The notes below the pieces were generated by a model. That model made no database searches, had not been told where the DNA came from, and worked only from the letters and a program-made list of their open reading frames with translations. DNA of 64,000 nt from Propionispora vibrioides (lineage in GTDB: Bacteria; Bacillota; Negativicutes; Propionisporales; Propionisporaceae). Numbering within the stretch: position 1 is the first letter of the stretch; each line of letters begins with the position of its first letter. The DNA lies in assembly GCF_900110485.1 (NCBI RefSeq), contig NZ_FODY01000005.1, forward strand, positions 139,093 through 203,092, in the 5' to 3' direction. Below are positions 1-64,000 of this stretch, in pieces. The position numbers were made by a program, and so were the translations under genes.

Positions 1-189
1 CAGCGAATACAGCGTCTCGCCGCGGCGAAAGCTAATCAGCTTTTTGCCAAAACCAAGAGCAAATTCGTCAACCCGCATGCCAACCCATTTGGCCGTCATA
101 AAATGTCCCAGTTCGTGTACGAAAATCAATACACCGAAAACGAAAATACTAGCTATAACGGTTGTAAACAATAAAATTCCCCCTATCAT
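1..189 (-). CDS. rseP: RIP-type site-2 zinc metalloprotease RseP/RasP, N-terminal part only
   Basis: Sixty-three codons are visible before the gene leaves the window. The N-terminus is a hydrophobic segment (residues 3-24) running straight into the zinc motif HELGH at residues 25-29, the hallmark of S2P intramembrane proteases that clip membrane-bound anti-sigma factors and leftover signal peptides. The conserved run after it (GFGKKL, then RRGETLYSL) also fits. The ATG at 189 has no strong Shine-Dalgarno sequence, only AAGGGG about 20 nt upstream. It follows cdsA by 33 nt, so it is probably the last gene of the uppS-cdsA-rseP group. The PDZ domain and second catalytic motif lie outside the window. 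Confidence 0.93.
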   Translation of the reverse strand, partial: MIGGILLFTTVIASIFVFGVLIFVHELGHFMTAKWVGMRVDEFALGFGKKLISFRRGETLYSL

Positions 190-222
190 CTCAATTGTTA
201 TTGGGGTACCCCTTGTTAACCT

Positions 223-1050
223 TCAGATCAGGAAAAGTTGTATATAATAATATACGAGAGGAGCCGTAAACATTATACTATCAAACCGGTCCAACACACC
301 GCCATGTCCCGGCAACAGACTGCCCGAATCCTTTACACCGCAAAAACGTTTGAACGCCGATTCAGCCAGGTCACCGACAGGCGCCGCCACGCCCACCAGA
401 CAACCGATCAGAGCAGTATGCAGCACGGGAATACCAAATACCAGACTGCCGATCCCCGCCAAGGCAGCTACGCTGCCGACCAGCCCGCCAAGCGCTCCTT
501 CTACTGTTTTTCCGGGGCTGATGGCTGGGCACAATTTTTGTTTTCCCCAGCGCGATCCCACTAAAAAAGCGGCCGTATCATTGGCCCAGGTTCCGATAAA
601 GGGCAACCATAGATAAACAATGCCCGCCGACAACGATCCCCACAGGGTGGGATACGGATGAGTCAACTGCAGCGAACGCAATAAAATTAAATAGGAAAAC
701 GCCAGACCGATGTAACCAATGCCAAATATGCTGTATACCGCTTCCTGTACGGAAAAATTCTTATGACCAATAACCATTTTACCCAATAGCAACAAAATAG
801 TTATAAACAGCACTCCCATCGTTTCATCCGGATTGCCCAGCCAAGCGCACCCTAATAAGAGTAGTATGCCGAAAAATCCCGGATAATAGGCAAGTTTTGT
901 TTTCTTGACGCGCAGCATGGTACAAAATTCATGCCAGCTTGCTACTGCTAACAGGGCAATAGTCGCGAAAAACAGCCACTGTCCATACTGAATGATATAG
1001 ATGGTGGCCGGTATGCCGATAATTGCTGTTAAAACCCGTTTACTGAACAT
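223..1050 (-). CDS. cdsA: Phosphatidate cytidylyltransferase (CDP-diacylglycerol synthase)
   Basis: This 275-residue polytopic membrane enzyme condenses CTP and phosphatidate to CDP-diacylglycerol, the precursor of all phospholipids. The C-terminus carries the family signature: SAFKRF, then KDSGSLLPGHGG and LDRFDS, which holds the metal- and CTP-binding acidic residues. About eight hydrophobic segments are visible. I chose the ATG at 1050 because AGGTGG precedes it closely and the protein then begins MFSKRVLTAIIGIP, as the family usually does; a GTG at 1083 lacks a comparable site. It lies 36 nt after uppS. dxr, which normally follows, is missing. Confidence 0.95.
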   Translation of the reverse strand: MFSKRVLTAIIGIPATIYIIQYGQWLFFATIALLAVASWHEFCTMLRVKKTKLAYYPGFFGILLLLGCAWLGNPDETMGVLFITILLLLGKMVIGHKNFSVQEAVYSIFGIGYIGLAFSYLILLRSLQLTHPYPTLWGSLSAGIVYLWLPFIGTWANDTAAFLVGSRWGKQKLCPAISPGKTVEGALGGLVGSVAALAGIGSLVFGIPVLHTALIGCLVGVAAPVGDLAESAFKRFCGVKDSGSLLPGHGGVLDRFDSIMFTAPLVYYYIQLFLI

Positions 1051-1086
1051 AATCCACCTACTTTTTCCTGTCTGTATCCTCACGCC

Positions 1087-1866
1087 CTATGTCTTTCTCA
1101 GGCCGCCAAACCGCCGCTCCCGCTGTTGATAGTCCTGAAGTGCCTGAATAAATTGCTCCGGTCCAAAATCCGGCCAATTCATGCCGGTCAGCCAGATTTC
1201 CGTATAGGCCAATTGCCATAATAAGAAATTGCTGATACGGCAGTCACCGCCAGGTCTAATGAGTAAATCAGGGTCAGGCAGATCGGCTGTATATAAATAT
1301 TTTTTTATCAGGCTTTCATCAATGTCCGCCGGCGTACAGTTGCCGTTCTGCACTTTTTCGGCAATTATTTGAACAGCCCGCACCAATTCGGCCCGTCCGC
1401 CATAATTGACGGCCAAATTCAAAATAAGTCCCGGATTGTGTCTGGTACGGTCCTGCGCTTTTTCCATTTTATGTTGCAAGGCTGGCGCTAATTCGTCCAG
1501 CTTGCCGATAAACCGAATTTGCACCCTTTTATTATGCAATTCATTAATTTCGCTATCAAGAAAGTCGGAAAATAATTTCATTAGAAAATCAACTTCTTCC
1601 ACCGGCCTTTTCCAGTTTTCCGTGGAAAACGCATAGGTGGTAAGTACCTTTAACCCTATATCGGAAGCTACCGTAACAATTTTGCGCAGTGCTTCCACAC
1701 CCGCACTGTGCCCGTAAGTACGGGGCATCCCCTTTTTTTGGGCCCATCGCCCGTTTCCATCCATAATCACAGCAACATGTTCAGGCAGATTGTCCTTATC
1801 CAGCTTGTCATATAAATCCTGTCCAGTTACCTGTACTTGCTGTTTTCCAAACCACTTTTTCCACAC
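1087..1866 (-). CDS. uppS: Isoprenyl transferase (undecaprenyl diphosphate synthase family)
   Basis: A 259-residue cis-prenyltransferase that makes the C55 lipid carrier for peptidoglycan and other wall polymers. The catalytic Asp is D36 in VIMDGNGRWA, and the downstream diphosphate-binding region reads LLIRPGGDCRISNFLLWQ. The usual RTSGE in that last motif is RPGGD here, but the arginines and serine known to contact substrate remain. The GTG at 1866 is preferred because GGAGG sits 8 nt ahead; the TTG at 1881 would start at the Shine-Dalgarno itself. It heads the uppS-cdsA-rseP set, separated from the ferredoxin gene by a hairpin. Confidence 0.94.
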   Translation of the reverse strand: MWKKWFGKQQVQVTGQDLYDKLDKDNLPEHVAVIMDGNGRWAQKKGMPRTYGHSAGVEALRKIVTVASDIGLKVLTTYAFSTENWKRPVEEVDFLMKLFSDFLDSEINELHNKRVQIRFIGKLDELAPALQHKMEKAQDRTRHNPGLILNLAVNYGGRAELVRAVQIIAEKVQNGNCTPADIDESLIKKYLYTADLPDPDLLIRPGGDCRISNFLLWQLAYTEIWLTGMNWPDFGPEQFIQALQDYQQRERRFGGLRKT

Positions 1867-1898
1867 AAAAGTGACCTCCAAATAAATGCATATGAAAC

Positions 1899-1921
1899 AT
1901 AAACCCCCTCACAAGAGGGGG
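1899..1921 (-). terminator. Hairpin after the ferredoxin gene
   Basis: A 7-bp G/C stem (CCCCCTC / GAGGGGG, 1904-1910 with 1915-1921) and 4-nt loop lie just past the ferredoxin stop. On the minus strand it is followed by TTTATGTTT, so it could be a leaky rho-independent terminator that lowers expression into uppS. Confidence 0.6.
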
Positions 1922-1927
1922 CTCCAA

Positions 1928-2095
1928 TTAGGGGGCTACGATAGCACCAACCGGACAAACCGCCGCACAGGCGCCGCACTCTACGCATTCATCGGAAATA
2001 ACATATATCGGGTTGCCTTCCGCGATAGCACCCACCGGGCATGTACCGGCGCAAGAACCGCAGGCAATACATTCATCTTGAATTTTATAAGCCAT
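1928..2095 (-). CDS. 2[4Fe-4S] ferredoxin
   Basis: A 55-residue bacterial-type ferredoxin with two complete cluster motifs, CIACGSCAGTCP and CVECGACAAVCP, each giving the three closely spaced Cys plus the Cys-Pro that completes the other cluster. It is a low-potential electron carrier of the cytoplasm, typical of anaerobes. The ATG at 2095 has a near-perfect AAGGAGGTG 8 nt upstream. It starts 2 nt after a small uncharacterised gene, so the two are probably translationally coupled and co-transcribed with frr. No partner oxidoreductase is adjacent, so its redox partner cannot be read from context. Confidence 0.95.
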   Translation of the reverse strand: MAYKIQDECIACGSCAGTCPVGAIAEGNPIYVISDECVECGACAAVCPVGAIVAP

Positions 2096-2096
2096 A

Positions 2097-2297
2097 TTAC
2101 TGCACCTCCTTTTCCATTTTCGCAGCAACGACTAAAGAATAACTTCCATCTTCTTTTTCCCGTTGACGCACCACATAAAGCGGCCCCGGGCCGGCTCCGG
2201 TTTTTTTCACCGGGCTGGTTGTCACGACTTCAAAGGCAAACTGTTTTTCCCGCAAAGCCAGGGCTGCCGCTTCTAAAGACCATCCTACATAATACAC
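2097..2297 (-). CDS. Small conserved-looking protein of unknown function
   Basis: A 66-residue soluble protein packed between frr (stop 4 nt upstream) and the ferredoxin gene (start 2 nt downstream). I do not recognise a family. It opens with a short amphipathic stretch (GWSLEAAALALREKQ), then a Gly/Pro turn (GAGPGPLYVVRQ) and a basic-acidic C-terminus. The start is a GTG just past the frr stop, with GGAAGTG as a weak ribosome site, suggesting translational coupling. The tight packing and regular codon use argue that it is real. Its position hints at, but does not prove, a link to ferredoxin expression or assembly. Confidence 0.7.
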   Translation of the reverse strand: MYYVGWSLEAAALALREKQFAFEVVTTSPVKKTGAGPGPLYVVRQREKEDGSYSLVVAAKMEKEVQ

Positions 2298-2300
2298 GGC

Positions 2301-2857
2301 TTACACTTCCATAATTTCTTTTTCTTTTGACCCCATAACCTGATCAATTTCTTTTATGTATTTATCCGTTAATTTCTGCATATCTTCCTGCGCCTTTTTG
2401 GTTTCATCTTCCGATGCAGATTTTTCTTTTTCGATCTTCTTAATACCGTCATTGGCGTCACGTCGGATATTGCGCACAGCTACCCGCGCATCCTCCGCTT
2501 TTTTGTGGACCATTTTCACCAGTTCAGTACGGCGCTGCTGCGTAAGCTGCGGAATATTCAACCGGATAACAGACCCGTCGCTGTTTGGCGTAAGGCCTAA
2601 ATCAGATTTCAATATAGCTTTTTCAATTGGACCAAGCATTGATTTTTCCCAGGGCTGCAACGTAATCAGCCGCGGCTCAGGCACAGAAACATTGGCTACC
2701 TGATTGACCGGTGTCGGCGTACCGTAGTAATCGACCAGCACTTTGTCCAGCAGTGCCGGCGTAGCTCTGCCGGCTCGCAGGGAAGCCAAATCCTTACGCA
2801 AGGCTTCCAGAGCTTTTTTCATTTTTTCTTCATGGGTAGTATAAATTTCTTTTAACA

Positions 2858-2858
<1 letters not shown>
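2301..2858 (-). CDS. frr: Ribosome recycling factor
   Basis: At 185 residues it has the standard RRF length. It works with EF-G to split post-termination ribosomes. Recognisable family stretches are [20 protein letters not shown] near residues 27-46, the [17 protein letters not shown] block and the charged helical C-terminus. Its ATG overlaps the pyrH stop codon by one base (TAATG), so it is likely translated by coupling with pyrH, the same pair arrangement as in most Firmicutes. Confidence 0.97.
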
Positions 2859-3583
<725 letters not shown>

Positions 3584-3660
3584 TTATGTTCACCCAACTC
3601 TCATGAATTAAATACATTCTACGAAATCCACAGTAATACCTTTTTATAGAAAAAGTACTT

Positions 3661-3693
3661 TCAAAAAAAGAGAACACAAACCGTGTTCTCTTA
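3661..3693 (-). terminator. Rho-independent terminator of the rpsB-tsf operon
   Basis: A 10-bp stem, AAGAGAACAC with GTGTTCTCTT (3668-3677 and 3683-3692), loop of 5 nt, followed on the minus strand by seven Ts. The stem begins inside the tsf stop codon. Confidence 0.9.
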
Positions 3694-4338
3694 TTTTTTT
3701 ACAGCCGCCATAACTTCATTGGCAAAATCATTCGCTTTTTTCTCGATACCTTCACCAAGTTGGTATCTGGTAAATCTTCTGATGGAAATATTTTCACCAA
3801 TTTTAGAAATGCTTTCGGTCACCAATTGAGAAATTGTTTTGTCCGGATCTTTGATGAACGGTTGTTCCATCAAACATACTTCCTTATAAAACTTCTCAAC
3901 ACGGCCGACAATCATTTTTTCAACAATATTAGCCGGTTTTCCTTCATTTAATGCCTGAGCCCGCAGCACTTCTTTTTCGTGCTCAATGATTTCAGCCGGC
4001 ACTTCTTCCCGTCTTACATAGCTGGGATTCGCGGCAGCAATTTGCATGCCGATATCTTTGGCCAACGCTTTAAATCCTTCGGTTTTTGCCACAAAGTCGG
4101 TTTCGCAGTTAACTTCTACCAGTACGCCAATCCGTCCGCCACCGTGTATGTAGGATTCCACCAAACCTTCGGCTGCCACACGGCCCGCCTTTTTGGCCGC
4201 AGCGGCCAGTCCTTTTTCCCGCAGGAAGTCAATGGCTTTATCCATATCCCCCTGGGTTTCGTTGAGCGCCTTTTTGCAATCCATCATGCCTGCGCCTGTA
4301 CGCTCGCGCAGTTCTTTTACCATTCCTGCTGTTATCAC
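3691..4338 (-). CDS. tsf: Translation elongation factor Ts (short form)
   Basis: The nucleotide exchange factor for EF-Tu. At 215 residues it is the compact form lacking one of the two core subdomains present in the roughly 290-residue Bacillus/E. coli proteins. The N-terminal UBA-like module ([19 protein letters not shown]) and the EF-Tu contact TDFVAKTE near residue 80 are intact. Start is a GTG with AGGAGG 7 nt ahead; an in-frame ATG five codons later is less well spaced. It is separated from rpsB by a 229-nt gap filled with a MITE-like element and a hairpin. Confidence 0.96.
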
Positions 4339-4361
4339 GTAAAATCCTCCTGTCTACTAGT

Positions 4362-4398
4362 AAAGGTAAGGGTCATAACCATACCGCCCCTTACCTTT
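4362..4398 (-). other. Hairpin between rpsB and tsf
   Basis: An 11-bp stem (AAAGGTAAGGG / CCCTTACCTTT) with a 15-nt loop sits directly between the repeat element at 4398-4559 and the tsf ribosome site. There is no T-run on the minus strand, so it is more likely an mRNA processing or attenuation structure than a terminator. Confidence 0.55.
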
Positions 4399-4559
4399 AG
4401 TGCCGTGCATCACTTACATATTTGGACAAGTTCACAGCCTTTTTCCGCCCTGTTTCGTTGTCGTCGCCTCACATATTTCCGATATGCGCGGCTCCTCCGC
4501 CTCGCAGGACGAAAAAATTCTTGCGAACTTGTCTCAACCGTAAGTAATACACGGCACTA
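4398..4559. repeat. MITE-like long inverted repeat, copy R1
   Basis: The ends TAGTGCCGTG and CACGGCACTA are inverted copies, and similarity continues for about 40 bp inwards (ACTTAC, ACAAGTTC, CTTTTTCCG). Both outer ends are TA, as expected of a target duplication by a Tc1/IS630-type element. The core shares CGTTGTCGTCG and ACGAAAAAATTC with copies R4 and R6. It encodes no protein. Confidence 0.75.
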
Positions 4560-4567
4560 TGTTAAAA

Positions 4568-5278
4568 TTACTCAGCTGCAGCTTCAGCTGTCTGCTCGCC
4601 TTGACGACCTTCCAATATGGCATCAGCGATTTTGCCGGTTAAAAGTTTAACAGCTCTAATCGCGTCATCATTACCAGGAATCACATAATCTACTTCGTCG
4701 GGGTCGCAGTTGGTATCTACGATCGCTACGATAGGAATCCCCAGTTTTTTCGCTTCCGCAACGGCAATACGCTCTTTGCGGGGATCAATGATAAATAAAG
4801 CGCCGGGAAGTTTCTTCATGTTCTTGATACCACCAAGGAATTTTTGAAGTCTTTCCATTTCATGACGAAGAGCAATGACTTCCTTCTTCGGCAATACATC
4901 AAACACATTGTTGGCTTCCATATCTTCCAATTCTTTTAAACGGTTAATCCGTTTTTGAATGGTTTGGAAGTTAGTCAACATGCCTCCCAGCCATCTTTCA
5001 TTAACATAATACATATCGCACTTGCTGGCTTCTTCCTTGACAGCCTCCTGTGCTTGTTTTTTGGTGCCCACCATCAGAATGGTTTGACCCTGTTCAGCGA
5101 TTTCACGTACGAAATTATACGCGTCCTCTACCTTTTTAACGGTTTTCTGCAAATCGATAATGTAGATACCGTTACGCTCCGTGAAAATGTACGGAGCCAT
5201 CTTGGGGTTCCATCTTCTGGTTTGGTGTCCAAAGTGTACACCTGCTTCTAAAAGCTGTTTCATTGAAATTACTGACAT
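4568..5278 (-). CDS. rpsB: 30S ribosomal protein S2
   Basis: A 236-residue primary sequence typical of S2, opening [20 protein letters not shown] and containing [17 protein letters not shown] and [14 protein letters not shown]. The ATG at 5278 has AGGAGGTGG upstream and is 24 nt ahead of the first conserved block, so I rejected a longer version. It is the first gene of rpsB-tsf, with a clear vegetative promoter about 120 bp upstream and a structured leader in between, consistent with the autoregulation known for rpsB in bacteria. Confidence 0.97.
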
Positions 5279-5306
5279 AACATGCCACCTCCTGTTAATT
5301 TTCCGC

Positions 5307-5373
5307 CGCATTTCGCATCTTTTGTTTTCACCATTGATAGAGCATTAATGGCACAGTACAAAATTGAAATGCG
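5307..5373 (-). promoter_or_regulatory. Candidate rpsB leader structure
   Basis: In the untranslated leader, CGCATTTC (5366-5373 read on the minus strand) can pair perfectly with GAAATGCG (5307-5314), closing a loop of about 50 nt that ends 20 nt before the ribosome site. Position and size fit an S2 autoregulatory site, but I cannot match it to a known rpsB leader class. Confidence 0.4.
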
Positions 5374-5395
5374 TGTGTGATTTACACCAAAAATT

Positions 5396-5424
5396 AGTAT
5401 ACCATAACTCTTTAGGCAGAACAA
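5396..5424 (-). promoter_or_regulatory. Sigma-A promoter of rpsB-tsf
   Basis: TTGTTC, 17-nt spacer, TATACT on the minus strand: 4/6 and 5/6 matches with ideal spacing, in the only gap between the flagellar cluster and rpsB. Confidence 0.8.
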
Positions 5425-5465
5425 GTATCATTCTAGATTTTTCATGTATATTATGCAAAAAAACC

Positions 5466-6008
5466 TCACTTCTTATTCAGTTGCAACACCAGCATGATTT
5501 CACCTTTGCCCATGCCCACTGCTTTGGCTATCTCGGTAACATTAAAGCCTTGTTCGGCCATGGCGACAATAACTTTGTGCTTATCCTGCGGAATAGGTCT
5601 CCCCTTGGATTCCATCGCCGGAGCCTCCGGCCGGGGTTGTTCCTCCTGTCTGTCTTTCGCCGGCTGAAGGCTGTTTTGCTGATACAATGAGGCGGCCCTT
5701 GCCGGCGGCATAAAGGATATCTCAGGAACCGGAGAGTCACCCTTTTCGTCCTGGACATCCCTCGCCACTTTGCTTTCCAGCAGTTCAATCTTTTGATCGG
5801 CTTCCTTCAACAAGGCCTCCAAATAGGCGATTTTTTCCTCCAACCGCCAGATTACGTTATCGGCCGTCCGTTCCAACCGCTCCTGCAGTTCATTGGCCGG
5901 GGTCTGGGCCTCCACGGAAAACAACCGCATAACCAAATCTCTTTTATAAAAAATAAAAAATACAAAAAAAAGAAGTACTGCTATTGTAACCATCGTACTT
6001 CCGGACAT
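5466..6008 (-). CDS. DUF6115-type membrane-anchored protein with C-terminal helix-turn-helix-like segment
   Basis: A 180-residue protein: one transmembrane segment (about residues 4-21), a charged coiled coil (ELQERLERTADNV, then LEEKIAYLEALLKEADQKI), a Pro/Glu-rich linker, and a C-terminal block NVTEIAKAVGMGKGEI that resembles the recognition helices of small HTH domains. I recall this arrangement as DUF6115, found at the end of flagellar clusters in Clostridia-like bacteria, in the place SwrB (YlxL) takes in Bacillus. Function is unknown; an assembly or regulatory role at the export gate is only suggested by position. The ATG at 6008 has AGAGGTGG ahead. Confidence 0.75.
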   Translation of the reverse strand: MSGSTMVTIAVLLFFVFFIFYKRDLVMRLFSVEAQTPANELQERLERTADNVIWRLEEKIAYLEALLKEADQKIELLESKVARDVQDEKGDSPVPEISFMPPARAASLYQQNSLQPAKDRQEEQPRPEAPAMESKGRPIPQDKHKVIVAMAEQGFNVTEIAKAVGMGKGEIMLVLQLNKK

Positions 6009-6062
6009 AAAACCACCTCTAATCACTGTAAACTTCGCCCTGCCATGTCTTGCATACTTTTA

Positions 6063-6386
6063 TCAGGTTTTTATATCAATCGTATGCCCCCGCACGGGAT
6101 CATCGGCAAGCAGCTCATCGTCTTCCGGTTGGCCGCTCCCGGGCGCGCCGCCACGGGAAGAGTGCCCGCCGCTTGGCTGTTTTTGCCCTCCCCGCTCACT
6201 AACTCTGCCGCCTTCGCTTTTCGGTGTATGTTGAATTTGCTGTTGCCGAGCAGTAGATAGTTTCTGCCATTCCGCTGCCGATTGTTCCGATGCAACCACA
6301 TTTTGCTGATTGATGTTGTTCTGATTTTTGGCAACTTCCGTCGTGCGCGGAATCAGTACTTGCAGGTCCATAGGCCGTATGTTCAC
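6063..6386 (-). CDS. Small low-complexity protein of the flagellar cluster, function unknown
   Basis: A 107-residue hydrophilic protein with a neat N-terminus (VNIRPMDLQVLIPRTTEVAK) and a disordered Gln/Ser/Gly/Pro-rich remainder ending in VRGHTIDIKT. The GTG at 6386 is chosen because GAGGTGGGG lies just upstream; an in-frame GTG at 6395 would sit on that site. It falls between fapA and the DUF6115 gene. The conserved-looking first 20 residues and last ten could be short binding motifs, but I do not recognise a family. Confidence 0.65.
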   Translation of the reverse strand: MNIRPMDLQVLIPRTTEVAKNQNNINQQNVVASEQSAAEWQKLSTARQQQIQHTPKSEGGRVSERGGQKQPSGGHSSRGGAPGSGQPEDDELLADDPVRGHTIDIKT

Positions 6387-6421
6387 GTTCCCCACCTCAC
6401 AAGCTAATACTTAATACTTTG

Positions 6422-6519
6422 TCAGCCTTAAAAGGTAGGATCATGGCGAGGTTATTTTTCGCAACTCAAGGGGGAAAGATGCGGAAAATAAAAGCCAATA
6501 TTCACTGGATTAAGGCTGA
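6422..6519. repeat. Inverted repeat in the fapA downstream gap
   Basis: TCAGCCTTAA (6422-6431) and TTAAGGCTGA (6510-6519) are perfect 10-bp inverted copies 78 bp apart in an otherwise empty 144-bp gap. No T-run follows, so this is a possible degenerate repeat element or long hairpin rather than a terminator. Confidence 0.4.
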
Positions 6520-6530
6520 TAAGATGCTAT

Positions 6531-8129
6531 TTATTTGAAAGTTCCGACTCTTATCTCACCGTCTTCGGCAAATAAACAGGCAAATTGAACGGTTTCCCTG
6601 ATCGGCTTAATCAAGGTCCCGATAATAACTTTTACACCGGGATAAAGAGTATTGGCCACCTTAATCCGGCCCGCCTTCATTTCTTCCAACGCCGCTTCGA
6701 TTTCCTCCCAGCGTTTGCGCATATTACCAAGCTGCCCTACCAGATGAAATTGAGCTTTGGTCAGCTTCAGCATCATTTCCCGTTTATCCTGTGTCATCGT
6801 ATTCTGGTTCATTGCTTTAAGAATGGTCAGCGCCTTTTGGGTCTGATCCAGACTGACCTCCACCTTGCGGATTTCCGTACGCAAATTCTGGTACTCCTCC
6901 CGCAGAGGCGGATTGACACCAACCTCCAGTTCCGTAGGTACCGCCATATGATTCCCCACATTCTGCGCCCGGATTTCCTCCCCAGCCGAAATGGTTCCAC
7001 CGGTAATCAAACCGCGTTTTCCTTCCACTACAACCTTCTTGCCGGCGCTGACCCGGGAATGTAGAATAGCCTCACTGACCTGTACCTCATTGCCGGCACT
7101 GACCGTCGCATTTTCAATAAACTGAGTAATCAGATTTTCCCGGGCATGAATGTAGCCGCGGCTCATTCCCTGAATACCTCTCTTAATGATAACGTTTTTT
7201 CCTTCCACAATCCCGCCGCTGACCGTACCGGCCACATCTACATTGCCTTCGGCCTTTACGAAAAAACCCGGCTGCACTGAGCCACGAATATTGACGCTGC
7301 CGACGAATTCAATATTGCCTGTCGAAAAATCCACATCCCCTTTTATTTCAATAAGCGGAATGACACTGACCTTTTTATTGACAATCTGTACCTGACCGGC
7401 GATAGAAGCCACCAATTGATTAGGCTCTCCCACTTCCACGTTTTTCCCCATCGGCAGCAGCAAGTCTTTGCCCGGTTTGGCCGGCAACACCTGTCCCAGC
7501 ACGTTAATGCCTTGTTCACCCTGCGTGGCCGGATATTTCTGAGCAAGCAAGTCGCCCGGCTGCACCACAGTAAACAGATTGAGATTTTTAAAATCTACCC
7601 GGCCATCCGCCATTTCCAGCGGACGGCCCTGGCTTTCCGTCGACACAAAATACTGTATATATGCATTATTCCCATGTATTGGCTGCTGACCCCGGGCAAA
7701 AATAATTTCCCGTCCAGGCTGATTAATGGCTGTATGGATAGCATCGGCGTCAACGCCAAAGGTTACCCCGCTTTTAGCGATTTGCTCCATAACTTTATCC
7801 TGCAGCGCCGGTCGCACTGGTCCCTGCACCTCAATCTGCAGGGTAGCCTCCATCTTATCCCGCGAAACCAGCACGCGAATAACCGGTTCAGCCTCAGCCG
7901 GAGCAATCAGGATGCTCTTCCCGGCTGCCTCCCGGATCACTTGTTGAACCAATACCTTGTCACAATGGTTTATTTCACGTTTATTCAACTCTTCAAAAAT
8001 CAATGCTTCATCAACCGGCACACCACCATCGCGAGGCGGGAATACCGTCAAATAGCAACCATCTTCCTGTAAAGATACCTGAAAGTAGCCATCGATCGAA
8101 TTTTCTAGAACATTTACATTCTCAGACAT
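6531..8129 (-). CDS. fapA: FapA family protein (DUF342)
   Basis: A 532-residue protein whose middle (about residues 180-390) is a right-handed parallel beta-helix of short repeats such as VDFSTGNIEFVGSVNIRGSV and VEGKNVIIKRGIQGMSRGYI. This is followed by a coiled-coil region (VEVSLDQTQKALTILKAM) and a short C-terminal beta domain. That is the DUF342/FapA layout, reported as a flagellar assembly or polar-localisation factor in Vibrio and common in Firmicutes flagellar clusters. The N-terminal domain is the less conserved FapA-N part. It follows fliA by 25 nt and is probably co-transcribed. Confidence 0.9.
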   Translation of the reverse strand: MSENVNVLENSIDGYFQVSLQEDGCYLTVFPPRDGGVPVDEALIFEELNKREINHCDKVLVQQVIREAAGKSILIAPAEAEPVIRVLVSRDKMEATLQIEVQGPVRPALQDKVMEQIAKSGVTFGVDADAIHTAINQPGREIIFARGQQPIHGNNAYIQYFVSTESQGRPLEMADGRVDFKNLNLFTVVQPGDLLAQKYPATQGEQGINVLGQVLPAKPGKDLLLPMGKNVEVGEPNQLVASIAGQVQIVNKKVSVIPLIEIKGDVDFSTGNIEFVGSVNIRGSVQPGFFVKAEGNVDVAGTVSGGIVEGKNVIIKRGIQGMSRGYIHARENLITQFIENATVSAGNEVQVSEAILHSRVSAGKKVVVEGKRGLITGGTISAGEEIRAQNVGNHMAVPTELEVGVNPPLREEYQNLRTEIRKVEVSLDQTQKALTILKAMNQNTMTQDKREMMLKLTKAQFHLVGQLGNMRKRWEEIEAALEEMKAGRIKVANTLYPGVKVIIGTLIKPIRETVQFACLFAEDGEIRVGTFK

Positions 8130-8154
8130 AGGACAGCCCCCTATTATTCATGTC

Positions 8155-8913
8155 TCACAGCAAAGAGGCCTTCAGGCGGGAAAGTGCACCGCGCAAACGA
8201 AAAATCGCTTTTGTATGAAGCTGAGAAATTCGGGCCTCAGTTAAATTCATAATGTGACTAATTTCCTTAAGGGTTAACTCTTCATAATAATAAAGGCTAA
8301 CTACCAATTTTTCCTTTTCCGGTAATTTAGCAATACTCTTGGCTAAGGTTTCCTTCACTTCTTCCGCTTCAATATGCTGGGTGGGGTTTAACAATTGGGC
8401 CGGCATAGTCTCAGCCTTAGCAAATTCCTCCAGTGGGATCACCGTTGTGGCATTGAGCTGACTTAGCAAGGTATGCATATCTTCGAGTTTAACACCCAGT
8501 GCCCCGGCCACTTCCGCATCGGAAGCCGATCGCCCCAGACTGGCCTCCAGCTTGGCTACCGTTTGTTCATATTGCCGCGCCTTCTGCCTCACCGTAGCAG
8601 GCACCCAGTCCTGCGCCCGGATAGCGTCCAATATGGCCCCCCGTATCCTGGTAACCGCATAGGTCTCAAACTTGATGCCTCTGGCCAGATCAAACCGTTC
8701 AATCGCATCAAGCAGACCGAAAAAACCGTTACTAATCAAATCATCCCTGTCCACATGAGAAGGCAGGGATATGGCCATCCGTCCGCCAACCACCTTAACC
8801 AGCGGCAAATAGGTTTCGATAATTTTTTCGCGTATATCGGGCTGCCTGTTTTTTTGGTATTCCAGCCACCATGTATTGATTTCCAAATCACCGCTTTGGC
8901 TTTTTTCTCTCAT
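8155..8913 (-). CDS. fliA: Flagellar sigma factor FliA/SigD (sigma-28)
   Basis: A 252-residue FliA/WhiG-type sigma factor with regions 2, 3 and 4: GFFGLLDAIERFDLARGIKF for region 2, RIRGAILDAIRAQDWVP linking to region 3, and LTLKEISHIMNLTEARISQL for region 4. It directs late flagellar and chemotaxis transcription from promoters of the form TAAA-N15-GCCGATAT. Two close matches to that consensus occur in this window at 62.1 and 63.6 kb, upstream of fibre-like genes. No anti-sigma factor flgM is present here. Confidence 0.96.
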   Translation of the reverse strand: MREKSQSGDLEINTWWLEYQKNRQPDIREKIIETYLPLVKVVGGRMAISLPSHVDRDDLISNGFFGLLDAIERFDLARGIKFETYAVTRIRGAILDAIRAQDWVPATVRQKARQYEQTVAKLEASLGRSASDAEVAGALGVKLEDMHTLLSQLNATTVIPLEEFAKAETMPAQLLNPTQHIEAEEVKETLAKSIAKLPEKEKLVVSLYYYEELTLKEISHIMNLTEARISQLHTKAIFRLRGALSRLKASLL

Positions 8914-8937
8914 AACGAGCTACAACCCCCAACTACT

Positions 8938-9273
8938 TCATTCTATCTGCTTTTTTATAATCCGTGCCAAGTTGTCAGGAGTAAACGGAGTAAATGGGGC
9001 GGAAGACGAAGCCTCTTCTTGTTCCGTATGAGGCTCACCGGGCATAGCAGCATCGTGAATGCCGGAATCAGAGGGCGTGACCGCCAAACGGGATAGAAAC
9101 TTTTCCCCAATACTGCCAATCACATAGCCGGCTATGCCAAATACAACCAGGGATATGGCAGTACGGTACAATAAGGTTAGCGGTCTGGCATCGTGCACAA
9201 AGCCAATTATAACAGTTAGGGTCCCTACAAGGAGTGCCAAGCAAGCCGCAAACTTTAGCTTGAACACCTTCAT
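8938..9273 (-). CDS. Small two-helix membrane protein, function unknown
   Basis: A 111-residue protein with two transmembrane segments (about residues 6-25 and 35-56) and a cytoplasmic acidic, Ser/Pro-rich tail. It sits between cheD and fliA, an added gene compared with the Bacillus order. Two starts compete: ATG at 9273, which abuts the GGGGGG ribosome site, and GTG two codons later, which is better spaced. I do not recognise a family. Its location in the cluster suggests expression with the chemotaxis genes. Confidence 0.65.
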   Translation of the reverse strand: MKVFKLKFAACLALLVGTLTVIIGFVHDARPLTLLYRTAISLVVFGIAGYVIGSIGEKFLSRLAVTPSDSGIHDAAMPGEPHTEQEEASSSAPFTPFTPDNLARIIKKQIE

Positions 9274-9283
9274 CCCCCCTTGA

Positions 9284-9769
9284 CTACAATTCCTTTTCAC
9301 CTTTATCAATCGTCTTGATCCGGTAGATACCGGATTCCAGTTTCAGTTCTACCGTACGGCCATAATTGCCGCCGGTATCCTCGGCGATCATACGAACGTC
9401 GATCTTCCTTAAAATATTCTTAACAGCTTCCGAATTTCTTTCACCTACCCGCATAATGTCGGTAGCATTGGCAAAGGTAAACATTTGCGCTCCGCCGGCA
9501 ATTTTTGCGGTAATCCGGGATTTGCTAGCCCCCAGCCTTAACATTTCGTCCAACATAAGCGGCAGCGCCGTATCGGCAAACTTAGCCGGATTCTCAGTAG
9601 AACGGGCTTGGGTGCTGTCCGGCAGCATAATATGGGCTAACCCGCCAATTTTACTGACAGCATCATACATGGCAATCCCTACGCAAGAACCAAGACCATA
9701 GCTAATTAAGCTGCTGGGATTCTTGCCGGTCTTATAGTCAGCCATGCCGACTTTAATTAACTCTGACAT
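9284..9769 (-). CDS. cheD: Chemoreceptor glutamine deamidase CheD
   Basis: A 161-residue receptor deamidase that also stimulates CheC. The catalytic cysteine lies in SYGLGSCVGIAMYD (C29) and the general base in GGLAHIMLPDS (H46), and the glycine-rich KIAGGAQMF block is intact. Its start codon overlaps the end of cheC, the same coupled pair found in Bacillus and Thermotoga, where CheC and CheD bind each other to tune receptor output. Confidence 0.96.
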   Translation of the reverse strand: MSELIKVGMADYKTGKNPSSLISYGLGSCVGIAMYDAVSKIGGLAHIMLPDSTQARSTENPAKFADTALPLMLDEMLRLGASKSRITAKIAGGAQMFTFANATDIMRVGERNSEAVKNILRKIDVRMIAEDTGGNYGRTVELKLESGIYRIKTIDKGEKEL

Positions 9770-10398
9770 TATCCCTTCACCCCTATTGCTGCCATAATGG
9801 TGTCTAGCGATCCAGGATCAGGAATAAGGAAGAAGTGTCCTTTAACGCCTTCTGTCTCTGTCGTAAACTCGGTTTCAATGACTAACGCATGGTCACCCAT
9901 CTGTCCTAACTGAATTAAAATGACACTTAATATAGCGCCGGCCATATCCATAGCCAGAGCGGGAATGGAAGGAAGCAAGGTCAATTTGGTAAAATGCGAT
10001 AGGGAATTTAAATAGGCACCTGCCAAAATATTACCAATTTCCATAAGCGCCGACTCATCCATCGTACTTAATGACTTGGTATAGCCACTCTCACGCCCCA
10101 TGAGCATATCCACCAAATAAAAAGCGCTTTCTCTGGGCAACAGGAATAAAATGCTGCTCGGCGCCGGACCAAAGACCCGTAAATATACACCGGCCACCAT
10201 GGCATCCGGTCCGCCAACCACATCCGGCACATCCCCCAGCGGCATGATCGCAACCTGCGGGACCGTCATGTCAATCTTCCGATTTATAATTTGCGATAGC
10301 GCCGTCGCGGAATTTCCTGCGCCTACATTGCCAACCTCCCGCAGCGCGTCAAGCTGCATAGCTGACAATTTCAAAATATCTTCGGACAATACTGCCAC
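9769..10398 (-). CDS. cheC: CheY-P phosphatase CheC
   Basis: A 209-residue member of the CYX family. It has both phosphatase helices: ALREVGNVGAGNSATAL near residue 22 and ALMEIGNILAGAYLNSL near residue 119, each carrying the E-x2-N pair used to dephosphorylate CheY-P. With cheD it gives this organism a Bacillus-type adaptation module. FliY upstream provides a second phosphatase of the same family. Confidence 0.95.
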   Translation of the reverse strand: MAVLSEDILKLSAMQLDALREVGNVGAGNSATALSQIINRKIDMTVPQVAIMPLGDVPDVVGGPDAMVAGVYLRVFGPAPSSILFLLPRESAFYLVDMLMGRESGYTKSLSTMDESALMEIGNILAGAYLNSLSHFTKLTLLPSIPALAMDMAGAILSVILIQLGQMGDHALVIETEFTTETEGVKGHFFLIPDPGSLDTIMAAIGVKG

Positions 10399-10434
10399 CC
10401 CACTTAAATAACTAGAGCCGCTGAAAAGACTCCA

Positions 10435-10911
10435 TTACATATCTTGATTAATACCAATAATCGCTTCTAAATTCAGTAAAATCATCAAGCGGTTCTCCAG
10501 CTTGCCTACGCCGCTGATATAGTTGGTCGAAACCCCGCCGACCGCTTCCTGAGAAACCTCGATCTGCTCCTGATCAATTGCCATAACTTCCGAAACGGCA
10601 TCCACAATCATTCCCACGGCAATTTCATCCACCTTAACAATGATGATCCGGGTATCATCGGTATAATCCTGTTCCAGCAGGTCAAGCCTGGTCTTTAAAT
10701 CAATGACGGGAAGAACACTGCCGCGCAAATTAATGACACCTTTAATATACTCCGGGGTATGCGGAACTCTGGTAATATCGGTCATCCGTTTTATTTCCTG
10801 TACCTGCAAAATATCGATACCATACTCTTCCCGCCCCAGCTTAAAAGCAACCAACTGGACTTCGTTGCTCGAATAAGTTGCCGCATCAGCAGCCATCATT
10901 TCTGTTGTCAT
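10435..10911 (-). CDS. cheW: Chemotaxis coupling protein CheW
   Basis: A 158-residue SH3-like adaptor that ties CheA to receptors. Typical segments are VAFKLGREEYGIDILQVQEI, PEYIKGVINLRGSVLPVIDL and GMIVDAVSEV. It directly follows cheA. A second copy of this fold forms the C-terminal domain of CheA. Confidence 0.96.
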   Translation of the reverse strand: MTTEMMAADAATYSSNEVQLVAFKLGREEYGIDILQVQEIKRMTDITRVPHTPEYIKGVINLRGSVLPVIDLKTRLDLLEQDYTDDTRIIIVKVDEIAVGMIVDAVSEVMAIDQEQIEVSQEAVGGVSTNYISGVGKLENRLMILLNLEAIIGINQDM

Positions 10912-10932
10912 ACCTGCCGCCTCCTTTCTTTA

Positions 10933-12975
10933 CTATTGCATCAATGAACCGACATCAAGGATAAGAGCCACCTGGCCATTACCCAAAATCGTGGCTCCGG
11001 CAATGATTTTGATGCCGGCCAGTAACTTGCCTAGCGATTTAATAACAATCTCCTGCTGCCCGATTAAATTGTCCACAATAATTCCGGCACGCTGATCACC
11101 CATATGTACGATAACCACAAACAGCTCTTCCGGTTCCTCACCGGCCGATGTAGGTATATTCAGTCTGTCATTTAAGCGGACGATTGGAATAATCTGCCCC
11201 CGCAACAATATGACTTCCTTGTTTTGGATGGTTTTAATATCACTGGGTGTGATATTGATCGTACTGTCGATCGAGCCCAGAGGAATAGCGTAAATTTCTT
11301 CGCTTACTTTCACCAGCAGGGCCTGAATAATCGCCAGCGTCAGCGGCAAACGGATTTTAAACCGGCTGCCTTCGTTCACTTTGGTCTCTACATCAACCAT
11401 GCCGCCTAACGACTCGATCTTATTCTTTACTGCATCCATGCCTACACCCCGGCCGGATACATCGGTAACCACTTCAGCAGTGGAAAATCCGGGCAAGAAG
11501 ACTAAACGGACAGCTTCGTTGTTATCCATTTTGTCAACTTCCGCCTGGCTGAGTAGTCCTTTAGACACTACCTTCTGTTTGAGCGCGTCCGGATTGATAC
11601 CGTTGCCGTCATCCTCAACCATAATGATGACATTGTTTCCCTCGTGACGGGCAATCAGGCGAATTTCACCAATGGGGTCCTTGCCTTTTGCCTGACGGGC
11701 TTCGGGCTGCTCAATCCCATGGTCAATCGCATTGCGCAGCAAATGGACCAGCGGGTCGCCAATTTCATCAATAACCGTACGGTCCAGCTCGGTTTCTTCC
11801 CCTTGAATAATCAAGTTGACTTCCTTGTTCAGATCGCGGGAGAGGTCGCGGACCATTCGCGGAAAACGGTTAAAAACCTGGCCGACGGGCACCATCCGCA
11901 CTTTCATAACCACAGCCTGTAAATCGGTAGTCACCCGGTCCATTTGCTCGATTGTTTCCACTAAGTCGGTTAAACGATGGGTCAGTCCAATCTGTTCCAG
12001 ACGGGTCTTATTGATAACTAATTCCCCTACCAGATTAAGCAGGTTGTCCAATTTGTCAATATCCACCCGGACCGATTGGCCACCCTTTAGTTTTTTATCA
12101 GCATGGGCCGGTACCGCAACTGATTTTTCTTTCTTTTCCTCCACCAGCGCTTTGACCGCCGGGTTAGGCTGTGCCGCTTCCTTGGCAGGAATAGCTGCTA
12201 TTTGCGCTGCCGGTTCCGGCTGAGCCTCCGTCAAATCACAGGGCCTTACTTCCACCGTTTCAATTTCCGAGATGCCAAGCACCATCTGCTGAATTTTGTC
12301 AGCTTCGGCATCAGTCACCAGGATCACCTGAAAACTAAGGCCAAAATTTTCTTTTTCCAGATCTTCTACCGGAGGCGTACTTTTAATGACATCGCCTAAC
12401 TCTTCCAAGGCGCTCATGGCCATATACGCTCTGGCTGATTTTAACAGGCAGCCTTCGCGCAGTGCAATATCAACACCGACTGTCTGCAGCCCTTTGGCCT
12501 TAGCCTTTTTAGCCACTTCCAGTTCAGTTTCATCAAGCACCACATTATTGCCGGCAACCGGCTCAACCGGCTGCACAGCTTCCGCCACGCTTTCCCCGCT
12601 GGCAATCGCTTTAAGCTTAGCAATCAGCGGCTTGATATCCAGTCCATTTTCATCCCCGCTCGCAATGCTTTCCACCAGTTGCTCCAGCGTATCCACACAT
12701 TTAAAAACCGTATCAATAATTGAATGATCGGCTTTTAATTGACCTTTCCGCAATAAATCCAGTACATTTTCCATTTCATGGGTAAGTTCAGCAACCGTGG
12801 TGAATCCCATGGTAGCCGACATACCTTTAATGGTATGGGCACTGCGAAAAATTTCATCCAACACTGACAAGTCACTCGGATCATTCTCCAGATCCAGTAG
12901 GCAGCGGTTCAGGGTTTGCAGATGTTCACGCGATTCTTCTAGAAACATTCCCATATATTGACTGAGATCCATCAT
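10933..12975 (-). CDS. cheA: Chemotaxis histidine kinase CheA
   Basis: A 680-residue kinase with all five classic parts. These are the Hpt domain with the phosphorylated histidine in SAHTIKGMSATMGF (H47), the P2 CheY/CheB-docking domain (about 165-245), the dimerisation helices after VRVDIDKLDNLLNLVGELV, the ATPase domain (HLLRNAIDHGIE, DDGNGI, GRGVGMD), and a CheW-like regulatory domain at the C-terminus. An ATG doublet follows GGAGGTG; either could serve. It lies between cheB and cheW. Confidence 0.97.
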   Translation of the reverse strand: MMDLSQYMGMFLEESREHLQTLNRCLLDLENDPSDLSVLDEIFRSAHTIKGMSATMGFTTVAELTHEMENVLDLLRKGQLKADHSIIDTVFKCVDTLEQLVESIASGDENGLDIKPLIAKLKAIASGESVAEAVQPVEPVAGNNVVLDETELEVAKKAKAKGLQTVGVDIALREGCLLKSARAYMAMSALEELGDVIKSTPPVEDLEKENFGLSFQVILVTDAEADKIQQMVLGISEIETVEVRPCDLTEAQPEPAAQIAAIPAKEAAQPNPAVKALVEEKKEKSVAVPAHADKKLKGGQSVRVDIDKLDNLLNLVGELVINKTRLEQIGLTHRLTDLVETIEQMDRVTTDLQAVVMKVRMVPVGQVFNRFPRMVRDLSRDLNKEVNLIIQGEETELDRTVIDEIGDPLVHLLRNAIDHGIEQPEARQAKGKDPIGEIRLIARHEGNNVIIMVEDDGNGINPDALKQKVVSKGLLSQAEVDKMDNNEAVRLVFLPGFSTAEVVTDVSGRGVGMDAVKNKIESLGGMVDVETKVNEGSRFKIRLPLTLAIIQALLVKVSEEIYAIPLGSIDSTINITPSDIKTIQNKEVILLRGQIIPIVRLNDRLNIPTSAGEEPEELFVVIVHMGDQRAGIIVDNLIGQQEIVIKSLGKLLAGIKIIAGATILGNGQVALILDVGSLMQ

Positions 12976-13004
12976 TTACACCTCCGTTGAAGTTGTAGTA
13001 GCTA

Positions 13005-14069
13005 TTATTTAGCGAGAGATCTAACAATTTCCGACGCAATGGCCGGAAGTGGCAGGACTTTATCAATAACTCCCAATTCTATGGCCGCCTTGGGCATTCC
13101 AAAAACTACAGAAGTTGATTGATCTTCAGCTATCGTATACCCTTTTTGCTGCCTGATGGTTTGCATCCCTTTGGCCCCGTCATGGCCCATTCCGGTTAGG
13201 ATGACGCCGACCGCTTTGGCGCCGTATAGCTTGGCTACCGATTCCAGCATCGGATCAACGGCCGGACGATGACCGCCGATTGGCGGATTCTGAGCAAGTT
13301 TGACTACCTTCCTGCCACCTTCTATCTCCACCGTCATATGATAATCACCGGGAGCAATAAGCACTAATCCCGGTTTGATGACATCATTATGCTCCGCCTC
13401 TTTTACAGTTACCGAAGATAACGAGTTCAAGCGTTCCGACAGCGATTTAGTAAAACCGGGAGGCATATGCTGGACAACAACCACACCGCAAGGCAGGTTG
13501 CCTGGAAGCTTTGTAATAATTTCTTGCAAGGCCCGCGGACCACCGGTCGAGGTACCGATTGCCACGATACGCTCCTCGGAGACAGCCGGATATTCCGGTG
13601 TTTTAAAGGAAGCGGGAGAAGCGACCGGTCTTGGAGGCGCAGGCACGGCACTAAAAGGCCTTCGGCGCAAATTCTGCACATTTACCTGAGCTGCCGCCCG
13701 GCATTTATTTATAATTTCAGTACCGATGCCCGCCACACTGGATATAGGCCCGGCGGTTTTGGCCACAAAATCAACCGCTCCCAAGTCCAGAGCTTTCATG
13801 GTGGCTTCGGCGCCATCTCTTGTCAGACTGCTAACCATAACTACCGGTGTGGGGTTTTCCCTCATGATGATTTCTAAGGCTGTCAGACCGTCCATAACCG
13901 GCATTTCCACATCCATAGTAATCAAATCGGGTTTAAATCTTTTTATTTTATCAAGAGCATCTTTGCCATTGCGTGCCGTATCTACTATAAAGTCCGACTC
14001 AGCGGAAAATACATCGGATAGCAATTTTCGCATAAACGCAGAGTCCTCAACAATTAATACTTTAATCAT
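13005..14069 (-). CDS. cheB: Protein-glutamate methylesterase CheB
   Basis: A 354-residue response regulator that removes methyl groups from chemoreceptors. The receiver domain has its aspartate in TMDVEMPVMDG. A linker of about 40 residues rich in Pro/Arg leads to the esterase domain with the serine in GTSTGGPRAL, the histidine in VVQHMPPGFT and the aspartate in MGHDGAKG. I place the start at the ATG at 14069 (MIKVLIVED), 8 nt from GGGGTGG, rather than at the GTG at 14081 that overlaps that site. No cheR lies in the window. Confidence 0.96.
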   Translation of the reverse strand: MIKVLIVEDSAFMRKLLSDVFSAESDFIVDTARNGKDALDKIKRFKPDLITMDVEMPVMDGLTALEIIMRENPTPVVMVSSLTRDGAEATMKALDLGAVDFVAKTAGPISSVAGIGTEIINKCRAAAQVNVQNLRRRPFSAVPAPPRPVASPASFKTPEYPAVSEERIVAIGTSTGGPRALQEIITKLPGNLPCGVVVVQHMPPGFTKSLSERLNSLSSVTVKEAEHNDVIKPGLVLIAPGDYHMTVEIEGGRKVVKLAQNPPIGGHRPAVDPMLESVAKLYGAKAVGVILTGMGHDGAKGMQTIRQQKGYTIAEDQSTSVVFGMPKAAIELGVIDKVLPLPAIASEIVRSLAK

Positions 14070-14096
14070 GCTCAAATCCACCCCATCCCGTTAAAA

Positions 14097-14792
14097 CTAC
14101 ACTTCTTTCTGCCGCTGTTCCAACTGTTTTCTGAAAATAAAACGAATCAGCCGGTTTCTTATGGGTTCTGCAATATCCAAAAATCTAACACCGATCCAAT
14201 ATAACTGCCGGTCATTCTGCGGCATATCCAATCTAACCACATCACTGGCAATTGTCCAGGCTTCCTGTTCGGGAAGCTGGAGCTGCACATTCAGTTTGGT
14301 GCCAAGCTTAAGTTTGTCCTGACTAATCAGGCAAACGCCGCCGCCGCTGATATTCTTAGTCAGCAGATCATGCAAAGGCGCGTCCTCATCCTGTTGTTCA
14401 GATACCACTTGGATTTTAACAGGTAAGACAATATCCAACCGGACAAAGGAACGCTGCTGTACTTTAGTAATATTGGTAGGCAAGGTTAAGATCCAAACAG
14501 GCAACGGCGATATCCTCTTGCCTGTAACGGTGCTTTGAAATTGATACACCTGGCCGTTTTCCACCACTCTGCCCCAGACGGTACTTCCATTGGGAATAAT
14601 GATGGGATATCCTTTGCTCATCGGCATAGCAATTGTCATGGCCTCGGGAGTCATATCCTCTATGCGGCTATAACACTCGGCTATACTAACCTTTTCCGGT
14701 AAAATCAAAGTCAGACGTTGATTTATCTTAAATACTTCTTCTTCTAAAATAAGGATTCCTCCTTGCCGTAAAAAATTACTAAAAATTATCAA
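14097..14792 (-). CDS. YcgR-like PilZ domain protein (c-di-GMP motility brake)
   Basis: About 231 residues with an N-terminal YcgR-type beta domain and a C-terminal PilZ domain. The c-di-GMP ligands are visible as QQRSFVRLD (RxxxR type) and NISGGGVCL (NxSxxG). Such proteins bind c-di-GMP and slow the flagellar motor. The translation start is unclear. The TTG at 14792 overlaps the flhG stop by 4 nt but has no ribosome site, while a strong AAGGAGG at 14754-14760 points to an ATT codon at 14750. The GGDEF protein at 57-58.5 kb could supply the ligand. Confidence 0.85.
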   Translation of the reverse strand: MIIFSNFLRQGGILILEEEVFKINQRLTLILPEKVSIAECYSRIEDMTPEAMTIAMPMSKGYPIIIPNGSTVWGRVVENGQVYQFQSTVTGKRISPLPVWILTLPTNITKVQQRSFVRLDIVLPVKIQVVSEQQDEDAPLHDLLTKNISGGGVCLISQDKLKLGTKLNVQLQLPEQEAWTIASDVVRLDMPQNDRQLYWIGVRFLDIAEPIRNRLIRFIFRKQLEQRQKEV

Positions 14793-15673
14793 ATAATGTC
14801 AAATATTCGATTAAAAAAGCCCCTGATTCCTGTCAGCACACTGGGACTGCCGGTATACAGCAGTTTTCGCGCAATGCTCTCAATACATTGGGAAGCTACG
14901 CTATCCGGGTAAGCAAGCAACACCGGAGTTTGGAATTTTACCGCCTGACGCATATTGGTATCTTCATAAACCATACCCAGACTATGAAGCTGCAGTCCTA
15001 AAAAGCGTGTAGCCACGGTATTTAGCCGCTCCGTCACATCCCGTCCCTCCTGTGAATCGAGCACCCTGTTCACCACCAGCCGCAACGGCGAACTCCCCCG
15101 CTGTCCGGCATACACCTTCATCATTGCATAAGCATCGGTCATCGCCGTCGGTTCAGGCGTCGTAATAATAATCACTTCATCGGCTGCAATGACAAAGTCA
15201 AGCACATTACGACCGATACCTGCGCCTGTGTCAACTAAAATGATGTCTGCCCAATCTTCCAGGGTACTGAGTTGACTGAGAGTATGCTGTATTTGAACGG
15301 AATTCATGTTAGCCAGTTCATATACTCCCGATCCGCCGGAAAGGAAGCGTATGCCTCGCGGTCCATTTACCGTGACATCTTCAATATGAATACGGTCTTC
15401 GACCAGGTTCAGCAAATTGTAAGTGGCCGGACAGCCCAACACCACATCTACGTTGGCCATCCCCAGGTCGGCGTCCAGCAAAACAACCTTCTGGTCCAGA
15501 CCGGCTAATGCCAAGGCCAGGTTTACGGTAAAATTCGTTTTCCCCACACCGCCTTTACCGCTTGTCACAGCAATGACACGGGTCTTAGCCCGGTTTTTGG
15601 CCGGCAAAGGCGTGTGATTGGCAAAACGGGACTGCTGAACAATCTTTCTTAATTTTTCTGCTTGATCCCGCAT
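14789..15673 (-). CDS. flhG: Flagellar number/placement ATPase FlhG (YlxH, MinD family)
   Basis: A 294-residue MinD-like ATPase. The deviant Walker A motif is SGKGGVGKTN (about residues 38-47), with LLDADLGMANVDVVLG as the switch region. The N-terminus carries DQAEKLR, matching the DQAxxLR activator helix that stimulates FlhF GTPase activity. The C-terminal amphipathic helix fits membrane binding. It is next to flhF, its known partner. Confidence 0.95.
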   Translation of the reverse strand: MRDQAEKLRKIVQQSRFANHTPLPAKNRAKTRVIAVTSGKGGVGKTNFTVNLALALAGLDQKVVLLDADLGMANVDVVLGCPATYNLLNLVEDRIHIEDVTVNGPRGIRFLSGGSGVYELANMNSVQIQHTLSQLSTLEDWADIILVDTGAGIGRNVLDFVIAADEVIIITTPEPTAMTDAYAMMKVYAGQRGSSPLRLVVNRVLDSQEGRDVTERLNTVATRFLGLQLHSLGMVYEDTNMRQAVKFQTPVLLAYPDSVASQCIESIARKLLYTGSPSVLTGIRGFFNRIFDII

Positions 15674-15676
15674 AGC

Positions 15677-16774
15677 TTACTCCTTCAGTATTAAATTCAT
15701 TAACTTACCGGGATCGGCCAGTTCAATATCATCGGGAACATTTTGGCCGGTAGCCACATAGGAAAGGGTGACCGGAAACTGATATAGTAAATTGAGCATG
15801 GTACCGATATTCCTGGCTTCGTCAAGTTTGGTGAATAAGAATTTTTGAGGTGAACAGCCGGAAAAGTTATGAACAATATCCAACGCCTCTTTATATTTCG
15901 TAGTCATACTTAATACCAGATGCACTTCGATATAAGGATTAATTTCCAGCAAATCCTGCAGTTCACCCAACTGGTACTGGTTTTTGGGGCTGCGGCCCGC
16001 CGTATCGATAAGAATCAGCTGCTTGTCCTGATGCCGCTGAATAGCCAGCTTCAGTTCGTCGGGGGTATAGACAATTTCGATAGGAACGCCGATAATATCG
16101 GCGTAGGTTTTTAATTGTTCAACCGCTGAAATCCGGTAGGTATCAGCCGTAATCAGCGCTACCTTATATCCTTCCTTAATGGCAAAATTGGCAGCCAGTT
16201 TGGCGATGGTGGTCGTCTTTCCCACACCGGTCGGCCCGATAAAGGCTACCGTCTTTGTTGCATTCGGCAGGACTGTAATTCCTTCAATCCGTTGCAGATA
16301 AGTGCGCAGAACTTCCAGGACAGCCTGATCCTCCGTAAAATGTATGCCCGCCGGAAATTTCGTCTTGGCAGCTTCCCTGACCAGTTCGGCTGCAATCTGT
16401 CCATCAATGTCGTTTTGCTCCAGCATGGCAAAGACGGGCGATTTTTTTTCTTCCTGGAGCGGAATCTTATGCAAAACCTGTTCCAAGAGCTTACGCATCG
16501 TACCGAGTTCCAATTGTACCGCCGTCATTTTAGAATCACCGTCAGTGAGGACAGGTCTGGCCGGAGGCATTTTGACTTCCGGCACCGGAACCATTGCCTG
16601 TGCCGTTGCTTCCACCCCGGCGGTAATTTCAATCACTTCCTTGCCGAAAAAACCCATCACTCCGCCCTTTTTCAACCGGCGGGTGTGAAGAATGACGGCA
16701 TCACGGCCTAATTCACTTTTAATTTGTGCCATACCTTCCTGCATGGTGGCAGCAGTAAAAATTTTCACTTTCAA
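15677..16774 (-). CDS. flhF: Flagellar SRP-like GTPase FlhF
   Basis: A 365-residue SRP-family GTPase that sets the site of flagellar assembly. The N-terminal basic region and long linker precede an N domain and a G domain with [16 protein letters not shown] (G1), DTAGRSPKN (G3) and FTKLDEA (G4). The TTG start follows the flhA stop with no gap, so translation is probably coupled. Confidence 0.95.
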   Translation of the reverse strand: MKVKIFTAATMQEGMAQIKSELGRDAVILHTRRLKKGGVMGFFGKEVIEITAGVEATAQAMVPVPEVKMPPARPVLTDGDSKMTAVQLELGTMRKLLEQVLHKIPLQEEKKSPVFAMLEQNDIDGQIAAELVREAAKTKFPAGIHFTEDQAVLEVLRTYLQRIEGITVLPNATKTVAFIGPTGVGKTTTIAKLAANFAIKEGYKVALITADTYRISAVEQLKTYADIIGVPIEIVYTPDELKLAIQRHQDKQLILIDTAGRSPKNQYQLGELQDLLEINPYIEVHLVLSMTTKYKEALDIVHNFSGCSPQKFLFTKLDEARNIGTMLNLLYQFPVTLSYVATGQNVPDDIELADPGKLMNLILKE

Positions 16775-18838
16775 TTATACTTTCACCATCCCTAACGCCT
16801 GAACTTCCACTTTAGGTTCTAATTCCGCATAAGAAAGTACTGTCAGTGTCGGTGCAACCCGCTCCGTCAATTTGCGGAAATACAATCTGACCGCCGGGCT
16901 AGCCAGAATAAGCGGCTGATAGCCCATATTCGTTAATTTTTGCAGTTCAGTATTCAAATTTCTGATCAACACTTGCATGGTATTAGGATCCAGCGCCACA
17001 AAGGAGCCACGCTCGGTACGCTGTACGGAAGATGAAATTTTATTTTCCAACTGAGGATCAATCGTCAAACAGGCCAGCGTGTCATTGGGAGCATATTGCC
17101 GGGAAATTTGCCGGGCCAGTGCATGCCGCACATATTCCGATAACAGTTCGACATCCTTGCTTAAGGCTGCGTAATCGCACAAAGTAGACAAAATAGTTAC
17201 CATATCCCGAATGGAAATCCGTTCCCTCAACAAATTGGCCAGAACTTTTTGTATATCACCAACTGACAGTAAATTCGGCGTAAGTTCATCAACCAATGCA
17301 GCGTTATGCTGTTTTACCCCGTCAAGCAGCGTCTGCGTCTCCTGACGACCCAATATTTCCGCCGCAAAGGTTTTAATCACTTCAGTCAAATGAGTGGCCA
17401 AAACAGAAACCGGATCGACCACGGTATAACCGGCCAATTCCGCCTGCTCCCGGTTGGCCTCCTGAATCCAGAGCGCCGGCAGGCCAAAAGCAGGTTCCAC
17501 TGTCTCAATGCCGGTCATTTCCTCAAAGACGGTTCCTGGATTCATCGCCATATAATGATCTAACAAAAGCTCGCCTTTAGCAATTTCAATGCCCTTCAGC
17601 TTAATTACATACACATTGGGCTTGAGCTGGATATTATCGCGAATACGGATGGTAGGGACAACCAGGCCCATTTCCAGAGCGCACTGGCGCCGGATCATGA
17701 CAACCCGGTCCAACAAATCACCGCCCTGCCCTACATCTACCATGGGAATTAGACTGTAGCCAATCTCCAGCTCCATTGGATCAACCTGCAGGAGCGAAAC
17801 GATATTTTCCGGTTTGCGGACCTCTTCTTTTTCTTTTTCTTCCTGATTATCAATCTCTTGTTGCGCAACCGATCTAACATTTTTATGCAATGTATAACCA
17901 ATAAAGAATAGAATAATGCCGAGCGATAAAAACGGTATGCCCGGCAGCCCCGGAACAAAGCCCAGTAGCAGCAATACTACGGAGACAATAAAGAAGACGC
18001 GTGAATTAGCAAAAATCTGGCTGGCAAGATCATGCCCCAGGTTCGACTCGGACGCGGCCCGCGTCACGACAATACCGGTAGCCGTCGATATTAAGAGGGC
18101 CGGTATCTGGTTGACCAAGCCTTCCCCCACAGTCAGCAGCGTATAGCTTTGTAGCGCCTGGAGGATTTCCATATTCCGTTGCCACATGCCAATGACAAAA
18201 CCGCCGACGATATTGATGATAATAATAATGATAGCGGCAATGGCGTCCCCTTTAACAAATTTACTGGCTCCATCCATGGCGCCATAAAAATCGGCTTCCT
18301 GCTGAATGTTCTTGCGGCGCTGTCTGGCATCGGCATCACTGATCAAACCGGCATTCAAATCGGCGTCAATGCTCATCTGCTTACCGGGCATGGCATCCAG
18401 TGTAAACCGGGCAGCTACTTCGGCGACCCGCTCCGCGCCGCGGGTAATAACAATAAACTGAATGATGATCAGCACCACGAAAATAATAAACCCGATAACG
18501 GCATTACCGCCGACAACAAAGTTACCGAACGCCAGGATCACATCACCGGCATAGCCGTCAAGCAGAATCAATCTTGTGGAAGACACGTTCAAGGCTAACC
18601 GGAACAGGGTGGTAATTAACAGCAAAGAAGGAAATACGGAAAATTCCAGAGGATTGACCGTATACACCGCCACCATGACAATCACTAGACCCAAGGTAAT
18701 ATTCAAAGATAATAATAAGTCCAAAATCAGGGTCGGCAGCGGAATAATCATCATAATAACAATTGTGATTAATGCCACAGCTACAAGGATATCGCTATAT
18801 TTTAGTATTTTGGCAAACGGAGATGTTTGTGCAACCAA
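16775..18838 (-). CDS. flhA: Flagellar export gate protein FlhA
   Basis: A 687-residue type III export gate component: eight predicted transmembrane segments in the first half (with the FHIPEP-family stretch ARFTLDAMPGKQMSIDADLN), then a cytoplasmic domain from about residue 330 that docks chaperone-substrate complexes. Start is TTG at 18838 with AAGGAG about 10 nt ahead. An out-of-frame ATG lies nearer the ribosome site but runs into a stop after 17 codons, so it may depress translation. Confidence 0.96.
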   Translation of the reverse strand: MVAQTSPFAKILKYSDILVAVALITIVIMMIIPLPTLILDLLLSLNITLGLVIVMVAVYTVNPLEFSVFPSLLLITTLFRLALNVSSTRLILLDGYAGDVILAFGNFVVGGNAVIGFIIFVVLIIIQFIVITRGAERVAEVAARFTLDAMPGKQMSIDADLNAGLISDADARQRRKNIQQEADFYGAMDGASKFVKGDAIAAIIIIIINIVGGFVIGMWQRNMEILQALQSYTLLTVGEGLVNQIPALLISTATGIVVTRAASESNLGHDLASQIFANSRVFFIVSVVLLLLGFVPGLPGIPFLSLGIILFFIGYTLHKNVRSVAQQEIDNQEEKEKEEVRKPENIVSLLQVDPMELEIGYSLIPMVDVGQGGDLLDRVVMIRRQCALEMGLVVPTIRIRDNIQLKPNVYVIKLKGIEIAKGELLLDHYMAMNPGTVFEEMTGIETVEPAFGLPALWIQEANREQAELAGYTVVDPVSVLATHLTEVIKTFAAEILGRQETQTLLDGVKQHNAALVDELTPNLLSVGDIQKVLANLLRERISIRDMVTILSTLCDYAALSKDVELLSEYVRHALARQISRQYAPNDTLACLTIDPQLENKISSSVQRTERGSFVALDPNTMQVLIRNLNTELQKLTNMGYQPLILASPAVRLYFRKLTERVAPTLTVLSYAELEPKVEVQALGMVKV

Positions 18839-18884
18839 AGTTCATCACTCCTTCTGCGGCTTGGTCACAAAGTAGATTGTAAAT

Positions 18885-20030
18885 CTAAGAAAGACGTTTT
18901 TTCAAACGGAACACATAGGCCAGCACTTCGGCAACAGCCTGATACAGGTCCTGGGGAATGATCTGCCCAACTTCAGCGCTGGCGAACAAGGTCCGCGCCA
19001 GCGGTTTGTTTTCCACAATAACCACGCGATGCTCCTTGGCGATTTCCTTAATCCGCTGGGCGATCAAATCCTGCCCTTTAGCCACCACCGTAGGAGCAGG
19101 CATTGACTTATCATATTTCAGGGCAACCGCGAAATGAGTCGGGTTGGTAACCACGACATCAGCCTTCGGCACCTCCTGCATCATCCGACGCATCGCCATC
19201 GCCCGCTGTCGCTCCCGTATTTTACTTTTGATCGCCGGATTACCTTCCACCTGTTTGAATTCTTCCTTGACTTCCTGCTTGGTCATTTTCAGACTATTCT
19301 TATGCTCCCAGCCTTGATAGAAGTAATCCAGAGCCGCCAGAATAATCATAACAGCAGAAATTTGATAAACTAAATTCAAAACCAGGGAAGCAATAAATTG
19401 CAAGGAATCAAACAAGTCAACACTGACCAGTTTAGGCACCTGCATGGTCTCTTGGACGGCAAAGCGATAAATAAAATAGCCGACAATGGCAATTTTGATG
19501 CATGACTTTACCAATTCAGCCAGAGAACGTTTGGAAAACATCTTTTGCAGAGCCTTTGCCGGGTTAAAGTTCAATTTATCGAAGGAAGGGATCAGCGGCT
19601 CCAGCGAAAAGAGAAACCCGACCTGGAGAAAATTCACCGCTAATGCCGTAATCAGCACAACAAACATAATGGGGAAACAGACCTTAATAAAGACAATACT
19701 GGCTTCAATAAACAAATGATGAATGCTGTTTATCGTAAAATCAGCATTTCCATAGGAAAAAAGCAATACCATAAAACGGGTTAGTTCACTGTACATATAA
19801 GAGCCAAAACCCTTAAGAGCCAAGAAGGCGGCCATCACCACAAAGACGGAATTAACTTCCATACTCTTGGCAACTTGACCCTTTTCCCTCGATTCCTGCT
19901 GTCTTTTGGCGGTCGGATCTTCGGTCTTCTCTTCATTGAAAAGCTGTAAATCCAGCTGTTTCAGCTTATAACCCGGCTGTCCGTCATCTAAGCTTGGATA
20001 GCAGGTGATACATGTCGCTGTACATTCCAT
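18885..20030 (-). CDS. flhB: Flagellar export gate/specificity switch protein FlhB
   Basis: The mature part begins around LDLQLFNEEKTEDPTAKRQQ, has four transmembrane segments, and ends in a cytoplasmic domain with the self-cleavage motif NPTH (VVTNPTHFAVALKYD). Cleavage switches export from rod/hook to filament substrates. The 5' end is problematic. The only in-frame ATG (20030) lies 47 nt inside fliR. The natural ATGA overlap with the fliR stop is in another frame and ends after eight codons. Either translation starts in fliR, or a non-AUG codon is used, or a base is wrong or shifted near 19,960-19,990. Body of the gene is certain, start is not. Confidence 0.9.
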   Translation of the reverse strand: MECTATCITCYPSLDDGQPGYKLKQLDLQLFNEEKTEDPTAKRQQESREKGQVAKSMEVNSVFVVMAAFLALKGFGSYMYSELTRFMVLLFSYGNADFTINSIHHLFIEASIVFIKVCFPIMFVVLITALAVNFLQVGFLFSLEPLIPSFDKLNFNPAKALQKMFSKRSLAELVKSCIKIAIVGYFIYRFAVQETMQVPKLVSVDLFDSLQFIASLVLNLVYQISAVMIILAALDYFYQGWEHKNSLKMTKQEVKEEFKQVEGNPAIKSKIRERQRAMAMRRMMQEVPKADVVVTNPTHFAVALKYDKSMPAPTVVAKGQDLIAQRIKEIAKEHRVVIVENKPLARTLFASAEVGQIIPQDLYQAVAEVLAYVFRLKKRLS

Positions 20031-20763
20031 TAAATGCCACTTCCAAAAAAAGAATATAAAAAGGCAAGGCTAACGATAAGGCAAAAATGCCGATAATAAT
20101 CTTACCCGGTATACCTACGACAAAAATATTCATCTGCGGCATCGTTCGCGCCAGTATCCCCAGCGCCACATCGGTCAAAATTATGGCAACCAGAACGGGC
20201 AAACTAATTTTAAAAGCCAGGATAAACATATTGCTGACCAGATCAACAAAGATTCCGGCTAACTGCGGCTGTAGCTGCACCTGGGTTAGCGGAACCATCC
20301 GGAAGCTGGAAAAAAGAGCCGATAACAGCACATGATGTCCGTTCACGGACAAAAATGTAAGCAGCGCTAAAATATATTTAAAATTCCCGACGAGGGGAAT
20401 TTGTTGTCCTGACATGGGATCAATTGTATTGACAATACCAAAACCAATCTGCATATCCAGCAGATTGCCTGTCATCTGCACGGCGTGAAACACCATAGAA
20501 CAGACAAAGCCAATCAGCAAGCCAACAATAAATTCTTTAAAAACAAGAAATACATAAGGCGGTATTTGTGCCGGGATATGCATATCAGCCTGAAAGACCA
20601 GTGGAAAAATAACATAGGTCAACGCCAGAGACAGACCGGCCTTCGCATAAGCTGGAAGATTCCGGCTGCCAAAGATAGGAGCCGCCACACAAATTCCACT
20701 CATCCGGGTAAAGATCAACAAAAATACCCCGACCTGATTTTCCATCATGGAGAATATGTCCAA
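19984..20763 (-). CDS. fliR: Flagellar export gate protein FliR
   Basis: A 259-residue polytopic protein of the FliPQR export channel, with about five or six hydrophobic segments and family stretches such as GLLIGFVCSMVFHAVQMTGN and IDPMSGQQIPLVGNF. I chose the TTG at 20763 because GAGGTGG lies 8 nt upstream; a GTG four codons earlier overlaps that site. It follows fliQ after a 57-nt gap. Confidence 0.94.
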   Translation of the reverse strand: MDIFSMMENQVGVFLLIFTRMSGICVAAPIFGSRNLPAYAKAGLSLALTYVIFPLVFQADMHIPAQIPPYVFLVFKEFIVGLLIGFVCSMVFHAVQMTGNLLDMQIGFGIVNTIDPMSGQQIPLVGNFKYILALLTFLSVNGHHVLLSALFSSFRMVPLTQVQLQPQLAGIFVDLVSNMFILAFKISLPVLVAIILTDVALGILARTMPQMNIFVVGIPGKIIIGIFALSLALPFYILFLEVAFNGMYSDMYHLLSKLR

Positions 20764-20820
20764 CTGCCTTACCACCTCAAAATAATACTGCGCCAGTTAC
20801 CACCGGTTAATTTGCCATCA

Positions 20821-21090
20821 TCAATGAATCATGGTCGGCATGCTGAGAAAAATTTCCCGTGTATAATCTACCAGCAAGCTAAGCATCCAGGGACCAAAAA
20901 CCAAAATCGCGATAAATACGGCAATGATTTTCGGAATAAACGCCAGCGTCTGCTCCTGAATCTGTGTGGTCGCCTGAAAGATACTGACCATAACTCCCAC
21001 CAAAAGGCCCAAGCCCAGCATCGGCGCGGAAATCAGCATCACCATGTAAAGTGCATCCCGGCCTATCTGTATTGTTAAATCGCTTGACAT
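20821..21090 (-). CDS. fliQ: Flagellar export gate protein FliQ
   Basis: The standard 89-residue, two-helix member of the FliPQR pore. The hairpin of hydrophobic segments (about 17-40 and 52-75) is joined by the loop containing QIQEQTLAFIPKI. ATG start 11 nt after fliP with GGGGGCAG ahead. Confidence 0.95.
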   Translation of the reverse strand: MSSDLTIQIGRDALYMVMLISAPMLGLGLLVGVMVSIFQATTQIQEQTLAFIPKIIAVFIAILVFGPWMLSLLVDYTREIFLSMPTMIH

Positions 21091-21101
21091 CCGTCTGCCC
21101 C

Positions 21102-21863
21102 CTATCTAAAGCTGGTAATGAGTGAATGAATAATCAAATGCCACCCGTCAACCAATATAAACAATAAAATCTTAAACGGCAAGGAAATCATCGCCGGCGG
21201 CACCATCATCATCCCCATGGCCATCAAAGTACTTGCCACCACCATATCAATGACAATGAAGGGAATATACAGCAAAAAGCCAATTTGAAAGGCTGTTTTA
21301 AGTTCACTGATGATAAAAGCCGGAATCAAAGTCATCGTCGGCACATCCTCCGGTGAGTTGGGCCGTTCACTTTCCGCCAGGTTGACAAAAAGCGCTAAAT
21401 CATTTTCTCTTGTTTGTTTGAACATGAACTCGCGCATCGGCTTCATCGCCTCGGTCATGGCGGTTTCCTGTGTGATGCTTCCCGCCAGATAAGGCTGCAA
21501 AGCATTTTTATTCATCTGATCCACATAAGGCGACATGGTGTAAAAGGTCAGAAACAAGGCCAACCCAACAAGTATCTGATTAGGCGGCATCTGCTGTGTT
21601 GCCAGGGCGCTTCTTAAAAAAGACAACACCACAATAATCCGGGTAAAAGATGTCATCATAATCAGGATGGAAGGTGCTATCGACAATACCGTCAGCATGA
21701 ACAAGAGCTGCAGACTCAGCGCCGTATCCTGTGGATTTTCCGCCGAATTCACACCGATATTAACACTGGGAAACGGCACTAACGGCGCCGCTTCCGCGGT
21801 TTGAGAACATACTCCGGTTATAAGCAGGAGCGCAACTATAACAATAGCATAATATTTAAACAC
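21102..21863 (-). CDS. fliP: Flagellar export gate protein FliP
   Basis: A 253-residue protein with a cleavable-looking signal peptide (residues 1-25), then the FliP core, including TSFTRIIVVLSFLRSALATQ, FMLTVLSIAPS and the C-terminal VPPAMISLPFKILLF. Five FliP with FliQ and FliR form the export channel. Start is GTG at 21863 with AGAGG upstream. It follows fliO by 6 nt. Confidence 0.96.
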   Translation of the reverse strand: MFKYYAIVIVALLLITGVCSQTAEAAPLVPFPSVNIGVNSAENPQDTALSLQLLFMLTVLSIAPSILIMMTSFTRIIVVLSFLRSALATQQMPPNQILVGLALFLTFYTMSPYVDQMNKNALQPYLAGSITQETAMTEAMKPMREFMFKQTRENDLALFVNLAESERPNSPEDVPTMTLIPAFIISELKTAFQIGFLLYIPFIVIDMVVASTLMAMGMMMVPPAMISLPFKILLFILVDGWHLIIHSLITSFR

Positions 21864-21869
21864 AACACG

Positions 21870-22403
21870 TTACCTCTTCCTACGATCATTTTCCTGCCGT
21901 GAATCAAGTATTCCGGGAAACTTTTGTGCTATATTCTGTAGGGAAGTAAGGTGTCTTTCAAATAAAGTGGCGAATTGGGGCTGTACCGTGGCCGCCGGTC
22001 TATCCTTAAGCCTGGCAATTTCCGTTTCATCCGTAATTTCCTGCAATAACACAATCGTATGGTCAGTTACACCCAATACAAGCACTTTCCCGGCAATTTC
22101 AACCACCTGTACGGCGCGGTTGGCACCCAAAGGAATAGAGCTTAGTATCCGCCCGCCATTGACTGCCGACAAGCTTCCCATTTTTTGACCCAGGAAGCGT
22201 GATGCAAGATACGCCAAAAACAAAATAACCCCAAAGGTAACCAGCAAGGAAAAGATATAAGCGATAGAAGACAGCCAGGAGATTTCCGGAGCTTTAGGCT
22301 CCTGGTACTGCAAATATGTACCGGTCGTCTCCTGAGCCAGAATCTGTAAGGGCAGAAAAACCGCACTAAGCAGCAACAAACAAGCAATTACTTTCCTTAT
22401 CAT
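21870..22403 (-). CDS. fliO: Flagellar biosynthesis protein FliO/FliZ
   Basis: A 177-residue protein: signal-like N-terminus, one strong transmembrane segment (about 47-66, IAYIFSLLVTFGVILFLAYL) and a cytoplasmic domain containing GGRILSSIPLGANRAVQVVEI, typical of FliO. It helps FliP assemble. The family is poorly conserved, but position between cheY and fliP leaves little doubt. The ATG is 2 nt past the cheY stop. Confidence 0.9.
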   Translation of the reverse strand: MIRKVIACLLLLSAVFLPLQILAQETTGTYLQYQEPKAPEISWLSSIAYIFSLLVTFGVILFLAYLASRFLGQKMGSLSAVNGGRILSSIPLGANRAVQVVEIAGKVLVLGVTDHTIVLLQEITDETEIARLKDRPAATVQPQFATLFERHLTSLQNIAQKFPGILDSRQENDRRKR

Positions 22404-22405
22404 GT

Positions 22406-22768
22406 TTAGCCAACTGCTTTTCTGACTGCCTCTAATACCCGGTCCGGCTGGAAAGGCTTTACAATAAAGTCCCGGGCGCCTGATTGAATGGCTTCAATAA
22501 CCATGGCCTGCTGCCCCATGGCACTGCACATGATAATTTTGGCACCGGGGTCTATTTTTTTAATTTCCTTCACCGCGCTGATCCCGTCCATTTCAGGCAT
22601 GGTAATATCCATTGTCGTAAGATCGGGATGCAATTCCTGCCACTTTTCCACAGCCTTCAGGCCGTTTTCTGCTTCCCCCACAACTTCATAACCATTTTTC
22701 GATAAAATATCTTTAATCATCATTCTCATAAATGCTGCGTCATCTACCACTAATATCTTTGTTGCCAT
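22406..22768 (-). CDS. cheY: Chemotaxis response regulator CheY
   Basis: A 120-residue single-domain receiver. The acidic pair is D9/D10, the phosphorylated residue D54 in TMDITMPEMDG, the conserved Thr/Ser in IIMCSAMGQQ, and the Lys in VKPF. Phosphorylated by CheA, it binds the FliM/FliY switch. Its place between fliY and fliO is the Bacillus arrangement. Confidence 0.97.
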   Translation of the reverse strand: MATKILVVDDAAFMRMMIKDILSKNGYEVVGEAENGLKAVEKWQELHPDLTTMDITMPEMDGISAVKEIKKIDPGAKIIMCSAMGQQAMVIEAIQSGARDFIVKPFQPDRVLEAVRKAVG

Positions 22769-22828
22769 ATATAAATCTCTCCTATCTTAATCTTGATTCT
22801 TGTAGGCGGGACAGGCACTGTCCATCAG

Positions 22829-23986
22829 TTACTGCAAATTGACCGCCCGCTCCAGCGGACTGATAATGTCTGTAATCCGGACCCCGAAATTCTCATCAAT
22901 GACAACCACTTCTCCCTTGGCAATCAGCTTGCCATTAGCCAGTATATCCACCGGCTCTCCGGCCAGCTTGTCCAATTCGATCACCGCGCCAGGCGTCAGT
23001 TCCAGAATTTCCCGAATCAGCTTGCGGGTACGTCCCAGTTCTACCGTAACCTGCAGCGGAACATCCAGCAGCAGACCGATATTTGTCTCTCCTACTGTCA
23101 GCGAAGGCTGTACCAACGGAGCAAACTGGACCGGCTGCACGGTAACATTGGATGCAACAGCCTGTTTAGGAGCCATGGCAACCGCTGCTGCCGCCTGCTG
23201 GGCATAAGCCGCTGCCGGCTGACTCTGCGGTGCCGTTGCAGCCATAGCTGGTGCTGACTGAGGCGCCGGTTTAGCCGGTGCCGGCGGCGCAGCCGACTCG
23301 GCTTGCACCACATTCATCAGACTGTCCACCATTTCTTTCGCCACATCTACCGGCAGAATCTGCATAATTTCACTATCAATCAGATTTTCCACTTCCATCC
23401 GGAAGGCAACCCTGACCACACTTTCCGACTTTGCCGCCATCGTGCTGATATCCTTGCTGGTAGCAAAATCAACCAGGTTGACCACCGGCGGCGATATATC
23501 AATTTTCTTTTTAAAGATAGTCGACATCGAAGTGGCCACAGATCCCATCATTTGATTCATGGCCTCGCCTACCGCGCTCATATAAAGCTCACTTAATTCA
23601 CCGGGAGGATTGGTGCCGTCATTGCCCATCATCAAATCGGCAATAATAAGCGAGTCATTTTCCCGCACCGCCAGCAAGTTCGTTCCATTAATTCCCTGGG
23701 TATAGCCGACTTCGATCACCAAATATGGCAAAGGATATTGATTTTGTATTTCCTCCAGCGTAGAAATGGATACCTTCGGCGTAGTGATGGATACGCGCCG
23801 CCCCAATAAAATAGACAAAGAAGTTGCCGCACTGCCCATCGATATGTTGCCGATTTCACCAAGAGCATCTTTTTCGATATCCGTTAGCTCCGCCTGTGCC
23901 GCTTGCGTTGCCGGAGGAGATGAAGGCGTATCGCCGCCTTTTAGCAAAGCGTCAATTTCTTCCTGAGACAGAAAGCCATCATTCAT
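22829..23986 (-). CDS. fliY: Flagellar motor switch phosphatase FliY
   Basis: A 385-residue fusion: an N-terminal CheY-binding peptide (LSQEEIDALLKGG), a CheC-like phosphatase domain with EIGNISMGSAATSL and GEAMNQMMGS, a long Ala/Pro/Gln-rich linker (about 220-285), and a C-terminal FliN domain with LLDVPLQVTVELGRT. This FliY form is typical of Gram-positive-type motors. The ATG at 23986 overlaps the fliM stop and is 9 nt from AAGGAG; the ATG three codons earlier abuts that site. Confidence 0.95.
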   Translation of the reverse strand: MNDGFLSQEEIDALLKGGDTPSSPPATQAAQAELTDIEKDALGEIGNISMGSAATSLSILLGRRVSITTPKVSISTLEEIQNQYPLPYLVIEVGYTQGINGTNLLAVRENDSLIIADLMMGNDGTNPPGELSELYMSAVGEAMNQMMGSVATSMSTIFKKKIDISPPVVNLVDFATSKDISTMAAKSESVVRVAFRMEVENLIDSEIMQILPVDVAKEMVDSLMNVVQAESAAPPAPAKPAPQSAPAMAATAPQSQPAAAYAQQAAAAVAMAPKQAVASNVTVQPVQFAPLVQPSLTVGETNIGLLLDVPLQVTVELGRTRKLIREILELTPGAVIELDKLAGEPVDILANGKLIAKGEVVVIDENFGVRITDIISPLERAVNLQ

Positions 23987-24980
23987 CGTTATCATCTCCT
24001 TCTACTAGTTTTTCAGTAATTTGTATAGCAACCTTACTGCCGGAAAGACCGGGCTTGCACTTGAACTTTTCTCGCTGTCCGATCCGGAGCAGCAAATCCT
24101 CTTCAAACTTGGTATCCAACTGCAGTACGTCACCGACAGTTAGGCCTAACAGTTCCTGAACCGTAATAGTACTGCCGCCAAGTTCCACAATCATCGGGAT
24201 GAAAGTCCGTTCCAGTTTGCGCTGCAGCGCATTGATATGTTCCGGCAGCGACTGCCTGGTAGATGCCGACGACACCCAGAAAGTAGTGGTCAGTTTGGAC
24301 ATGATCGGTTCCAAAACAAGATAGGGAATACAGATATTGATAAGTCCTTCCGTCTGACCAATTTTGGTCTGCAAAGTGACAATAACAACCATATCATTAG
24401 GTGGAACAATTTGGGTAAACTGCGGATTGGTCTCAATTACTTCCAAACGCGGCTCGATGGTCACCACCTGTTTCCAGGCTTCCTGAAAGCTTTCCAGCGC
24501 CTTACTAATCACACGCTTGGTAATAGCTTCCTCAATATCGGTAAGCGCCCGCGGCTTCCCCGGTGCCTGTCCACTGCCACCAAACAGCCGCTCAATAATG
24601 GAAAACACAATATTCGGATTTATATCTAAAATTACATTGCCCTTTAAGGGGCGCATTTGAAATACACTAATAACACTGGGGTTTGGCAGAGAACGAATGA
24701 ACTCTTCATAGGTCAATTGGTCTACCGACGCTACATCAATATGCACCAGCGTTCTCAAATGGGTGGAAAGATAGGTATTTAGCAGACGGGCAAAATTTTC
24801 ATGCAGCATATATAACGTGCGGATCTGGTCTTTTGAAAACTTATCCGGCCGTTTAAAATCATATACTTTTATTTTTTTCTGCTTCTGCTCTGTTTGAATA
24901 TCCTCTGCTGAAACCACGCCTGTCGACAAAGCCGACAATAAATCGTCAATCTCAGTCTGGCTTAATACATCTCCTGCCAA
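23979..24980 (-). CDS. fliM: Flagellar motor switch protein FliM
   Basis: A 333-residue C-ring protein: N-terminal CheY-P binding peptide (LSQTEIDDLLSAL), a CheC-like middle domain without phosphatase motifs (ALTDIEEAITKRVI), and a C-terminal SpoA domain (LLGLTVGDVLQLDTKFEEDL). Start is TTG at 24980 after AAGGAGGAGG. It couples switch state to rotor direction together with FliY and FliG. Confidence 0.96.
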   Translation of the reverse strand: MAGDVLSQTEIDDLLSALSTGVVSAEDIQTEQKQKKIKVYDFKRPDKFSKDQIRTLYMLHENFARLLNTYLSTHLRTLVHIDVASVDQLTYEEFIRSLPNPSVISVFQMRPLKGNVILDINPNIVFSIIERLFGGSGQAPGKPRALTDIEEAITKRVISKALESFQEAWKQVVTIEPRLEVIETNPQFTQIVPPNDMVVIVTLQTKIGQTEGLINICIPYLVLEPIMSKLTTTFWVSSASTRQSLPEHINALQRKLERTFIPMIVELGGSTITVQELLGLTVGDVLQLDTKFEEDLLLRIGQREKFKCKPGLSGSKVAIQITEKLVEGDDNDE

Positions 24981-25029
24981 CGTTCCTCCTCCTTCTTTCC
25001 CTGATCATATGCCTGGCTGCCAATGCTCT

Positions 25030-25509
25030 TTATTGAAGAACGAAATTCGTTATATAGACTTCATATACACGATCTTCACCCAGGGATTTATTGACCTCAT
25101 TTTTGATGAGTTCTTTTAGTTGTTCTTGTTTTTGCGGTTCAAAATCTTCAATTTTCTGCGATCGCAACGTACGTACCACCGCGTCCAGAATTTTCACTTC
25201 ACTGGGCGAAGGCATTTTTCCCTCCGTCGCTTCAGTCTTTTCCGGTTTGACTTCAAGAATCAGACCGATTTTCAGGAAACGGCCGCTGTTTACGCCTCCG
25301 ATGTTTAAGATCAGCCCTTCTTTGGCATCACCTAGCTTCATGAAGACACCCGGCTCATGATGGGCGCTTTTTCCCTCACCCTCTTTTACGCTGTTGCTCA
25401 TAACAATCTTTGTAGCAATAAAATAGGAAATACCTCCCGCCAACAACAGACCAAACACCAAGATACCAACAATTAGCATGACAGGAGTCTTTTTTTTCTC
25501 TTCAGCCAA
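25030..25509 (-). CDS. fliL: Flagellar basal body-associated protein FliL
   Basis: A 159-residue single-pass protein: a basic N-terminus, transmembrane segment at about 9-31, and a periplasmic domain ending in LGEDRVYEVYITNFVLQ as usual in FliL. It surrounds the stator and supports torque. TTG start at 25509 with GGGGGTG 6 nt upstream. motA/motB, sometimes found next to it, are absent here. Confidence 0.93.
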   Translation of the reverse strand: MAEEKKKTPVMLIVGILVFGLLLAGGISYFIATKIVMSNSVKEGEGKSAHHEPGVFMKLGDAKEGLILNIGGVNSGRFLKIGLILEVKPEKTEATEGKMPSPSEVKILDAVVRTLRSQKIEDFEPQKQEQLKELIKNEVNKSLGEDRVYEVYITNFVLQ

Positions 25510-25551
25510 CGACTACACCCCCATGTAAAATACCTGCAAGCACTATATTGA

Positions 25552-25665
25552 CTAGGGAATAACGCCATGCACTCTATCCCCTACCTTGTTTTCATACCTA
25601 TGAACCATGATCTTACAAAATTCTACAGAATCATGATAATTACCTTCCACTAAGTTCATTTTCAC
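25552..25665 (-). CDS. Candidate 37-residue peptide between flbD and fliL
   Basis: A short frame, GTG at 25665 (or ATG at 25659) to TAG, fills half of the 221-nt flbD-fliL gap. It encodes MKMNLVEGNYHDSVEFCKIM and continues to GDRVHGVIP. It is polar, with no known motif. The ribosome site (GGTGA) is poor. I list it because the gap is long for this operon; it may be chance. Confidence 0.25.
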   Translation of the reverse strand: MKMNLVEGNYHDSVEFCKIMVHRYENKVGDRVHGVIP

Positions 25666-25730
25666 CAAATTTTTATTGCCAATATTTTACCAGCTCCTGC
25701 ACAAGCCGGTCTTCGAATATTTGTTAAGAT

Positions 25731-25928
25731 TTAACGCAAATTACGGAAAATAGCCCGTCTGTACTCCATCACATTACGCACAATTTCCTGTGGTGTCTCT
25801 TCCACAATCAGTTTTTTACCGTTGGTAAGGGTAATCACTGTATCGGGAGTTGCCTCAATAGTTTCAATCAATTCCGCATTTAAAATGAAATCCCGGTCCT
25901 GCGATTTCAGTCTTGTCACTCTTATCAT
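25731..25928 (-). CDS. flbD: FlbD family flagellar protein (SwrD)
   Basis: A 65-residue protein of the FlbD/SwrD family (MIRVTRLKSQDRDFILNAEL, then TLTNGKKLIVEETPQEIV). In Bacillus SwrD raises flagellar torque and sits, as here, between the hook gene and fliL. It lies just after the terminator that follows flgE, so it may need its own promoter. Confidence 0.92.
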   Translation of the reverse strand: MIRVTRLKSQDRDFILNAELIETIEATPDTVITLTNGKKLIVEETPQEIVRNVMEYRRAIFRNLR

Positions 25929-25956
25929 GGTATCTCTCCTCTAATCACTAAAAATT

Positions 25957-25990
25957 TAAAATAGAGGGGGGATTCACCCCCCCTATTTCT
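25957..25990 (-). terminator. Terminator after flgE
   Basis: Six G/C pairs plus A/T flanks (AATAGGGGGG with CCCCCC..TATT on the minus strand), 5-nt loop, then TTTTAAATTTTT. It starts at the flgE stop and marks an operon boundary or attenuation point inside the flagellar cluster. Confidence 0.8.
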
Positions 25991-25992
25991 TA

Positions 25993-27630
25993 TTACCGCT
26001 TGAGGTTTGCCAGTATTTCCAGCATTTCATCGGACGTGGTAATAATCTTGGAATTTGCCTGGAATCCTCTCTGGGTGACGATCATGTCACTAAATTCCTG
26101 TGACAAATCTACATTAGACATTTCCAGCGAACTGGCAGCAATTTTGCCCCGACCACCGTCACCGGCAACGCCGCGCTGCGGCTCTCCCGAATTGTTCGAT
26201 CTCTCATACAGACTGTCGCCCACCTTGGTCAAACCGCCAGGATTACTAAAAGTAGCCAGAGCAACCTGAGCCAGCTTCATCGTTTCCCCATTGCTAAATG
26301 TTCCGGTGATGGTACCCGAGCTGTCAACTGTTTTCTTCTGCAGCGTACCGGCGGTATAACCGTTCTGATCAATAGCCGTCACCGTAGAGGAATCGGACCC
26401 ACCATACTGGGTAATATTGTTCATGGAAGCTAAACTAACCGTCATAGCGGCAGCACTATTGGTCGGGGTAATCGCCAAGTCAGACAAGCTGGCTCCAACT
26501 GTGTAAGGCACAGAAGCCGTCATTGAAGTAGCCCCAGCCGTTGGTGCCGACGAAGTACCTACTGCCAAAGCAACACTACTGCCATTTAAGGTTGCACTGG
26601 CTGGAGCAAAAGAATAGGTTCCGGTACCATTGTCGCATGTAATAGTCCCCGATCCCAACGAAGCATTCGTGCTATCGGACGCATCACTAATAGTATAGCT
26701 CCATTCTCCATTAGTACTTCCAGCAGCATAAGGAGTCGTATTCGTTAAAGTCATTTTATACACATGCAGTGCGCCAGACGAGTCTGCTGCGGTAAAATAG
26801 CTTGTACCTGTTGACGCTGCAGTATTGTTGAGTGACATTGACGAAAAAGTTACCGTCGCTGTTGGTACAGCCCCCATTGTTACATCCTTAACCGAATCCA
26901 CTGTTCCGTCTGATTTAAACGTCATAATCCCATACTTACCACCGGTAATTGTCCCGTTTGCCACACTGTTGGTATATAGCCAAGTATTATCGCCTATTTT
27001 TAAATAATTCTGGGTAACTTTATGTTTTTCCCCCAGTGAATCATACGTGTCAATTGAAGTTTGCGCCGTGGTGCCTACACCAGCCGTAGTCGAACCCGTC
27101 AAATTGCCGCTATAATCGATACCGGTAGTAGCTTTCGGCGGCATAACTTTCGTCGGAGAAATGACGATAGGCGATAGGCTGCCGCCAGTATTAATAGCTC
27201 CTGAGGAATCAACGTTCCAACCCATAACTCGGTAACCGGAACCAGGAACAACCAAATTGCCGACTTCATCAAAATCAAAGTCCCCGGCCCGGGTGTACAC
27301 TTCGTTGGAACCGGCCTGAAGAATAAAAAATCCATTTCCTGAAATAGCCATATCGGTCTGCTTACCGGTAGACTGAGTACTGCCATCAGTGAAAATGGTG
27401 TCAATACTGGCTACCGAAGAACCCAAGCCAACCTGCATCGGATTAGTCCCGCCCTGGCCATTGCCGGCACTAGAAGCTCCCTGCAACGTCTGGCTCAGCA
27501 TATCTTCAAAAGTTACCCGCGAGGCTTTGTAACCTATGGTATTTACATTGGCAATATTATTGCCGATTACATCCATCCGCGTTTGGTGGTTTTTTAGACC
27601 AGCCACACCGGAAAAAAGTGAACGCATCAT
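25993..27630 (-). CDS. flgE: Flagellar hook protein FlgE
   Basis: A 545-residue hook subunit. The N-terminal rod-type D0 helix SLFSGVAGLKNHQTRMDVIG with NNIANVNTIGYKAS, the FlgE/F/G core (DMAISGNGFFILQ, RAGDFDFDEVGNLV) and the C-terminal VDLSQEFSDMIVTQRGFQAN helix are all present. The central part (about 200-440) is Ser/Thr/Ala/Gly-rich, the surface-exposed variable D2/D3 domain. Its length and C-terminus identify it as the hook rather than FlgF/FlgG. Confidence 0.95.
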   Translation of the reverse strand: MMRSLFSGVAGLKNHQTRMDVIGNNIANVNTIGYKASRVTFEDMLSQTLQGASSAGNGQGGTNPMQVGLGSSVASIDTIFTDGSTQSTGKQTDMAISGNGFFILQAGSNEVYTRAGDFDFDEVGNLVVPGSGYRVMGWNVDSSGAINTGGSLSPIVISPTKVMPPKATTGIDYSGNLTGSTTAGVGTTAQTSIDTYDSLGEKHKVTQNYLKIGDNTWLYTNSVANGTITGGKYGIMTFKSDGTVDSVKDVTMGAVPTATVTFSSMSLNNTAASTGTSYFTAADSSGALHVYKMTLTNTTPYAAGSTNGEWSYTISDASDSTNASLGSGTITCDNGTGTYSFAPASATLNGSSVALAVGTSSAPTAGATSMTASVPYTVGASLSDLAITPTNSAAAMTVSLASMNNITQYGGSDSSTVTAIDQNGYTAGTLQKKTVDSSGTITGTFSNGETMKLAQVALATFSNPGGLTKVGDSLYERSNNSGEPQRGVAGDGGRGKIAASSLEMSNVDLSQEFSDMIVTQRGFQANSKIITTSDEMLEILANLKR

Positions 27631-27718
27631 AATGCATAACCCCCAATTTTTTCATCTTTCAGGTAAGAGCGGTTGCTTCCGTCATTCAGCAACCTTAAGG
27701 CTTCCTAAGAGGTCCGGC

Positions 27719-28102
27719 CTATACAATTACCGCACTGTCAATATTCGTAAAGACATTGTCTTTCATGCTGGCTCCATCCATCGCCGTAATTACTGTTTTG
27801 TTCGCCACACTGACAACCAGAGCCAAGTTGTTCATCAGTACCAACGACTCTCTTGCCCCCTTACTGGCGGCCTTGTTGACAGCCGTGTCCAGCTTATCCA
27901 GTTCTTCTTGTTTCAGTTGAATATTCCGGCTCTGCAGTCGCTGCAGCGCATGCTGGGAAAATTTTACACCACTCAGTTTTTCTGTCAGAATCTGATTAAA
28001 ATCTGAGCTGTTTGTGCTCTTTCCCGTAGTCTTGGTTTCCTGCGTGGAATACGAAACCGGCAGAACAGGCTGCTGAGGATAGTAGATACGATTGTCAGTC
28101 AT
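27719..28102 (-). CDS. Flagellar operon protein of the TIGR02530 type
   Basis: A 127-residue protein lying between flgD and flgE. It contains the stretch FSQHALQRLQSRNIQLKQEELDKL, then a beta-rich half (SLVLMNNLALVVSVANKTVI) typical of the TIGR02530 flagellar operon family. It probably acts during hook assembly, but no activity is established to my knowledge. ATG with GGGAGGTGAGC ahead. Confidence 0.85.
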   Translation of the reverse strand: MTDNRIYYPQQPVLPVSYSTQETKTTGKSTNSSDFNQILTEKLSGVKFSQHALQRLQSRNIQLKQEELDKLDTAVNKAASKGARESLVLMNNLALVVSVANKTVITAMDGASMKDNVFTNIDSAVIV

Positions 28103-28131
28103 ATCAGCTCACCTCCCATATTCCAATTGCT

Positions 28132-28755
28132 TTATTCAATGGTGCTGACTTTTGACATATCCACTTGTGTTTTTACAACCAGATTTTTTACCTTGCTCAA
28201 ATCAAGAATTCCCTCTACCGTCTTGGTGTTGCCATTCGAATCCATGGCCGTCGTGTCCACCGTAATTTGCGGCACACCATTAACGATCTCTACTTTGGCC
28301 ACATAACCGCTGTATGTTGTTCCGGCGCTGTCTTTCCATTGAATAGTCTTGCCGGTAGGATCGGAAAGCAGTTGCACCGTCTTCCCATCACTGGACGTAG
28401 CCAGGAACGGTTCATCCACGATCAATTTCGGCTGCCCGTTTACCATCGACACGCCCTGCACCGTACCACCATGGACCTGTGAATCATCACCTGTCCAGGA
28501 AACCGTTTTACCGATCAGAGTGCTGGCCTGTGAGGTCAAGAGCGAAGAATTCATATTCTGCATTTGCTCCAGACTTGAAAACTGTGCCATTTGCGCAATA
28601 AAATCCTGATCACTGGTTGGATTTAAAGGATCTTGATTTTGTAATTGAGTAATTAGCAGTTTTAGAAAATCATCTTTCCCTAAAATATTACTTTTCCCAC
28701 TGGTTAATGCTGTTGTACTGGAAGTAGTTCCTGTAACATCAGAAACTGTCGACAT
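28132..28755 (-). CDS. flgD: Hook cap/scaffold protein FlgD
   Basis: A 207-residue hook assembly scaffold. The conserved N-terminus reads [20 protein letters not shown] with [16 protein letters not shown]. The C-terminal part is a Tudor/FN3-like beta region. It caps the growing hook while FlgE polymerises. Confidence 0.95.
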
Positions 28756-28781
28756 ATTGTAACCTCCCCTATCACACTATG

Positions 28782-30281
28782 TTAGACACGGTAATCAACT
28801 CCCGTATCACTTCCTGTCTGCTCGGCCTGCAGACTTTCCACGGTTGCGATGAAATCATCATCATTTTTTCGGTTTTTCAGTTTGATCACCGGCTGCTGCT
28901 GATTAGCCTGTTGTCCTCGCGAATCAAACTGGCTCAAACCGGCATATACGCCAACATTGTCCACTTTAATTCCCTGGCTGGCCATATCCTGCTTTAACTG
29001 TGGCAGCGAGTTCTCAATGATACCCCGTACCTCTGGATTATTGGTGTGGAACGAAGCCGTTACCTCACCATGCTCTACGGCAACACGCAACGTCAATTCG
29101 CCCAGATGTTCCGGCTTTAGCTTGATGACCATTTCCGAAGCATCGCTGTACGGAGTTTTGATCAGCTTGGCCTGTTCAACGATCTGTCCGCCAAGATTAT
29201 ACGGATCGGCAACCGGCTGCTGCGTATGAGCGGCAGTCTGAGTTGTTGTCGCGGCTTTAACCGTCTGTGAATCGGCTAATTGGGTAAACACAGCTGATAC
29301 AGTATTATTCTTGACGCTCAGATCTGGCACATCTTCCGTCTGGTGCTTAGTTCCATCCGAAAATGCCGTTTGTTCCTCCGGCTGTCCCTGGTTCATCCCC
29401 TGTTGTGCTTCACCTTGCACCGAACTGGGCACAGGTTGCACTGCAGGTTCCTGTGCTTGAGCATGCGGCACCGGCTGCGGTTGTTCTGTCCCTTTGACGA
29501 AAGATTTGTTGTCAATCGTACTCATAACATGAACGGTTTGCACCGGAAAATCCACACGAGTCGACGCTGTTTGGGCTTTTGCCGCATCGACTGCAACTGC
29601 TGCTTTTTCATCACCAACAGGCAATACAACAGCTTGCGTGCCGGCATCGGTTTTCTCCGGTTTCGCCGGATTCGTCAGATTTTGTTGAATGACCTCGGCA
29701 AAAGACTGAGGTTGAGTTGCTGTCGCAGTAACTGTCGGCTTATCCTTATCTGTTGCAGCCACGGCTTGAGTTCCTTCTGTCGTTGGCGCCACCAGCGGTT
29801 CAACGGTAATGACCGGTTCCTGTTTCGCAACAACAACAGCGGTTTTAGTTTCTCCGGTAGTCGCTGCTCCAACGGCATCGGTTCCAGCCGTGGTTGCAGT
29901 CGGTTGAACCGGCAGCATCGGCAATACCAATCCCATTAAAGCAACAGCTGCCTGCTCTTTGCCAGCATCCGAACTATCCGTTGGCGCTGCAGTCTCAGTT
30001 TCTTCCGGCGCAGCAGAGCCGGCTTTACCGGTATTTCCTTCGCCAGACACTGCATTCGCTGTTGTCACAGCTAACTGTGTTAAAAAGGCCAATTGGGCTA
30101 ATCCTGAGGGCACCGCTGTTTTCTGACCGGTATCGGCATCCTTTACCGTCGCATTTTGCAGCATACCGGCAAAGGCATTTCCCTGGCTTGCACCGGTTCC
30201 AGAACTTGCCTGATTTCCCGCCGGCATGGCCTGTTGCGGTGCAGCGGCGGTTCCTGGCAGTACGTTTATGGTCGCTTCCAT
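28782..30281 (-). CDS. fliK: Hook-length control protein FliK
   Basis: A 499-residue protein with a long low-complexity ruler rich in Ala, Thr, Gln and Pro (residues 1-370), then the compact C-terminal domain with MVIKLKPEHLGELTLRVAVE and IENSLPQLKQDMASQGIKV, which talks to FlhB. The ATG at 30281 has AAAGGAGGTG 8 nt upstream; a longer frame lacks such a site. Confidence 0.95.
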   Translation of the reverse strand: MEATINVLPGTAAAPQQAMPAGNQASSGTGASQGNAFAGMLQNATVKDADTGQKTAVPSGLAQLAFLTQLAVTTANAVSGEGNTGKAGSAAPEETETAAPTDSSDAGKEQAAVALMGLVLPMLPVQPTATTAGTDAVGAATTGETKTAVVVAKQEPVITVEPLVAPTTEGTQAVAATDKDKPTVTATATQPQSFAEVIQQNLTNPAKPEKTDAGTQAVVLPVGDEKAAVAVDAAKAQTASTRVDFPVQTVHVMSTIDNKSFVKGTEQPQPVPHAQAQEPAVQPVPSSVQGEAQQGMNQGQPEEQTAFSDGTKHQTEDVPDLSVKNNTVSAVFTQLADSQTVKAATTTQTAAHTQQPVADPYNLGGQIVEQAKLIKTPYSDASEMVIKLKPEHLGELTLRVAVEHGEVTASFHTNNPEVRGIIENSLPQLKQDMASQGIKVDNVGVYAGLSQFDSRGQQANQQQPVIKLKNRKNDDDFIATVESLQAEQTGSDTGVDYRV

Positions 30282-30316
30282 GATTTGTTCACCTCCTTTC
30301 GCAGCTTTATATATGA

Positions 30317-30979
30317 TCAAAGGACGGTGTCTTTCCGGCCTTTAAACATCTGATCGGTCAGATTGGCCGCCCGCTGAGCATCAAACTTGGCCAATACCTG
30401 TGCTGCCTGATCTTCCTCCATTTTATTCAATATGGCAATAATGGTGGAATCATCCAATTGCTTCATAATGGCAGCCGCTTCATCGGGTTTCATATTGCCG
30501 TAGAACCGGGCCAGTTTCCCTGCCCGTTTAGCTTCTTCCTGCTGTCGGGCCTTTTCCAGCTTCTCCTTATCCAGCAAAGCCTTGGCCGGATCAACGGCAG
30601 CGGGTGGTTGAACAGCAGGCGGCTGGACATTCTGACTGTCCGGCTGCGGTTCCTTGACCGGTTCCTGCGGCGTCACCGGTGGCTGTTCGGTACTTGTCTG
30701 TTCTTCATCCACTGTCTCAAAGTTTGTTTTAGGCTGTTCGAAATAATGACCGATCAACGGATATTTATCAAGTCCCCACTGGCTTGCAATGTGCTGCAAA
30801 TCAAAGATTTTAAAATACACCCCGGCCGCAAAAGCAGCGCTTGCCAGCATAAGTAAGACTAAAAGTAAGGCAATCAGCTTAAACACACTGACAAACCTTT
30901 TCTTTTTTTGTACAGGTTCCGCCATCTCTTGCTTGGTCTCTTGTTTTATTTTTTGCTTGGTCTTGTCGGCCACACTCAT
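30317..30979 (-). CDS. MotE/YlxF-type protein with MgtE-N-like domain
   Basis: A 220-residue single-pass protein: basic N-terminus, transmembrane segment (about 33-54), Pro/Gln-rich linker, coiled coil, and a C-terminal MgtE_N-like helical domain (FYGNMKPDEAAAIMKQLDD, IAILNKMEEDQAAQVL). This matches the YlxF family of Bacillus flagellar operons and MotE, a chaperone of the stator protein MotC in Sinorhizobium. Either the ATG at 30979 or the preceding GTG may be used. A MITE-like repeat lies just upstream. Confidence 0.85.
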   Translation of the reverse strand: MSVADKTKQKIKQETKQEMAEPVQKKKRFVSVFKLIALLLVLLMLASAAFAAGVYFKIFDLQHIASQWGLDKYPLIGHYFEQPKTNFETVDEEQTSTEQPPVTPQEPVKEPQPDSQNVQPPAVQPPAAVDPAKALLDKEKLEKARQQEEAKRAGKLARFYGNMKPDEAAAIMKQLDDSTIIAILNKMEEDQAAQVLAKFDAQRAANLTDQMFKGRKDTVL

Positions 30980-30991
30980 CACCAGCTTTCC

Positions 30992-31135
30992 TAGGGCGTG
31001 TTGATAAATTGTTCATTACTCGTCTTCCGGCGGCTTTTCCGCCGTACTGCGTTAAATTTCCTTGAAATACATCCGGTATTCCAGCGAGAAATTCGCTCGA
31101 AATCCGAACAGTTCAACTCATGCCAACATGCCCTA
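30992..31135. repeat. MITE-like long inverted repeat, copy R2
   Basis: Ends TAGGGCGTGTTG and CAACATGCCCTA are inverted copies, with TA at both outer ends. Similarity of the arms extends about 30 bp. It sits in the flagellar cluster between the transglycosylase stop and the motE-like start, and could fold into a long hairpin in the operon mRNA. Confidence 0.7.
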
Positions 31136-31158
31136 AAGGGAAAATATCTTAACGGTTA

Positions 31159-31719
31159 TTATTGATTATAAAGCGATAATACCTTAGATACGTAATTTTG
31201 CGTTTCACGGTACGGCGGTACGCCACCATAGTTTTTTACCGCCTGCGGTCCTGCATTGTAAGCAGCCAGAGCTTTTCTGGCATCTCCCTGAAACATGGTT
31301 AGCAGGTCTTTTAAATAGTGCACCCCGCCGTCGATATTCTCCCGGGGATCGGAAAGATTCCGTACGCCCAGTGCCTTAGCGGTATCCGGCATCAACTGCA
31401 TAACACCGACAGCCCCCGCCGGTGAAACGGCATCAGCGGTCAGGCCCGATTCGACTGTAGCCACAGCGGTGGCCAGTTTAGGGTCCACACCGTACTTAGT
31501 CGCCGCGGCATAGATCATACCTTCCAAGGAAGCAGCCGGTACGTTCTTCCAAGCGCTGGCTGAAGACGCCGATTGGACGGCCGTAGCCTTTTCGCCGGAA
31601 GACAGTTGATTGTTCGCCGTTTTCATATAATCGGCGAAATTGCTTTCCTCTGTCGGATTTGGTGCAAATCGTTTTTCAATTGCGGCAATCCGCTGTAAAA
31701 CGCTGCTGATCCCATCCAT
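31159..31719 (-). CDS. Lytic transglycosylase (SLT domain) of the flagellar cluster
   Basis: A 186-residue protein without a clear signal peptide. The SLT domain spans about residues 62-186: catalytic Glu E90 in ATVESGL, SPAGAVGVMQLMPDTAKALG, and ALAAYNAGPQAVKNYGG. Its place between fliJ and the motE-like gene suggests it opens peptidoglycan for the rod or hook. Lack of a signal sequence suggests export through the flagellar apparatus itself, as with FlgJ-type muramidases; that is inference. Confidence 0.93.
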   Translation of the reverse strand: MDGISSVLQRIAAIEKRFAPNPTEESNFADYMKTANNQLSSGEKATAVQSASSASAWKNVPAASLEGMIYAAATKYGVDPKLATAVATVESGLTADAVSPAGAVGVMQLMPDTAKALGVRNLSDPRENIDGGVHYLKDLLTMFQGDARKALAAYNAGPQAVKNYGGVPPYRETQNYVSKVLSLYNQ

Positions 31720-31727
31720 CCTTATCC

Positions 31728-32174
31728 TTAGCTCCCCCGTAAGAAAATTTGTGTGCCCATTTCATCCAGTTCTTTTTGTTCTTCCCGCAGTAGTTCCAGC
31801 CGGTATTCGGCCAGCCTCTTTTTTCGCAGGTTTTCTACTACTTTATAGCTTTTTACCGCTTCCTCCAATTCTTTCATCGCAGCCTGGCGTTTAGCTTCCG
31901 CCGTGGCTACACGGTTAGCGGCTTCCGTAATTTGTTCCTTTAGTCTGTCGAAATAATTGCTGAAAAGTAACAGCGAGTCCACCGTCAGGCCCTTGCGGCG
32001 CTGAAAATTCTTGAACTCTAAAAGCTGTGCTTGCTCTTCCTGTTCCAGACCCATCAGCAGTTCCTGCTCCCGCTGCAGTTCGCTGCAAGCTTCCATAAAC
32101 CGCAGTTGTGCTTCTTCCTGCTTCATTTTCCGGAAATTAAGCAATGCCTCTAAACGGAACTGAAATCGTTTCAT
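31728..32174 (-). CDS. fliJ: Flagellar export chaperone FliJ
   Basis: A 148-residue coiled-coil protein (MKRFQFRLEALLNFRKMKQE and onward), the FliJ stalk that contacts the FliI hexamer and FlhA. The ATG at 32174 follows GGGAGTG; the upstream in-frame GTG lies inside the ribosome site. It stands 50 nt after fliI. Confidence 0.93.
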   Translation of the reverse strand: MKRFQFRLEALLNFRKMKQEEAQLRFMEACSELQREQELLMGLEQEEQAQLLEFKNFQRRKGLTVDSLLLFSNYFDRLKEQITEAANRVATAEAKRQAAMKELEEAVKSYKVVENLRKKRLAEYRLELLREEQKELDEMGTQIFLRGS

Positions 32175-32224
32175 TACTGTCACTCCCAGTCGCTACCGGC
32201 TTGAAGCCTCAGGCAACAGAAGGT

Positions 32225-33544
32225 TTATCCCGCCAGTTGCCGCAGCCGCTCCACCGCTTCCGTCAGTGTGGTTTGCTCATAAACACTTTGTCTTAGAAAT
32301 TCGTTAATACCGCCAATCATTTGCACGGCTTTATCAATATTGGCATTACTGCCATGAGCGTAGGCACCGATGTTGATCAGATCTTCCGCCTCGCGGTACG
32401 TAGCCAGAAGGGACCTGATCTTCTGTGCCGCGGCATAATGCTCGCTGCTTGCAATTTCCATCATTACCCGGCTTACACTGTGCAGTACGTCAATCGCCGG
32501 GTAATGGTTCTGTGCCGCAATATTGCGGGAAAGCACGATATGGCCGTCCAAAATACTGCGCACCGCATCGGCAATTGGTTCATTCATATCATCACCATCT
32601 ACCAATACGGTATAAATGCCGGTAATCGAGCCCTTCTCACCCGGACCGGATCGCTCCAGCAGTTTGGGCAATGTCGCAAATACGGAGGGCGTATAGCCTC
32701 TGGTTGCCGGTGGTTCGCCAATAGTCAGCCCGACTTCACGCTGCGCCATAGCAAACCGGGTAACCGAATCCATCATCAGCATGACATTAGCGCCCTGGTC
32801 ACGAAAATATTCCGCAATGGCCGTAGCCGTCATGGCGCCTTTTATTCTGACTAAAGCGGGTTGATCAGAGGTAGCTACCACCACAACCGAGCGTTTTAAT
32901 CCTTCCTCGCCCAAATCGCGTTCAATAAACTCCCGGACTTCCCGGCCCCGCTCGCCTACCAGCGCAATCACGCTGATATCGGCTTCGGTATTTCTGGCAA
33001 CCATGCCCAGCAGCGTACTTTTTCCTACACCGCTGCCGGCCATAATTCCAACCCGCTGACCGCAGCCAAGAGTCAGCAAACCGTCAATAGCGCGGACGCC
33101 GACCGAAAGATTAGCGTGAATTCGGCTGCGTGAAAGAGGTGGCGGCGGACTGGCGTGAAGCGGGTATTCCAAATCACCTTCGATGGGTCCCTTGCCATCC
33201 ATCGGATTGCCAATACCGTCCAGAACCCGGCCCAACAGCTTCCGTCCCACCGGAACGCTGAGTGACCGACCGGCCGATACAACCTCACAGCCCGGTCCTA
33301 ACCCCTGCATCTCGCCAATCGGCATCAGCAGCACCCGGTTTTGGCGAAAACCGACAACCTCCGCCGGAACAGGCTGTCCGCCGGAACGGGGATACACATA
33401 GCATAAATCCCCCAAACTGGCAGCAGGACCTTGCGCCTCAATCACCAGACCGATAATCTGGATGATCCGGCCATTCATTTTTATTGGATCGACGCTGTCA
33501 AGCGCCCGTAAGTATTTCTCAGAATTAAATATCATCATGGACAT
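32225..33544 (-). CDS. fliI: Flagellum-specific ATPase FliI
   Basis: A 439-residue homologue of the F1 beta subunit. Walker A is GSGVGKSTL, with VALVGERGREVREFIERDLG, MMDSVTRFAMAQREVGLTIG and the family signature GYTPSVFATLPKLLERSG. It unfolds and delivers export substrates. Its start (ATG at 33544, or two codons later) lies inside the end of fliH, so the pair is coupled. Confidence 0.96.
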   Translation of the reverse strand: MSMMIFNSEKYLRALDSVDPIKMNGRIIQIIGLVIEAQGPAASLGDLCYVYPRSGGQPVPAEVVGFRQNRVLLMPIGEMQGLGPGCEVVSAGRSLSVPVGRKLLGRVLDGIGNPMDGKGPIEGDLEYPLHASPPPPLSRSRIHANLSVGVRAIDGLLTLGCGQRVGIMAGSGVGKSTLLGMVARNTEADISVIALVGERGREVREFIERDLGEEGLKRSVVVVATSDQPALVRIKGAMTATAIAEYFRDQGANVMLMMDSVTRFAMAQREVGLTIGEPPATRGYTPSVFATLPKLLERSGPGEKGSITGIYTVLVDGDDMNEPIADAVRSILDGHIVLSRNIAAQNHYPAIDVLHSVSRVMMEIASSEHYAAAQKIRSLLATYREAEDLINIGAYAHGSNANIDKAVQMIGGINEFLRQSVYEQTTLTEAVERLRQLAG

Positions 33545-34299
33545 ACATCCTGTAACACTTTTATTAAAGCTTCCAGTTGTGCATCAATTCTGGCGTCGAC
33601 TGTACCACAGGGAGTGTCAACAACGCAACCTCCCACCGATACGGTATGATCAGCCAGAACGGTGAGCGCCTGTTCCCGGCCGAGCATTGCCTGTAAATCC
33701 CGGCGGGCCTGCAACACCAAATCGTAATCCTCCGGATGAATGCGTACAGTTACCTGTTCCTGGTCGCACACTTTTTCCAACGCCGCCTTGACGATAGGGA
33801 GGACTACCATAGGGTTTTCCTCAATTTCCCGGGCAAGCACCTTGCGCAAGACCGTTACCGTAACTTCCACAATCTGACGTTCCGCAGCCAAAACAGCATT
33901 TATTCTTTCCTGCTCCGCCAGTTGTACCATATGCTCAGCCTTTGCGGCAGCCGCCTGAACCTGCTCTTGCATCAGTTGTGCCGCAGCGGTTTTTCCTTCC
34001 TCCAGACCCTGCTGATAGCCTTGTTGATGGCCGCTCTGCATTCCTTCCTCTCGGGCCGTTTGGCGGAGCTGCTCGGCTGTCAGCCTGGCTTCCGCCAGCA
34101 ATGCATCAGCCTGCTGTCGTGCCTGGGCAAGCCTTTCCTCCGCCTGCTCTCTGGCCGCCTTCGCTTCCTGCTCCCATTGCCGCCAGTCTTCCGGCACCAC
34201 CGTTTCCGCCAGTGACTTATTATCCTTTTCTTCCGACGGAAGCTTACCGACGATAACCGGCAAGTCATGCAGCGCTACGCATTTAATAATCTTAGGCAA
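33535..34299 (-). CDS. fliH: Flagellar export regulator FliH
   Basis: A 254-residue protein with a Gln/Ala/Glu-rich helical middle including a short glycine-spaced stretch (GMQSGHQQGYQQGLEEGKTA) typical of FliH, and a C-terminal domain (VTVRIHPEDYDLVLQ, GGCVVDTPCGTVDARID) that binds FliI. The start is a TTG at 34299, overlapping the fliG stop, with AAGGGG 9 nt upstream inside fliG. No ATG fits better. Confidence 0.92.
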   Translation of the reverse strand: MPKIIKCVALHDLPVIVGKLPSEEKDNKSLAETVVPEDWRQWEQEAKAAREQAEERLAQARQQADALLAEARLTAEQLRQTAREEGMQSGHQQGYQQGLEEGKTAAAQLMQEQVQAAAAKAEHMVQLAEQERINAVLAAERQIVEVTVTVLRKVLAREIEENPMVVLPIVKAALEKVCDQEQVTVRIHPEDYDLVLQARRDLQAMLGREQALTVLADHTVSVGGCVVDTPCGTVDARIDAQLEALIKVLQDVCP

Positions 34300-35302
34300 T
34301 AATCTCGTCCCCTTTGCCGCGTGAAACAATAATTTCACCAGACTCTTCGAGACGGCGGATTACATTAACAACCTTCTGCTGTGCCTCTTCGACGTCACGA
34401 ATACGGACAGGACCCATATATTCGATTTCTTCCCGCAGCATTTCGGACGCTCTTTTCGACATGTTTTTATATACTTTGCCAGACACTTCACTTGACGAGG
34501 CTTTAAGAGCCATCGCCAAATCCTTGGAATCGATTTCACGCAGCACCAACTGCAGTGAACGGTCGTCCAAGAGAACAATATCTTCGAATACGAACATCCG
34601 CCTTTTGATTTCCTCGGCCAGTTCCGGATTTTGGACTTCCAGGTTCTCGATAATCGTCCGTTCGGTAGTACGATCGACGCGATTCAAGACCTCGACAATG
34701 GAATCCACACCGCCGGCCGCCGTGAAATCCTGGGTTACCAGCGAGGAAAGTTTCCGTTCCAGTATCCGTTCCACGTCTTTTAAAATATCCGGCGTGGTCC
34801 TGTCCATGGTGGCAATTCGCTTGGCTACGTCTACCTGCCGTTCCGGCGGTAAAGCCGAAATGATAGCAGCCGACTGATCAGGCAGCAAATAAGCCATAAT
34901 CAAAGCAATCGTCTGGGGATGTTCATTTTGGATAAAATTCAGTAATTGCGCCGGATCGGTCTTTCTGGCGAAATCAAAGGGCCTGATCTGCAAACTGGAT
35001 GTCAGACGGTTAATAATCGATACCGCCTTTTCCGCTCCTAGTGCCTTTTCCAACACTTCACGGGCATAATCAAGACCGCCGGAAGATAGGTACTCCTTAG
35101 CAAGCGCCAATTGGTGAAACTCCGCCAACACGGCTTCCTTCTGTTCCGGCGTTATTTTCCGCTGACTGGCAATCTCCAAGGTCAGTTTTTCAATTTCATC
35201 TTCCCGCAAATGTTTAAAAACCTGTGCGGACAAATCAGGACCGAGTGTGATCAACAAGACGGCTGCCTTTTGTTTATTTGTCAATTCATTAGATTGATAC
35301 AT
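34292..35302 (-). CDS. fliG: Flagellar motor switch protein FliG
   Basis: A 336-residue rotor protein. N-terminal domain (KQKAAVLLITLGPDLSAQVF), middle domain with NEHPQTIALIMAYL, and the torque helix domain at the C-terminus (LDDRSLQLVLREIDSKDLAM, with KNMSKRASEMLREEIE). The charged residues that contact the stator are in place. ATG at 35302 preceded by AGGAGG. Confidence 0.97.
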   Translation of the reverse strand: MYQSNELTNKQKAAVLLITLGPDLSAQVFKHLREDEIEKLTLEIASQRKITPEQKEAVLAEFHQLALAKEYLSSGGLDYAREVLEKALGAEKAVSIINRLTSSLQIRPFDFARKTDPAQLLNFIQNEHPQTIALIMAYLLPDQSAAIISALPPERQVDVAKRIATMDRTTPDILKDVERILERKLSSLVTQDFTAAGGVDSIVEVLNRVDRTTERTIIENLEVQNPELAEEIKRRMFVFEDIVLLDDRSLQLVLREIDSKDLAMALKASSSEVSGKVYKNMSKRASEMLREEIEYMGPVRIRDVEEAQQKVVNVIRRLEESGEIIVSRGKGDEIIA

Positions 35303-35323
35303 TGGTCTCACCCTCCTGTCCTG

Positions 35324-36871
35324 CTATTCTTCACTCAGCCAAGCTTTGATCAACTGTGCCACATCGTCGGGGTTGGTCTTAGCCATTTTAGCAATCAGTT
35401 CCTGGCGTTCCAGTTTTTCTTTTTCCTGCGGGGTCAATTCAGACTCTGCCATTTCAGCCTGTTCCAGCGTTGCAAGCTGCGACTCCTGGAGGGCCTCCAG
35501 CATTTCCGCTTCCTGACGCTGCTGTTTCTTGCGGGCGAAATAAGCCCGTACACCAAGCAATATGATAATCAAAGCGATTACAGCCAGGCCGATCTTTATC
35601 CATAGGTTCTGCCGCTGAGCGGCTTCTTCCGCCAAACGTTCGCGGTCAGCCATGTCGGTATTGAAGGCGATGCTTTCTACCGACACCATATCACCCCGGG
35701 CCGGATTGATACCGATGGCCGAGGAAACAGTCTTAGCAATGCTGTCTTGCTGCGCCTTGTTCAGGCTGGCGTCAACCAGTACGGCGACTGTCAGGCGTTT
35801 AATGGCCCCCGGCGCTGCAACAACCTTTTCCTTGGTTTCATTAATTTCGTAGTTCTTTATGGAATCTTTCTTTTCATAATTTGACTGTGTGTTATTGCCG
35901 GTCACATAACCGGGAATATTGGTCGTCGTCCCTGGAACACCGCCCGGTGTCGAAGCCGTCCCCTGATAGCGTTCATTAGTATCCTGGGAGCTACGGATAA
36001 TACCTTTATCATCTACAACCGGTTCATAAACTTGCTTGTCCACCGTATGCTGATCAAAGGTCAGTTCCACATTAACTCTGGCAGCGGCTTTTCCTGGTCC
36101 AAGCACCTGGTCAAGCAGTGAATCCAGATTCTTCTGCAGGTCATCCTGCATCTTCCGCGTCATTTCAAGTTGAGTCATTGAACCGGAACCGGGCATGTTC
36201 GATTCGTCCTGCTGATCATTGAGCACATGCGCGTAATTATCTACCACGGTAATATTTTCCGGCTTCAAACCCTGAATACTGTGGGCCGCCAAATTGACAA
36301 TGCCTTTTACCTGTTCCTTGGTCAATTGCGCTGACGGACGCAGTTTAACCATAATCGAAGCGGTCGCCGGTTTTTCGTTCTTTTTATATAAGCTGTCCTC
36401 CGGCAAAACAATATGAACTCTGGCCTTTTCCACTTCGTCCATCTGTTCTATCGTCCGCGTTAATTCTCCTTGCAAGGCCTGTAACAGATATACTTTGTTT
36501 TGAAATTCCGTTACACCGAACTTATTTTGATCGAATATTTCAAATCCCTTATTGCCGCGCGGTAAACCCAGACTGGCTAACTCTAAGCGAACACGATGCA
36601 CATCTTTAGCAGAAACTAAAATAGCCGTACCGTTAGCATTTTCCTGTGGTTCAAAAGAAACTTTCATTTCCTTTAATTTAGCAGCAACTTCACCTGCATC
36701 TTTGGCTTCCATATTGGTAAATAAAGGTACCATGTCCGGTTTGGAGCCCCACCAATAACTCCAGGACAAAATCAATATAAAGATCAGCACTGCTGAACCA
36801 ATAATTGCATACCTTTGTCTTTTCCCGATATTTTGCCATAAGCGCAGAGACTGTTCTTTCCAGTCGGCCAT
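35324..36871 (-). CDS. fliF: Flagellar MS-ring protein FliF
   Basis: A 515-residue protein with transmembrane segments at about 25-43 and 425-445, flanking the large periplasmic ring domains (YscJ-like fold from about residue 50: PLFTNMEAKDAGEVAAKLKE). The C-terminal cytoplasmic tail (LTPQEKEKLERQELI, DDVAQLIKAWLSEE) binds FliG. ATG at 36871 with GGGTGGAG ahead. Confidence 0.96.
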   Translation of the reverse strand: MADWKEQSLRLWQNIGKRQRYAIIGSAVLIFILILSWSYWWGSKPDMVPLFTNMEAKDAGEVAAKLKEMKVSFEPQENANGTAILVSAKDVHRVRLELASLGLPRGNKGFEIFDQNKFGVTEFQNKVYLLQALQGELTRTIEQMDEVEKARVHIVLPEDSLYKKNEKPATASIMVKLRPSAQLTKEQVKGIVNLAAHSIQGLKPENITVVDNYAHVLNDQQDESNMPGSGSMTQLEMTRKMQDDLQKNLDSLLDQVLGPGKAAARVNVELTFDQHTVDKQVYEPVVDDKGIIRSSQDTNERYQGTASTPGGVPGTTTNIPGYVTGNNTQSNYEKKDSIKNYEINETKEKVVAAPGAIKRLTVAVLVDASLNKAQQDSIAKTVSSAIGINPARGDMVSVESIAFNTDMADRERLAEEAAQRQNLWIKIGLAVIALIIILLGVRAYFARKKQQRQEAEMLEALQESQLATLEQAEMAESELTPQEKEKLERQELIAKMAKTNPDDVAQLIKAWLSEE

Positions 36872-36973
36872 GGTCTCCACCCTTTCAAGCGACACTGAAC
36901 GTTACATATTTAATATTTCCTACAACTTGCCGGACAACCGGCAGTATTGATTGGCATATTCCCTGAACTTCGC

Positions 36974-37270
36974 TTATACCTGCATTCTCATAACTTCCTG
37001 ATAGGCGTCCACAATCTTGTTGCGCACCTGCATCGTCAATTGTAAAGCTACACTGGCTTTTTCCGTCGCAATCACAACCTGCGATACATCCTGCAGCTTA
37101 CCTGCCGCCAAATCAACGGAAGCCTGATTGGCACTATTCTGAAGTTCATTCACATTATTCAGTGCGTCGGATAACAACTGGCCAAAACTTTTGTCCCCAC
37201 TGGCCGGCAAAACGGCATCAGAGGTCAGCCGCGACCCTACAGGCATCAATTTTATTGGTTCTATCCGCAT
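36974..37270 (-). CDS. fliE: Flagellar hook-basal body protein FliE
   Basis: A 98-residue adaptor between MS ring and rod. The conserved C-terminal half reads VSVALQLTMQVRNKIVDAYQ EVMRMQV (broken here for length). ATG with GGAGG 7 nt ahead, 12 nt after flgC. Confidence 0.95.
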   Translation of the reverse strand: MRIEPIKLMPVGSRLTSDAVLPASGDKSFGQLLSDALNNVNELQNSANQASVDLAAGKLQDVSQVVIATEKASVALQLTMQVRNKIVDAYQEVMRMQV

Positions 37271-37282
37271 GAATGTTCCTCC

Positions 37283-37726
37283 CTATTTTCCAATTTCCAA
37301 CGCTTTCAACGCCATGCTTTTTGCCGAATTAACAGCCGTTACATTCGCCTCATAGGCTCTTGTCGCGGTAATCATATCCACCATTTCTGTAACAATATTC
37401 ACATTCGGCATTTCCACATAGCCCGACTGATTGGCATCCGGATGATGCGGATCATACACCATGCGAGTGGGAGAATCGTCTTCAGTGATGCCTACCACTT
37501 TCACCCCGTCACCAGCCCCATCCCCCATCTCTTTGGATAAAAGCTGGCTGAATGAAGCTTGCTCCGAACGAGGCTCAAATACTACCAGTTGCCGGCGGTA
37601 CGGGCCACCCTTGGCCGTACGGGTTGTGTTGGCATTGGCAATGTTATTGGAAATAACGTCCATTCTAAGACGTTCGGCGGTTAGGCCCGATGCTGCCGAA
37701 TCAATGGCCCCAAACATTCCCATCAC
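37283..37726 (-). CDS. flgC: Flagellar proximal rod protein FlgC
   Basis: A 147-residue rod protein with the N-terminal helix and NNIANANTTRT motif, the FlgC-type YVEMPNVNIVTEMVDMI segment and a C-terminal helix (RAYEANVTAVNSAKSMALKA). Start GTG at 37726 overlapping the flgB stop region, or the ATG directly after it. Confidence 0.96.
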   Translation of the reverse strand: MMGMFGAIDSAASGLTAERLRMDVISNNIANANTTRTAKGGPYRRQLVVFEPRSEQASFSQLLSKEMGDGAGDGVKVVGITEDDSPTRMVYDPHHPDANQSGYVEMPNVNIVTEMVDMITATRAYEANVTAVNSAKSMALKALEIGK

Positions 37727-38142
37727 TATTTCCCTCCATTAATAACGGATTTAATACCGGAATAGTACTTGCCGATTTGCTGAGCAACGGCATTGTAATA
37801 CAGCGTATTTTTGGCTAATTCAGCCATTTCCATATCCACATCAACATTGTTTCCATCTGTCCGCATAGAAGTATTGCCAATCAGACTGACTACAGGCTCC
37901 ACATCCTGCCGGGAAACGGTCAGCGGCAAATGTTTCTCATTGGTTTTAACCAGCGGCAGGCTGCTTCCGTTGTCTCCCAGTGCCTGTTGCAGCAAGCTTT
38001 CAAAAGCGACCTCGCTTTTTTTAAAACCCGGAGTGTTCACATTGGCAATATTATTGCTTATTACCTTATTGCGAAGCGAAGAAGCACCCAGAGCCTTTTC
38101 CAGGATCGCAGCGTAAGGCGCAGATACAATTGACTCCAGCAC
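37726..38142 (-). CDS. flgB: Flagellar proximal rod protein FlgB
   Basis: A 138-residue rod protein, first gene of the flagellar cluster. It has NNIANVNTPGFKKSEVAFES and the FlgB C-terminus (MAELAKNTLYYNAVAQQIG). GTG start with AGGAG 7 nt upstream. It follows codY as in Bacillus, where CodY represses this operon. Confidence 0.96.
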   Translation of the reverse strand: MLESIVSAPYAAILEKALGASSLRNKVISNNIANVNTPGFKKSEVAFESLLQQALGDNGSSLPLVKTNEKHLPLTVSRQDVEPVVSLIGNTSMRTDGNNVDVDMEMAELAKNTLYYNAVAQQIGKYYSGIKSVINGGK

Positions 38143-38414
38143 CAGAAATCTCCTCGACTTTCAGTTTATGTATTTAAAAATATCCTTTGCATAATTCTAC
38201 ATAATCCATAAAAATCCTCTAGATACTTTGTTTAATAATCTCCATTTATAGATACTATTTTACAAGGTTTAACCATATCTTAACAAAAAAAATAACAATG
38301 CTTCTTATTTTATCGTTTTTTGTCGGCATTGAGTTGAAAAAAATACCAACATAGGAACCGTAGCTAGTCGCTTCTGTTCCAGTCTTACGACCAAAAAATT
38401 TTCCCGTCACTCGT
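38143..38414 (-). promoter_or_regulatory. Flagellar operon upstream region with candidate promoter
   Basis: A gap of about 320 bp between codY and flgB. On the minus strand TTGTTA (38281-38286), an 18-nt spacer and TAAAAT (38257-38262) form a plausible sigma-A promoter, leaving a leader of about 110 nt. The leader is A/T-rich with AGAATTATGCAAAGG, not a convincing CodY box. No sigma-D site is visible. Nothing else is recognisable. Confidence 0.55.
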
Positions 38415-38456
38415 GGAAATAAAAAAACTACTTTACCTAAGTAAAGCAGTTTTTTT
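38415..38456 (-). terminator. codY terminator
   Basis: AAAAAAACTgCTTTAC, 4-nt loop, GTAAAGtAGTTTTTTT: a 13-to-15-bp stem with one mismatch, beginning 6 nt after the codY stop, with T-rich 3' side. Confidence 0.9.
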
Positions 38457-38462
38457 AACCCT

Positions 38463-39239
38463 TTATTTCTTAAGCTTCTTGAGTTCATCCAGCAATCGTT
38501 CATTCAGCACTTTAATGTAGGTGCCTTTCATTCCCAGCGACTTGGACTCAATTACACCGGCGCTTTCAAACTTGCGCAGCGCATTGACGATAACAGAGCG
38601 GGTGATGCCTACCCGGTCGGCAATCTTACTGGCGACCAGCAAGCCTTCATCCCCTTCCAGTTCGCTTAAGATATGCATAACCGCTTCCAGCTCGGAATAA
38701 GATAGAGTCCCCAGAGCCACCTGCACAGTGGCCTTCTTACGAGCTTCTTCTTCAATCTTTTCACTGCGGTCACGCAGAATTTCCATACCGACAACGGTGG
38801 CGCCATATTCGGCCAAGACCAGATCATCATCAGTAAACTCAGCCTGAAATTTCGCCACAATCAGCGTACCGATCCGTTCACCCACCCCATGGATAGGTAC
38901 GATAGTCGTATATTTGTCACGGAATAGACAGCCAATATCCCCGTTAAAAGTGCAGGTCCCGGCATCCAGACTCAGGTTGGGCGAGGTTTCGTTGATTCTG
39001 AGCAACCAGTCAACATACCGTTCGGGAAATTGTTCCTTGGACAGTACGCGGTCCCGCATTACATCACATTCAAAATTGTCCAGCAAAGCAAAGCCTAAGA
39101 TGGCGCCATCTCTCGCCACAATATAAACATTGGCACTCATGACACTGCTAAGCACACGCGATATTTCATTATACTGAACGTTTTCTGACTTTTGTAAAAG
39201 TCGGTTAATCTTTCGGGTTCGTTCCAACAATGAAGACAT
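38463..39239 (-). CDS. codY: GTP-sensing transcriptional repressor CodY
   Basis: A 258-residue regulator: N-terminal GAF domain that binds branched-chain amino acids (residues about 1-155) and a C-terminal winged HTH with the nearly invariant [20 protein letters not shown] and [11 protein letters not shown]. It represses nutrient-limited functions when GTP and isoleucine are plentiful. It sits at the end of the xerC-hslV-hslU group and next to flgB, the synteny described in Bacillus. Confidence 0.97.
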
Positions 39240-39275
39240 AATACAATTCTCCTGCCTTTCTAAAACTGTTATATT

Positions 39276-40676
39276 TTATAAGATGAAATGACTTAAATCT
39301 TGATTTACCACAATATGCTTAAGCTTGTCATTCACATATTCCCGGTTGATCGCAATGGTTTTCTCCGGTATGTCGGGAGCATCAAAAGCCAAATCCTCCA
39401 GCAGCTTTTCCAAAATAGTATGCAGTCTCCTGGCGCCGATATTCTCCGTCTGGTCATTTACCTGACAGGCAATTTCAGCCAATTCGTCGATAGCGTCATC
39501 GCTGAAGGTAATTTCTATGCCTTCCGTCCGCAACAGGGAAGTATACTGCTTGATCAGCGCATTTTCCGGTTCCGTCAGAATTTGGCGGAAATCTTCTTTG
39601 ACTAAATTATTCAGCTCCACCCTGATGGGGAAACGCCCCTGCAGTTCAGGAATCAAATCGGAAGGTTTTGACGTGTGAAAGGCGCCTGCCGCAATAAACA
39701 GAATATGATCCGTCTTGACCGGACCATGCTTGGTTACCACGGTCGAACCTTCCACTATCGGCAGAATGTCCCGTTGAACACCCTCCCGTGACACATCCGG
39801 TCCGGAAGAAGGTCCCCGTCCGGCAATCTTATCAATTTCGTCAAGAAATATTATACCATAGTTTTCCGCCAAACTAATAGCATTAGTTGTAACTTCATCC
39901 ATATCAATCAGCTTTTGTGCTTCTTCCTGTGTAAAGATCTTCCGGGCATTGCTTACGGTAACTTTGCGTTTTTTTTGCTTTTTCGGCAAAAAGCTGCCCA
40001 GCATATCCTGGATGCCCATTCCCATTTCTTCCACACCGGAGCCGGCGAACATTCCCAGCATGGGATTGGAGTTATCCTCAACCAGCACCTCGATCAATTC
40101 CTCTTCCAGTTCACCATTTTCCAGACGCCGGCGCCAATATTCCCGGTCGTTCGCCTCTCCGGCCTGCACCGGTTCCTCTACCTTGTCATCACTACCGGAA
40201 TGGCCCAGCGAAGTACCGGAAAATAGCATTTCAAAAGGATTACGGATACTATCCTTTTTAGACGAAGGCCTAAAATATTCTAAAATGCGCTCATCAGCTA
40301 ACGTACGGGCTTGATCGTTTACCGCCAGCATCTTCACCTGTTTAACCATACGGATGGCCGTTTCAACCAGATCGCGGATCATAGACTCCACGTCCCGCCC
40401 CACATAGCCGACCTCGGTAAACTTAGTAGCCTCTACCTTGATAAACGGGGCATTGACCAATTTGGCCAGCCGGCGGGCAATTTCCGTTTTTCCTACGCCG
40501 GTGGGACCGATCATTAGGATATTCTTGGGAATGACTTCCTCCCGGAGTTCATCCGACAGTTGTTTGCTCCGCCAGCGGTTTCGCAGGGCAATGGCTACCG
40601 ACTTTTTAGCCTGCCGCTGCCCGATAATATATTTATCCAGTTCATTGACAATTTGTTTGGGGGTCAATTCGCTCAA
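39276..40676 (-). CDS. hslU: HslU (ClpY) AAA+ unfoldase
   Basis: A 466-residue unfoldase that feeds the HslV protease. Walker A is GPTGVGKTE, Walker [11 protein letters not shown], the intermediate I domain runs about 110-245, and the C-terminus ends HFIL, used to activate HslV. TTG start at 40676 with AAGGAGGG upstream. A MITE-like repeat separates it from hslV. Confidence 0.97.
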
Positions 40677-40692
40677 AAGGATCCCTCCTTCT

Positions 40693-40856
40693 TAGAGTAT
40701 GTTTTCAAACTATCCGAAACGCCCTGACGGCGCTTTTTATGCCATACTTCGTTAAAGTTTCTTGAATTAAGAGCCATTATTTCTGCAAAATTTTGCCTCG
40801 TCTGACGCAAAAACCATTCGTCACAGATCATTCCGTTAGTTTGAAAGCATACCCTA
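40693..40856. repeat. MITE-like long inverted repeat, copy R3
   Basis: TAGAGTATGTTTTCAAACTA and, inverted, TAGGGTATGCTTTCAAACTA form the ends, TA being outermost on both sides. The right end supplies the TAG stop codon of hslV. The core carries paired CTGACGGCG-like and CGTCTGACG-like segments. No coding potential. Confidence 0.75.
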
Positions 40857-41384
40857 GAGTTCTTCAACCGTAATATGGTTGTTGGTAAACACACAAATAT
40901 CAGCGGCAATCAACAGCGCTTCCCGAACAATCTCAGCTGCCGAAAGTTCGGAGAATTTGACCATGGCCCGCGCCGCCGCCAAAGCGTACGAACCGCCGGA
41001 CCCAATAGCCGTTACCCCGTCATCAGGCTCAATAACCTCTCCATTGCCGGATATGATAAGCATCCGTTCCGCGTCGGCAACAATGAGCAGCGCCTCCAGA
41101 CGCCGAAGCACCCGGTCCATCCGCCACTCCTTCGCCAGCTCCACGGCGGCCCGCATTAAATTACCGTTAAACTCTTCTAGTTTTGCCTCAAATTTAGCAA
41201 ACAGGGTAAATGCATCGGCTACCGATCCGGCAAAGCCGGCCAGTACTTTGCCATGGTACAGGCGTCTTACCTTTTTGGCGTTATGTTTCATGACCGTATT
41301 GCCGCCAAAGGTAACCTGCCCATCACCGGCGATGGCGATTTTTCCGTGCTGACGCACGGCAATGATAGTTGTAGCATGAAACAT
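40854..41384 (-). CDS. hslV: HslV (ClpQ) peptidase
   Basis: A 176-residue threonine peptidase of the proteasome beta type. The active nucleophile is Thr5 after removal of MFHA (mature TTIIAVR), with GDGQVTFG and [16 protein letters not shown]. With HslU it forms a two-part protease. In Bacillus this pair uses a serine instead; here it is the regular threonine form. Its stop codon belongs to repeat R3. Confidence 0.96.
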
Positions 41385-41402
41385 ACTTATTCCTCCTATA
41401 CA

Positions 41403-42311
41403 TTAAGCCCGGGGATGTGCGTTTCGATATACCGACTTGAGCCTTTCTTTGGTCACATGCGTATAGAGCTGCGTAGTTGAAAGATTTACATGGCCCAGCA
41501 TTTCCTGCACCGAACGCAAATCGGCTCCGTTATTCAGCAGGTGTGTTGCAAAGGTGTGCCGCAGTGTATGGGGGCTTACCTTCTTCTTAAGAGCCAGCTC
41601 TTCTACATAGTTAGCGACAATCCGCCGTACGCTGCGATCAGTCAACGGGCCTCCCTTACTGTTGACAAACAGTGCCTGATGGGCCCCGGTCCGGCATTTG
41701 GCATAGAAAAAAGGACGGGAATGTTCCAAGTAGGTCTTAAGCGCAGCCAGCGCTGTTTTACCCACAGGCACAATCCTTTCCTTGGCGCCTTTGCCATAGA
41801 CCAGGATATAACCGGACACCTCGTCAATGTCTTTGAGCGATAAACCGACCAATTCACCGACCCGCAGGCCTGAAGCGTACAGCACTTCCAAAATAGCGGC
41901 ATCCCGGTAGCCGGCACGGTCCTTAGCGGGCAATTGCAACAATTCCGTAATCTCCAGAGTATCCAGAAAAGACGGCAGCCTTTTTTCCAGTTTAGGCGTG
42001 TGAATAGCCGAAAATGGATTGCCCTCAATAACCTCCTCCCGGCATAAAAAGCGAAAGAAAGAACGCAGTACGGCAATCCGCCGGGCAATCGTCGTTCTTG
42101 CATAGCCATGCTTTTTCATGGCGGCCAGATAAGACCGAATCAGGGAAGAAGTAATATTTTCAAAAAAAGCCTCAGCAACACCCTGTGACCGCGCAAAATC
42201 AACAAACAGCTCAAGGTCTGCACGATAACTGATTACAGTGTGCTGTGAGGCATTTTTCTCTATCTGTAAATAGCGAATGAAGTATTGAAGTTGCTCTGTT
42301 ATCATATCCAT
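41403..42311 (-). CDS. xerC: Tyrosine recombinase XerC (CodV)
   Basis: A 302-residue site-specific recombinase for chromosome dimer resolution. N-terminal SAM-like domain (QYFIRYLQIEKNASQHTVIS), then the catalytic set R in ASGLRVGEL, H-x2-R in HTLRHTFATHLL, H in MLGHVNLSTT and the nucleophile Tyr in TQLYTHV. Longer starts are excluded because they would lie in the promoter at 42361-42389. I place it at the ATG at 42311, although the ribosome site is weak. Confidence 0.95.
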   Translation of the reverse strand: MDMITEQLQYFIRYLQIEKNASQHTVISYRADLELFVDFARSQGVAEAFFENITSSLIRSYLAAMKKHGYARTTIARRIAVLRSFFRFLCREEVIEGNPFSAIHTPKLEKRLPSFLDTLEITELLQLPAKDRAGYRDAAILEVLYASGLRVGELVGLSLKDIDEVSGYILVYGKGAKERIVPVGKTALAALKTYLEHSRPFFYAKCRTGAHQALFVNSKGGPLTDRSVRRIVANYVEELALKKKVSPHTLRHTFATHLLNNGADLRSVQEMLGHVNLSTTQLYTHVTKERLKSVYRNAHPRA

Positions 42312-42360
42312 ATAATCACACTTTTTGTCACATTTCTCCAAAATACCTTTTATTGGATTT

Positions 42361-42389
42361 ATACTAGCATACTGCCCCACGTTATGCAA
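42361..42389 (-). promoter_or_regulatory. Sigma-A promoter of xerC-hslV-hslU
   Basis: TTGCAT, 17-nt spacer, TAGTAT on the minus strand, directly downstream of trmFO and about 50 bp before xerC. Confidence 0.75.
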
Positions 42390-42392
42390 GAA

Positions 42393-43709
42393 TTAATTTT
42401 CAAAGTTTTCTTTAAATTCCCGTAAACTTTCCAAGGCTCTATCCGCAATCATGCCGTTTTTCATTTTCTTATCTCTAATTTTACGCTCCAGAGGCGGTAA
42501 TAGACCAAAATTAACATTCATGGGCTGAAAATTCTTGGTCGCCGCCTGCGTAATATAGCGGCAAAGCGCGCCATGAGCCGTCTCCGCCGGCAGGACCAGC
42601 GGCTCGGCGCCCATAGCCAGGCGGGCCGCATTCAGCCCGGCCACCAATCCGGACGAGGCCGATTCGATATAGCCTTCGACGCCGGTAATCTGGCCGGCAA
42701 ACAGGATGGCGGGATGCTTTTTCATTTGCAAAGTCGGCTGCAGTACATTGGGCGAGTCGATGAAGGTATTGCGGTGCATAACGCCATAACGGACAAATTC
42801 AGCCTGTTCCAGCCCCGGTATCAACCGGAACACCCGCTGCTGTTCAGGCCATTTGAGATGAGTCTGGAACCCGACAATATTAAATAAGGTTGCGGCAAAA
42901 TTATCCTGCCGCAATTGAACCACAGCATAAGGTCGCTCACCGCCGGCCGGATTCTCAAGTCCTACCGGTTTTAACGGACCATATCGCAAAGTGTCAATCC
43001 CTCTTCTGGCCATCTCCTCCACCGGCATGCAGCCTTCAAAAAAAATAGCTTTCTCAAATTCCTTGATGGCCGCTGTTTCAGCCTGGGTTAGTTCCTGCCA
43101 GAAAACTTCATATTCCTCCCGGTTCATCGGGCAGTTGAGATAATCTTCATCCCCCTTGCCGTAACGGGAGGCACGGTAAATCTTCTCCATATCGAGCGAT
43201 TCCAGGGTAACGATCGGGGCAGCCGCATCATAAAAATACAAATAATCGGTACCAGTCAGCTTTTTAATCGACTCCGACAACTGCGGCGAAGTCAACGGTC
43301 CACTGGCCACGACCAGAACATCAGCCTGATGCCGAGCCAGTTCCGTCACTTCTTCATTAAAAACCGTTATATTCGGATGGTTTTTCACCGCATCGGTGAT
43401 TTGCCGGCTGAAAGCATCCCGGTCAACCGCCAGAGCGCCACCAGCCGGTACCCGGGTGGCATCAGCAGCTTGCATAACCAGCGAGTTTAACTGGCGCATC
43501 TCTTCCTTTAGCAAGCCTACGGCATTTTCAACCGCTGCTGCCCGCAGCGAGTTGCTGCATACCAATTCGGCGAAATTTTCCGTGTGATGGGCCGGCGTCA
43601 TCACTTTGGGCCGCATCTCATATAAATCAACCTGTATTCCTCTTTGCGCCACCTGCCAGGCAGCCTCACTGCCCGCCAGTCCGGCACCGATAACTGTTGC
43701 TTTAGCCAC
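42393..43709 (-). CDS. trmFO: Folate-dependent tRNA (uracil-54-C5) methyltransferase TrmFO
   Basis: A 438-residue flavoenzyme (formerly Gid) that methylates U54 in tRNA using methylenetetrahydrofolate. FAD site [19 protein letters not shown] at the N-terminus, [20 protein letters not shown], and the C-terminal [23 protein letters not shown] start at 43709 with GGAGG 7 nt upstream, overlapping topA by 8 nt. Confidence 0.96.
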
Positions 43710-45888
43710 TTGTTTTCCTCCGCTTGACCGGCTGTTTTGCCTTGCCTGCTGGTGTTTTTTTACTGCCCCGGGCCGGTTTAACCTTGTCGTCTGTTTCCTC
43801 CCGGGCCTTTTCACGGGTAGTACAGCTTTCATTGCCGCACTGAGTTACAACCCGTCCGTTTTTATATTTATGCTTGGTCATAAAGCTGCCGCACACAGCG
43901 CAATTCTCTTTTAACGGCATATCCCAGGTAACAAAGTCACATTGCGGATAATTCTTACAACCATAGAACACTCTGCCACGTTTGGTCCGGCGTTCAATAA
44001 CGGCGCCCCCGCATTTTGGGCAGGCTACGCCTGTTTCTTTAATAATCGGTTTGGTGTTCCGGCACTCGGGAAAACCGGGACAAGCTAGAAAATTACCATA
44101 CCGTCCCTGTTTGACTACCATCAGCTTGCCACAGTTCTCGCAAGGAATGTCGGACACCTCTACCGGTAACTCCACATGGCCTATTTCTTCCTCGGCATGG
44201 GCCAGCGTTTGGGCAAAGGGCTGATAGAATTGTTCCAGCAAAGCAACACGGGAACCGTGTCCCTCGGCAATCTCGTCCAGACTGTCTTCCATTTGAGCGG
44301 TAAAGGCCACATCAACAATATTGATAAAATACTGTTTTAACAAATCCACTACCACAAAACCCAGCTCGGTAGGTTCAAACTTTTTATCTACCCGCACCAC
44401 ATAGCCGCGCCCCAGAATGGTCTCGATAATAGGCGCATAGGTACTGGGTCGGCCAATTCCTTTTTCTTCCAGTATTTTTACCAGCGAAGCCTCGGTATAA
44501 CGGGGCGGCGGTTCGGTAAAATGCTGTTTTGGCAAAATCTTGGACATTTTGAGCGATTGGCCTGGCTCGAGCTCCGGCAACGTCACTTCCTTGTCCTTTT
44601 CTTCCTCGCCCTTTTCTTTTCCCTCGGTATAAACAGCCATAAAGCCGGTAAATTTTATCTGTGAGCCGGTTGCCCGGAGTTCATAGCGGTCGGCGGCAAT
44701 ATCCACCGTCAGCGTGTCATAAACAGCAGCCGCCATCTGGCTGGCCACAAACCGTTCCCAGATCAGCGTATACAGCTTCAACTGGTCTTTGGCCAAGTAT
44801 TTGCCGATCGTGTCGGGCGTCATAAGCACATCGGTGGGGCGCACAGCCTCATGGGCATCCTGTGCGCTTTTTTTGCTGCTGTAAACCGGACTCTTTTCCG
44901 GCACATAGCCGCTGCCGAACTTCTCAATAATATAGCTGCGGGCCTCCTGTTGCGCCGATTCGGCGATCCGGGTGGAGTCGGTACGCATGTAAGAAATCAA
45001 ACCGACCGGACCCCGGCTGCCTACATCTAAACCTTCATAGAGCTGCTGGGCCACCATCATGGTTTTCCGGGAAGTAAAGCCCAGCTTTCGTGAGGCATCC
45101 TGCTGCAGGCTGCTGGTGGTAAAGGGCGGCGCCGGATTACGCCGGCGTTCACGCCGCTTTACAGCGCTGACGGTATATTCCGCCTTCTCCAGATCTTTAG
45201 TGATAGCCGTTGCCTGTTCCTCATTGTTAACTTCGGCTTTCTTTCCTTCAATCGCCACCAGTTGCGCCTCAAATAAGGCTGCCCTAGCGGATTTTCTCAG
45301 TTTAGCCGTAATGGACCAATATTCCTCCGGCTGGAAGGCCTGGATTTCCTTTTCCCTGTCGCAAATCATCCGGACGGCCACCGATTGTACCCGTCCGGCG
45401 CTTAAACCTTTCCTGACCTTGCGCCAAAGCAGCGGACTCAGCTTATAGCCGACAATCCGGTCCAAATGCCGCCTGGCCTGCTGAGCGTCAACCCTGGCCA
45501 GATTAATCGGTCGTGGATGCTTAACTGCATTTTGAATAGCCGACTTGGTAATTTCATTAAACTCAATACGGCAACTTTCATCTGCCGGTATATGTAAAAG
45601 GTGCGCCAAATGCCAGGCAATGGCTTCCCCTTCCCGGTCAGGGTCAGATGCCAGATATACCTTATCGGCGTTTTTAGCGGCCTCTTTCAGGCTCTTGATC
45701 AGATCGCCCTTGCCGCGAATGTTGATGTATTTAGGCGTAAACTGCTGTTCAATATCTATGCCGAACTGACTCTTCGGCAAATCGCGCAAATGCCCCATAG
45801 AGGCACGCACCGTGTAATTTTTTCCTAAGAATTTTTCAATTGTCTTTGCCTTGGCAGGTGATTCTACTACAACCAGCGCCTTTGTCAC
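43702..45888 (-). CDS. topA: DNA topoisomerase I (type IA)
   Basis: A 728-residue enzyme that relaxes negative supercoils. TOPRIM domain at the N-terminus ([32 protein letters not shown]), active-site Tyr in [10 protein letters not shown], and three C-terminal four-Cys zinc motifs beginning [16 protein letters not shown] and CAVCGSFM. Basic Lys/Arg-rich tail. GTG start overlaps the dprA stop (GTGA). Confidence 0.97.
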
Positions 45889-46970
45889 CTAATTCCCTCC
45901 TTAGCAGCACGAGCATACCGCTGACCTGCGTGCTCGGCCACCAAACCACGTAACTCTAACTGCAATACTATATACGCCGCTGTTGACGGCAACATCCCTG
46001 TTTTTATCACAATTTCCTCAACAGTCAGCAAGGTATCATACGTAAGACTATCATATACCGCTTGTTCCGCCGCCGTCAAATCCGGCATGTCCGGCTTTCG
46101 CTGCCCGTCTGTTTGTCCATACTCTTCCAAAATATCCGCAGCCCGTTCCACAAGCTTGGCCCCCTGTTTAATTAGCCGGTGTGCTCCCTGGGAAGCGGCC
46201 GAAAAAATGCTGCCCGGTACGGCAAACACATCGCGCCCTTCTTCCAGGGCAAAGTCGGCCGTAATCAGTGCGCCGCTTTTTTCCGCCGCCTCCACAACCA
46301 CCACGCCACGCGACATGCCACTGATAATCCGGTTGCGAGCCGGGAAAAAAGCTGCATGAGGCTGAGTCCCCGGCGCATATTCAGAAATAACACAGCCGGC
46401 TCTGGCAATCTCGTCCAACAAGGCGGCGTTTTCCGGTGGATATACGACATCGACGCCACAACCCAGCACGGCTACCGTTTTTCCCGCTGCTAAAGCACCC
46501 CGGTGAGCGGCCGTATCAATACCGCGCGCCGCGCCGCTGATCACCCAGAAACCGGCAGCAGCTACATCATGGGCCAGTCTTTCCGCCGCATTCTTACCGT
46601 AGACCGAAGCACGGCGGGCTCCCACAATACCGATAAGCTTGTCATGCTTCGGCAGCGTACCGCGGTAAAACAGCACCTGCGGCGGTCTGAATGAACAGGT
46701 AAGCAAAGCGGGGTATTCCGGCTCCTCCAGCGAGCACAGCTTAATAGAAGCCCGCTCCCACGCTTCAGCCAATTGCTCTATATCTAGCTTTTCCCTGTGT
46801 TCCAGAAAAATATGACAAGTTTGCTCATCCAAACACCGGGATAAACATAAATCCTTTAAATCAGCCCGCCAAACCTGCTCGGCACTGCCGAAAAAGCGCA
46901 GCAATTGATGCAGTCTGGCCGTACCGATCCCCGGAGTCATTTGCAATCCCGCCATGTATAATTTATTCAT
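45885..46970 (-). CDS. dprA: DNA processing protein DprA (Smf)
   Basis: A 361-residue protein that loads RecA on incoming single-stranded DNA in transformation. N-terminal helix-hairpin/SAM-like part, Rossmann-like core (GIVGARRASVYGKNAAERLA, SGAARGIDTAAHRGAL, GCGVDVVYPPENAAL) and a C-terminal winged helix (TVEEIVIKTGMLPSTAAYIV). First gene of dprA-topA-trmFO behind a near-consensus promoter. Confidence 0.96.
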   Translation of the reverse strand: MNKLYMAGLQMTPGIGTARLHQLLRFFGSAEQVWRADLKDLCLSRCLDEQTCHIFLEHREKLDIEQLAEAWERASIKLCSLEEPEYPALLTCSFRPPQVLFYRGTLPKHDKLIGIVGARRASVYGKNAAERLAHDVAAAGFWVISGAARGIDTAAHRGALAAGKTVAVLGCGVDVVYPPENAALLDEIARAGCVISEYAPGTQPHAAFFPARNRIISGMSRGVVVVEAAEKSGALITADFALEEGRDVFAVPGSIFSAASQGAHRLIKQGAKLVERAADILEEYGQTDGQRKPDMPDLTAAEQAVYDSLTYDTLLTVEEIVIKTGMLPSTAAYIVLQLELRGLVAEHAGQRYARAAKEGIR

Positions 46971-47017
46971 GCTACCTCCGCCAAATCAGGCTAAAATCCA
47001 TGAATTAATTTGCAATT

Positions 47018-47046
47018 ATTATATCTGCCACATCTGATACCGTCAA
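47018..47046 (-). promoter_or_regulatory. Sigma-A promoter of dprA-topA-trmFO
   Basis: TTGACG, 17-nt spacer, perfect TATAAT on the minus strand. The -35 box overlaps the stop codon of the glycosyltransferase gene. Confidence 0.88.
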
Positions 47047-48173
47047 GAGCAAACTTGGGAAAAAATAGTAGCGGCAATGGTATCTGCTGCCTGGGGTCTG
47101 CCCAGTGCCACCGCCTGGCGGCCCATGTAGGCCAGCGTGTCCGTATCGTCCAGCAGGTTCAACAGATGGGTTCGTATTTCGTCCAGCGAGTCGGCACGCA
47201 CAGCAACCCCATGGTTGATCAAATAAGCTGTGTTGGCTTCCTCCTGACCCGGTATCGGCTTATACACAAGGATAGGCAAGCCGGCGCACAGGGCTTCCGA
47301 AGCGGTCAGTCCTCCCGGTTTGGAAATCAGCAAATCGGCGGCTCCCATCAGCTCGTGAATATTATTGACATAACCAAATAATCGCAGCGTACATTTTAAC
47401 GAGGGTTTTAAGCTCTCGATCTTATTGTACATAACCCGGTTGTTGCCGGTAACAACCATGATCTGCAATGGCTCTTCCAGTTCATTGCAGAGTAAAATAA
47501 TCTCATCCATAGGAAGCACACCGGCGCCGCCCCCCATAACCAGCAGTGTTTTCTTGTCTGCCGCCAGCCCCAGTTGCCGGCAGACCCGCTCACGGCTGTA
47601 GGTGACACCAAAAGCCTGTTCTACCGGAATACCGACACTGTCAACCCGTGACCGCTCGATGCCATAGCCTTCCAGTACCGCACAAAGACTGCTGTTAGCG
47701 ACAAAATAGCGTTCCATTTCCGGGTACACCCAAAGCCGGTGCACGGCATAATCGGTGATGACCGCCGTAATCGGAACCTTCATGCCATGATATTTAGCCA
47801 GATAGGCTGCTAACCCGGCAGGCGTCGCATGAGTACAGACAATGGCATCCGGCCGGTACTCCAGAATCAGCCGGTGCATACGGGAGGCTAAAAACCAGTT
47901 GATAATCTGGCTGATCAGCGAAGCTGACACATCCTTGTTGCCCCAGCGGTACATAAGACCATAAGCCGGCGGAAACAGCGACAAAATAATAAGATAGATT
48001 TTTAATATCAATTGTCCCACCATGGGGCTGAAAAAGTCAAAAATATTTGCAATCTTCACTTCGGCATCAGGGTCCTGCCGAAGCATGGCAGTACGGACGG
48101 CTTGTGCCGCCCGTGTATGTCCTGCTCCAATGGGAGCGCTAAAGAATAAAATTTTTCGTTTCTTCGGCAACAC
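47043..48173 (-). CDS. GT28-type glycosyltransferase (MGDG synthase/UgtP-like)
   Basis: A 376-residue protein of two Rossmann-like domains. The N-terminal one has the MGDG synthase type ILFFSAPIGAGHTRAAQAV. The C-terminal one has VMGGGAGVLPMDEII and the nucleotide-sugar loop LISKPGGLTASEALCAGLP. Relatives transfer sugar to diacylglycerol or build wall precursors; substrate cannot be decided here. The start is either GTG at 48173 (overlapping the folK TAG) or TTG next to it; AGGAGG lies inside the folK end. It is last in the fol group, perhaps by chance. Confidence 0.85.
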   Translation of the reverse strand: MLPKKRKILFFSAPIGAGHTRAAQAVRTAMLRQDPDAEVKIANIFDFFSPMVGQLILKIYLIILSLFPPAYGLMYRWGNKDVSASLISQIINWFLASRMHRLILEYRPDAIVCTHATPAGLAAYLAKYHGMKVPITAVITDYAVHRLWVYPEMERYFVANSSLCAVLEGYGIERSRVDSVGIPVEQAFGVTYSRERVCRQLGLAADKKTLLVMGGGAGVLPMDEIILLCNELEEPLQIMVVTGNNRVMYNKIESLKPSLKCTLRLFGYVNNIHELMGAADLLISKPGGLTASEALCAGLPILVYKPIPGQEEANTAYLINHGVAVRADSLDEIRTHLLNLLDDTDTLAYMGRQAVALGRPQAADTIAATIFSQVCS

Positions 48174-48673
48174 TAGCCCTCCTGTTTCCAAACAAGCTGC
48201 TTATAATAAGTGACTTTATTATCATCACCCTGCCCTGTCAGCAACTCTTTCGCTGTTTTTCCCTCAAAAACCGGAATATCGCCAGCGACCTCCGCCAGCG
48301 GAATCAGCACGAACTTGCGCTCCGCCAGCCGTGGATGGGGCAGACTCAGACGTGGTGAATTGCATATCCGATTTTCATATAGCAGCAAATCAATATCAAT
48401 GTTCCGCGGCCCCCAGCGCTCCTTGCGAACCCGCCCCAGCCGCGCCTCTACAGCCAGGCACTGCTCCAGCAAAGCCTCCGGTTCAAGCGTTGTTTTTATC
48501 GAAATAACCGCATTAAGAAAAGCCGGCTGTTCTTTTACCCCCACCGGCTCAGTTTCATACAAAGCAGATGTCTGACACACGGTAAGCGACGGGCAGGCGG
48601 CCAACAATCTGACCGCAGCAGCGATATACTGCTCACGGTCACCAAGATTGGAGCCTAAACCAAGTAAAATCAT
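48173..48673 (-). CDS. folK: 2-amino-4-hydroxy-6-hydroxymethyldihydropteridine pyrophosphokinase
   Basis: A 166-residue kinase that activates hydroxymethyl-dihydropterin for folate synthesis. LLGLGSNLGDREQYI at the N-terminus, ALYETEPVG, and the signature WGPRNIDIDLLLYEN. Overlaps folB by 4 nt. Confidence 0.96.
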   Translation of the reverse strand: MILLGLGSNLGDREQYIAAAVRLLAACPSLTVCQTSALYETEPVGVKEQPAFLNAVISIKTTLEPEALLEQCLAVEARLGRVRKERWGPRNIDIDLLLYENRICNSPRLSLPHPRLAERKFVLIPLAEVAGDIPVFEGKTAKELLTGQGDDNKVTYYKQLVWKQEG

Positions 48674-49029
48674 GCCTTCGTCCTTTTGGTTTCCACCTGA
48701 ACATAATCAATCTGCCCGGCGATAGGAACATAGGGTTTGCGAATTTTTACGTTCACGCTGCTGATCAGCGGCCTTTCCAGCAAGGTATCAGCAATATGGG
48801 CGCCTAAAGCTTCCAACAGTTGATACCGGTGTGTTTCGATGACTTCCTTCAAATAGCTGTAAAGCTGGGTATAATCCACCGTATCATTCAAATCATCGCT
48901 AGCCGATGATTTTGACAAATCCGCTGTAATTTCCAAATCAATATAAAAACGCTGTCCCACTTCGCGCTCATATTCATGAACACCATGAAATCCGTAAAAC
49001 ATCATATTTTTCAACAATATTTTATTCAT
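48670..49029 (-). CDS. folB: Dihydroneopterin aldolase
   Basis: A 119-residue T-fold enzyme that cleaves dihydroneopterin to the FolK substrate. Family stretches FYGFHGVHEYEREVGQRFYI, DTVDYTQLYSYLKEV and HRYQLLEALGAHIAD are clear. Start at the second of two ATGs (49029), 8 nt from GGGGAG. Confidence 0.95.
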   Translation of the reverse strand: MNKILLKNMMFYGFHGVHEYEREVGQRFYIDLEITADLSKSSASDDLNDTVDYTQLYSYLKEVIETHRYQLLEALGAHIADTLLERPLISSVNVKIRKPYVPIAGQIDYVQVETKRTKA

Positions 49030-49053
49030 ATTCATCTCTCCCCATTTGTATTT

Positions 49054-49938
49054 TCATAACATAGCATCGGTCATTTTGGTCATTCTGGCTATTTCCTTCA
49101 CATCGTGAACTCTGACAAGCTGAACCCCTTTGGTTATACCCAGCACGACTGTCGCTCCCGTCCCCTCCACCCGGTCGGTCACCGGCAGATCCAGCACTTC
49201 ACCAATGAACCGTTTCCGCGAAGTTCCCAACAAGATAGGACAGTCCAGCACCTGCAGTTCCTCCAGCCGGGACATAAGCTCCAAATTATGAGCAGTAGTC
49301 TTGGCAAAACCAATGCCCGGATCTACAATAATCTTGCTCCGGTCCAGCCCTGCCGCTACGGCAAGTTCTATACTACGGGCCAGAAAGCCTGCTACATCTA
49401 GCAACAAATCTTCGCCATAGCTGGCTTCCTGTTGGTTATGCATCACAATCACCGGAACATCATGACGAGCCACCACCGCGGCCATGGCCGGGTCCCGTTG
49501 TAACCCCCAGACATCGTTGATCATATGGGCCCCCAACTTTAGTGCCTCGTCAGCCACACAGGCCTTGTACGTATCGACAGACACCGGGATGGGGCAAGCG
49601 GCCAGCACTTTTTCCAACACCGGCAGCAGCCGGTCCATTTCCTCCATGGCCGATACTTCCCGGGAGTTGCCATATGGCCGGGTGGACTCGGCACCAATAT
49701 CAAGAATATCGGCCCCGTCAGCAATAAGTGTTTCCATGTGTCGCAAAGCCGCATCCATTTTCCGGTAGCACCCGCCATCGGAAAACGAATCGGGAGTCAC
49801 GTTTAAAATCCCCATAACAAGGGTCTTGCCTGGTCGAATGGAAAGTTTTTTCCCATCCGGCCAGCTATATTCACGACAGGGCAGAGACAAACTCCGCCCA
49901 CAGCCATTGTCAAGGCTGTTGCGGTCTTGTAGATTCAT
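49054..49938 (-). CDS. folP: Dihydropteroate synthase
   Basis: A 294-residue TIM-barrel enzyme that joins p-aminobenzoate to the pterin, the sulfonamide target. VMGILNVTPDSFSDGG, DIGAESTRPYG, IIVDPGIGFAKTTAHNLEL and LLGTSRKRFIG are intact. An N-terminal extension of about 30 residues precedes the barrel. First gene of folP-folB-folK. Confidence 0.96.
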   Translation of the reverse strand: MNLQDRNSLDNGCGRSLSLPCREYSWPDGKKLSIRPGKTLVMGILNVTPDSFSDGGCYRKMDAALRHMETLIADGADILDIGAESTRPYGNSREVSAMEEMDRLLPVLEKVLAACPIPVSVDTYKACVADEALKLGAHMINDVWGLQRDPAMAAVVARHDVPVIVMHNQQEASYGEDLLLDVAGFLARSIELAVAAGLDRSKIIVDPGIGFAKTTAHNLELMSRLEELQVLDCPILLGTSRKRFIGEVLDLPVTDRVEGTGATVVLGITKGVQLVRVHDVKEIARMTKMTDAML

Positions 49939-49953
49939 GCCATCCTCCTAATA

Positions 49954-49982
49954 AGTATATTTTACCAGAAATATAGTGTTAT
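49954..49982 (-). promoter_or_regulatory. Candidate promoter of folP-folB-folK
   Basis: ATAACA, 17-nt spacer, TATACT on the minus strand, 16 bp before folP; a TGGTAAAAT extended -10-like stretch overlaps it. The leader would be very short. Confidence 0.5.
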
Positions 49983-49998
49983 ATGCTGTTTCCATTGT

Positions 49999-50162
49999 TA
50001 GTGCTTCACCAACTCTGAAACTACAATTTCTTTACGGGCCTTTTTCTGTAAAACTTCGTTGTCGTCGGCTTACCTATGTTCGATAGGCGTGTTTCCTCCA
50101 CCTTGCCTTACGAAAAAATTCCCGCAAATTTAATTTGCAGTTTCAAAGTTGGCGGAACACTA
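49999..50162. repeat. MITE-like long inverted repeat, copy R4
   Basis: TAGTGCTTCACCAACTCTGA and, inverted, TAGTGTTCCGCCAACTTTGA form the arms, continuing GAAACTACAA/GAAACTGCAA; TA at both outer ends. The core contains CGTTGTCGTCGGCTTACC and ACGAAAAAATTCCCGC, shared with R1 and R6. Confidence 0.75.
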
Positions 50163-50305
50163 GACAACCATCGTATTAAAAGGTAATTCGTCATTGGCGG
50201 TGGTTCTCCTTCGTTTATCCGACAGTTTCTTACCTATCGGCGGCACCGTAACAACAGTTGGCTGATATGGAGAATATTATTGTAGCTTATACCACTTTAA
50301 GCATA

Positions 50306-50342
50306 AAACTCCTGCCAAATTAACAACATATAGCAGGAGTTT
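50306..50342 (+). repeat. CTCCTGC hairpin family, copy A
   Basis: AAACTCCTGC and GCAGGAGTTT with a 17-nt loop, then TTTCCTCATATAAAGG. It is the first of three related hairpins (others at 52731 and 58650), here 86 bp before a plus-strand gene. Confidence 0.6.
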
Positions 50343-50427
50343 CCTCATATAAAGGTAAAATTTATATTTTAGAGAAACATAATCTAAGTCTTCTTTGTTT
50401 GCATTCCATAGAGAAAGGGTCCATATT

Positions 50428-50946
50428 ATGAAAAAACTTTTTTGTTTATTCTCCATCTTTCTACTCATCAGCCTGGTTCATCCGGCTGCCGCCGCCGATC
50501 AGCAGCAAACCATTGACGCGTCCTTCAAAGTTGCCATAAAAAAGCACTTGGACAGCTATAAACTGGACCCAAGAGCAACGGTCTACAGTGTTGGCTTTGG
50601 TGAATCGAGCTGGCGAAAAAGCCAATGCGCCGTAACCGGTAGGTATTTTTACAACATTAAGCCCACCGGCCTTGTCAACCGGCCATATACAGCCCAGCTA
50701 ACCTACAGGCTGTATATGCAGGTAAGCGATATCTACTCAAGCCGCGACGCAGCGGAAATGACGAACAAATTCCCCAAGTATACCGCTCCCGATACCTATC
50801 GAATCACCTTTCAGTACCAGGACGGAAACTGGATTCCCGAAAAGTACGAAACACAATTTGAAATGCTGCCCGGTTTACCGCCCCTCTGGTTGACCTTGGA
50901 AAATACAAATTCAGACCAGTACCGGCAAGTAGCCGTTAAGCCTTAG
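50428..50946 (+). CDS. Secreted protein of unknown function
   Basis: A 172-residue protein with a textbook signal peptide (MKKLFCLFSIFLLISLVHPAAAA). The mature part is soluble and beta-rich, with two Cys-poor repeats of aromatic-strand pattern (TVYSVGFGESSW, TAQLTYRLYMQV, YRITFQYQDGNWIPEKY). I do not recognise a family. ATG at 50428 with AAGGG 8 nt upstream. It lies between repeats R4 and R5, transcribed opposite to the fol genes. Confidence 0.8.
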   Translation: MKKLFCLFSIFLLISLVHPAAAADQQQTIDASFKVAIKKHLDSYKLDPRATVYSVGFGESSWRKSQCAVTGRYFYNIKPTGLVNRPYTAQLTYRLYMQVSDIYSSRDAAEMTNKFPKYTAPDTYRITFQYQDGNWIPEKYETQFEMLPGLPPLWLTLENTNSDQYRQVAVKP

Positions 50947-50964
50947 CATTCCTGTTGCAGCCAC

Positions 50965-51016
50965 TAGTGGTCCATAAACTTTGAAATTACATTTTCAAGG
51001 TAAACATGGGCCACTA
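50965..51016. repeat. MITE-like inverted repeat, internally deleted copy R5
   Basis: A 52-bp palindrome, TAGTGGTCCATAAACTTTGA through TCAAGGTAAACATGGGCCACTA in reverse order, the same arm sequence as R4 and R6 (ACTTTGAAA) but with the core gone. Its right end supplies the TAG stop codon of the thioesterase gene. Confidence 0.65.
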
Positions 51017-51409
51017 ATTTTTCTTTGCTCCGGCCTTTTGAAGAAACTTCTCGACATTAATAATATACCGCTCATGGCTTCCTTCGCCAATTTGTTCTTT
51101 ATCATCAAATGCCTTGACCGCAAAGGTCAAGCGTTTTCCGTCAATGCCGGTAAGCGTTGCTTCGGCCCGAATCGTCATGCCCACAGGCGTCGCCGCCGTA
51201 TGTTTTATTTTCAGGTCAATCCCTACCGTGCTCATCCCCTCCGGCAAATGTGCGTCTACGGTATTAACACAGGCTCCCTCCATCAGTCCGACCATCGCCG
51301 GGGTCGCGTAAACCGCTACGCTGCCGCTGCCATATTGGATTGCCGTGTTATGGTTTGTTACTGTCTCACTCTTTTCACCGATCATACCAACTATCAAATT
51401 TATCTCCAT
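51014..51409 (-). CDS. Hotdog-fold thioesterase (FlK/fluoroacetyl-CoA thioesterase-like)
   Basis: A 131-residue protein with the hotdog pattern: a buried helix VYATPAMVGLMEGACVNTVD, then strands STVGIDLKIKHTAATPVGMT and TFAVKAFDDKEQIGEGSHER. This layout with a conserved Thr/Glu/His set is that of FlK-like acyl-CoA thioesterases; the substrate is unknown. ATG at 51409 with AAGGAG 8 nt upstream. It stands alone between repeat copies R5 and R6, and its TAG stop is the end of R5. Confidence 0.85.
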   Translation of the reverse strand: MEINLIVGMIGEKSETVTNHNTAIQYGSGSVAVYATPAMVGLMEGACVNTVDAHLPEGMSTVGIDLKIKHTAATPVGMTIRAEATLTGIDGKRLTFAVKAFDDKEQIGEGSHERYIINVEKFLQKAGAKKN

Positions 51410-51513
51410 AGTTACCACTCCTTAGTCAATCAATCCTCTGGGTATTATTTTTTCCAAACTGTATGGCTTCGACCACTGCTGTCCGACGATAATTTTGTTC
51501 TCCGCCAGACCAG

Positions 51514-51672
51514 CAGTGTTCCATCAACGTTGAAAATACAATTCTTTCATACGTCCTTTCCCGCCAGGCTGGTTGACGCCGGCTTACCGTTCAATAGGCG
51601 CGCCCCCGCTGCCTGCCTTGCGAAAAAAACCCAGCAAATTTAATTTATATTTTCAAAGTTGACAGACCACTA
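51514..51672. repeat. MITE-like long inverted repeat, copy R6
   Basis: CAGTGTTCCATCAACGTTGA and, inverted, TAGTGGTCTGTCAACTTTGA are the arms, continuing AAAATACAA/AAAATATAA. The right outer dinucleotide is TA; the left has changed to CA. Core resembles R4 (GGCTTACC, CAATAGGCG, TTGCGAAAAAAACCC). Confidence 0.7.
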
Positions 51673-52055
51673 GAATATCTCCTTTTTAGCGATTCTACAA
51701 AATTGAAAATTTATCCTTTATTTAAAGAATTAGCAATAGCCTAGTTATCTTAGCTTAAATATAGAAGCTCCAAAGTCTTGATCAGACTTTCCCGTAACAA
51801 GCGGGAATTTCATCTTTCTGCGAGCCAGCTGATCCTTTCTGTCAAAAGTATACCTGCTTTCCCCGAATCCAGAAGGTATACCAATACCCCGCCAGCCATT
51901 ATTTAAGGCTATTGTCTGACTACCTATCAGTACCCGGCTATTTAAACGTGATGTGGCAATTCAAGTCCAATTATGCTCGCCCAACCATCTTGTGACTTCT
52001 GGCTGCCTAGTATCTTAACCGTTTCTCCGCATAACATTTGTCCATCTTAGGAAAT
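51673..52055 (-). pseudogene. Remnants of one or two minus-strand genes
   Basis: A gap of about 400 bp. Two protein-like minus frames follow each other. One, from 52055, contains MLCGETVKILGSQKSQDGWA then SIIGLELPHHV and stops near 51955. The other (about 51960 to the stop at 51745) reads SRLNSRVLIGSQTIALNNGW and on to SGFGESRYTFDRKDQLARRK and FGASIFKLR, with no start codon. They look like decayed genes; I cannot name the family. The segment 51681-51699 is repeated exactly at 55286. Confidence 0.4.
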
Positions 52056-52079
52056 GCTAAAGCTTGGAGGTGAACTTAT

Positions 52080-52535
52080 GTGCGTAGGGTACGTAAATAT
52101 CAAGACACTCTTGCCAGTGGTGCGTTTAGTGGAATAATTGCAACTGCCATCACAACCTTATTAAGTTGGCTACTTTTACAATCCGGAGTTTCTTTTACTT
52201 CCCTTTGGATTTTTGCAGGAGCACTTGTATTGAATGACTCTGCTTTACACACCCCTTGGGGAATTTCGATTGGAATGATAACCCATTTAATGTTGGGAGG
52301 AATTTTCGGAGTCATAACAGCATTTACTTTACGTCTAACAGGCAAAGACTATTATTTAATTAAGGGGCTCGGAGTCGCAACATGTTTTTTTATCGGTGCC
52401 AGAGGCATTATACAAGTATTAACGAATATAGCCCCCTGGATGCGTGATGAAATCCTATCAACCATAATAACCTTGATCAACTTGCTTTTAACCGGCATAA
52501 TCAGCTCTTATCTTATCGCAAAACGCACAAAATAA
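52080..52535 (+). CDS. Four-helix membrane protein of unknown function
   Basis: A 151-residue integral membrane protein with hydrophobic segments at about 13-34, 38-52, 63-85, 95-112 and 124-146. The GTG at 52080 is used because GGAGGTG ends 7 nt before it. An ATG overlapping it by one base in another frame encodes only 19 codons. No family is recognised; HxxLGG-type helices (THLMLGGIFGVITAFTLRLT) recall small YqhR-like membrane proteins of spore formers, but this is a guess. Confidence 0.75.
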   Translation: MRRVRKYQDTLASGAFSGIIATAITTLLSWLLLQSGVSFTSLWIFAGALVLNDSALHTPWGISIGMITHLMLGGIFGVITAFTLRLTGKDYYLIKGLGVATCFFIGARGIIQVLTNIAPWMRDEILSTIITLINLLLTGIISSYLIAKRTK

Positions 52536-52536
52536 A

Positions 52537-52563
52537 AACCCTGCCAACATCAGCCAGCAGGGT
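52537..52563 (-). terminator. Hairpin after the four-helix gene
   Basis: ACCCTGC and GCAGGGT with a 12-nt loop. The T-run (TTTTTATTTT) is on the minus-strand side, so it terminates leftward transcription, perhaps from the perfect TATAAT at about 52703-52708. Confidence 0.5.
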
Positions 52564-52730
52564 ACCACCTGCATAGTTTCTTCAATATCGAACCGAGCAC
52601 TACACTTACAAGGCAAGTCTTGCATATCTACCGAGTATTTCAATTTGACCACTTTAATTCTCCTAAAGTGTGGCAGTTGCAAATTTCTACATATTCAACC
52701 TTATTATAAAGACTATTCTGGTGAAACAAA

Positions 52731-52769
52731 AAACTCCTGCTAAATTTCGTCTTAATTTGGCAGGAGTTT
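52731..52769 (+). repeat. CTCCTGC hairpin family, copy B
   Basis: AAACTCCTGC(T)AAATT and AATTTGGCAGGAGTTT pair over about 15 bp, followed by TCCTTGTTTAGGAGCAAAAT. It stands 190 bp upstream of the YcxB-like gene, oriented as copy A. Confidence 0.6.
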
Positions 52770-52958
52770 CCTTGTTTAGGAGCAAAATAGTTTATATTCA
52801 AAGAAATTTCCAATGGTTAAGCAACAATTAAAGGAAATTAGGAGACAATTATGGAACAAATCAACCAAACATTTCAGCCGAACTCTAACAAACATATTCA
52901 AGAATATAAGTAAAATGAGTTTTACCTCCACTGAATAATGACAATAGGGAGTGATTCT

Positions 52959-53453
52959 GTGAATGAAGTATTATTCCACTTAAAAGGATCAGTTTCTTTA
53001 AAAGATGCAATTAATTTTACTTATGAGACAACAGCAAGAATGTACTTACTCGTAAGCCTTCTCATGCTAATCATTATTTCATCCGTGCTAAAGCAAGAAA
53101 GCATCTGGCTATTTTCAAGCCTTGCCATAGCCTTAGCCTGCGGCTATTATTGGGGAATGAAGCACATTGCTAAAAAGAATTATCTATCAAATCAATTAAT
53201 GCAACAAGAAACGACTTATGAGTTTTTAAAATCAGGTATCCAAGTTAGCTTTGAGAGCGGCTCCAGTATGATCCCCTGGGATAAAGTGTATAAAATAACG
53301 ATTTCAAGAAACTGCTTTGCTATTTTCTTAAGCCGAAAACAAGCGCTTCTTTTACCTAAGTATTGGTTCACTTCGAAAAGCAGCAAAGATTTCGAAGATC
53401 TTTTATATTCTCTAATCCCTAAAAATAAAATTAAAAGAAGTATATTGTTTTAG
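52959..53453 (+). CDS. YcxB-like membrane protein
   Basis: A 164-residue protein with two adjacent transmembrane segments (about 30-50 and 52-68) and a C-terminal beta domain: IQVSFESGSSMIPWDKVYKI, then CFAIFLSRKQALLLPKYWFT. This pattern is that of the YcxB-like family, whose function is unknown. GTG at 52959 is 7 nt from GGGAG; a farther ATG (52938) lies upstream of that site. A/T-rich codon use contrasts with the chromosomal backbone. Confidence 0.75.
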   Translation: MNEVLFHLKGSVSLKDAINFTYETTARMYLLVSLLMLIIISSVLKQESIWLFSSLAIALACGYYWGMKHIAKKNYLSNQLMQQETTYEFLKSGIQVSFESGSSMIPWDKVYKITISRNCFAIFLSRKQALLLPKYWFTSKSSKDFEDLLYSLIPKNKIKRSILF

Positions 53454-53617
53454 TATTTCTATTGGACCTTTCTTCTCTAAACTCCGATATCGTTTCACAA
53501 TAACATCACAATGTATAACAATACCCAAATCGTCTGCTCCTCACTATCAATCACCTTCTTTGATTCGGCACATCTTACTTCTACCGATCTACTATACAGA
53601 CTGAAAGGAGATATTTT

Positions 53618-53773
53618 GTGAAAAATCCTATTGTCCTCATATTTGCCGGTATCTTGGGAGCCATTGTAGTCTTCACAGGAGTGTTTGTAATGGTATTGTC
53701 AGGTGATCCATCTAAAACTAATGTGAATTTTATCCAAAGTACAGCCGGCGATTTACTTTTCTGGAAATATTAA
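53618..53773 (+). CDS. Small membrane protein (51 residues)
   Basis: GTG at 53618 preceded by AAAGGAG at 7 nt. It encodes one transmembrane segment (IVLIFAGILGAIVVFTGVFV) and a polar tail ending GDLLFWKY. The strong ribosome site and clean hydrophobic profile make it likely to be expressed. No family recognised. Confidence 0.6.
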   Translation: MKNPIVLIFAGILGAIVVFTGVFVMVLSGDPSKTNVNFIQSTAGDLLFWKY

Positions 53774-53810
53774 AATAAGCTCGGTAGCCGAAACAATCGG
53801 AACAAACAAA

Positions 53811-53851
53811 AAATCCCTCCACCCTGGCGTCAAACCAGAATGGAGGGATTT
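53811..53851 (-). terminator. GGAGGGATT hairpin, copy 1
   Basis: AAATCCCTCC..CTGG / CCAG..GGAGGGATTT, with TTTTTTGTTTG on the minus-strand side. It follows a 14-residue reading frame and is the first of five related terminators (56619, 60562, 62232, 63721). Confidence 0.75.
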
Positions 53852-53894
53852 AGCTTGGTAAATAATTTAAGTCATCGCCGGATTTCAACTCCAT
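53850..53894 (-). CDS. Candidate 14-residue micropeptide
   Basis: ATG at 53894, ten nt after GGGAGG, encodes MELKSGDDLNYLPS and stops at the stem of the terminator hairpin. The ribosome site and terminator make it worth listing, but its size allows no test by eye. Confidence 0.3.
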   Translation of the reverse strand: MELKSGDDLNYLPS

Positions 53895-53976
53895 GTTATC
53901 ACCAACCTCCCGTTTTTCTTCTTTTACTTATTGAGGCTTATCTAGGAATAACTAATTCAAAACCACCTGTAAAATA

Positions 53977-54063
53977 TCATTTAAATCCAATAAGTTTTGG
54001 CCACAAGATTAATCCTAAACAAAAACCTAAGAAGAAAGTAAATACAGGTACATATTCCGTCAT
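53977..54063 (-). CDS. Small membrane protein (28 residues)
   Basis: ATG at 54063 preceded by GAGGGAG at 8 nt. It encodes MTEYVPVFTFFLGFCLGLIL then WPKLIGFK, a single-pass peptide with a short polar N-terminus, like small spore or envelope peptides in Firmicutes. Confidence 0.5.
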   Translation of the reverse strand: MTEYVPVFTFFLGFCLGLILWPKLIGFK

Positions 54064-54149
54064 ATTACTCACTCCCTCAACGTTATCTTCACTTTGATAA
54101 TACCATGGCTTTACATCAAAAAGGCGTCAAAAAACACATTATATATGTC

Positions 54150-54190
54150 AATAAAAAATAAAAAGCCCTGCCGGAGCAGGTGGCAAGGCT
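54150..54190 (-). terminator. Terminator downstream of the lysozyme/module remnant
   Basis: AGCCTTGCC and GGCAGGGCT pair across a 9-nt loop on the minus strand, followed by TTTTTATTTTTTATTG. Confidence 0.8.
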
Positions 54191-54231
54191 AGATTTATGA
54201 ACTTCCATCGTGCGGAGTCATCTATTCTTTA

Positions 54232-54310
54232 TTACTCTGCCGGCAGCAGAATCACTTTAAAGCTGACGCTCTTATCAAAAGCCAGATATTCATTAACTTT
54301 GTTATAAATG
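54232..54310 (-). pseudogene. Remnant of the FKVIPLPAE C-terminal module
   Basis: A frame downstream of the lysozyme reads NKVNEYLAFDKSVSFKVILL and ends PAE-stop, nearly the last 23 residues of the module found at 60.6 and 63.8 kb (SKEYLAFEKIISFKVIPLPAE-type). It has no start codon of its own and stops upstream, so it is a scrap of a lost cassette. Confidence 0.6.
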
Positions 54311-54320
54311 ACACGCTCCT

Positions 54321-54884
54321 TTAATATTTAATGTTGCCGTCAAACAAATTTCCGTTGATATCCAGACTGTCGGTATATTGCCACATGAACCCTTGTAAAT
54401 CATCAGCACTTCCCCACTGAGCATTCCATACGGCACATCCTAAGCCTCGCCAATCGACGTAATTGCATAACCAGAAGTAGGATGCATATACACCACAATC
54501 CAGGCCGATATTTTCCAGGAATGCCTTGCATATTGCTGTGATCTCAGTTGGGTCAAAGGCGAATCCATTTCGCTGTTTATAGCCGTCCGCATCCTCCATA
54601 TCAAAAAACACTGGAAGTTCCAGCAATTGCCCCGTGCTGTCGATCACGCTCCGGCAGTTAGTCGCCTCCTGGATGGCATCATCTTCGTTCAGCGCATAGG
54701 AGTAGTGGTAGGCACCAACCTGTAAACCGGCTGCTTTCGCTCCCGCTACATTCTGTGCAAACATACTGTCCTCAGAGTTCTTACCATAAGAGCTGCGTAG
54801 CATAGCAAACTCAATGCCGGCATCTTTCACTGCTTGCCAATCTACCATTCCATTGTGCACGCTTACATCAATACCTCGAATCAT
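54321..54884 (-). CDS. GH25 lysozyme/endolysin
   Basis: A 187-residue single-domain GH25 muramidase. The fold opens IRGIDVSVHNGMVDWQAVKD, and the catalytic pair lies in PVFFDMEDADG (D95, E97). The domain ends with FMWQYTDS. There is no signal peptide, as in phage endolysins that need a holin, and no cell-wall-binding repeats follow. ATG at 54884 with AGAGGTGG ahead. The module remnant lies 11 nt beyond its stop codon. Confidence 0.9.
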   Translation of the reverse strand: MIRGIDVSVHNGMVDWQAVKDAGIEFAMLRSSYGKNSEDSMFAQNVAGAKAAGLQVGAYHYSYALNEDDAIQEATNCRSVIDSTGQLLELPVFFDMEDADGYKQRNGFAFDPTEITAICKAFLENIGLDCGVYASYFWLCNYVDWRGLGCAVWNAQWGSADDLQGFMWQYTDSLDINGNLFDGNIKY

Positions 54885-54941
54885 TTTTCCCACCTCTCTT
54901 TTTATTATATTAATTTGTTTTTTCCCAAAAGGTGAATTAAA

Positions 54942-55121
54942 TTGACTGCCCAGACTGCTTTAACCAGGAGCTACGGCACCAGCCAGCACATAACTACAGT
55001 TATACCCGACCAGCAAAAGTCAAAGTCAAATATTTCGTACCATAGAGAACATTCGGCCAATAGTTCACAGTATTCTGACTTGCTGATGGTCTTTAATATC
55101 CATCTAGTGCGAAAGGGATAG
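54942..55121 (+). CDS. Candidate 59-residue plus-strand protein
   Basis: TTG at 54942, seven nt after AGGTG, opens a frame that ends at TAG inside a strong plus-strand terminator. The product is polar (LTAQTALTRSYGTSQHITTV and onward to LLMVFNIHLVRKG). A competing minus-strand scrap (55000-55095, reading SQNTVNYWPNVLYGTKYLTL) covers the same DNA, so it could be a shadow. Confidence 0.3.
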   Translation: MTAQTALTRSYGTSQHITTVIPDQQKSKSNISYHREHSANSSQYSDLLMVFNIHLVRKG

Positions 55122-55142
55122 CAGTTGCTATCCCTTTTGTTT
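55110..55142 (+). terminator. Plus-strand terminator
   Basis: AAAGGGATAGC, loop AGTT, GCTATCCCTTT, then TGTTTAT: an 11-bp perfect stem. Confidence 0.75.
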
Positions 55143-55147
55143 ATCAG

Positions 55148-55290
55148 TCAAACTTCTGATCCCCCTTTATCATGGCATGACCGTTGAAAAATTCGCTACA
55201 ATAAGCGGCTTCAATAGCAGAATCATTCGTAAATGTGAAAGTAGCAGAATCCATTCCAGTAAGAATTCCATATCTAAAATAGATCCCTTT
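55148..55290 (-). pseudogene. Gene remnant (FRYGILTGMDSATFTFTND...)
   Basis: A minus frame with protein-like composition, FRYGILTGMDSATFTFTNDS then AIEAAYCSEFFNGHAMIKGD and QKFD-stop, preceded by an in-frame stop and only an internal ATG. It directly follows the 19-bp sequence shared with 51681. Family unknown. The rest of 54885-55484 shows nothing else recognisable apart from the plus-strand items listed. Confidence 0.4.
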
Positions 55291-55419
55291 TTAGCGATTC
55301 TACAGCAGTAATATTAATCCTCTGCTAACGGAGAAAGTAGATATTTTATTTAACTTAGGTATTATCTTTCCTCATACAGGTTATTAACCTTATAAGAGTA
55401 AAAAATAAGCCTCACAACG

Positions 55420-55449
55420 TTGGAAGATTTTGGAATCAAAAAGTATAAT
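55420..55449 (+). promoter_or_regulatory. Promoter of the XRE-Spo0E gene
   Basis: TTGGAA, 18-nt spacer, perfect TATAAT, ending 35 bp before the start codon. Confidence 0.7.
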
Positions 55450-55484
55450 TTGTGGCAAATATGACAATTATCGGGAGGCCACAG

Positions 55485-55958
55485 ATGAATCTATCAAAAC
55501 GTATTCTATATTTTTGCAACACTTTCAGAATTACCGTGAACAATCTTGCGGATCGTTCCGGCCTAACTCAGTCTACCCTTCAAAACATCATTTCAGGAAA
55601 TAGTTCAACAGCCCAGGTTAATACTATCGAAAAAATATGCGAGGGTCTTGGAATTACTCTTGAGGACTTCTTTAGAGAAAATAACGATCTCCCTGCGCCG
55701 GCGCTTCAAGAGCTTACTCTATTTAAAAAATATCTTGAATGGAAATATAGCAGCAAAAGCTCTTTGGCGTCTGATACTTTTAAAAAAAGCATGTTGAGCT
55801 TATATGAACTTAAAGAAATGATTGAAGAACTACGTAAGAAATTAAATGACCTAGCTAACAGTAAACAGCTTAATGATTCAGAAGTTATAAAAGTCAGCCA
55901 GGAACTTGATGCTCTATTGGTAGAGTATTATAAACTGATTCGTAAAAATCAAAATTAA
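55485..55958 (+). CDS. XRE-type HTH fused to a Spo0E-like phosphatase domain
   Basis: A 157-residue protein. Residues 1-63 are an XRE/Cro HTH (NNLADRSGLTQSTLQNIISG, TIEKICEGLGITLEDFF). Residues about 107-152 form a Spo0E-type two-helix hairpin with EMIEELRKKLNDLANSKQLN and the signature SQELDALLVEYYKL (SQELD at 138-142). Spo0E proteins remove phosphate from Spo0A-P and so delay sporulation. Here the domain is joined to a DNA-binding module. ATG at 55485 with GGGAGG 6 nt upstream and its own promoter. Single transcription unit. Confidence 0.85.
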   Translation: MNLSKRILYFCNTFRITVNNLADRSGLTQSTLQNIISGNSSTAQVNTIEKICEGLGITLEDFFRENNDLPAPALQELTLFKKYLEWKYSSKSSLASDTFKKSMLSLYELKEMIEELRKKLNDLANSKQLNDSEVIKVSQELDALLVEYYKLIRKNQN

Positions 55959-56039
55959 CAATCCCCGCCGATTCCAACCAAAAGCGGGAATTTATTCGCT
56001 TAAGATATTTCTTGTATACCAGGTGACTATTAGGAAAAG

Positions 56040-56068
56040 AAAAAGCCCTGGATCCACGTCCAAGGCAA
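56040..56068 (-). terminator. Terminator of the GW/poly-Ile micropeptide gene
   Basis: GCCTTGGA and TCCAGGGC pair across a 6-nt loop on the minus strand, then TTTTTCTTTT. Confidence 0.75.
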
Positions 56069-56111
56069 GAAAAAGGGAATGGCTTGTAGGGTTCCGGAAG
56101 CTCACGATTTG

Positions 56112-56216
56112 CTAATTTATACCGTTATCACCGACAGTCCAGAAAAGCAAAATAATGATAATAATGATAATGATCCAACTTCCATTGCCCCAACCTCCGT
56201 TGCCGCAAAAACGCAT
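56112..56216 (-). CDS. GNGGWGNGSW-poly-Ile micropeptide (34 residues)
   Basis: ATG at 56216 with AGGAGGTG 4 nt upstream. It encodes MRFCGNGGWGNGSWIIIIII, continues IILLFWTVGDNGIN and stops. A Gly/Trp head followed by an Ile/Leu membrane segment is a pattern I recall from abundant small proteins of spore-forming Firmicutes (YjcZ-like in style). Terminator follows 45 bp on, so this is a complete one-gene unit. Confidence 0.7.
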   Translation of the reverse strand: MRFCGNGGWGNGSWIIIIIIIILLFWTVGDNGIN

Positions 56217-56348
56217 AACGCACCTCCTATGATTACTCAAATAACATTATCCTTTATATCTTATGTCGCCTAACTCGAATTAGTTAAAGAGTCTTTAAAT
56301 ATTTTGCGATAAGTTAACTTATAATGCTATATGACCGTGAGGTGATAA

Positions 56349-56593
56349 CATTCTCAAAAAAGAGCCCGTCTCAATAGAAGAGATAATTTTCACTCGAGAA
56401 CAGTATTAAGAAAAATATTGCAGGCGCAGACTTAAATATTGCAGATACTGCTAAAAGGCTAACGGAAACCGATAAGCACCCTGTTGACATCCCTTCGTTT
56501 CACGGCAGCTTCGACAAGGCACTATTCCCTTGGGGGAGGGTTCTGCGAATTGCCAATGTTTTAGACTATGAGATTATATGGCAAAAGAAATAA
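56349..56593 (+). pseudogene. Degenerate small XRE-type regulator
   Basis: After GAGGTGATAAC the frame starts ATT (not ATG), ILKKEPVSIEEIIF, then hits a stop. A second frame continues SLENSIKKNIAGADLNIADT, AKRLTETDKHPVDIPS and ends RVLRIANVLDYEIIWQKK, the typical end of short XRE proteins. Two lesions (start codon and frameshift near 56390) mark it as a pseudogene. Confidence 0.5.
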
Positions 56594-56618
56594 GCCGAAG
56601 TCCCCAGGCAAAAAACAA

Positions 56619-56765
56619 AAACTCCCTCCACCTTAGTAATCAACCAAAATGGAGGAAGTTAACGTTACTCTGCCGGCAGCGGAATCACTCTAGCCTAGTA
56701 TTTTTAAACTACTGAACTTACCTCTTTCATTTTTTATCCGTATACATAAACGTAGTTTTATATAG
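56619..56765 (-). pseudogene. Deletion scar of a fibre cassette
   Basis: From low to high coordinates: GGAGG hairpin (56619-56660), the last codons of the module on the minus strand (RVIPLPAE-stop, 56667-56690), then without a break a stretch matching the outer leader at 62150-62215 (GTATTTTTAAACTACTGA, ATTTTTTATCCGTATA). The ORF and inner leader are gone, leaving only both ends. Confidence 0.6.
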
Positions 56766-56777
56766 GTACAAAGAAAA

Positions 56778-56801
56778 AAGCCCCTACCTTTCAGTAGGGG
56801 C
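56778..56801 (-). terminator. Terminator downstream of the GGDEF gene region
   Basis: GCCCCTAC, 6-nt loop, GTAGGGGC, followed on the minus strand by TTTTTTC. Confidence 0.75.
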
Positions 56802-57031
56802 ACCTAGACGCTTTCATGGAGACGGAGTTATAGATACCAATTTCGTGTCCTTATTGATTCTGGTAATTTACTGCCAGTTGAAAATGATGTTCCTAACTTT
56901 GAATTCTTAATGCAAACTATTCTAATATACAGTACTTTTATCTACATGATATAAATATAGAAAAGGTGGCACACAACTTGTTTGCTAGAGAAATTCTTCT
57001 TTTACCAAGTATTGTTTTTCTTTAACTCGTT

Positions 57032-58465
57032 CTAGCTGCAACATATCCGATTACGGCCCAATGCCTTCGCTTTATACAAAGCATTATCGGCTCTAGCCAG
57101 ACTCTCCTCAAATGTCCTATCGTTGTCGAGGACCTCGCTGATACCAAAGCTGGCGGTAACCGTTAGTGTACTTACATTCTCCAATAAATACTGGTATGTT
57201 TCTATGGCCTGCCGCAACCTTTCAGCAATTTCAGCTGCTTCTCTTAGCGATATTTCCGGAAATACGATAGCAAATTCTTCTCCTCCGTATCGCCCAAAGA
57301 TTTCTCTCCCCCTTAACTCATTGGTTACTACTTTGGCAGTCCCTTGTAAAACCCGATCACCAATATTGTGCCCATACTTGTCATTCACTTGTTTAAAATG
57401 GTCAAGATCAAAAATTATGACACTCATATGAGTTTTATAAAGCAAACAATGTTCAAATTCCTTATTACCCAGATCCATAATATAGCGACGATTCCAAATT
57501 CCTGTTAAATAATCTACCGTTGCTAACTGTCTCAGTGTTTCTTCCATATTTTTGCGGTCAGTAACATCATTAATCGTGATCATCAGGGCTTCACTACCAA
57601 ACCAAATAACCTTTACGACAAAAAGCAGTATCCAACATACCTTGCCGTTAACATCGTAAAATTGCATTTCTTTATCCATCGCACATCCGTTTTTCTCTAT
57701 TTCGTCCAAGGTTGCCATCCACTCATCCCGATTTTGGTGATAATCGGCAAAAGTACTTCCGATCAATTCCTCCTGTGACACCTTAAAAAGTGCTGCTGCT
57801 CTTAGATTTCCATACAAAATAGTCCCATTCATCTCTCTTCTAGTAACAAGCATTGGAAAAGGTGCGATCTCTACCATTGAACGAAACTGCTCCTCGCTTC
57901 GCTGCAAATCGCTTTCTTGCCGTCGATTGTGCAACACGATTGCGTATACTTCCCCCAAACGGGTTATTTCCTTAAGATCATCTACCGTATAATCACGTAC
58001 TGAATTGGCAAGTGCAATCTGTCCTAAGATTTCATCTCCAAACATTATAGGTACCGACAGGAAATTTTTCAGCGGTACATGACCGGATGGCAAACCTACT
58101 GATGCCGCATGAGATGAAGGATTGTTAGTAAAAAAACTCTCCCGGACGTTAAGAGAATATCCCCATAGGCTGCTATAAAGTTTATGGGGCCCTTCAGGCA
58201 AAGAATATAAGGCAGCATTAATGGTACAGCCTTCATCCCGCATCTTAGTCAGTGTATTACTGATATGGGCACCGGTCTTTTCATCAATCGAAGAAACAAA
58301 ACCATGCTGACTTTCCGTCAGCCACCGTGCTTTATCTAAAACACTCTGATACATCTCGTCAAAAGAAACCGTTGAAGCAATGATAGCTGACAACAGCTCA
58401 GCAATGACGACATGCAGCCTACTCGCCCGCTCCGATCTATCATCTGGCCTGGTTGTGACCTTCAT
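57032..58465 (-). CDS. GAF-PAS-GGDEF diguanylate cyclase
   Basis: A 477-residue cytoplasmic protein. GAF domain about 15-185 (PLKNFLSVPIMFGDEILGQI), PAS about 190-310 (PFPMLVTRREMNGTILYGN), and a GGDEF domain with the active signature GRYGGEEFAIVF (GGEEF at 394-398) and DLDHFKQVNDKYGH for metal and substrate. The inhibitory I-site position reads RGRE instead of RxxD, so product inhibition may be lost. It makes c-di-GMP, which the PilZ protein at 14.1 kb may sense. GGAGGAGG precedes the ATG. Confidence 0.95.
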   Translation of the reverse strand: MKVTTRPDDRSERASRLHVVIAELLSAIIASTVSFDEMYQSVLDKARWLTESQHGFVSSIDEKTGAHISNTLTKMRDEGCTINAALYSLPEGPHKLYSSLWGYSLNVRESFFTNNPSSHAASVGLPSGHVPLKNFLSVPIMFGDEILGQIALANSVRDYTVDDLKEITRLGEVYAIVLHNRRQESDLQRSEEQFRSMVEIAPFPMLVTRREMNGTILYGNLRAAALFKVSQEELIGSTFADYHQNRDEWMATLDEIEKNGCAMDKEMQFYDVNGKVCWILLFVVKVIWFGSEALMITINDVTDRKNMEETLRQLATVDYLTGIWNRRYIMDLGNKEFEHCLLYKTHMSVIIFDLDHFKQVNDKYGHNIGDRVLQGTAKVVTNELRGREIFGRYGGEEFAIVFPEISLREAAEIAERLRQAIETYQYLLENVSTLTVTASFGISEVLDNDRTFEESLARADNALYKAKALGRNRICCS

Positions 58466-58649
58466 TCTAAATCCTCCTCCGTCGGTGGATACACAAATAC
58501 TAGCGTAATTTTATTGGTCCAAATAATGTGTATTAATCCATAATATTTAACAAAAACGTTATTCAACAGTCACTCATAAAACCCTTTCATAAACAAACGA
58601 AAATAACCTTTTATACCGTTACCTAATAATACGACTAGTACTGAATTCG

Positions 58650-58702
58650 AACAAAGAAGTTCCTGCTAAATTATGTAAAAATTTAGCAGGAACTTCTTTG
58701 TT
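58650..58702 (+). repeat. CTCCTGC hairpin family, copy C
   Basis: AACAAAGAAGTTCCTGCTAA and its exact inverse TTAGCAGGAACTTCTTTGTT form a perfect stem of more than 20 bp around a short A/T loop. The following CAGAGGAAGAAAGTATA matches the tails of copies A and B. Confidence 0.65.
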
Positions 58703-58781
58703 CAGAGGAAGAAAGTATAAGGCTTAATCATTTTCCTACAATCATTGAACCATACGCGATCTCCTGTATTAGGAGCTTTAT

Positions 58782-58985
58782 TTAGTCTAATACATCAATA
58801 TAAACGAAATTTGTATTTCCCATTAAATCTTTTCTCATTGCCAAAACGATATTTCCAATAGCTTGTTTGCCCGTATCTCTATCTGGATAATTCCCTCTGG
58901 AATTTATAATCAATTCCACCATTTTGATTTATCGCAATAACAACTTCATCTGAACAGTCCAACCATATATTGCTCTTCAATTAAC
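58782..58985 (-). pseudogene. Frameshifted gene remnant
   Basis: Two minus frames join: WLDCSDEVVIAINQNGGIDY (ending in a stop) and, one base shifted, INSRGNYPDRDTGKQAIGNI then VLAMRKDLMGNTNFVYIDVL D-stop. Together they look like one small protein of about 60 residues with a single frameshift. Family not recognised. Confidence 0.4.
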
Positions 58986-59030
58986 TTGTTCTTCTTTCAT
59001 AGTTTACAAGTATACCTCTAATGATTAGGA

Positions 59031-59294
59031 TTAATCGTTTTTCTTTTGAGCTGCAGGCGACAAAGGATGAAATAGGCGTATAATCCATAGAAATATAATA
59101 GCTCCTATAGTACTTGCTATAATTGCACCGGTCATACTATTGGGATAAAATCCCATAAGGCGAAATAAAAATCCGCCAATATATGCGCCTATAATACCTG
59201 TTACGAGATCACCCCATAGTCCAAATCCACCGCCACGTGAAATTTTTCCAGCTAACCATCCAGATATTATACCAACAACTAAAAGCCAAATCAT
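59031..59294 (-). CDS. GlsB/YeaQ/YmgE family membrane protein
   Basis: An 87-residue protein with three transmembrane segments and the glycine-rich GWLAGKISRGGGFGLWGDLV and GIIGAYIGGFLF typical of the transglycosylase-associated/GlsB stress family. Role unknown; often induced by general stress. ATG at 59294 lies 6 nt after AGGAGGTG. Confidence 0.9.
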   Translation of the reverse strand: MIWLLVVGIISGWLAGKISRGGGFGLWGDLVTGIIGAYIGGFLFRLMGFYPNSMTGAIIASTIGAIIFLWIIRLFHPLSPAAQKKND

Positions 59295-59485
59295 TATCCT
59301 CACCTCCTGTTGTTAGTATTCTCAAAAAAATATATACTAAACAAGAAGATGTAAACTATTCCCAATTGAAAAAATTTCCCTATTTTTACCATAATATCAA
59401 AATCTTATTCAGCGACCAATTAGTTCTCAAATAATAAATAGTTCTAGTCTATTGGCATAAAACTTTGTACTTGTTTCAAAGCTGA

Positions 59486-60166
59486 CTAATAAAACTTACA
59501 AATTCCTTCAGCAATTGCTCTAGCTAACTTTTGTTGATAATCGGGTGCTAACAGCAACTGCCGTTCTTCTGTATTTGTAATATAACCTAATTCAATTAAT
59601 ACAGCAGGAATTTTGTTACGCCGAAGCACGAAATAGTTCGCATTTTGCGCAGAATGGCTTCTCCCTGCTACACTGTACAATTCAGCTTGTATTAGATTTG
59701 CCAATATTTTTCCTGTTTCAGATTTATTATAATAAAAGACTTCGGCACCACGCTTCTTATCGTTTCTTACAGCATTGGCGTGAAGGCTAACAAATAGATC
59801 TGCATCAGATTCTTCAACCATTTCCACTCTTGCCATTAAATCGCGATGGTATCGCCCTCTAACTTTTTCATTATCACACTCATTGCTGAGTTCCATATCT
59901 GTTTGGCGGGACATTATAACTTTAGCACCTTTTTGATTGAGTATATTTTTAAGCTGGAGGGCTACAGCCAAATTGATATCTTTTTCATCTACGCCTGGCC
60001 GGGTAGCTCCCGAATCTATCCCCCCATGACCAGCATCTACAACGATAACCTTGTTAGCCAACTTATTTCCATTCTTCTCCTCAAACGCATATGTTGAACT
60101 TACCATCAATAATATTAGCAATATATAATAAATCAAATGAGATTTTACGATACAAAACATCTTCAT
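59486..60166 (-). CDS. N-acetylmuramoyl-L-alanine amidase (Amidase_3, CwlD-like)
   Basis: A 226-residue exported zinc amidase. Signal/anchor segment at about 9-25, then VIVVDAGHGGIDSGATRPG (zinc His), DADLFVSLHANA (second His) and AVLIELGYITNTEE (catalytic Glu). Single-domain, with length and order like CwlD, which makes muramic-delta-lactam in spore cortex, although a vegetative role is possible. ATG at 60166 with GGGGTG ahead. Divergent from the DUF1657 gene. Confidence 0.88.
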   Translation of the reverse strand: MKMFCIVKSHLIYYILLILLMVSSTYAFEEKNGNKLANKVIVVDAGHGGIDSGATRPGVDEKDINLAVALQLKNILNQKGAKVIMSRQTDMELSNECDNEKVRGRYHRDLMARVEMVEESDADLFVSLHANAVRNDKKRGAEVFYYNKSETGKILANLIQAELYSVAGRSHSAQNANYFVLRRNKIPAVLIELGYITNTEERQLLLAPDYQQKLARAIAEGICKFY

Positions 60167-60308
60167 CGAGTTCACCCCACGTGGATAAATATATGCGAAT
60201 AAGAGCATTTATAACACCAGATCTCCAGCCGACAAATCCGCATAAATTTAATTTTATAGTCAATTATAACTATTGCACGTAAAAATCTTATAAACGGAGG
60301 CCTGACGT

Positions 60309-60506
60309 ATGACAGTAAAAAAGGATTTAGAAAAGGCATTGGCCGCTGCTGAGTCGGCAAAAGGAACTTATGCAACTTTCGCGGCATCAACCGATGAGCA
60401 AAACGCACAGCAAATGTTCCAACAAATGTCACAGGACATGGATCGTCACATCGCTAATATAAATAGTCGCATTAGTTCCACGGCTGAAAGTCAATTAAAT
60501 AATTAA
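60309..60506 (+). CDS. DUF1657 family protein
   Basis: A 65-residue helical protein (DLEKALAAAESAKGTYATFA, QQMFQQMSQDMDRHI) of the DUF1657 type, found in spore-associated gene sets of Bacillus and Clostridia. GGAGG precedes the ATG by 8 nt. Upstream GCATAAATTT.. and CAATTATA might be a sporulation-type promoter, but the match is loose. Confidence 0.8.
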   Translation: MTVKKDLEKALAAAESAKGTYATFAASTDEQNAQQMFQQMSQDMDRHIANINSRISSTAESQLNN

Positions 60507-60561
60507 GCATCAGGTAATAGATACTCAAATTATAATTCGAGTATCTATGTTCCAATTGGAA

Positions 60562-60604
60562 ATAATCCCTCCATTCTGGCGATCAACCAAAATGGAGGGA
60601 TTAT
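60562..60604 (-). terminator. GGAGGGATT hairpin, copy 3
   Basis: ATAATCCCTCCATT and AATGGAGGGATTAT, a 14-bp perfect stem, directly after the stop of the LamG/FN3 gene on the minus strand. Confidence 0.8.
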
Positions 60605-60606
60605 CT

Positions 60607-62049
60607 TTACTCTGCCGGCAGAGGTATTACCTTAAAGCTAATGATCTTTTCAAAGGCCAAATATTCCTTGCTGCCATCAATACTATCATCGAAGGTATAA
60701 CAAGTATTTCCCGTACCAACCGCCCGATCATACCAACTAATAAAATTATCTACAACTGTCTGGGTAACTTTATACTGACGTTCGCTAGAATCGTTCATTG
60801 TAATTCGCAGTAAAGCATTAATAGGCGCTACTGGCATAGCAGATGCTTCATTAGAATTCGCGCTCTCGCTGGTGCCACCTAGTGCCGTTACAACATAATA
60901 ATACGTCGTGCCATTGGTTACCGTGGTATCCATATAGTTGTTCGTGGCTACGTTGCTGGCAATTATCGTATACGGATCACCTGCCGTAGTTGAGCGTTTA
61001 ACATTGTAGCCGGAAGCATTGGTCACTGCAGTCCATGAAAGCGCCACTTGAGAGTTGCCGGCCGTTGCAGTTAAGTTTAAGGGTGCACTGATAATAGGAG
61101 TAGCCGAAGCCTCATTCGAGTTAGCGCTTTCACCACTAGTATTGATAGCAGTCACCACATAATAATACGTCGTGCCGTTTACTACATTAGTATCCATATA
61201 GGAGGTACTTGATACGGTGGTTGCAATTGTTTCATAAGGGCCGCCTGCCGTGATAGACCGTTTTAAGTTATAGCCGGTTGCGCCGTTGACTGTATCCCAA
61301 TTGAGGGTTACTTGCGCATCGCCTGTGGTAACGATTAGATTTATTGGTGCATTAGGGGCTACAACAGTTCCCGGAGGTATAAAGTTTGATGTCCATCGGG
61401 CTGTATTAGAGATTCTAAGCTCATCTATATACCCATGAAAAGCTGATCCTGCATTCAATTTACCGGTAGATGTATTATAGTTACCGATATACCCGTATGG
61501 TTTAGGAACATCAATACTGGCATTTGATGTTTGTGTAGCTACCAATTTTCCGTCTAAAAACAAATAAAAACTTTGTTGGCTTCTAACTACAGCAATATGA
61601 TGCCATACATTGACTGTAATTAGCGTTGGGTAAGTTAAATGTATGTTTCTAACCCCCGAACTATCATAGTTATCTAGGCAAATGCCAAACGGGCCAACCG
61701 AATCTTGTTCTGTCCTATTCACAGCCAAGGCCCATCCACTATGCCCAGTATAACCATCAGCGGAAAATGTATAGTTACCAATTACAGGCATTCCGTATTG
61801 CGTTGATGACTGTGTAATATAAATAAAGCATTCAATGGTAAAATCACCAGTGCCTAATGCAAAATTCTTATTAGAATCCGCAAAACTTAGTACTCCATTA
61901 TTAAAAAACAAACTACTGGTTCCAACCTGTTTGGGGTCGCTACTCACGCTTACATTCCCGTTTGATGTCCATATTTTCCCTGTCTCATCTTTAATCCCAT
62001 CATCAAAATGAAGCAAAGATACCGTATACTGATCCACTTCATAAGCCAT
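60607..62049 (-). CDS. LamG-like/FN3 surface or fibre protein with FKVIPLPAE module
   Basis: A 480-residue protein without signal peptide. An N-terminal concanavalin/LamG-like domain (about 10-215: FTIECFIYIT, WHHIAVVRSQQSFYLFLDGK, GYIDELRISNTARW) is followed by two fibronectin type III repeats (from about 227 and 318, each with TYYYVVTA and SANSNEASA). The last 70 residues are the C-terminal module (ALLRITMNDSSERQYKV to FKVIPLPAE). The FN3 copies are also direct repeats in the DNA. Likely a carbohydrate-binding fibre part, phage-type or surface. ATG at 62049, AAGGA ahead. Confidence 0.8.
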   Translation of the reverse strand: MAYEVDQYTVSLLHFDDGIKDETGKIWTSNGNVSVSSDPKQVGTSSLFFNNGVLSFADSNKNFALGTGDFTIECFIYITQSSTQYGMPVIGNYTFSADGYTGHSGWALAVNRTEQDSVGPFGICLDNYDSSGVRNIHLTYPTLITVNVWHHIAVVRSQQSFYLFLDGKLVATQTSNASIDVPKPYGYIGNYNTSTGKLNAGSAFHGYIDELRISNTARWTSNFIPPGTVVAPNAPINLIVTTGDAQVTLNWDTVNGATGYNLKRSITAGGPYETIATTVSSTSYMDTNVVNGTTYYYVVTAINTSGESANSNEASATPIISAPLNLTATAGNSQVALSWTAVTNASGYNVKRSTTAGDPYTIIASNVATNNYMDTTVTNGTTYYYVVTALGGTSESANSNEASAMPVAPINALLRITMNDSSERQYKVTQTVVDNFISWYDRAVGTGNTCYTFDDSIDGSKEYLAFEKIISFKVIPLPAE

Positions 62050-62076
62050 TTCACATTCCTTCATTTATTTTTATTT

Positions 62077-62153
62077 GAAAGCCAACATAACTAAGGAACT
62101 CTTATGTTTCACCGTGTATTTCCTGTATGTCGGCTCTCATGAGTATACATTCA
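62077..62153 (-). promoter_or_regulatory. Cassette leader L1: sigma-D-like promoter and inverted repeat
   Basis: On the minus strand TGAA (62150-62153), 15 nt, GCCGACAT (62127-62134): 3/4 and 7/8 matches to the SigD consensus TAAA-N15-GCCGATAT. The -10 box also lies in an inverted repeat (62077-62089 with 62126-62138). Homologous to L2 at 63564-63639. Confidence 0.55.
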
Positions 62154-62231
62154 TTAGCTAGTTATTTTTAAACTACTGTCTTTACCTTTCATTCTTTATC
62201 CGTATATGAAATCATAATTTTGTATAAGCAA

Positions 62232-62269
62232 AATCCCTCCACCCTAGCATCAATCAGAATAGAGGGATT
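62232..62269 (-). terminator. GGAGGGATT hairpin, copy 4
   Basis: AATCCCTC and GAGGGATT with inner CT/AG pairs, 5 bp past the stop codon of the frameshifted module gene, T-poor on the minus strand (TTTGC). Confidence 0.65.
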
Positions 62270-62273
62270 AATT

Positions 62274-62568
62274 TTACTCTGCCGGTAGCGGAATCACTTC
62301 AAAGCTGATGATCTTCTCGTAGAATAAATACTCCTTACTCCCCTGCGTACTCTTATCAAACACGTAGCACGAGTTGCTAGTTCCGATTGCACCAAGTAAT
62401 AAAATCATCTGCAACTGTCTGAGTAACTTTATACTCACGTTCGCTGGAATCATTCATTGTGATGCAGAGCAGGACATTACCATCGCTTGTAGCATCCGGA
62501 TTATAGGGTTTTAATTCACCGTTTTCATCTATATCATCACGCTCCTGCCGTTCTTGGTCAGTTAGCAT
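62274..62568 (-). pseudogene. FKVIPLPAE module gene, frameshifted
   Basis: From ATG at 62568 the frame reads MLTDQERQERDDIDENGELK, PYNPDATSDGNVLLCITMND, SSEREYKVTQTVADDFITWC then NRN-stop. In the next frame it resumes IGTSNSCYVFDKSTQGSKEY and ends FYEKIISFEVIPLPAE-stop. Compared with the intact copies a few bases are lost at GCAATCGGAAC. It lies downstream of the tail fibre gene, whose own C-terminus lacks the module. Confidence 0.75.
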
Positions 62569-62583
62569 AATTACTAGGCATAG

Positions 62584-62612
62584 AAAAAGGAGCAGAGATT
62601 GCTCTCCACTCC
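62584..62612 (-). terminator. Terminator after the tail-collar fibre gene
   Basis: GGAGtgGAGA, loop GCAA, TCTCtgCTCC followed by TTTTTC on the minus strand: a stem of 10 pairs with two internal mismatches. Confidence 0.8.
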
Positions 62613-62703
62613 CTCAAATGTGGAACTTCATCCATGTACCACCGCTGTAGGATATATGGTAGAAGGCTAGGCACACCAGAAGAACCATTTCCTAGAGACG
62701 ATT

Positions 62704-63525
62704 CTATTTTGCTCTTATGAGGTAATAGACTGATTTGTTGATGGGACGATTTTCCACTGCCGTTGGAACTGCAAGAGAGGCATCAAAGCTAAAGCCTGTC
62801 ATATGAGAAAATATACCACTACTTTCCGCAGTAGAGTAAGTATTCGAATATATACCCTGAAATGGACCTGTAATAACCTTTCCAGTATCTATTTCTCCGA
62901 ATGCTTGCCTATCTGCCGCCGAAGAAGAAGCATCAATTTTACCCACTATATTTCGAATAGCATCACCCTGGGCTACGCCCAAAGCGGCAGAATTTCCTCC
63001 TACTCCTCGAAGAAAATATCCTCTATAATCTGGGACATAGCTACCGACAACAGCAGCCAATTCCGGATAACCTTCCGTAGATTGTCCATTACATTCTAAC
63101 CATTTTCTTGCATCATCACCACCAGGTAATGTCGAAGATGGCCATGCAATAATAGTTCCTACAGGCACACCAGAACAAGGAATATTAATATCCTTCGTAC
63201 CATCAAAGGCTACACCGTTGATATTGCGCGCAGTTTCCAACTTAGTAGCGGTTGCAGAATTTCCAGTACATTGAGCAGCGGTGTCTGCACTAAGTACATC
63301 TACGCTAATAGCCACATCAGCAGAACCATCAAAAATTGCACTACCTGTAGCGTCCCCCTGTAATGCAATGGTTCTTGGGGTAGATAATTTGGCAGCAGAA
63401 TCAGCGATTACAGCTGTTGCAGCATCAACTATCTTGTCCTCTTTAAGAGCTCTGAAGTTCTCCCTGATATCCGCCGTTGATACAGTTACATTAACATCCG
63501 CTGGTAAACTTGAATTATACGACAT
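62704..63525 (-). CDS. Phage-type tail fibre protein with tail-collar domain
   Basis: A 273-residue protein. N-terminal part with fibre-type repeats (TPRTIALQGDATGSAIFDGS, LETARNINGVAFDGTKDI). Then the tail-collar domain opening PVGTIIAWPSSTLPGGDDAR, with KWLECNGQ and PDYRGYFLRGVGG, and a C-terminal trimer-type end (NRPINKSVYYLIRAK). Such proteins form receptor-binding fibres of phages and tailocins. ATG at 63525 with GGGGGGG 7 nt upstream. Expressed from leader L2. Confidence 0.88.
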   Translation of the reverse strand: MSYNSSLPADVNVTVSTADIRENFRALKEDKIVDAATAVIADSAAKLSTPRTIALQGDATGSAIFDGSADVAISVDVLSADTAAQCTGNSATATKLETARNINGVAFDGTKDINIPCSGVPVGTIIAWPSSTLPGGDDARKWLECNGQSTEGYPELAAVVGSYVPDYRGYFLRGVGGNSAALGVAQGDAIRNIVGKIDASSSAADRQAFGEIDTGKVITGPFQGIYSNTYSTAESSGIFSHMTGFSFDASLAVPTAVENRPINKSVYYLIRAK

Positions 63526-63563
63526 GTAAATTCCCCCCCTATAATAATATAAATATTTATTTG

Positions 63564-63639
63564 GAAACCCGACATAGCCAAGGACCTCTTTTTTCAAATA
63601 TGTGTTTCCTGTATGTCGGCTTTCACTAAGGTACATTCA
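63564..63639 (-). promoter_or_regulatory. Cassette leader L2: sigma-D-like promoter and inverted repeat
   Basis: TGAA (63636-63639), 15 nt, GCCGACAT (63613-63620) on the minus strand, with the inverted repeat 63564-63576 / 63612-63624 over the -10 box. Both boxes and spacing are identical to L1. Confidence 0.55.
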
Positions 63640-63720
63640 ACAGCCAATAAATTTTAAACCATCAATTTACCTTTCATTCTTTATTTGTACATGAAGTCGT
63701 CATTTCGTATAAGGTATAAA

Positions 63721-63760
63721 AAATCCCTCCACCCTGACAAATGACCAGAATGGAGGGATT
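63721..63760 (-). terminator. GGAGGGATT hairpin, copy 5
   Basis: AAATCCCTCC..CTG / CAG..GGAGGGATT with TTTTTTATACC on the minus-strand side, right after the stop of the partial gene at the window end. Confidence 0.8.
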
Positions 63761-63765
63761 AACTT

Positions 63766-64000
63766 TTACTCTGCCGACAGCGGTATTACCTTAAAGCTAA
63801 TGATCTTTTCAAAGGACAAGTATTCCTTGCTGCTATCGACAATATCATTTACTGAGTAACATGAAATACCTGTACCAATAGTACGAATGTACCAATTAAC
63901 AAATCCATCAATTTCCGTCTTATCCAGCCTGTACTCCCGCTCACTGGAATCAATCATAGTGACACGCAATAAGGCTTTACCGGAAGAAGGAGGGTTTTCT
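63766..64000 (-). CDS. C-terminal module of a further cassette gene, truncated by the window edge
   Basis: The frame is open to the last base. The visible 77 residues begin ENPPSSGKALLRVTMIDSSE and end EKIISFKVIPLSAE-stop: a third copy of the module, intact in frame. An in-frame TTG at 63969 could suggest a short protein, but the frame clearly continues upstream through a Pro/Ser linker, as in the LamG/FN3 protein. The N-terminal part lies outside the window. Confidence 0.8.
   Translation of the reverse strand, partial: ENPPSSGKALLRVTMIDSSEREYRLDKTEIDGFVNWYIRTIGTGISCYSVNDIVDSSKEYLSFEKIISFKVIPLSAE

Follow-up and report, generated by a model that had tools for sequence, protein, structure and literature searches.

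The end of the analysed stretch of the Propionispora vibrioides genome carries repeated single-gene units that share a leader and a C-terminal module. Our results suggest that these are moron-like units under the control of a sigma factor resembling Xpf and SigO, which would be expressed together with prophage lysis genes and release carbohydrate-binding proteins. We regard this reading as rather probable. The leader, which was incidental in the preliminary description of this DNA, proved more informative than the module.

Structure of the locus and its C-terminal module

The window, which is the whole stretch analysed, comprises 64,000 nucleotides of P. vibrioides (Negativicutes) from assembly GCF_900110485.1, contig NZ_FODY01000005.1, positions 139,093-203,092 of the forward strand. 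The following features were found.

54321..54893, minus strand: GH25 lysozyme, a prophage-type endolysin (by homology)
56617..56766, minus strand: cassette scar, in which the terminator and the final codons of the module abut the upstream part of a leader (by sequence comparison)
60563..60604, minus strand: inverted repeat 3' of cassette 1, terminator-like, with a weak T-tract and unflagged by terminator scoring
60607..62064, minus strand: cassette 1, LamG, two FN3 domains and the C-terminal module (ORF of 485 aa)
60607-60819, minus strand: C-terminal module, copy 1, intact, with the feature itself set at 60610..60819 (profile and sequence matches)
62073..62173, minus strand: leader of cassette 1, boxes and conserved hairpin (matches covariance model R1)
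62232..62269, minus strand: terminator 3' of copy 2 (scored as terminator)
62274..62568, minus strand: copy 2, 3' remnant of a CBM-head cassette, frameshifted and including the module (module part 62274-62480)
62704..63525, minus strand: tail-collar fibre gene (MSYNSSLPADVN...), without the module
63560..63659, minus strand: leader of the collar gene, boxes then hairpin (matches covariance model R1)
63722..63760, minus strand: terminator 3' of copy 3 (scored as terminator)
63766..63999, minus strand: copy 3, the linker-module end of a LamG-FN3-module gene (module part 63766-63978)

The three module copies that had been noticed in the letters alone were thus recovered, all on the minus strand, and each is followed 4-5 nt past its stop by an inverted repeat, as described. 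The likely start of cassette 1 is MAYEV at 62049, and its leader has GTTTAA at 62168-62173, a spacer of 15 and GAATGTA at 62146-62152 before the hairpin. The boxes of the collar gene leader lie at 63654-63659 and 63632-63638. The two leaders share 78% identity over 59 nt, in agreement with their reported likeness. A longer listed collar ORF begins within the leader, at 63636.

The ORFs that end in the module had been described as unrelated or truncated. Truncation was confirmed for copy 2, which is broken by a TAG/frameshift between its ITW and GTG motifs, and for copy 3, whose gene of 388 aa is cut by the window edge (L009 11858-13024), but copies 1 and 3 both carry LamG and FN3. The tail-collar ORF had been taken for a module-bearing head; it has its own stop at 62704 and no fusion, and copy 2 is instead the remnant of a cassette with a CBM-type head (DIDENGELKPYNP, 87% identical over 39 nt to L024). 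Also missed were the scar, which retains GTTTAA and has lost GAATGTA; a further LamG cassette and collar gene just past the window; and, on contig C15, a lone copy. In total, the genome has the module in two intact genes, one frameshifted remnant, one deletion scar, one gene past the window and one lone gene.

The module is about 70 residues long, and the DNA of its three copies is 60-81% identical over 97-156 nt. Other full copies in this genome match copy 1 at E values of 1e-14 to 1e-27, far above chance. The earlier statement that it belongs to no described family holds for Pfam, where 40 modules gave no credible match above the curated cut-off, but the module matches the C-terminal part of PHROG 10059 (P0001, E 1.9e-7, positions 270-338 of 345; P0002, E 3.5e-4), which lists no function. 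The refuting conditions that had been set gave a mixed outcome: the module does occur in prophages, yet it is multi-copy, with 7 matches in one sister genome and 11 in another Negativicutes genome, and it matches no domain described in Pfam. It is spread across Negativicutes prophages on proteins without signal peptides, and in other Bacillota it ends kelch, RCC1 and related proteins, most of which look secreted; a signal-peptide heuristic was positive in 0 of 62 Negativicutes proteins and in 18 of 23 others. Judged by sequence, it is an undescribed C-terminal domain common to prophage and mostly secreted Bacillota proteins.

The module was predicted by AlphaFold to form a small beta-barrel, which may hold or assemble the protein on a partner. 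The nearest folds are the small beta-barrels Rv3208A, DUF903 and Hfq (VIA Z 3 to 6.5). One possible role, which we hold only tentatively, is that of an envelope-anchoring or oligomerisation domain, so that the cassettes would be lysogenic-conversion genes coating sibling cells or spores with lectin-like proteins. The C-terminal position, as in cell-surface anchors, the secreted carriers elsewhere in Bacillota, including tandem kelch arrays (L067), and the presence among the closest folds of Hfq and of Rv3208A, the latter solved as octamers and hexadecamers, are in line with this role. On the other hand, the fold matches are not significant: Foldseek against the PDB gave a best E of 0.07 and none at 0.001 or below, and VIA Z was at most 6.5. 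The viral fold library likewise gave no significant match, and a sequence search for solved relatives found none. This role can be combined with the moron-like reading.

It is rather unlikely that the module is instead a virion docking domain, with the proteins serving as alternative tail fibres or decorations that are attached by the C-terminal barrel and display their N-terminal heads. In viral contigs the cassettes do come directly behind genes for tail, baseplate and lysis, their leaders are shared with tail-collar fibre genes, and baseplate and tail proteins are among the members of the PHROGs matched by LamG heads. However, ordinary tail fibres are attached via the N-terminus, and here the constant part is C-terminal and the variable binding heads are N-terminal. 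Moreover, in the Brevibacillus phages the module belongs to a kelch gene that stands alone beside the integrase, on the strand opposite to the tail genes, and whose product has a signal-peptide-like N-terminus, and most carriers outside Negativicutes appear to be secreted.

Binding heads and their exchange

The heads joined to the module include LamG, a CBM/CE2-N-like jelly roll, SPRY, kelch and RCC1, of which kelch and RCC1 were assigned by eye from sequence; the CBM-type head was supported by its fold. Among protein pairs whose modules share 70% identity or more, 33 of 78 carried different head classes according to a crude text classifier.

In a genus comparison of three genomes only, the heads differ at three corresponding positions of two sister species, and the leader or the FN3-module DNA is largely alike. 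At the lone locus beside glmS, identity between the species is mostly 94-97% upstream as far as the leader hairpin, 36-56% in the head and 91% in FN3 and the module, and the head shares 75-95% identity with that of a cassette in the array of the same genome. The two further positions show the same pattern, and one exchange breakpoint falls within the leader hairpin. Because the heads differ at matching positions where the leader or FN3-module DNA stays largely alike, head exchange between related bacteria is supported by these comparisons; recombination between leader and FN3-module sequence would swap the heads. The varied head classes and the differences between sister species support the earlier proposal of a modular array that combines one constant C-terminal tag with interchangeable heads.

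A homologue of the GH25 lysozyme lies upstream of cassettes both in sister genome G002 (L026) and in a viral contig (L022). The array in the window has lost its phage, and with copy 2 broken and another unit reduced to a scar it may be decaying. Among the ORFs of the window, none was recognised as a phage head or baseplate gene. The frameshifted copy, the scar and the absence of such genes would also fit ordinary decaying prophage debris in which recent duplication alone maintains the repeats, but we find this clearly unlikely, because cassettes with long open frames, and with boxes, hairpin and modules conserved, occur in many genera and are kept at two loci in sister species.

The leader, the sigma factor and lysis

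The leader consists of GTTTAA-N15-GAATGTA followed by a conserved hairpin. Exact GTTTAA was present in 51 of 61 distinct leaders and GAATGT in 57; the spacer was 15 in 55 of the 57 scored, and a stop in the sigma reading frame was found in 26 of these 57. The structure is 88% paired, with a covariation score of 0.201 against 0.166 for shuffled and at most 0.084 for slid alignments, although these pair counts lean towards the structure, which was already part of the model used to align the hairpins. The motif matched 7, 5 and 3 times in the three genus genomes and the reversed control 0 times; in AT-rich genomes of the class the reversed control also yields some matches. Six of the seven matches in the P. 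vibrioides genome are cassette leaders, and the seventh lies at the end of a sigma gene before DUF1659. Viral contigs scanned with the boxes alone gave mostly chance matches and one leader-like match.

A described riboswitch or RNA family was rejected, since Rfam at the gathering score gave no match in the whole window and nothing relevant at E up to 5. A sporulation sigma promoter was also rejected: other leaders conserve GTTTAA-N15-GAATGTA but lack conservation of the ATA/CATA-like stretch upstream. It is very unlikely that the leader serves chiefly as a recombination element or ligand-sensing RNA moving or regulating the cassettes, for although it has a long conserved hairpin with some covariation, an exchange breakpoint inside it and no Rfam match, sigma operons and lysis modules keep the boxes without the hairpin and the fixed 15-base spacer of variable sequence is promoter-like.

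The same boxes occur in many Negativicutes upstream of a DUF1659-DUF2922-YvrJ operon, behind a sigma-70-like gene. In host sigma operons the motif was exact in 18 of 30 and matched at 12/13 in 5 more, with a spacer of 15 throughout, but this conservation partly overlaps RLK and GMY codons, so that only copies with non-coding boxes are clean evidence; some copies do lie past the sigma stop codon. Ten prophage sigma genes were found, in nine of which the motif lies no more than 75 nt from the stop, and cassettes directly follow phage-borne copies of this gene. The protein has regions 2 and 4 in one chain; TIGR02937 was above cut-off in 5 of 5 proteins tested, and the Pfam region 2 and 4 profiles fell just under cut-off on a truncated query. 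PF12841 (YvrJ) and DUF2922 lie downstream. The P. vibrioides genome encodes one member of this sigma family, and DUF1659 alone is found in 97 of 120 sampled Negativicutes genomes. In the open literature, we found no functional account of the operon or assigned roles for its proteins. Because the boxes are located at the 3' end of the host sigma gene or just past it, and the prophage copies abut cassettes likewise, they most likely represent the promoter of this small sigma-70-family factor. The leaders could also be passive copies of the sigma gene 3' end.

The boxes also precede the prophage lysis modules of L029, L031, L041, L053, L054, L059, L131 and L167. For this reason the cassettes are probably turned on at the same time as the lysis genes, and the shared boxes argue against cassette transcription independent of the lytic programme. 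Lysis cannot be the general release route of the module, because the module proteins outside Negativicutes mostly have signal peptides.

Taken together, the data suggest a prophage-derived array of moron-like cassettes, in which each unit has its own promoter-like boxes and, near the expected mRNA 5' end, a hairpin; a strong ribosome site precedes the single gene, and a terminator-like hairpin follows it. A small sigma-70-family factor would recognise GTTTAA-N15-GAATGTA. The proteins, lacking a signal peptide, would exit the cell through lysis, each with a head of carbohydrate-binding type, usually an FN3 linker, and the C-terminal small beta-barrel. A bolder proposal, which we offer as speculation and consider rather doubtful, is that the Negativicutes sigma factor with its DUF1659-DUF2922-YvrJ core operon controls a lysis-and-release regulon of prophage lysis modules and binding-cassette arrays, with heads shuffled between chromosomal loci by recombination, that the regulon is partly host-adopted, and that its promoter was copied from the sigma 3' end. 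If true, a phage regulator would spread by carrying a promoter inside its own 3' end. Once the sigma factor and operon are linked to a defined promoter, to prophage lysis and to cassettes for binding proteins, the function of the operon becomes directly testable, and the leader model would be a marker for finding exchangeable binding proteins.

Comparison with known systems

The same module is found in PHROG 10059 and gp45 of Brevibacillus phage Jimmer1, a kelch protein annotated as 'galactose oxidase' (copy 3, E 1.9e-7, 31% identity). It differs in its kelch head, signal-peptide-like N-terminus, GPFxSR module variant and solitary gene near the integrase. The likeness to Rv3208A, DUF903 and Hfq is a fold resemblance of the predicted module only, with no sequence relation found.

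Morons are likewise single prophage genes with their own promoter-like and terminator-like signals; for the cassettes this likeness comes from sequence and from the prophage context in relatives. Classical morons rely on the housekeeping sigma factor, whereas the signal of the cassettes matches a dedicated sigma operon, the units form arrays and the heads are exchanged.

Xpf, the positive control factor of PBSX in Bacillus subtilis, is a small, prophage-linked sigma2/sigma4 protein (PMC10141391). Our sigma factor is likened to it by description only; its gene bears boxes in its own 3' end, relatives of the gene are also host-encoded, and among phage late genes its boxes were seen only before lysis modules. 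SigN (ZpdN) of plasmid pBS32 is a mobile-element sigma factor that activates its own expression (PMC6751061), but its promoters differ (TTTACGTTT...GATATAA, Table 2 of PMC6751061) and it has no fibre cassettes. In B. subtilis, the alternative sigma factor SigO-RsoA (YvrI-YvrHa) transcribes the yvrJ operon and its own operon (PMC8103513). It shares the YvrJ link with the sigma gene described here, but SigO-RsoA consists of two split proteins, whereas here regions 2 and 4 lie in one chain with DUF1659 and DUF2922 adjoining.

Cassettes of the genome and exchange of their heads

Sequence checks placed in the window all three copies of the roughly 70-residue C-terminal module that a preliminary description had reported. 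It had also put the module at the ends of both LamG/FN3 and collar-fibre proteins; this held for the former (copies 1 and 3), but the collar-fibre ORF has its own stop and carries no module. Each cassette comprises a leader, one gene (N-terminal head, often FN3, then the module) and a terminator-like hairpin. The set in this 4.43-Mb Negativicutes genome, whose contig C5 holds the window at 139093-203092, is completed by a scar and by cassettes lying elsewhere.

Cassettes and related genes of P. vibrioides
60607-60819, minus strand: module copy 1, C-terminal end of a LamG-FN3-FN3 protein
62274-62480, minus strand: module copy 2, frameshifted remnant of a cassette with a head type other than LamG
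63766-63978, minus strand: module copy 3, C-terminal end of a LamG-FN3 protein continuing beyond the window edge
Between module copies: collar-fibre ORF
56617-56766: scar of a further cassette
Outside the window: another LamG cassette and a second collar gene
Contig C15: lone cassette adjoining glmS

A DUF1657 gene (60309-60506, plus strand) has an amidase on one side and the cassette array on the other. A perfect 24-bp inverted repeat with a 7-nt loop (58649-58703) lies just upstream of a GAF-PAS-GGDEF gene (57032-58465).

At the glmS-side locus, the DNA of P. vibrioides and a sister species (G001) agrees at mostly 94-97% as far as the leader hairpin and at 91% over FN3, module and terminator, while the heads are not alignable (LamG against MATVG, a CBM-type class named after its first residues). 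The P. vibrioides head at this locus instead has a counterpart, 75-95% identical, in one of the genome's own array cassettes. The array is flanked alike in both species, by genes for a small secreted protein and an amidase. In one array cassette pair the module DNA is 93-97% and the FN3 DNA 72-90% identical, with different heads; at a second position the two species have leader and upstream flank in common (89%), but one continues with a collar gene and the other with a CBM cassette. Among all proteins, 78 pairs have modules with at least 70% identity, and in 33 of these a crude text classifier assigned the two heads to different classes.

A small, probably secreted Arg/His/Glu-rich protein (MQIGxGxxVxEASP...) is encoded next to the cassettes, or not far from them, in each of the three Propionispora genomes (loci L009, 15816-16166; L010, 10251-10562; L024, 4404-4733; L026, 15588-16061); the two copies searched had no Pfam match.

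The module and its carriers

Searches with profiles built from the module copies gave matches in 20 of 300 Negativicutes genomes and in 16 of 398 from Bacillota; both counts include P. vibrioides itself. The Negativicutes heads include LamG, MATVG and SPRY, among others, and none of 62 such proteins passed a simple hydrophobicity test for signal peptides. In other Bacillota, the module is C-terminal on kelch, RCC1, SPRY and CBM-like proteins, and 18 of 23 passed the test. In Brevibacillus phages it belongs to a kelch protein whose gene lies close to the integrase, and PHROG 10059 includes it. Two tandem C-terminal modules per protein were seen at L049 (889-2280), L086 (6618-7694) and L087 (16977-18137).

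The module matched no Pfam family and no solved sequence, and had no significant match to a known fold. Its AlphaFold model (pLDDT 86) is a small beta-barrel of five strands and one helix, to which Rv3208A, DUF903 and Hfq come nearest, without significance. For the MATVG head, the predicted structure (pLDDT 89) is a jelly roll of the CBM/CE2-N-like kind, with Foldseek E-values as low as 3.5e-6.

The leader and its link to a sigma-factor gene

The alignment of ten leaders showed invariant GTTTAA and GAATGTA boxes, a candidate promoter, separated by 15 bases of variable sequence and followed by a hairpin; pair counts support the hairpin, to which the alignment had been fitted. With a covariance model, leaders turned up in 22 of the 150 Negativicutes genomes searched, the largest number in one genome being 14. 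It is the leader, rather than the module, that is shared most widely, because leaders also stand before other fibre-type genes in genomes (G008, G026) where the module search gave no match; by eye, the products of these genes are collar and coiled-coil fibres, a beta-helix-like protein and RCC1 repeats. At L082 (reverse strand, after position 6335), genes resembling an IS3-type transposase separate a leader from the cassette gene under its presumed control.

The own genome has seven instances of the two-box pattern. Six belong to cassette leaders, and the seventh lies where a sigma-70-like gene ends. This gene, the only member of its family in the genome, is followed by DUF1659 and DUF2922; at the orthologous loci of the sister species YvrJ comes next. 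Across the class, the boxes are exact, at spacer 15, in 18 of the 30 top-scoring DUF1659 loci and one base off in another five. At most of these loci the last sigma codons overlap the boxes; several, however, have their boxes beyond the end of the sigma gene, where codon conservation does not account for them. The DUF1659 ORF of the host operon (C4, 141927-142141) is seemingly frameshifted, unlike in the sister species.

Prophages carry ten shorter genes of this sigma family, which adjoin cassettes, and in nine the boxes begin at most 75 nt from the sigma stop. The second box and first hairpin arm encode the C-terminus RMYISESxYTG of some of these sigmas, and since a similar peptide is still readable in leaders, for example that of the window's collar gene, the sequences suggest that leaders derive from the 3' end of the sigma gene. 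The sigma frame is stopped in 26 of 57 leaders, with the boxes kept. Several prophages have boxes without a hairpin ahead of lysis modules. In L054 and L081, a holin-amidase-coiled-coil-cassette unit is duplicated in tandem within one prophage.

Proposed activation and known systems

From promoter activity onward, we infer each step. The sigma factor would recognise the boxes, switch on the genes that follow the 3' end of its own gene, and activate in trans the cassettes and the prophage lysis genes. Transcripts initiated a few bases past GAATGTA would start with the hairpin, which may shield them. Cassette proteins produced alongside lysis enzymes would need no signal peptide, and candidate partners of their C-terminal barrel are the virion, the envelope or their own copies.

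The cassettes resemble morons as units, but differ by a putative alternative sigma promoter and by arrays with exchangeable heads. The sigma factor is similar to Xpf in its prophage link (PMC10141391), and to SigN, which is encoded on a mobile element and self-activating (PMC6751061), although self-activation is here a proposal. It shares a yvrJ link with SigO-RsoA, whose regulon includes yvrJ (PMC8103513); it is, however, a single chain instead of two and hence not SigO-RsoA.
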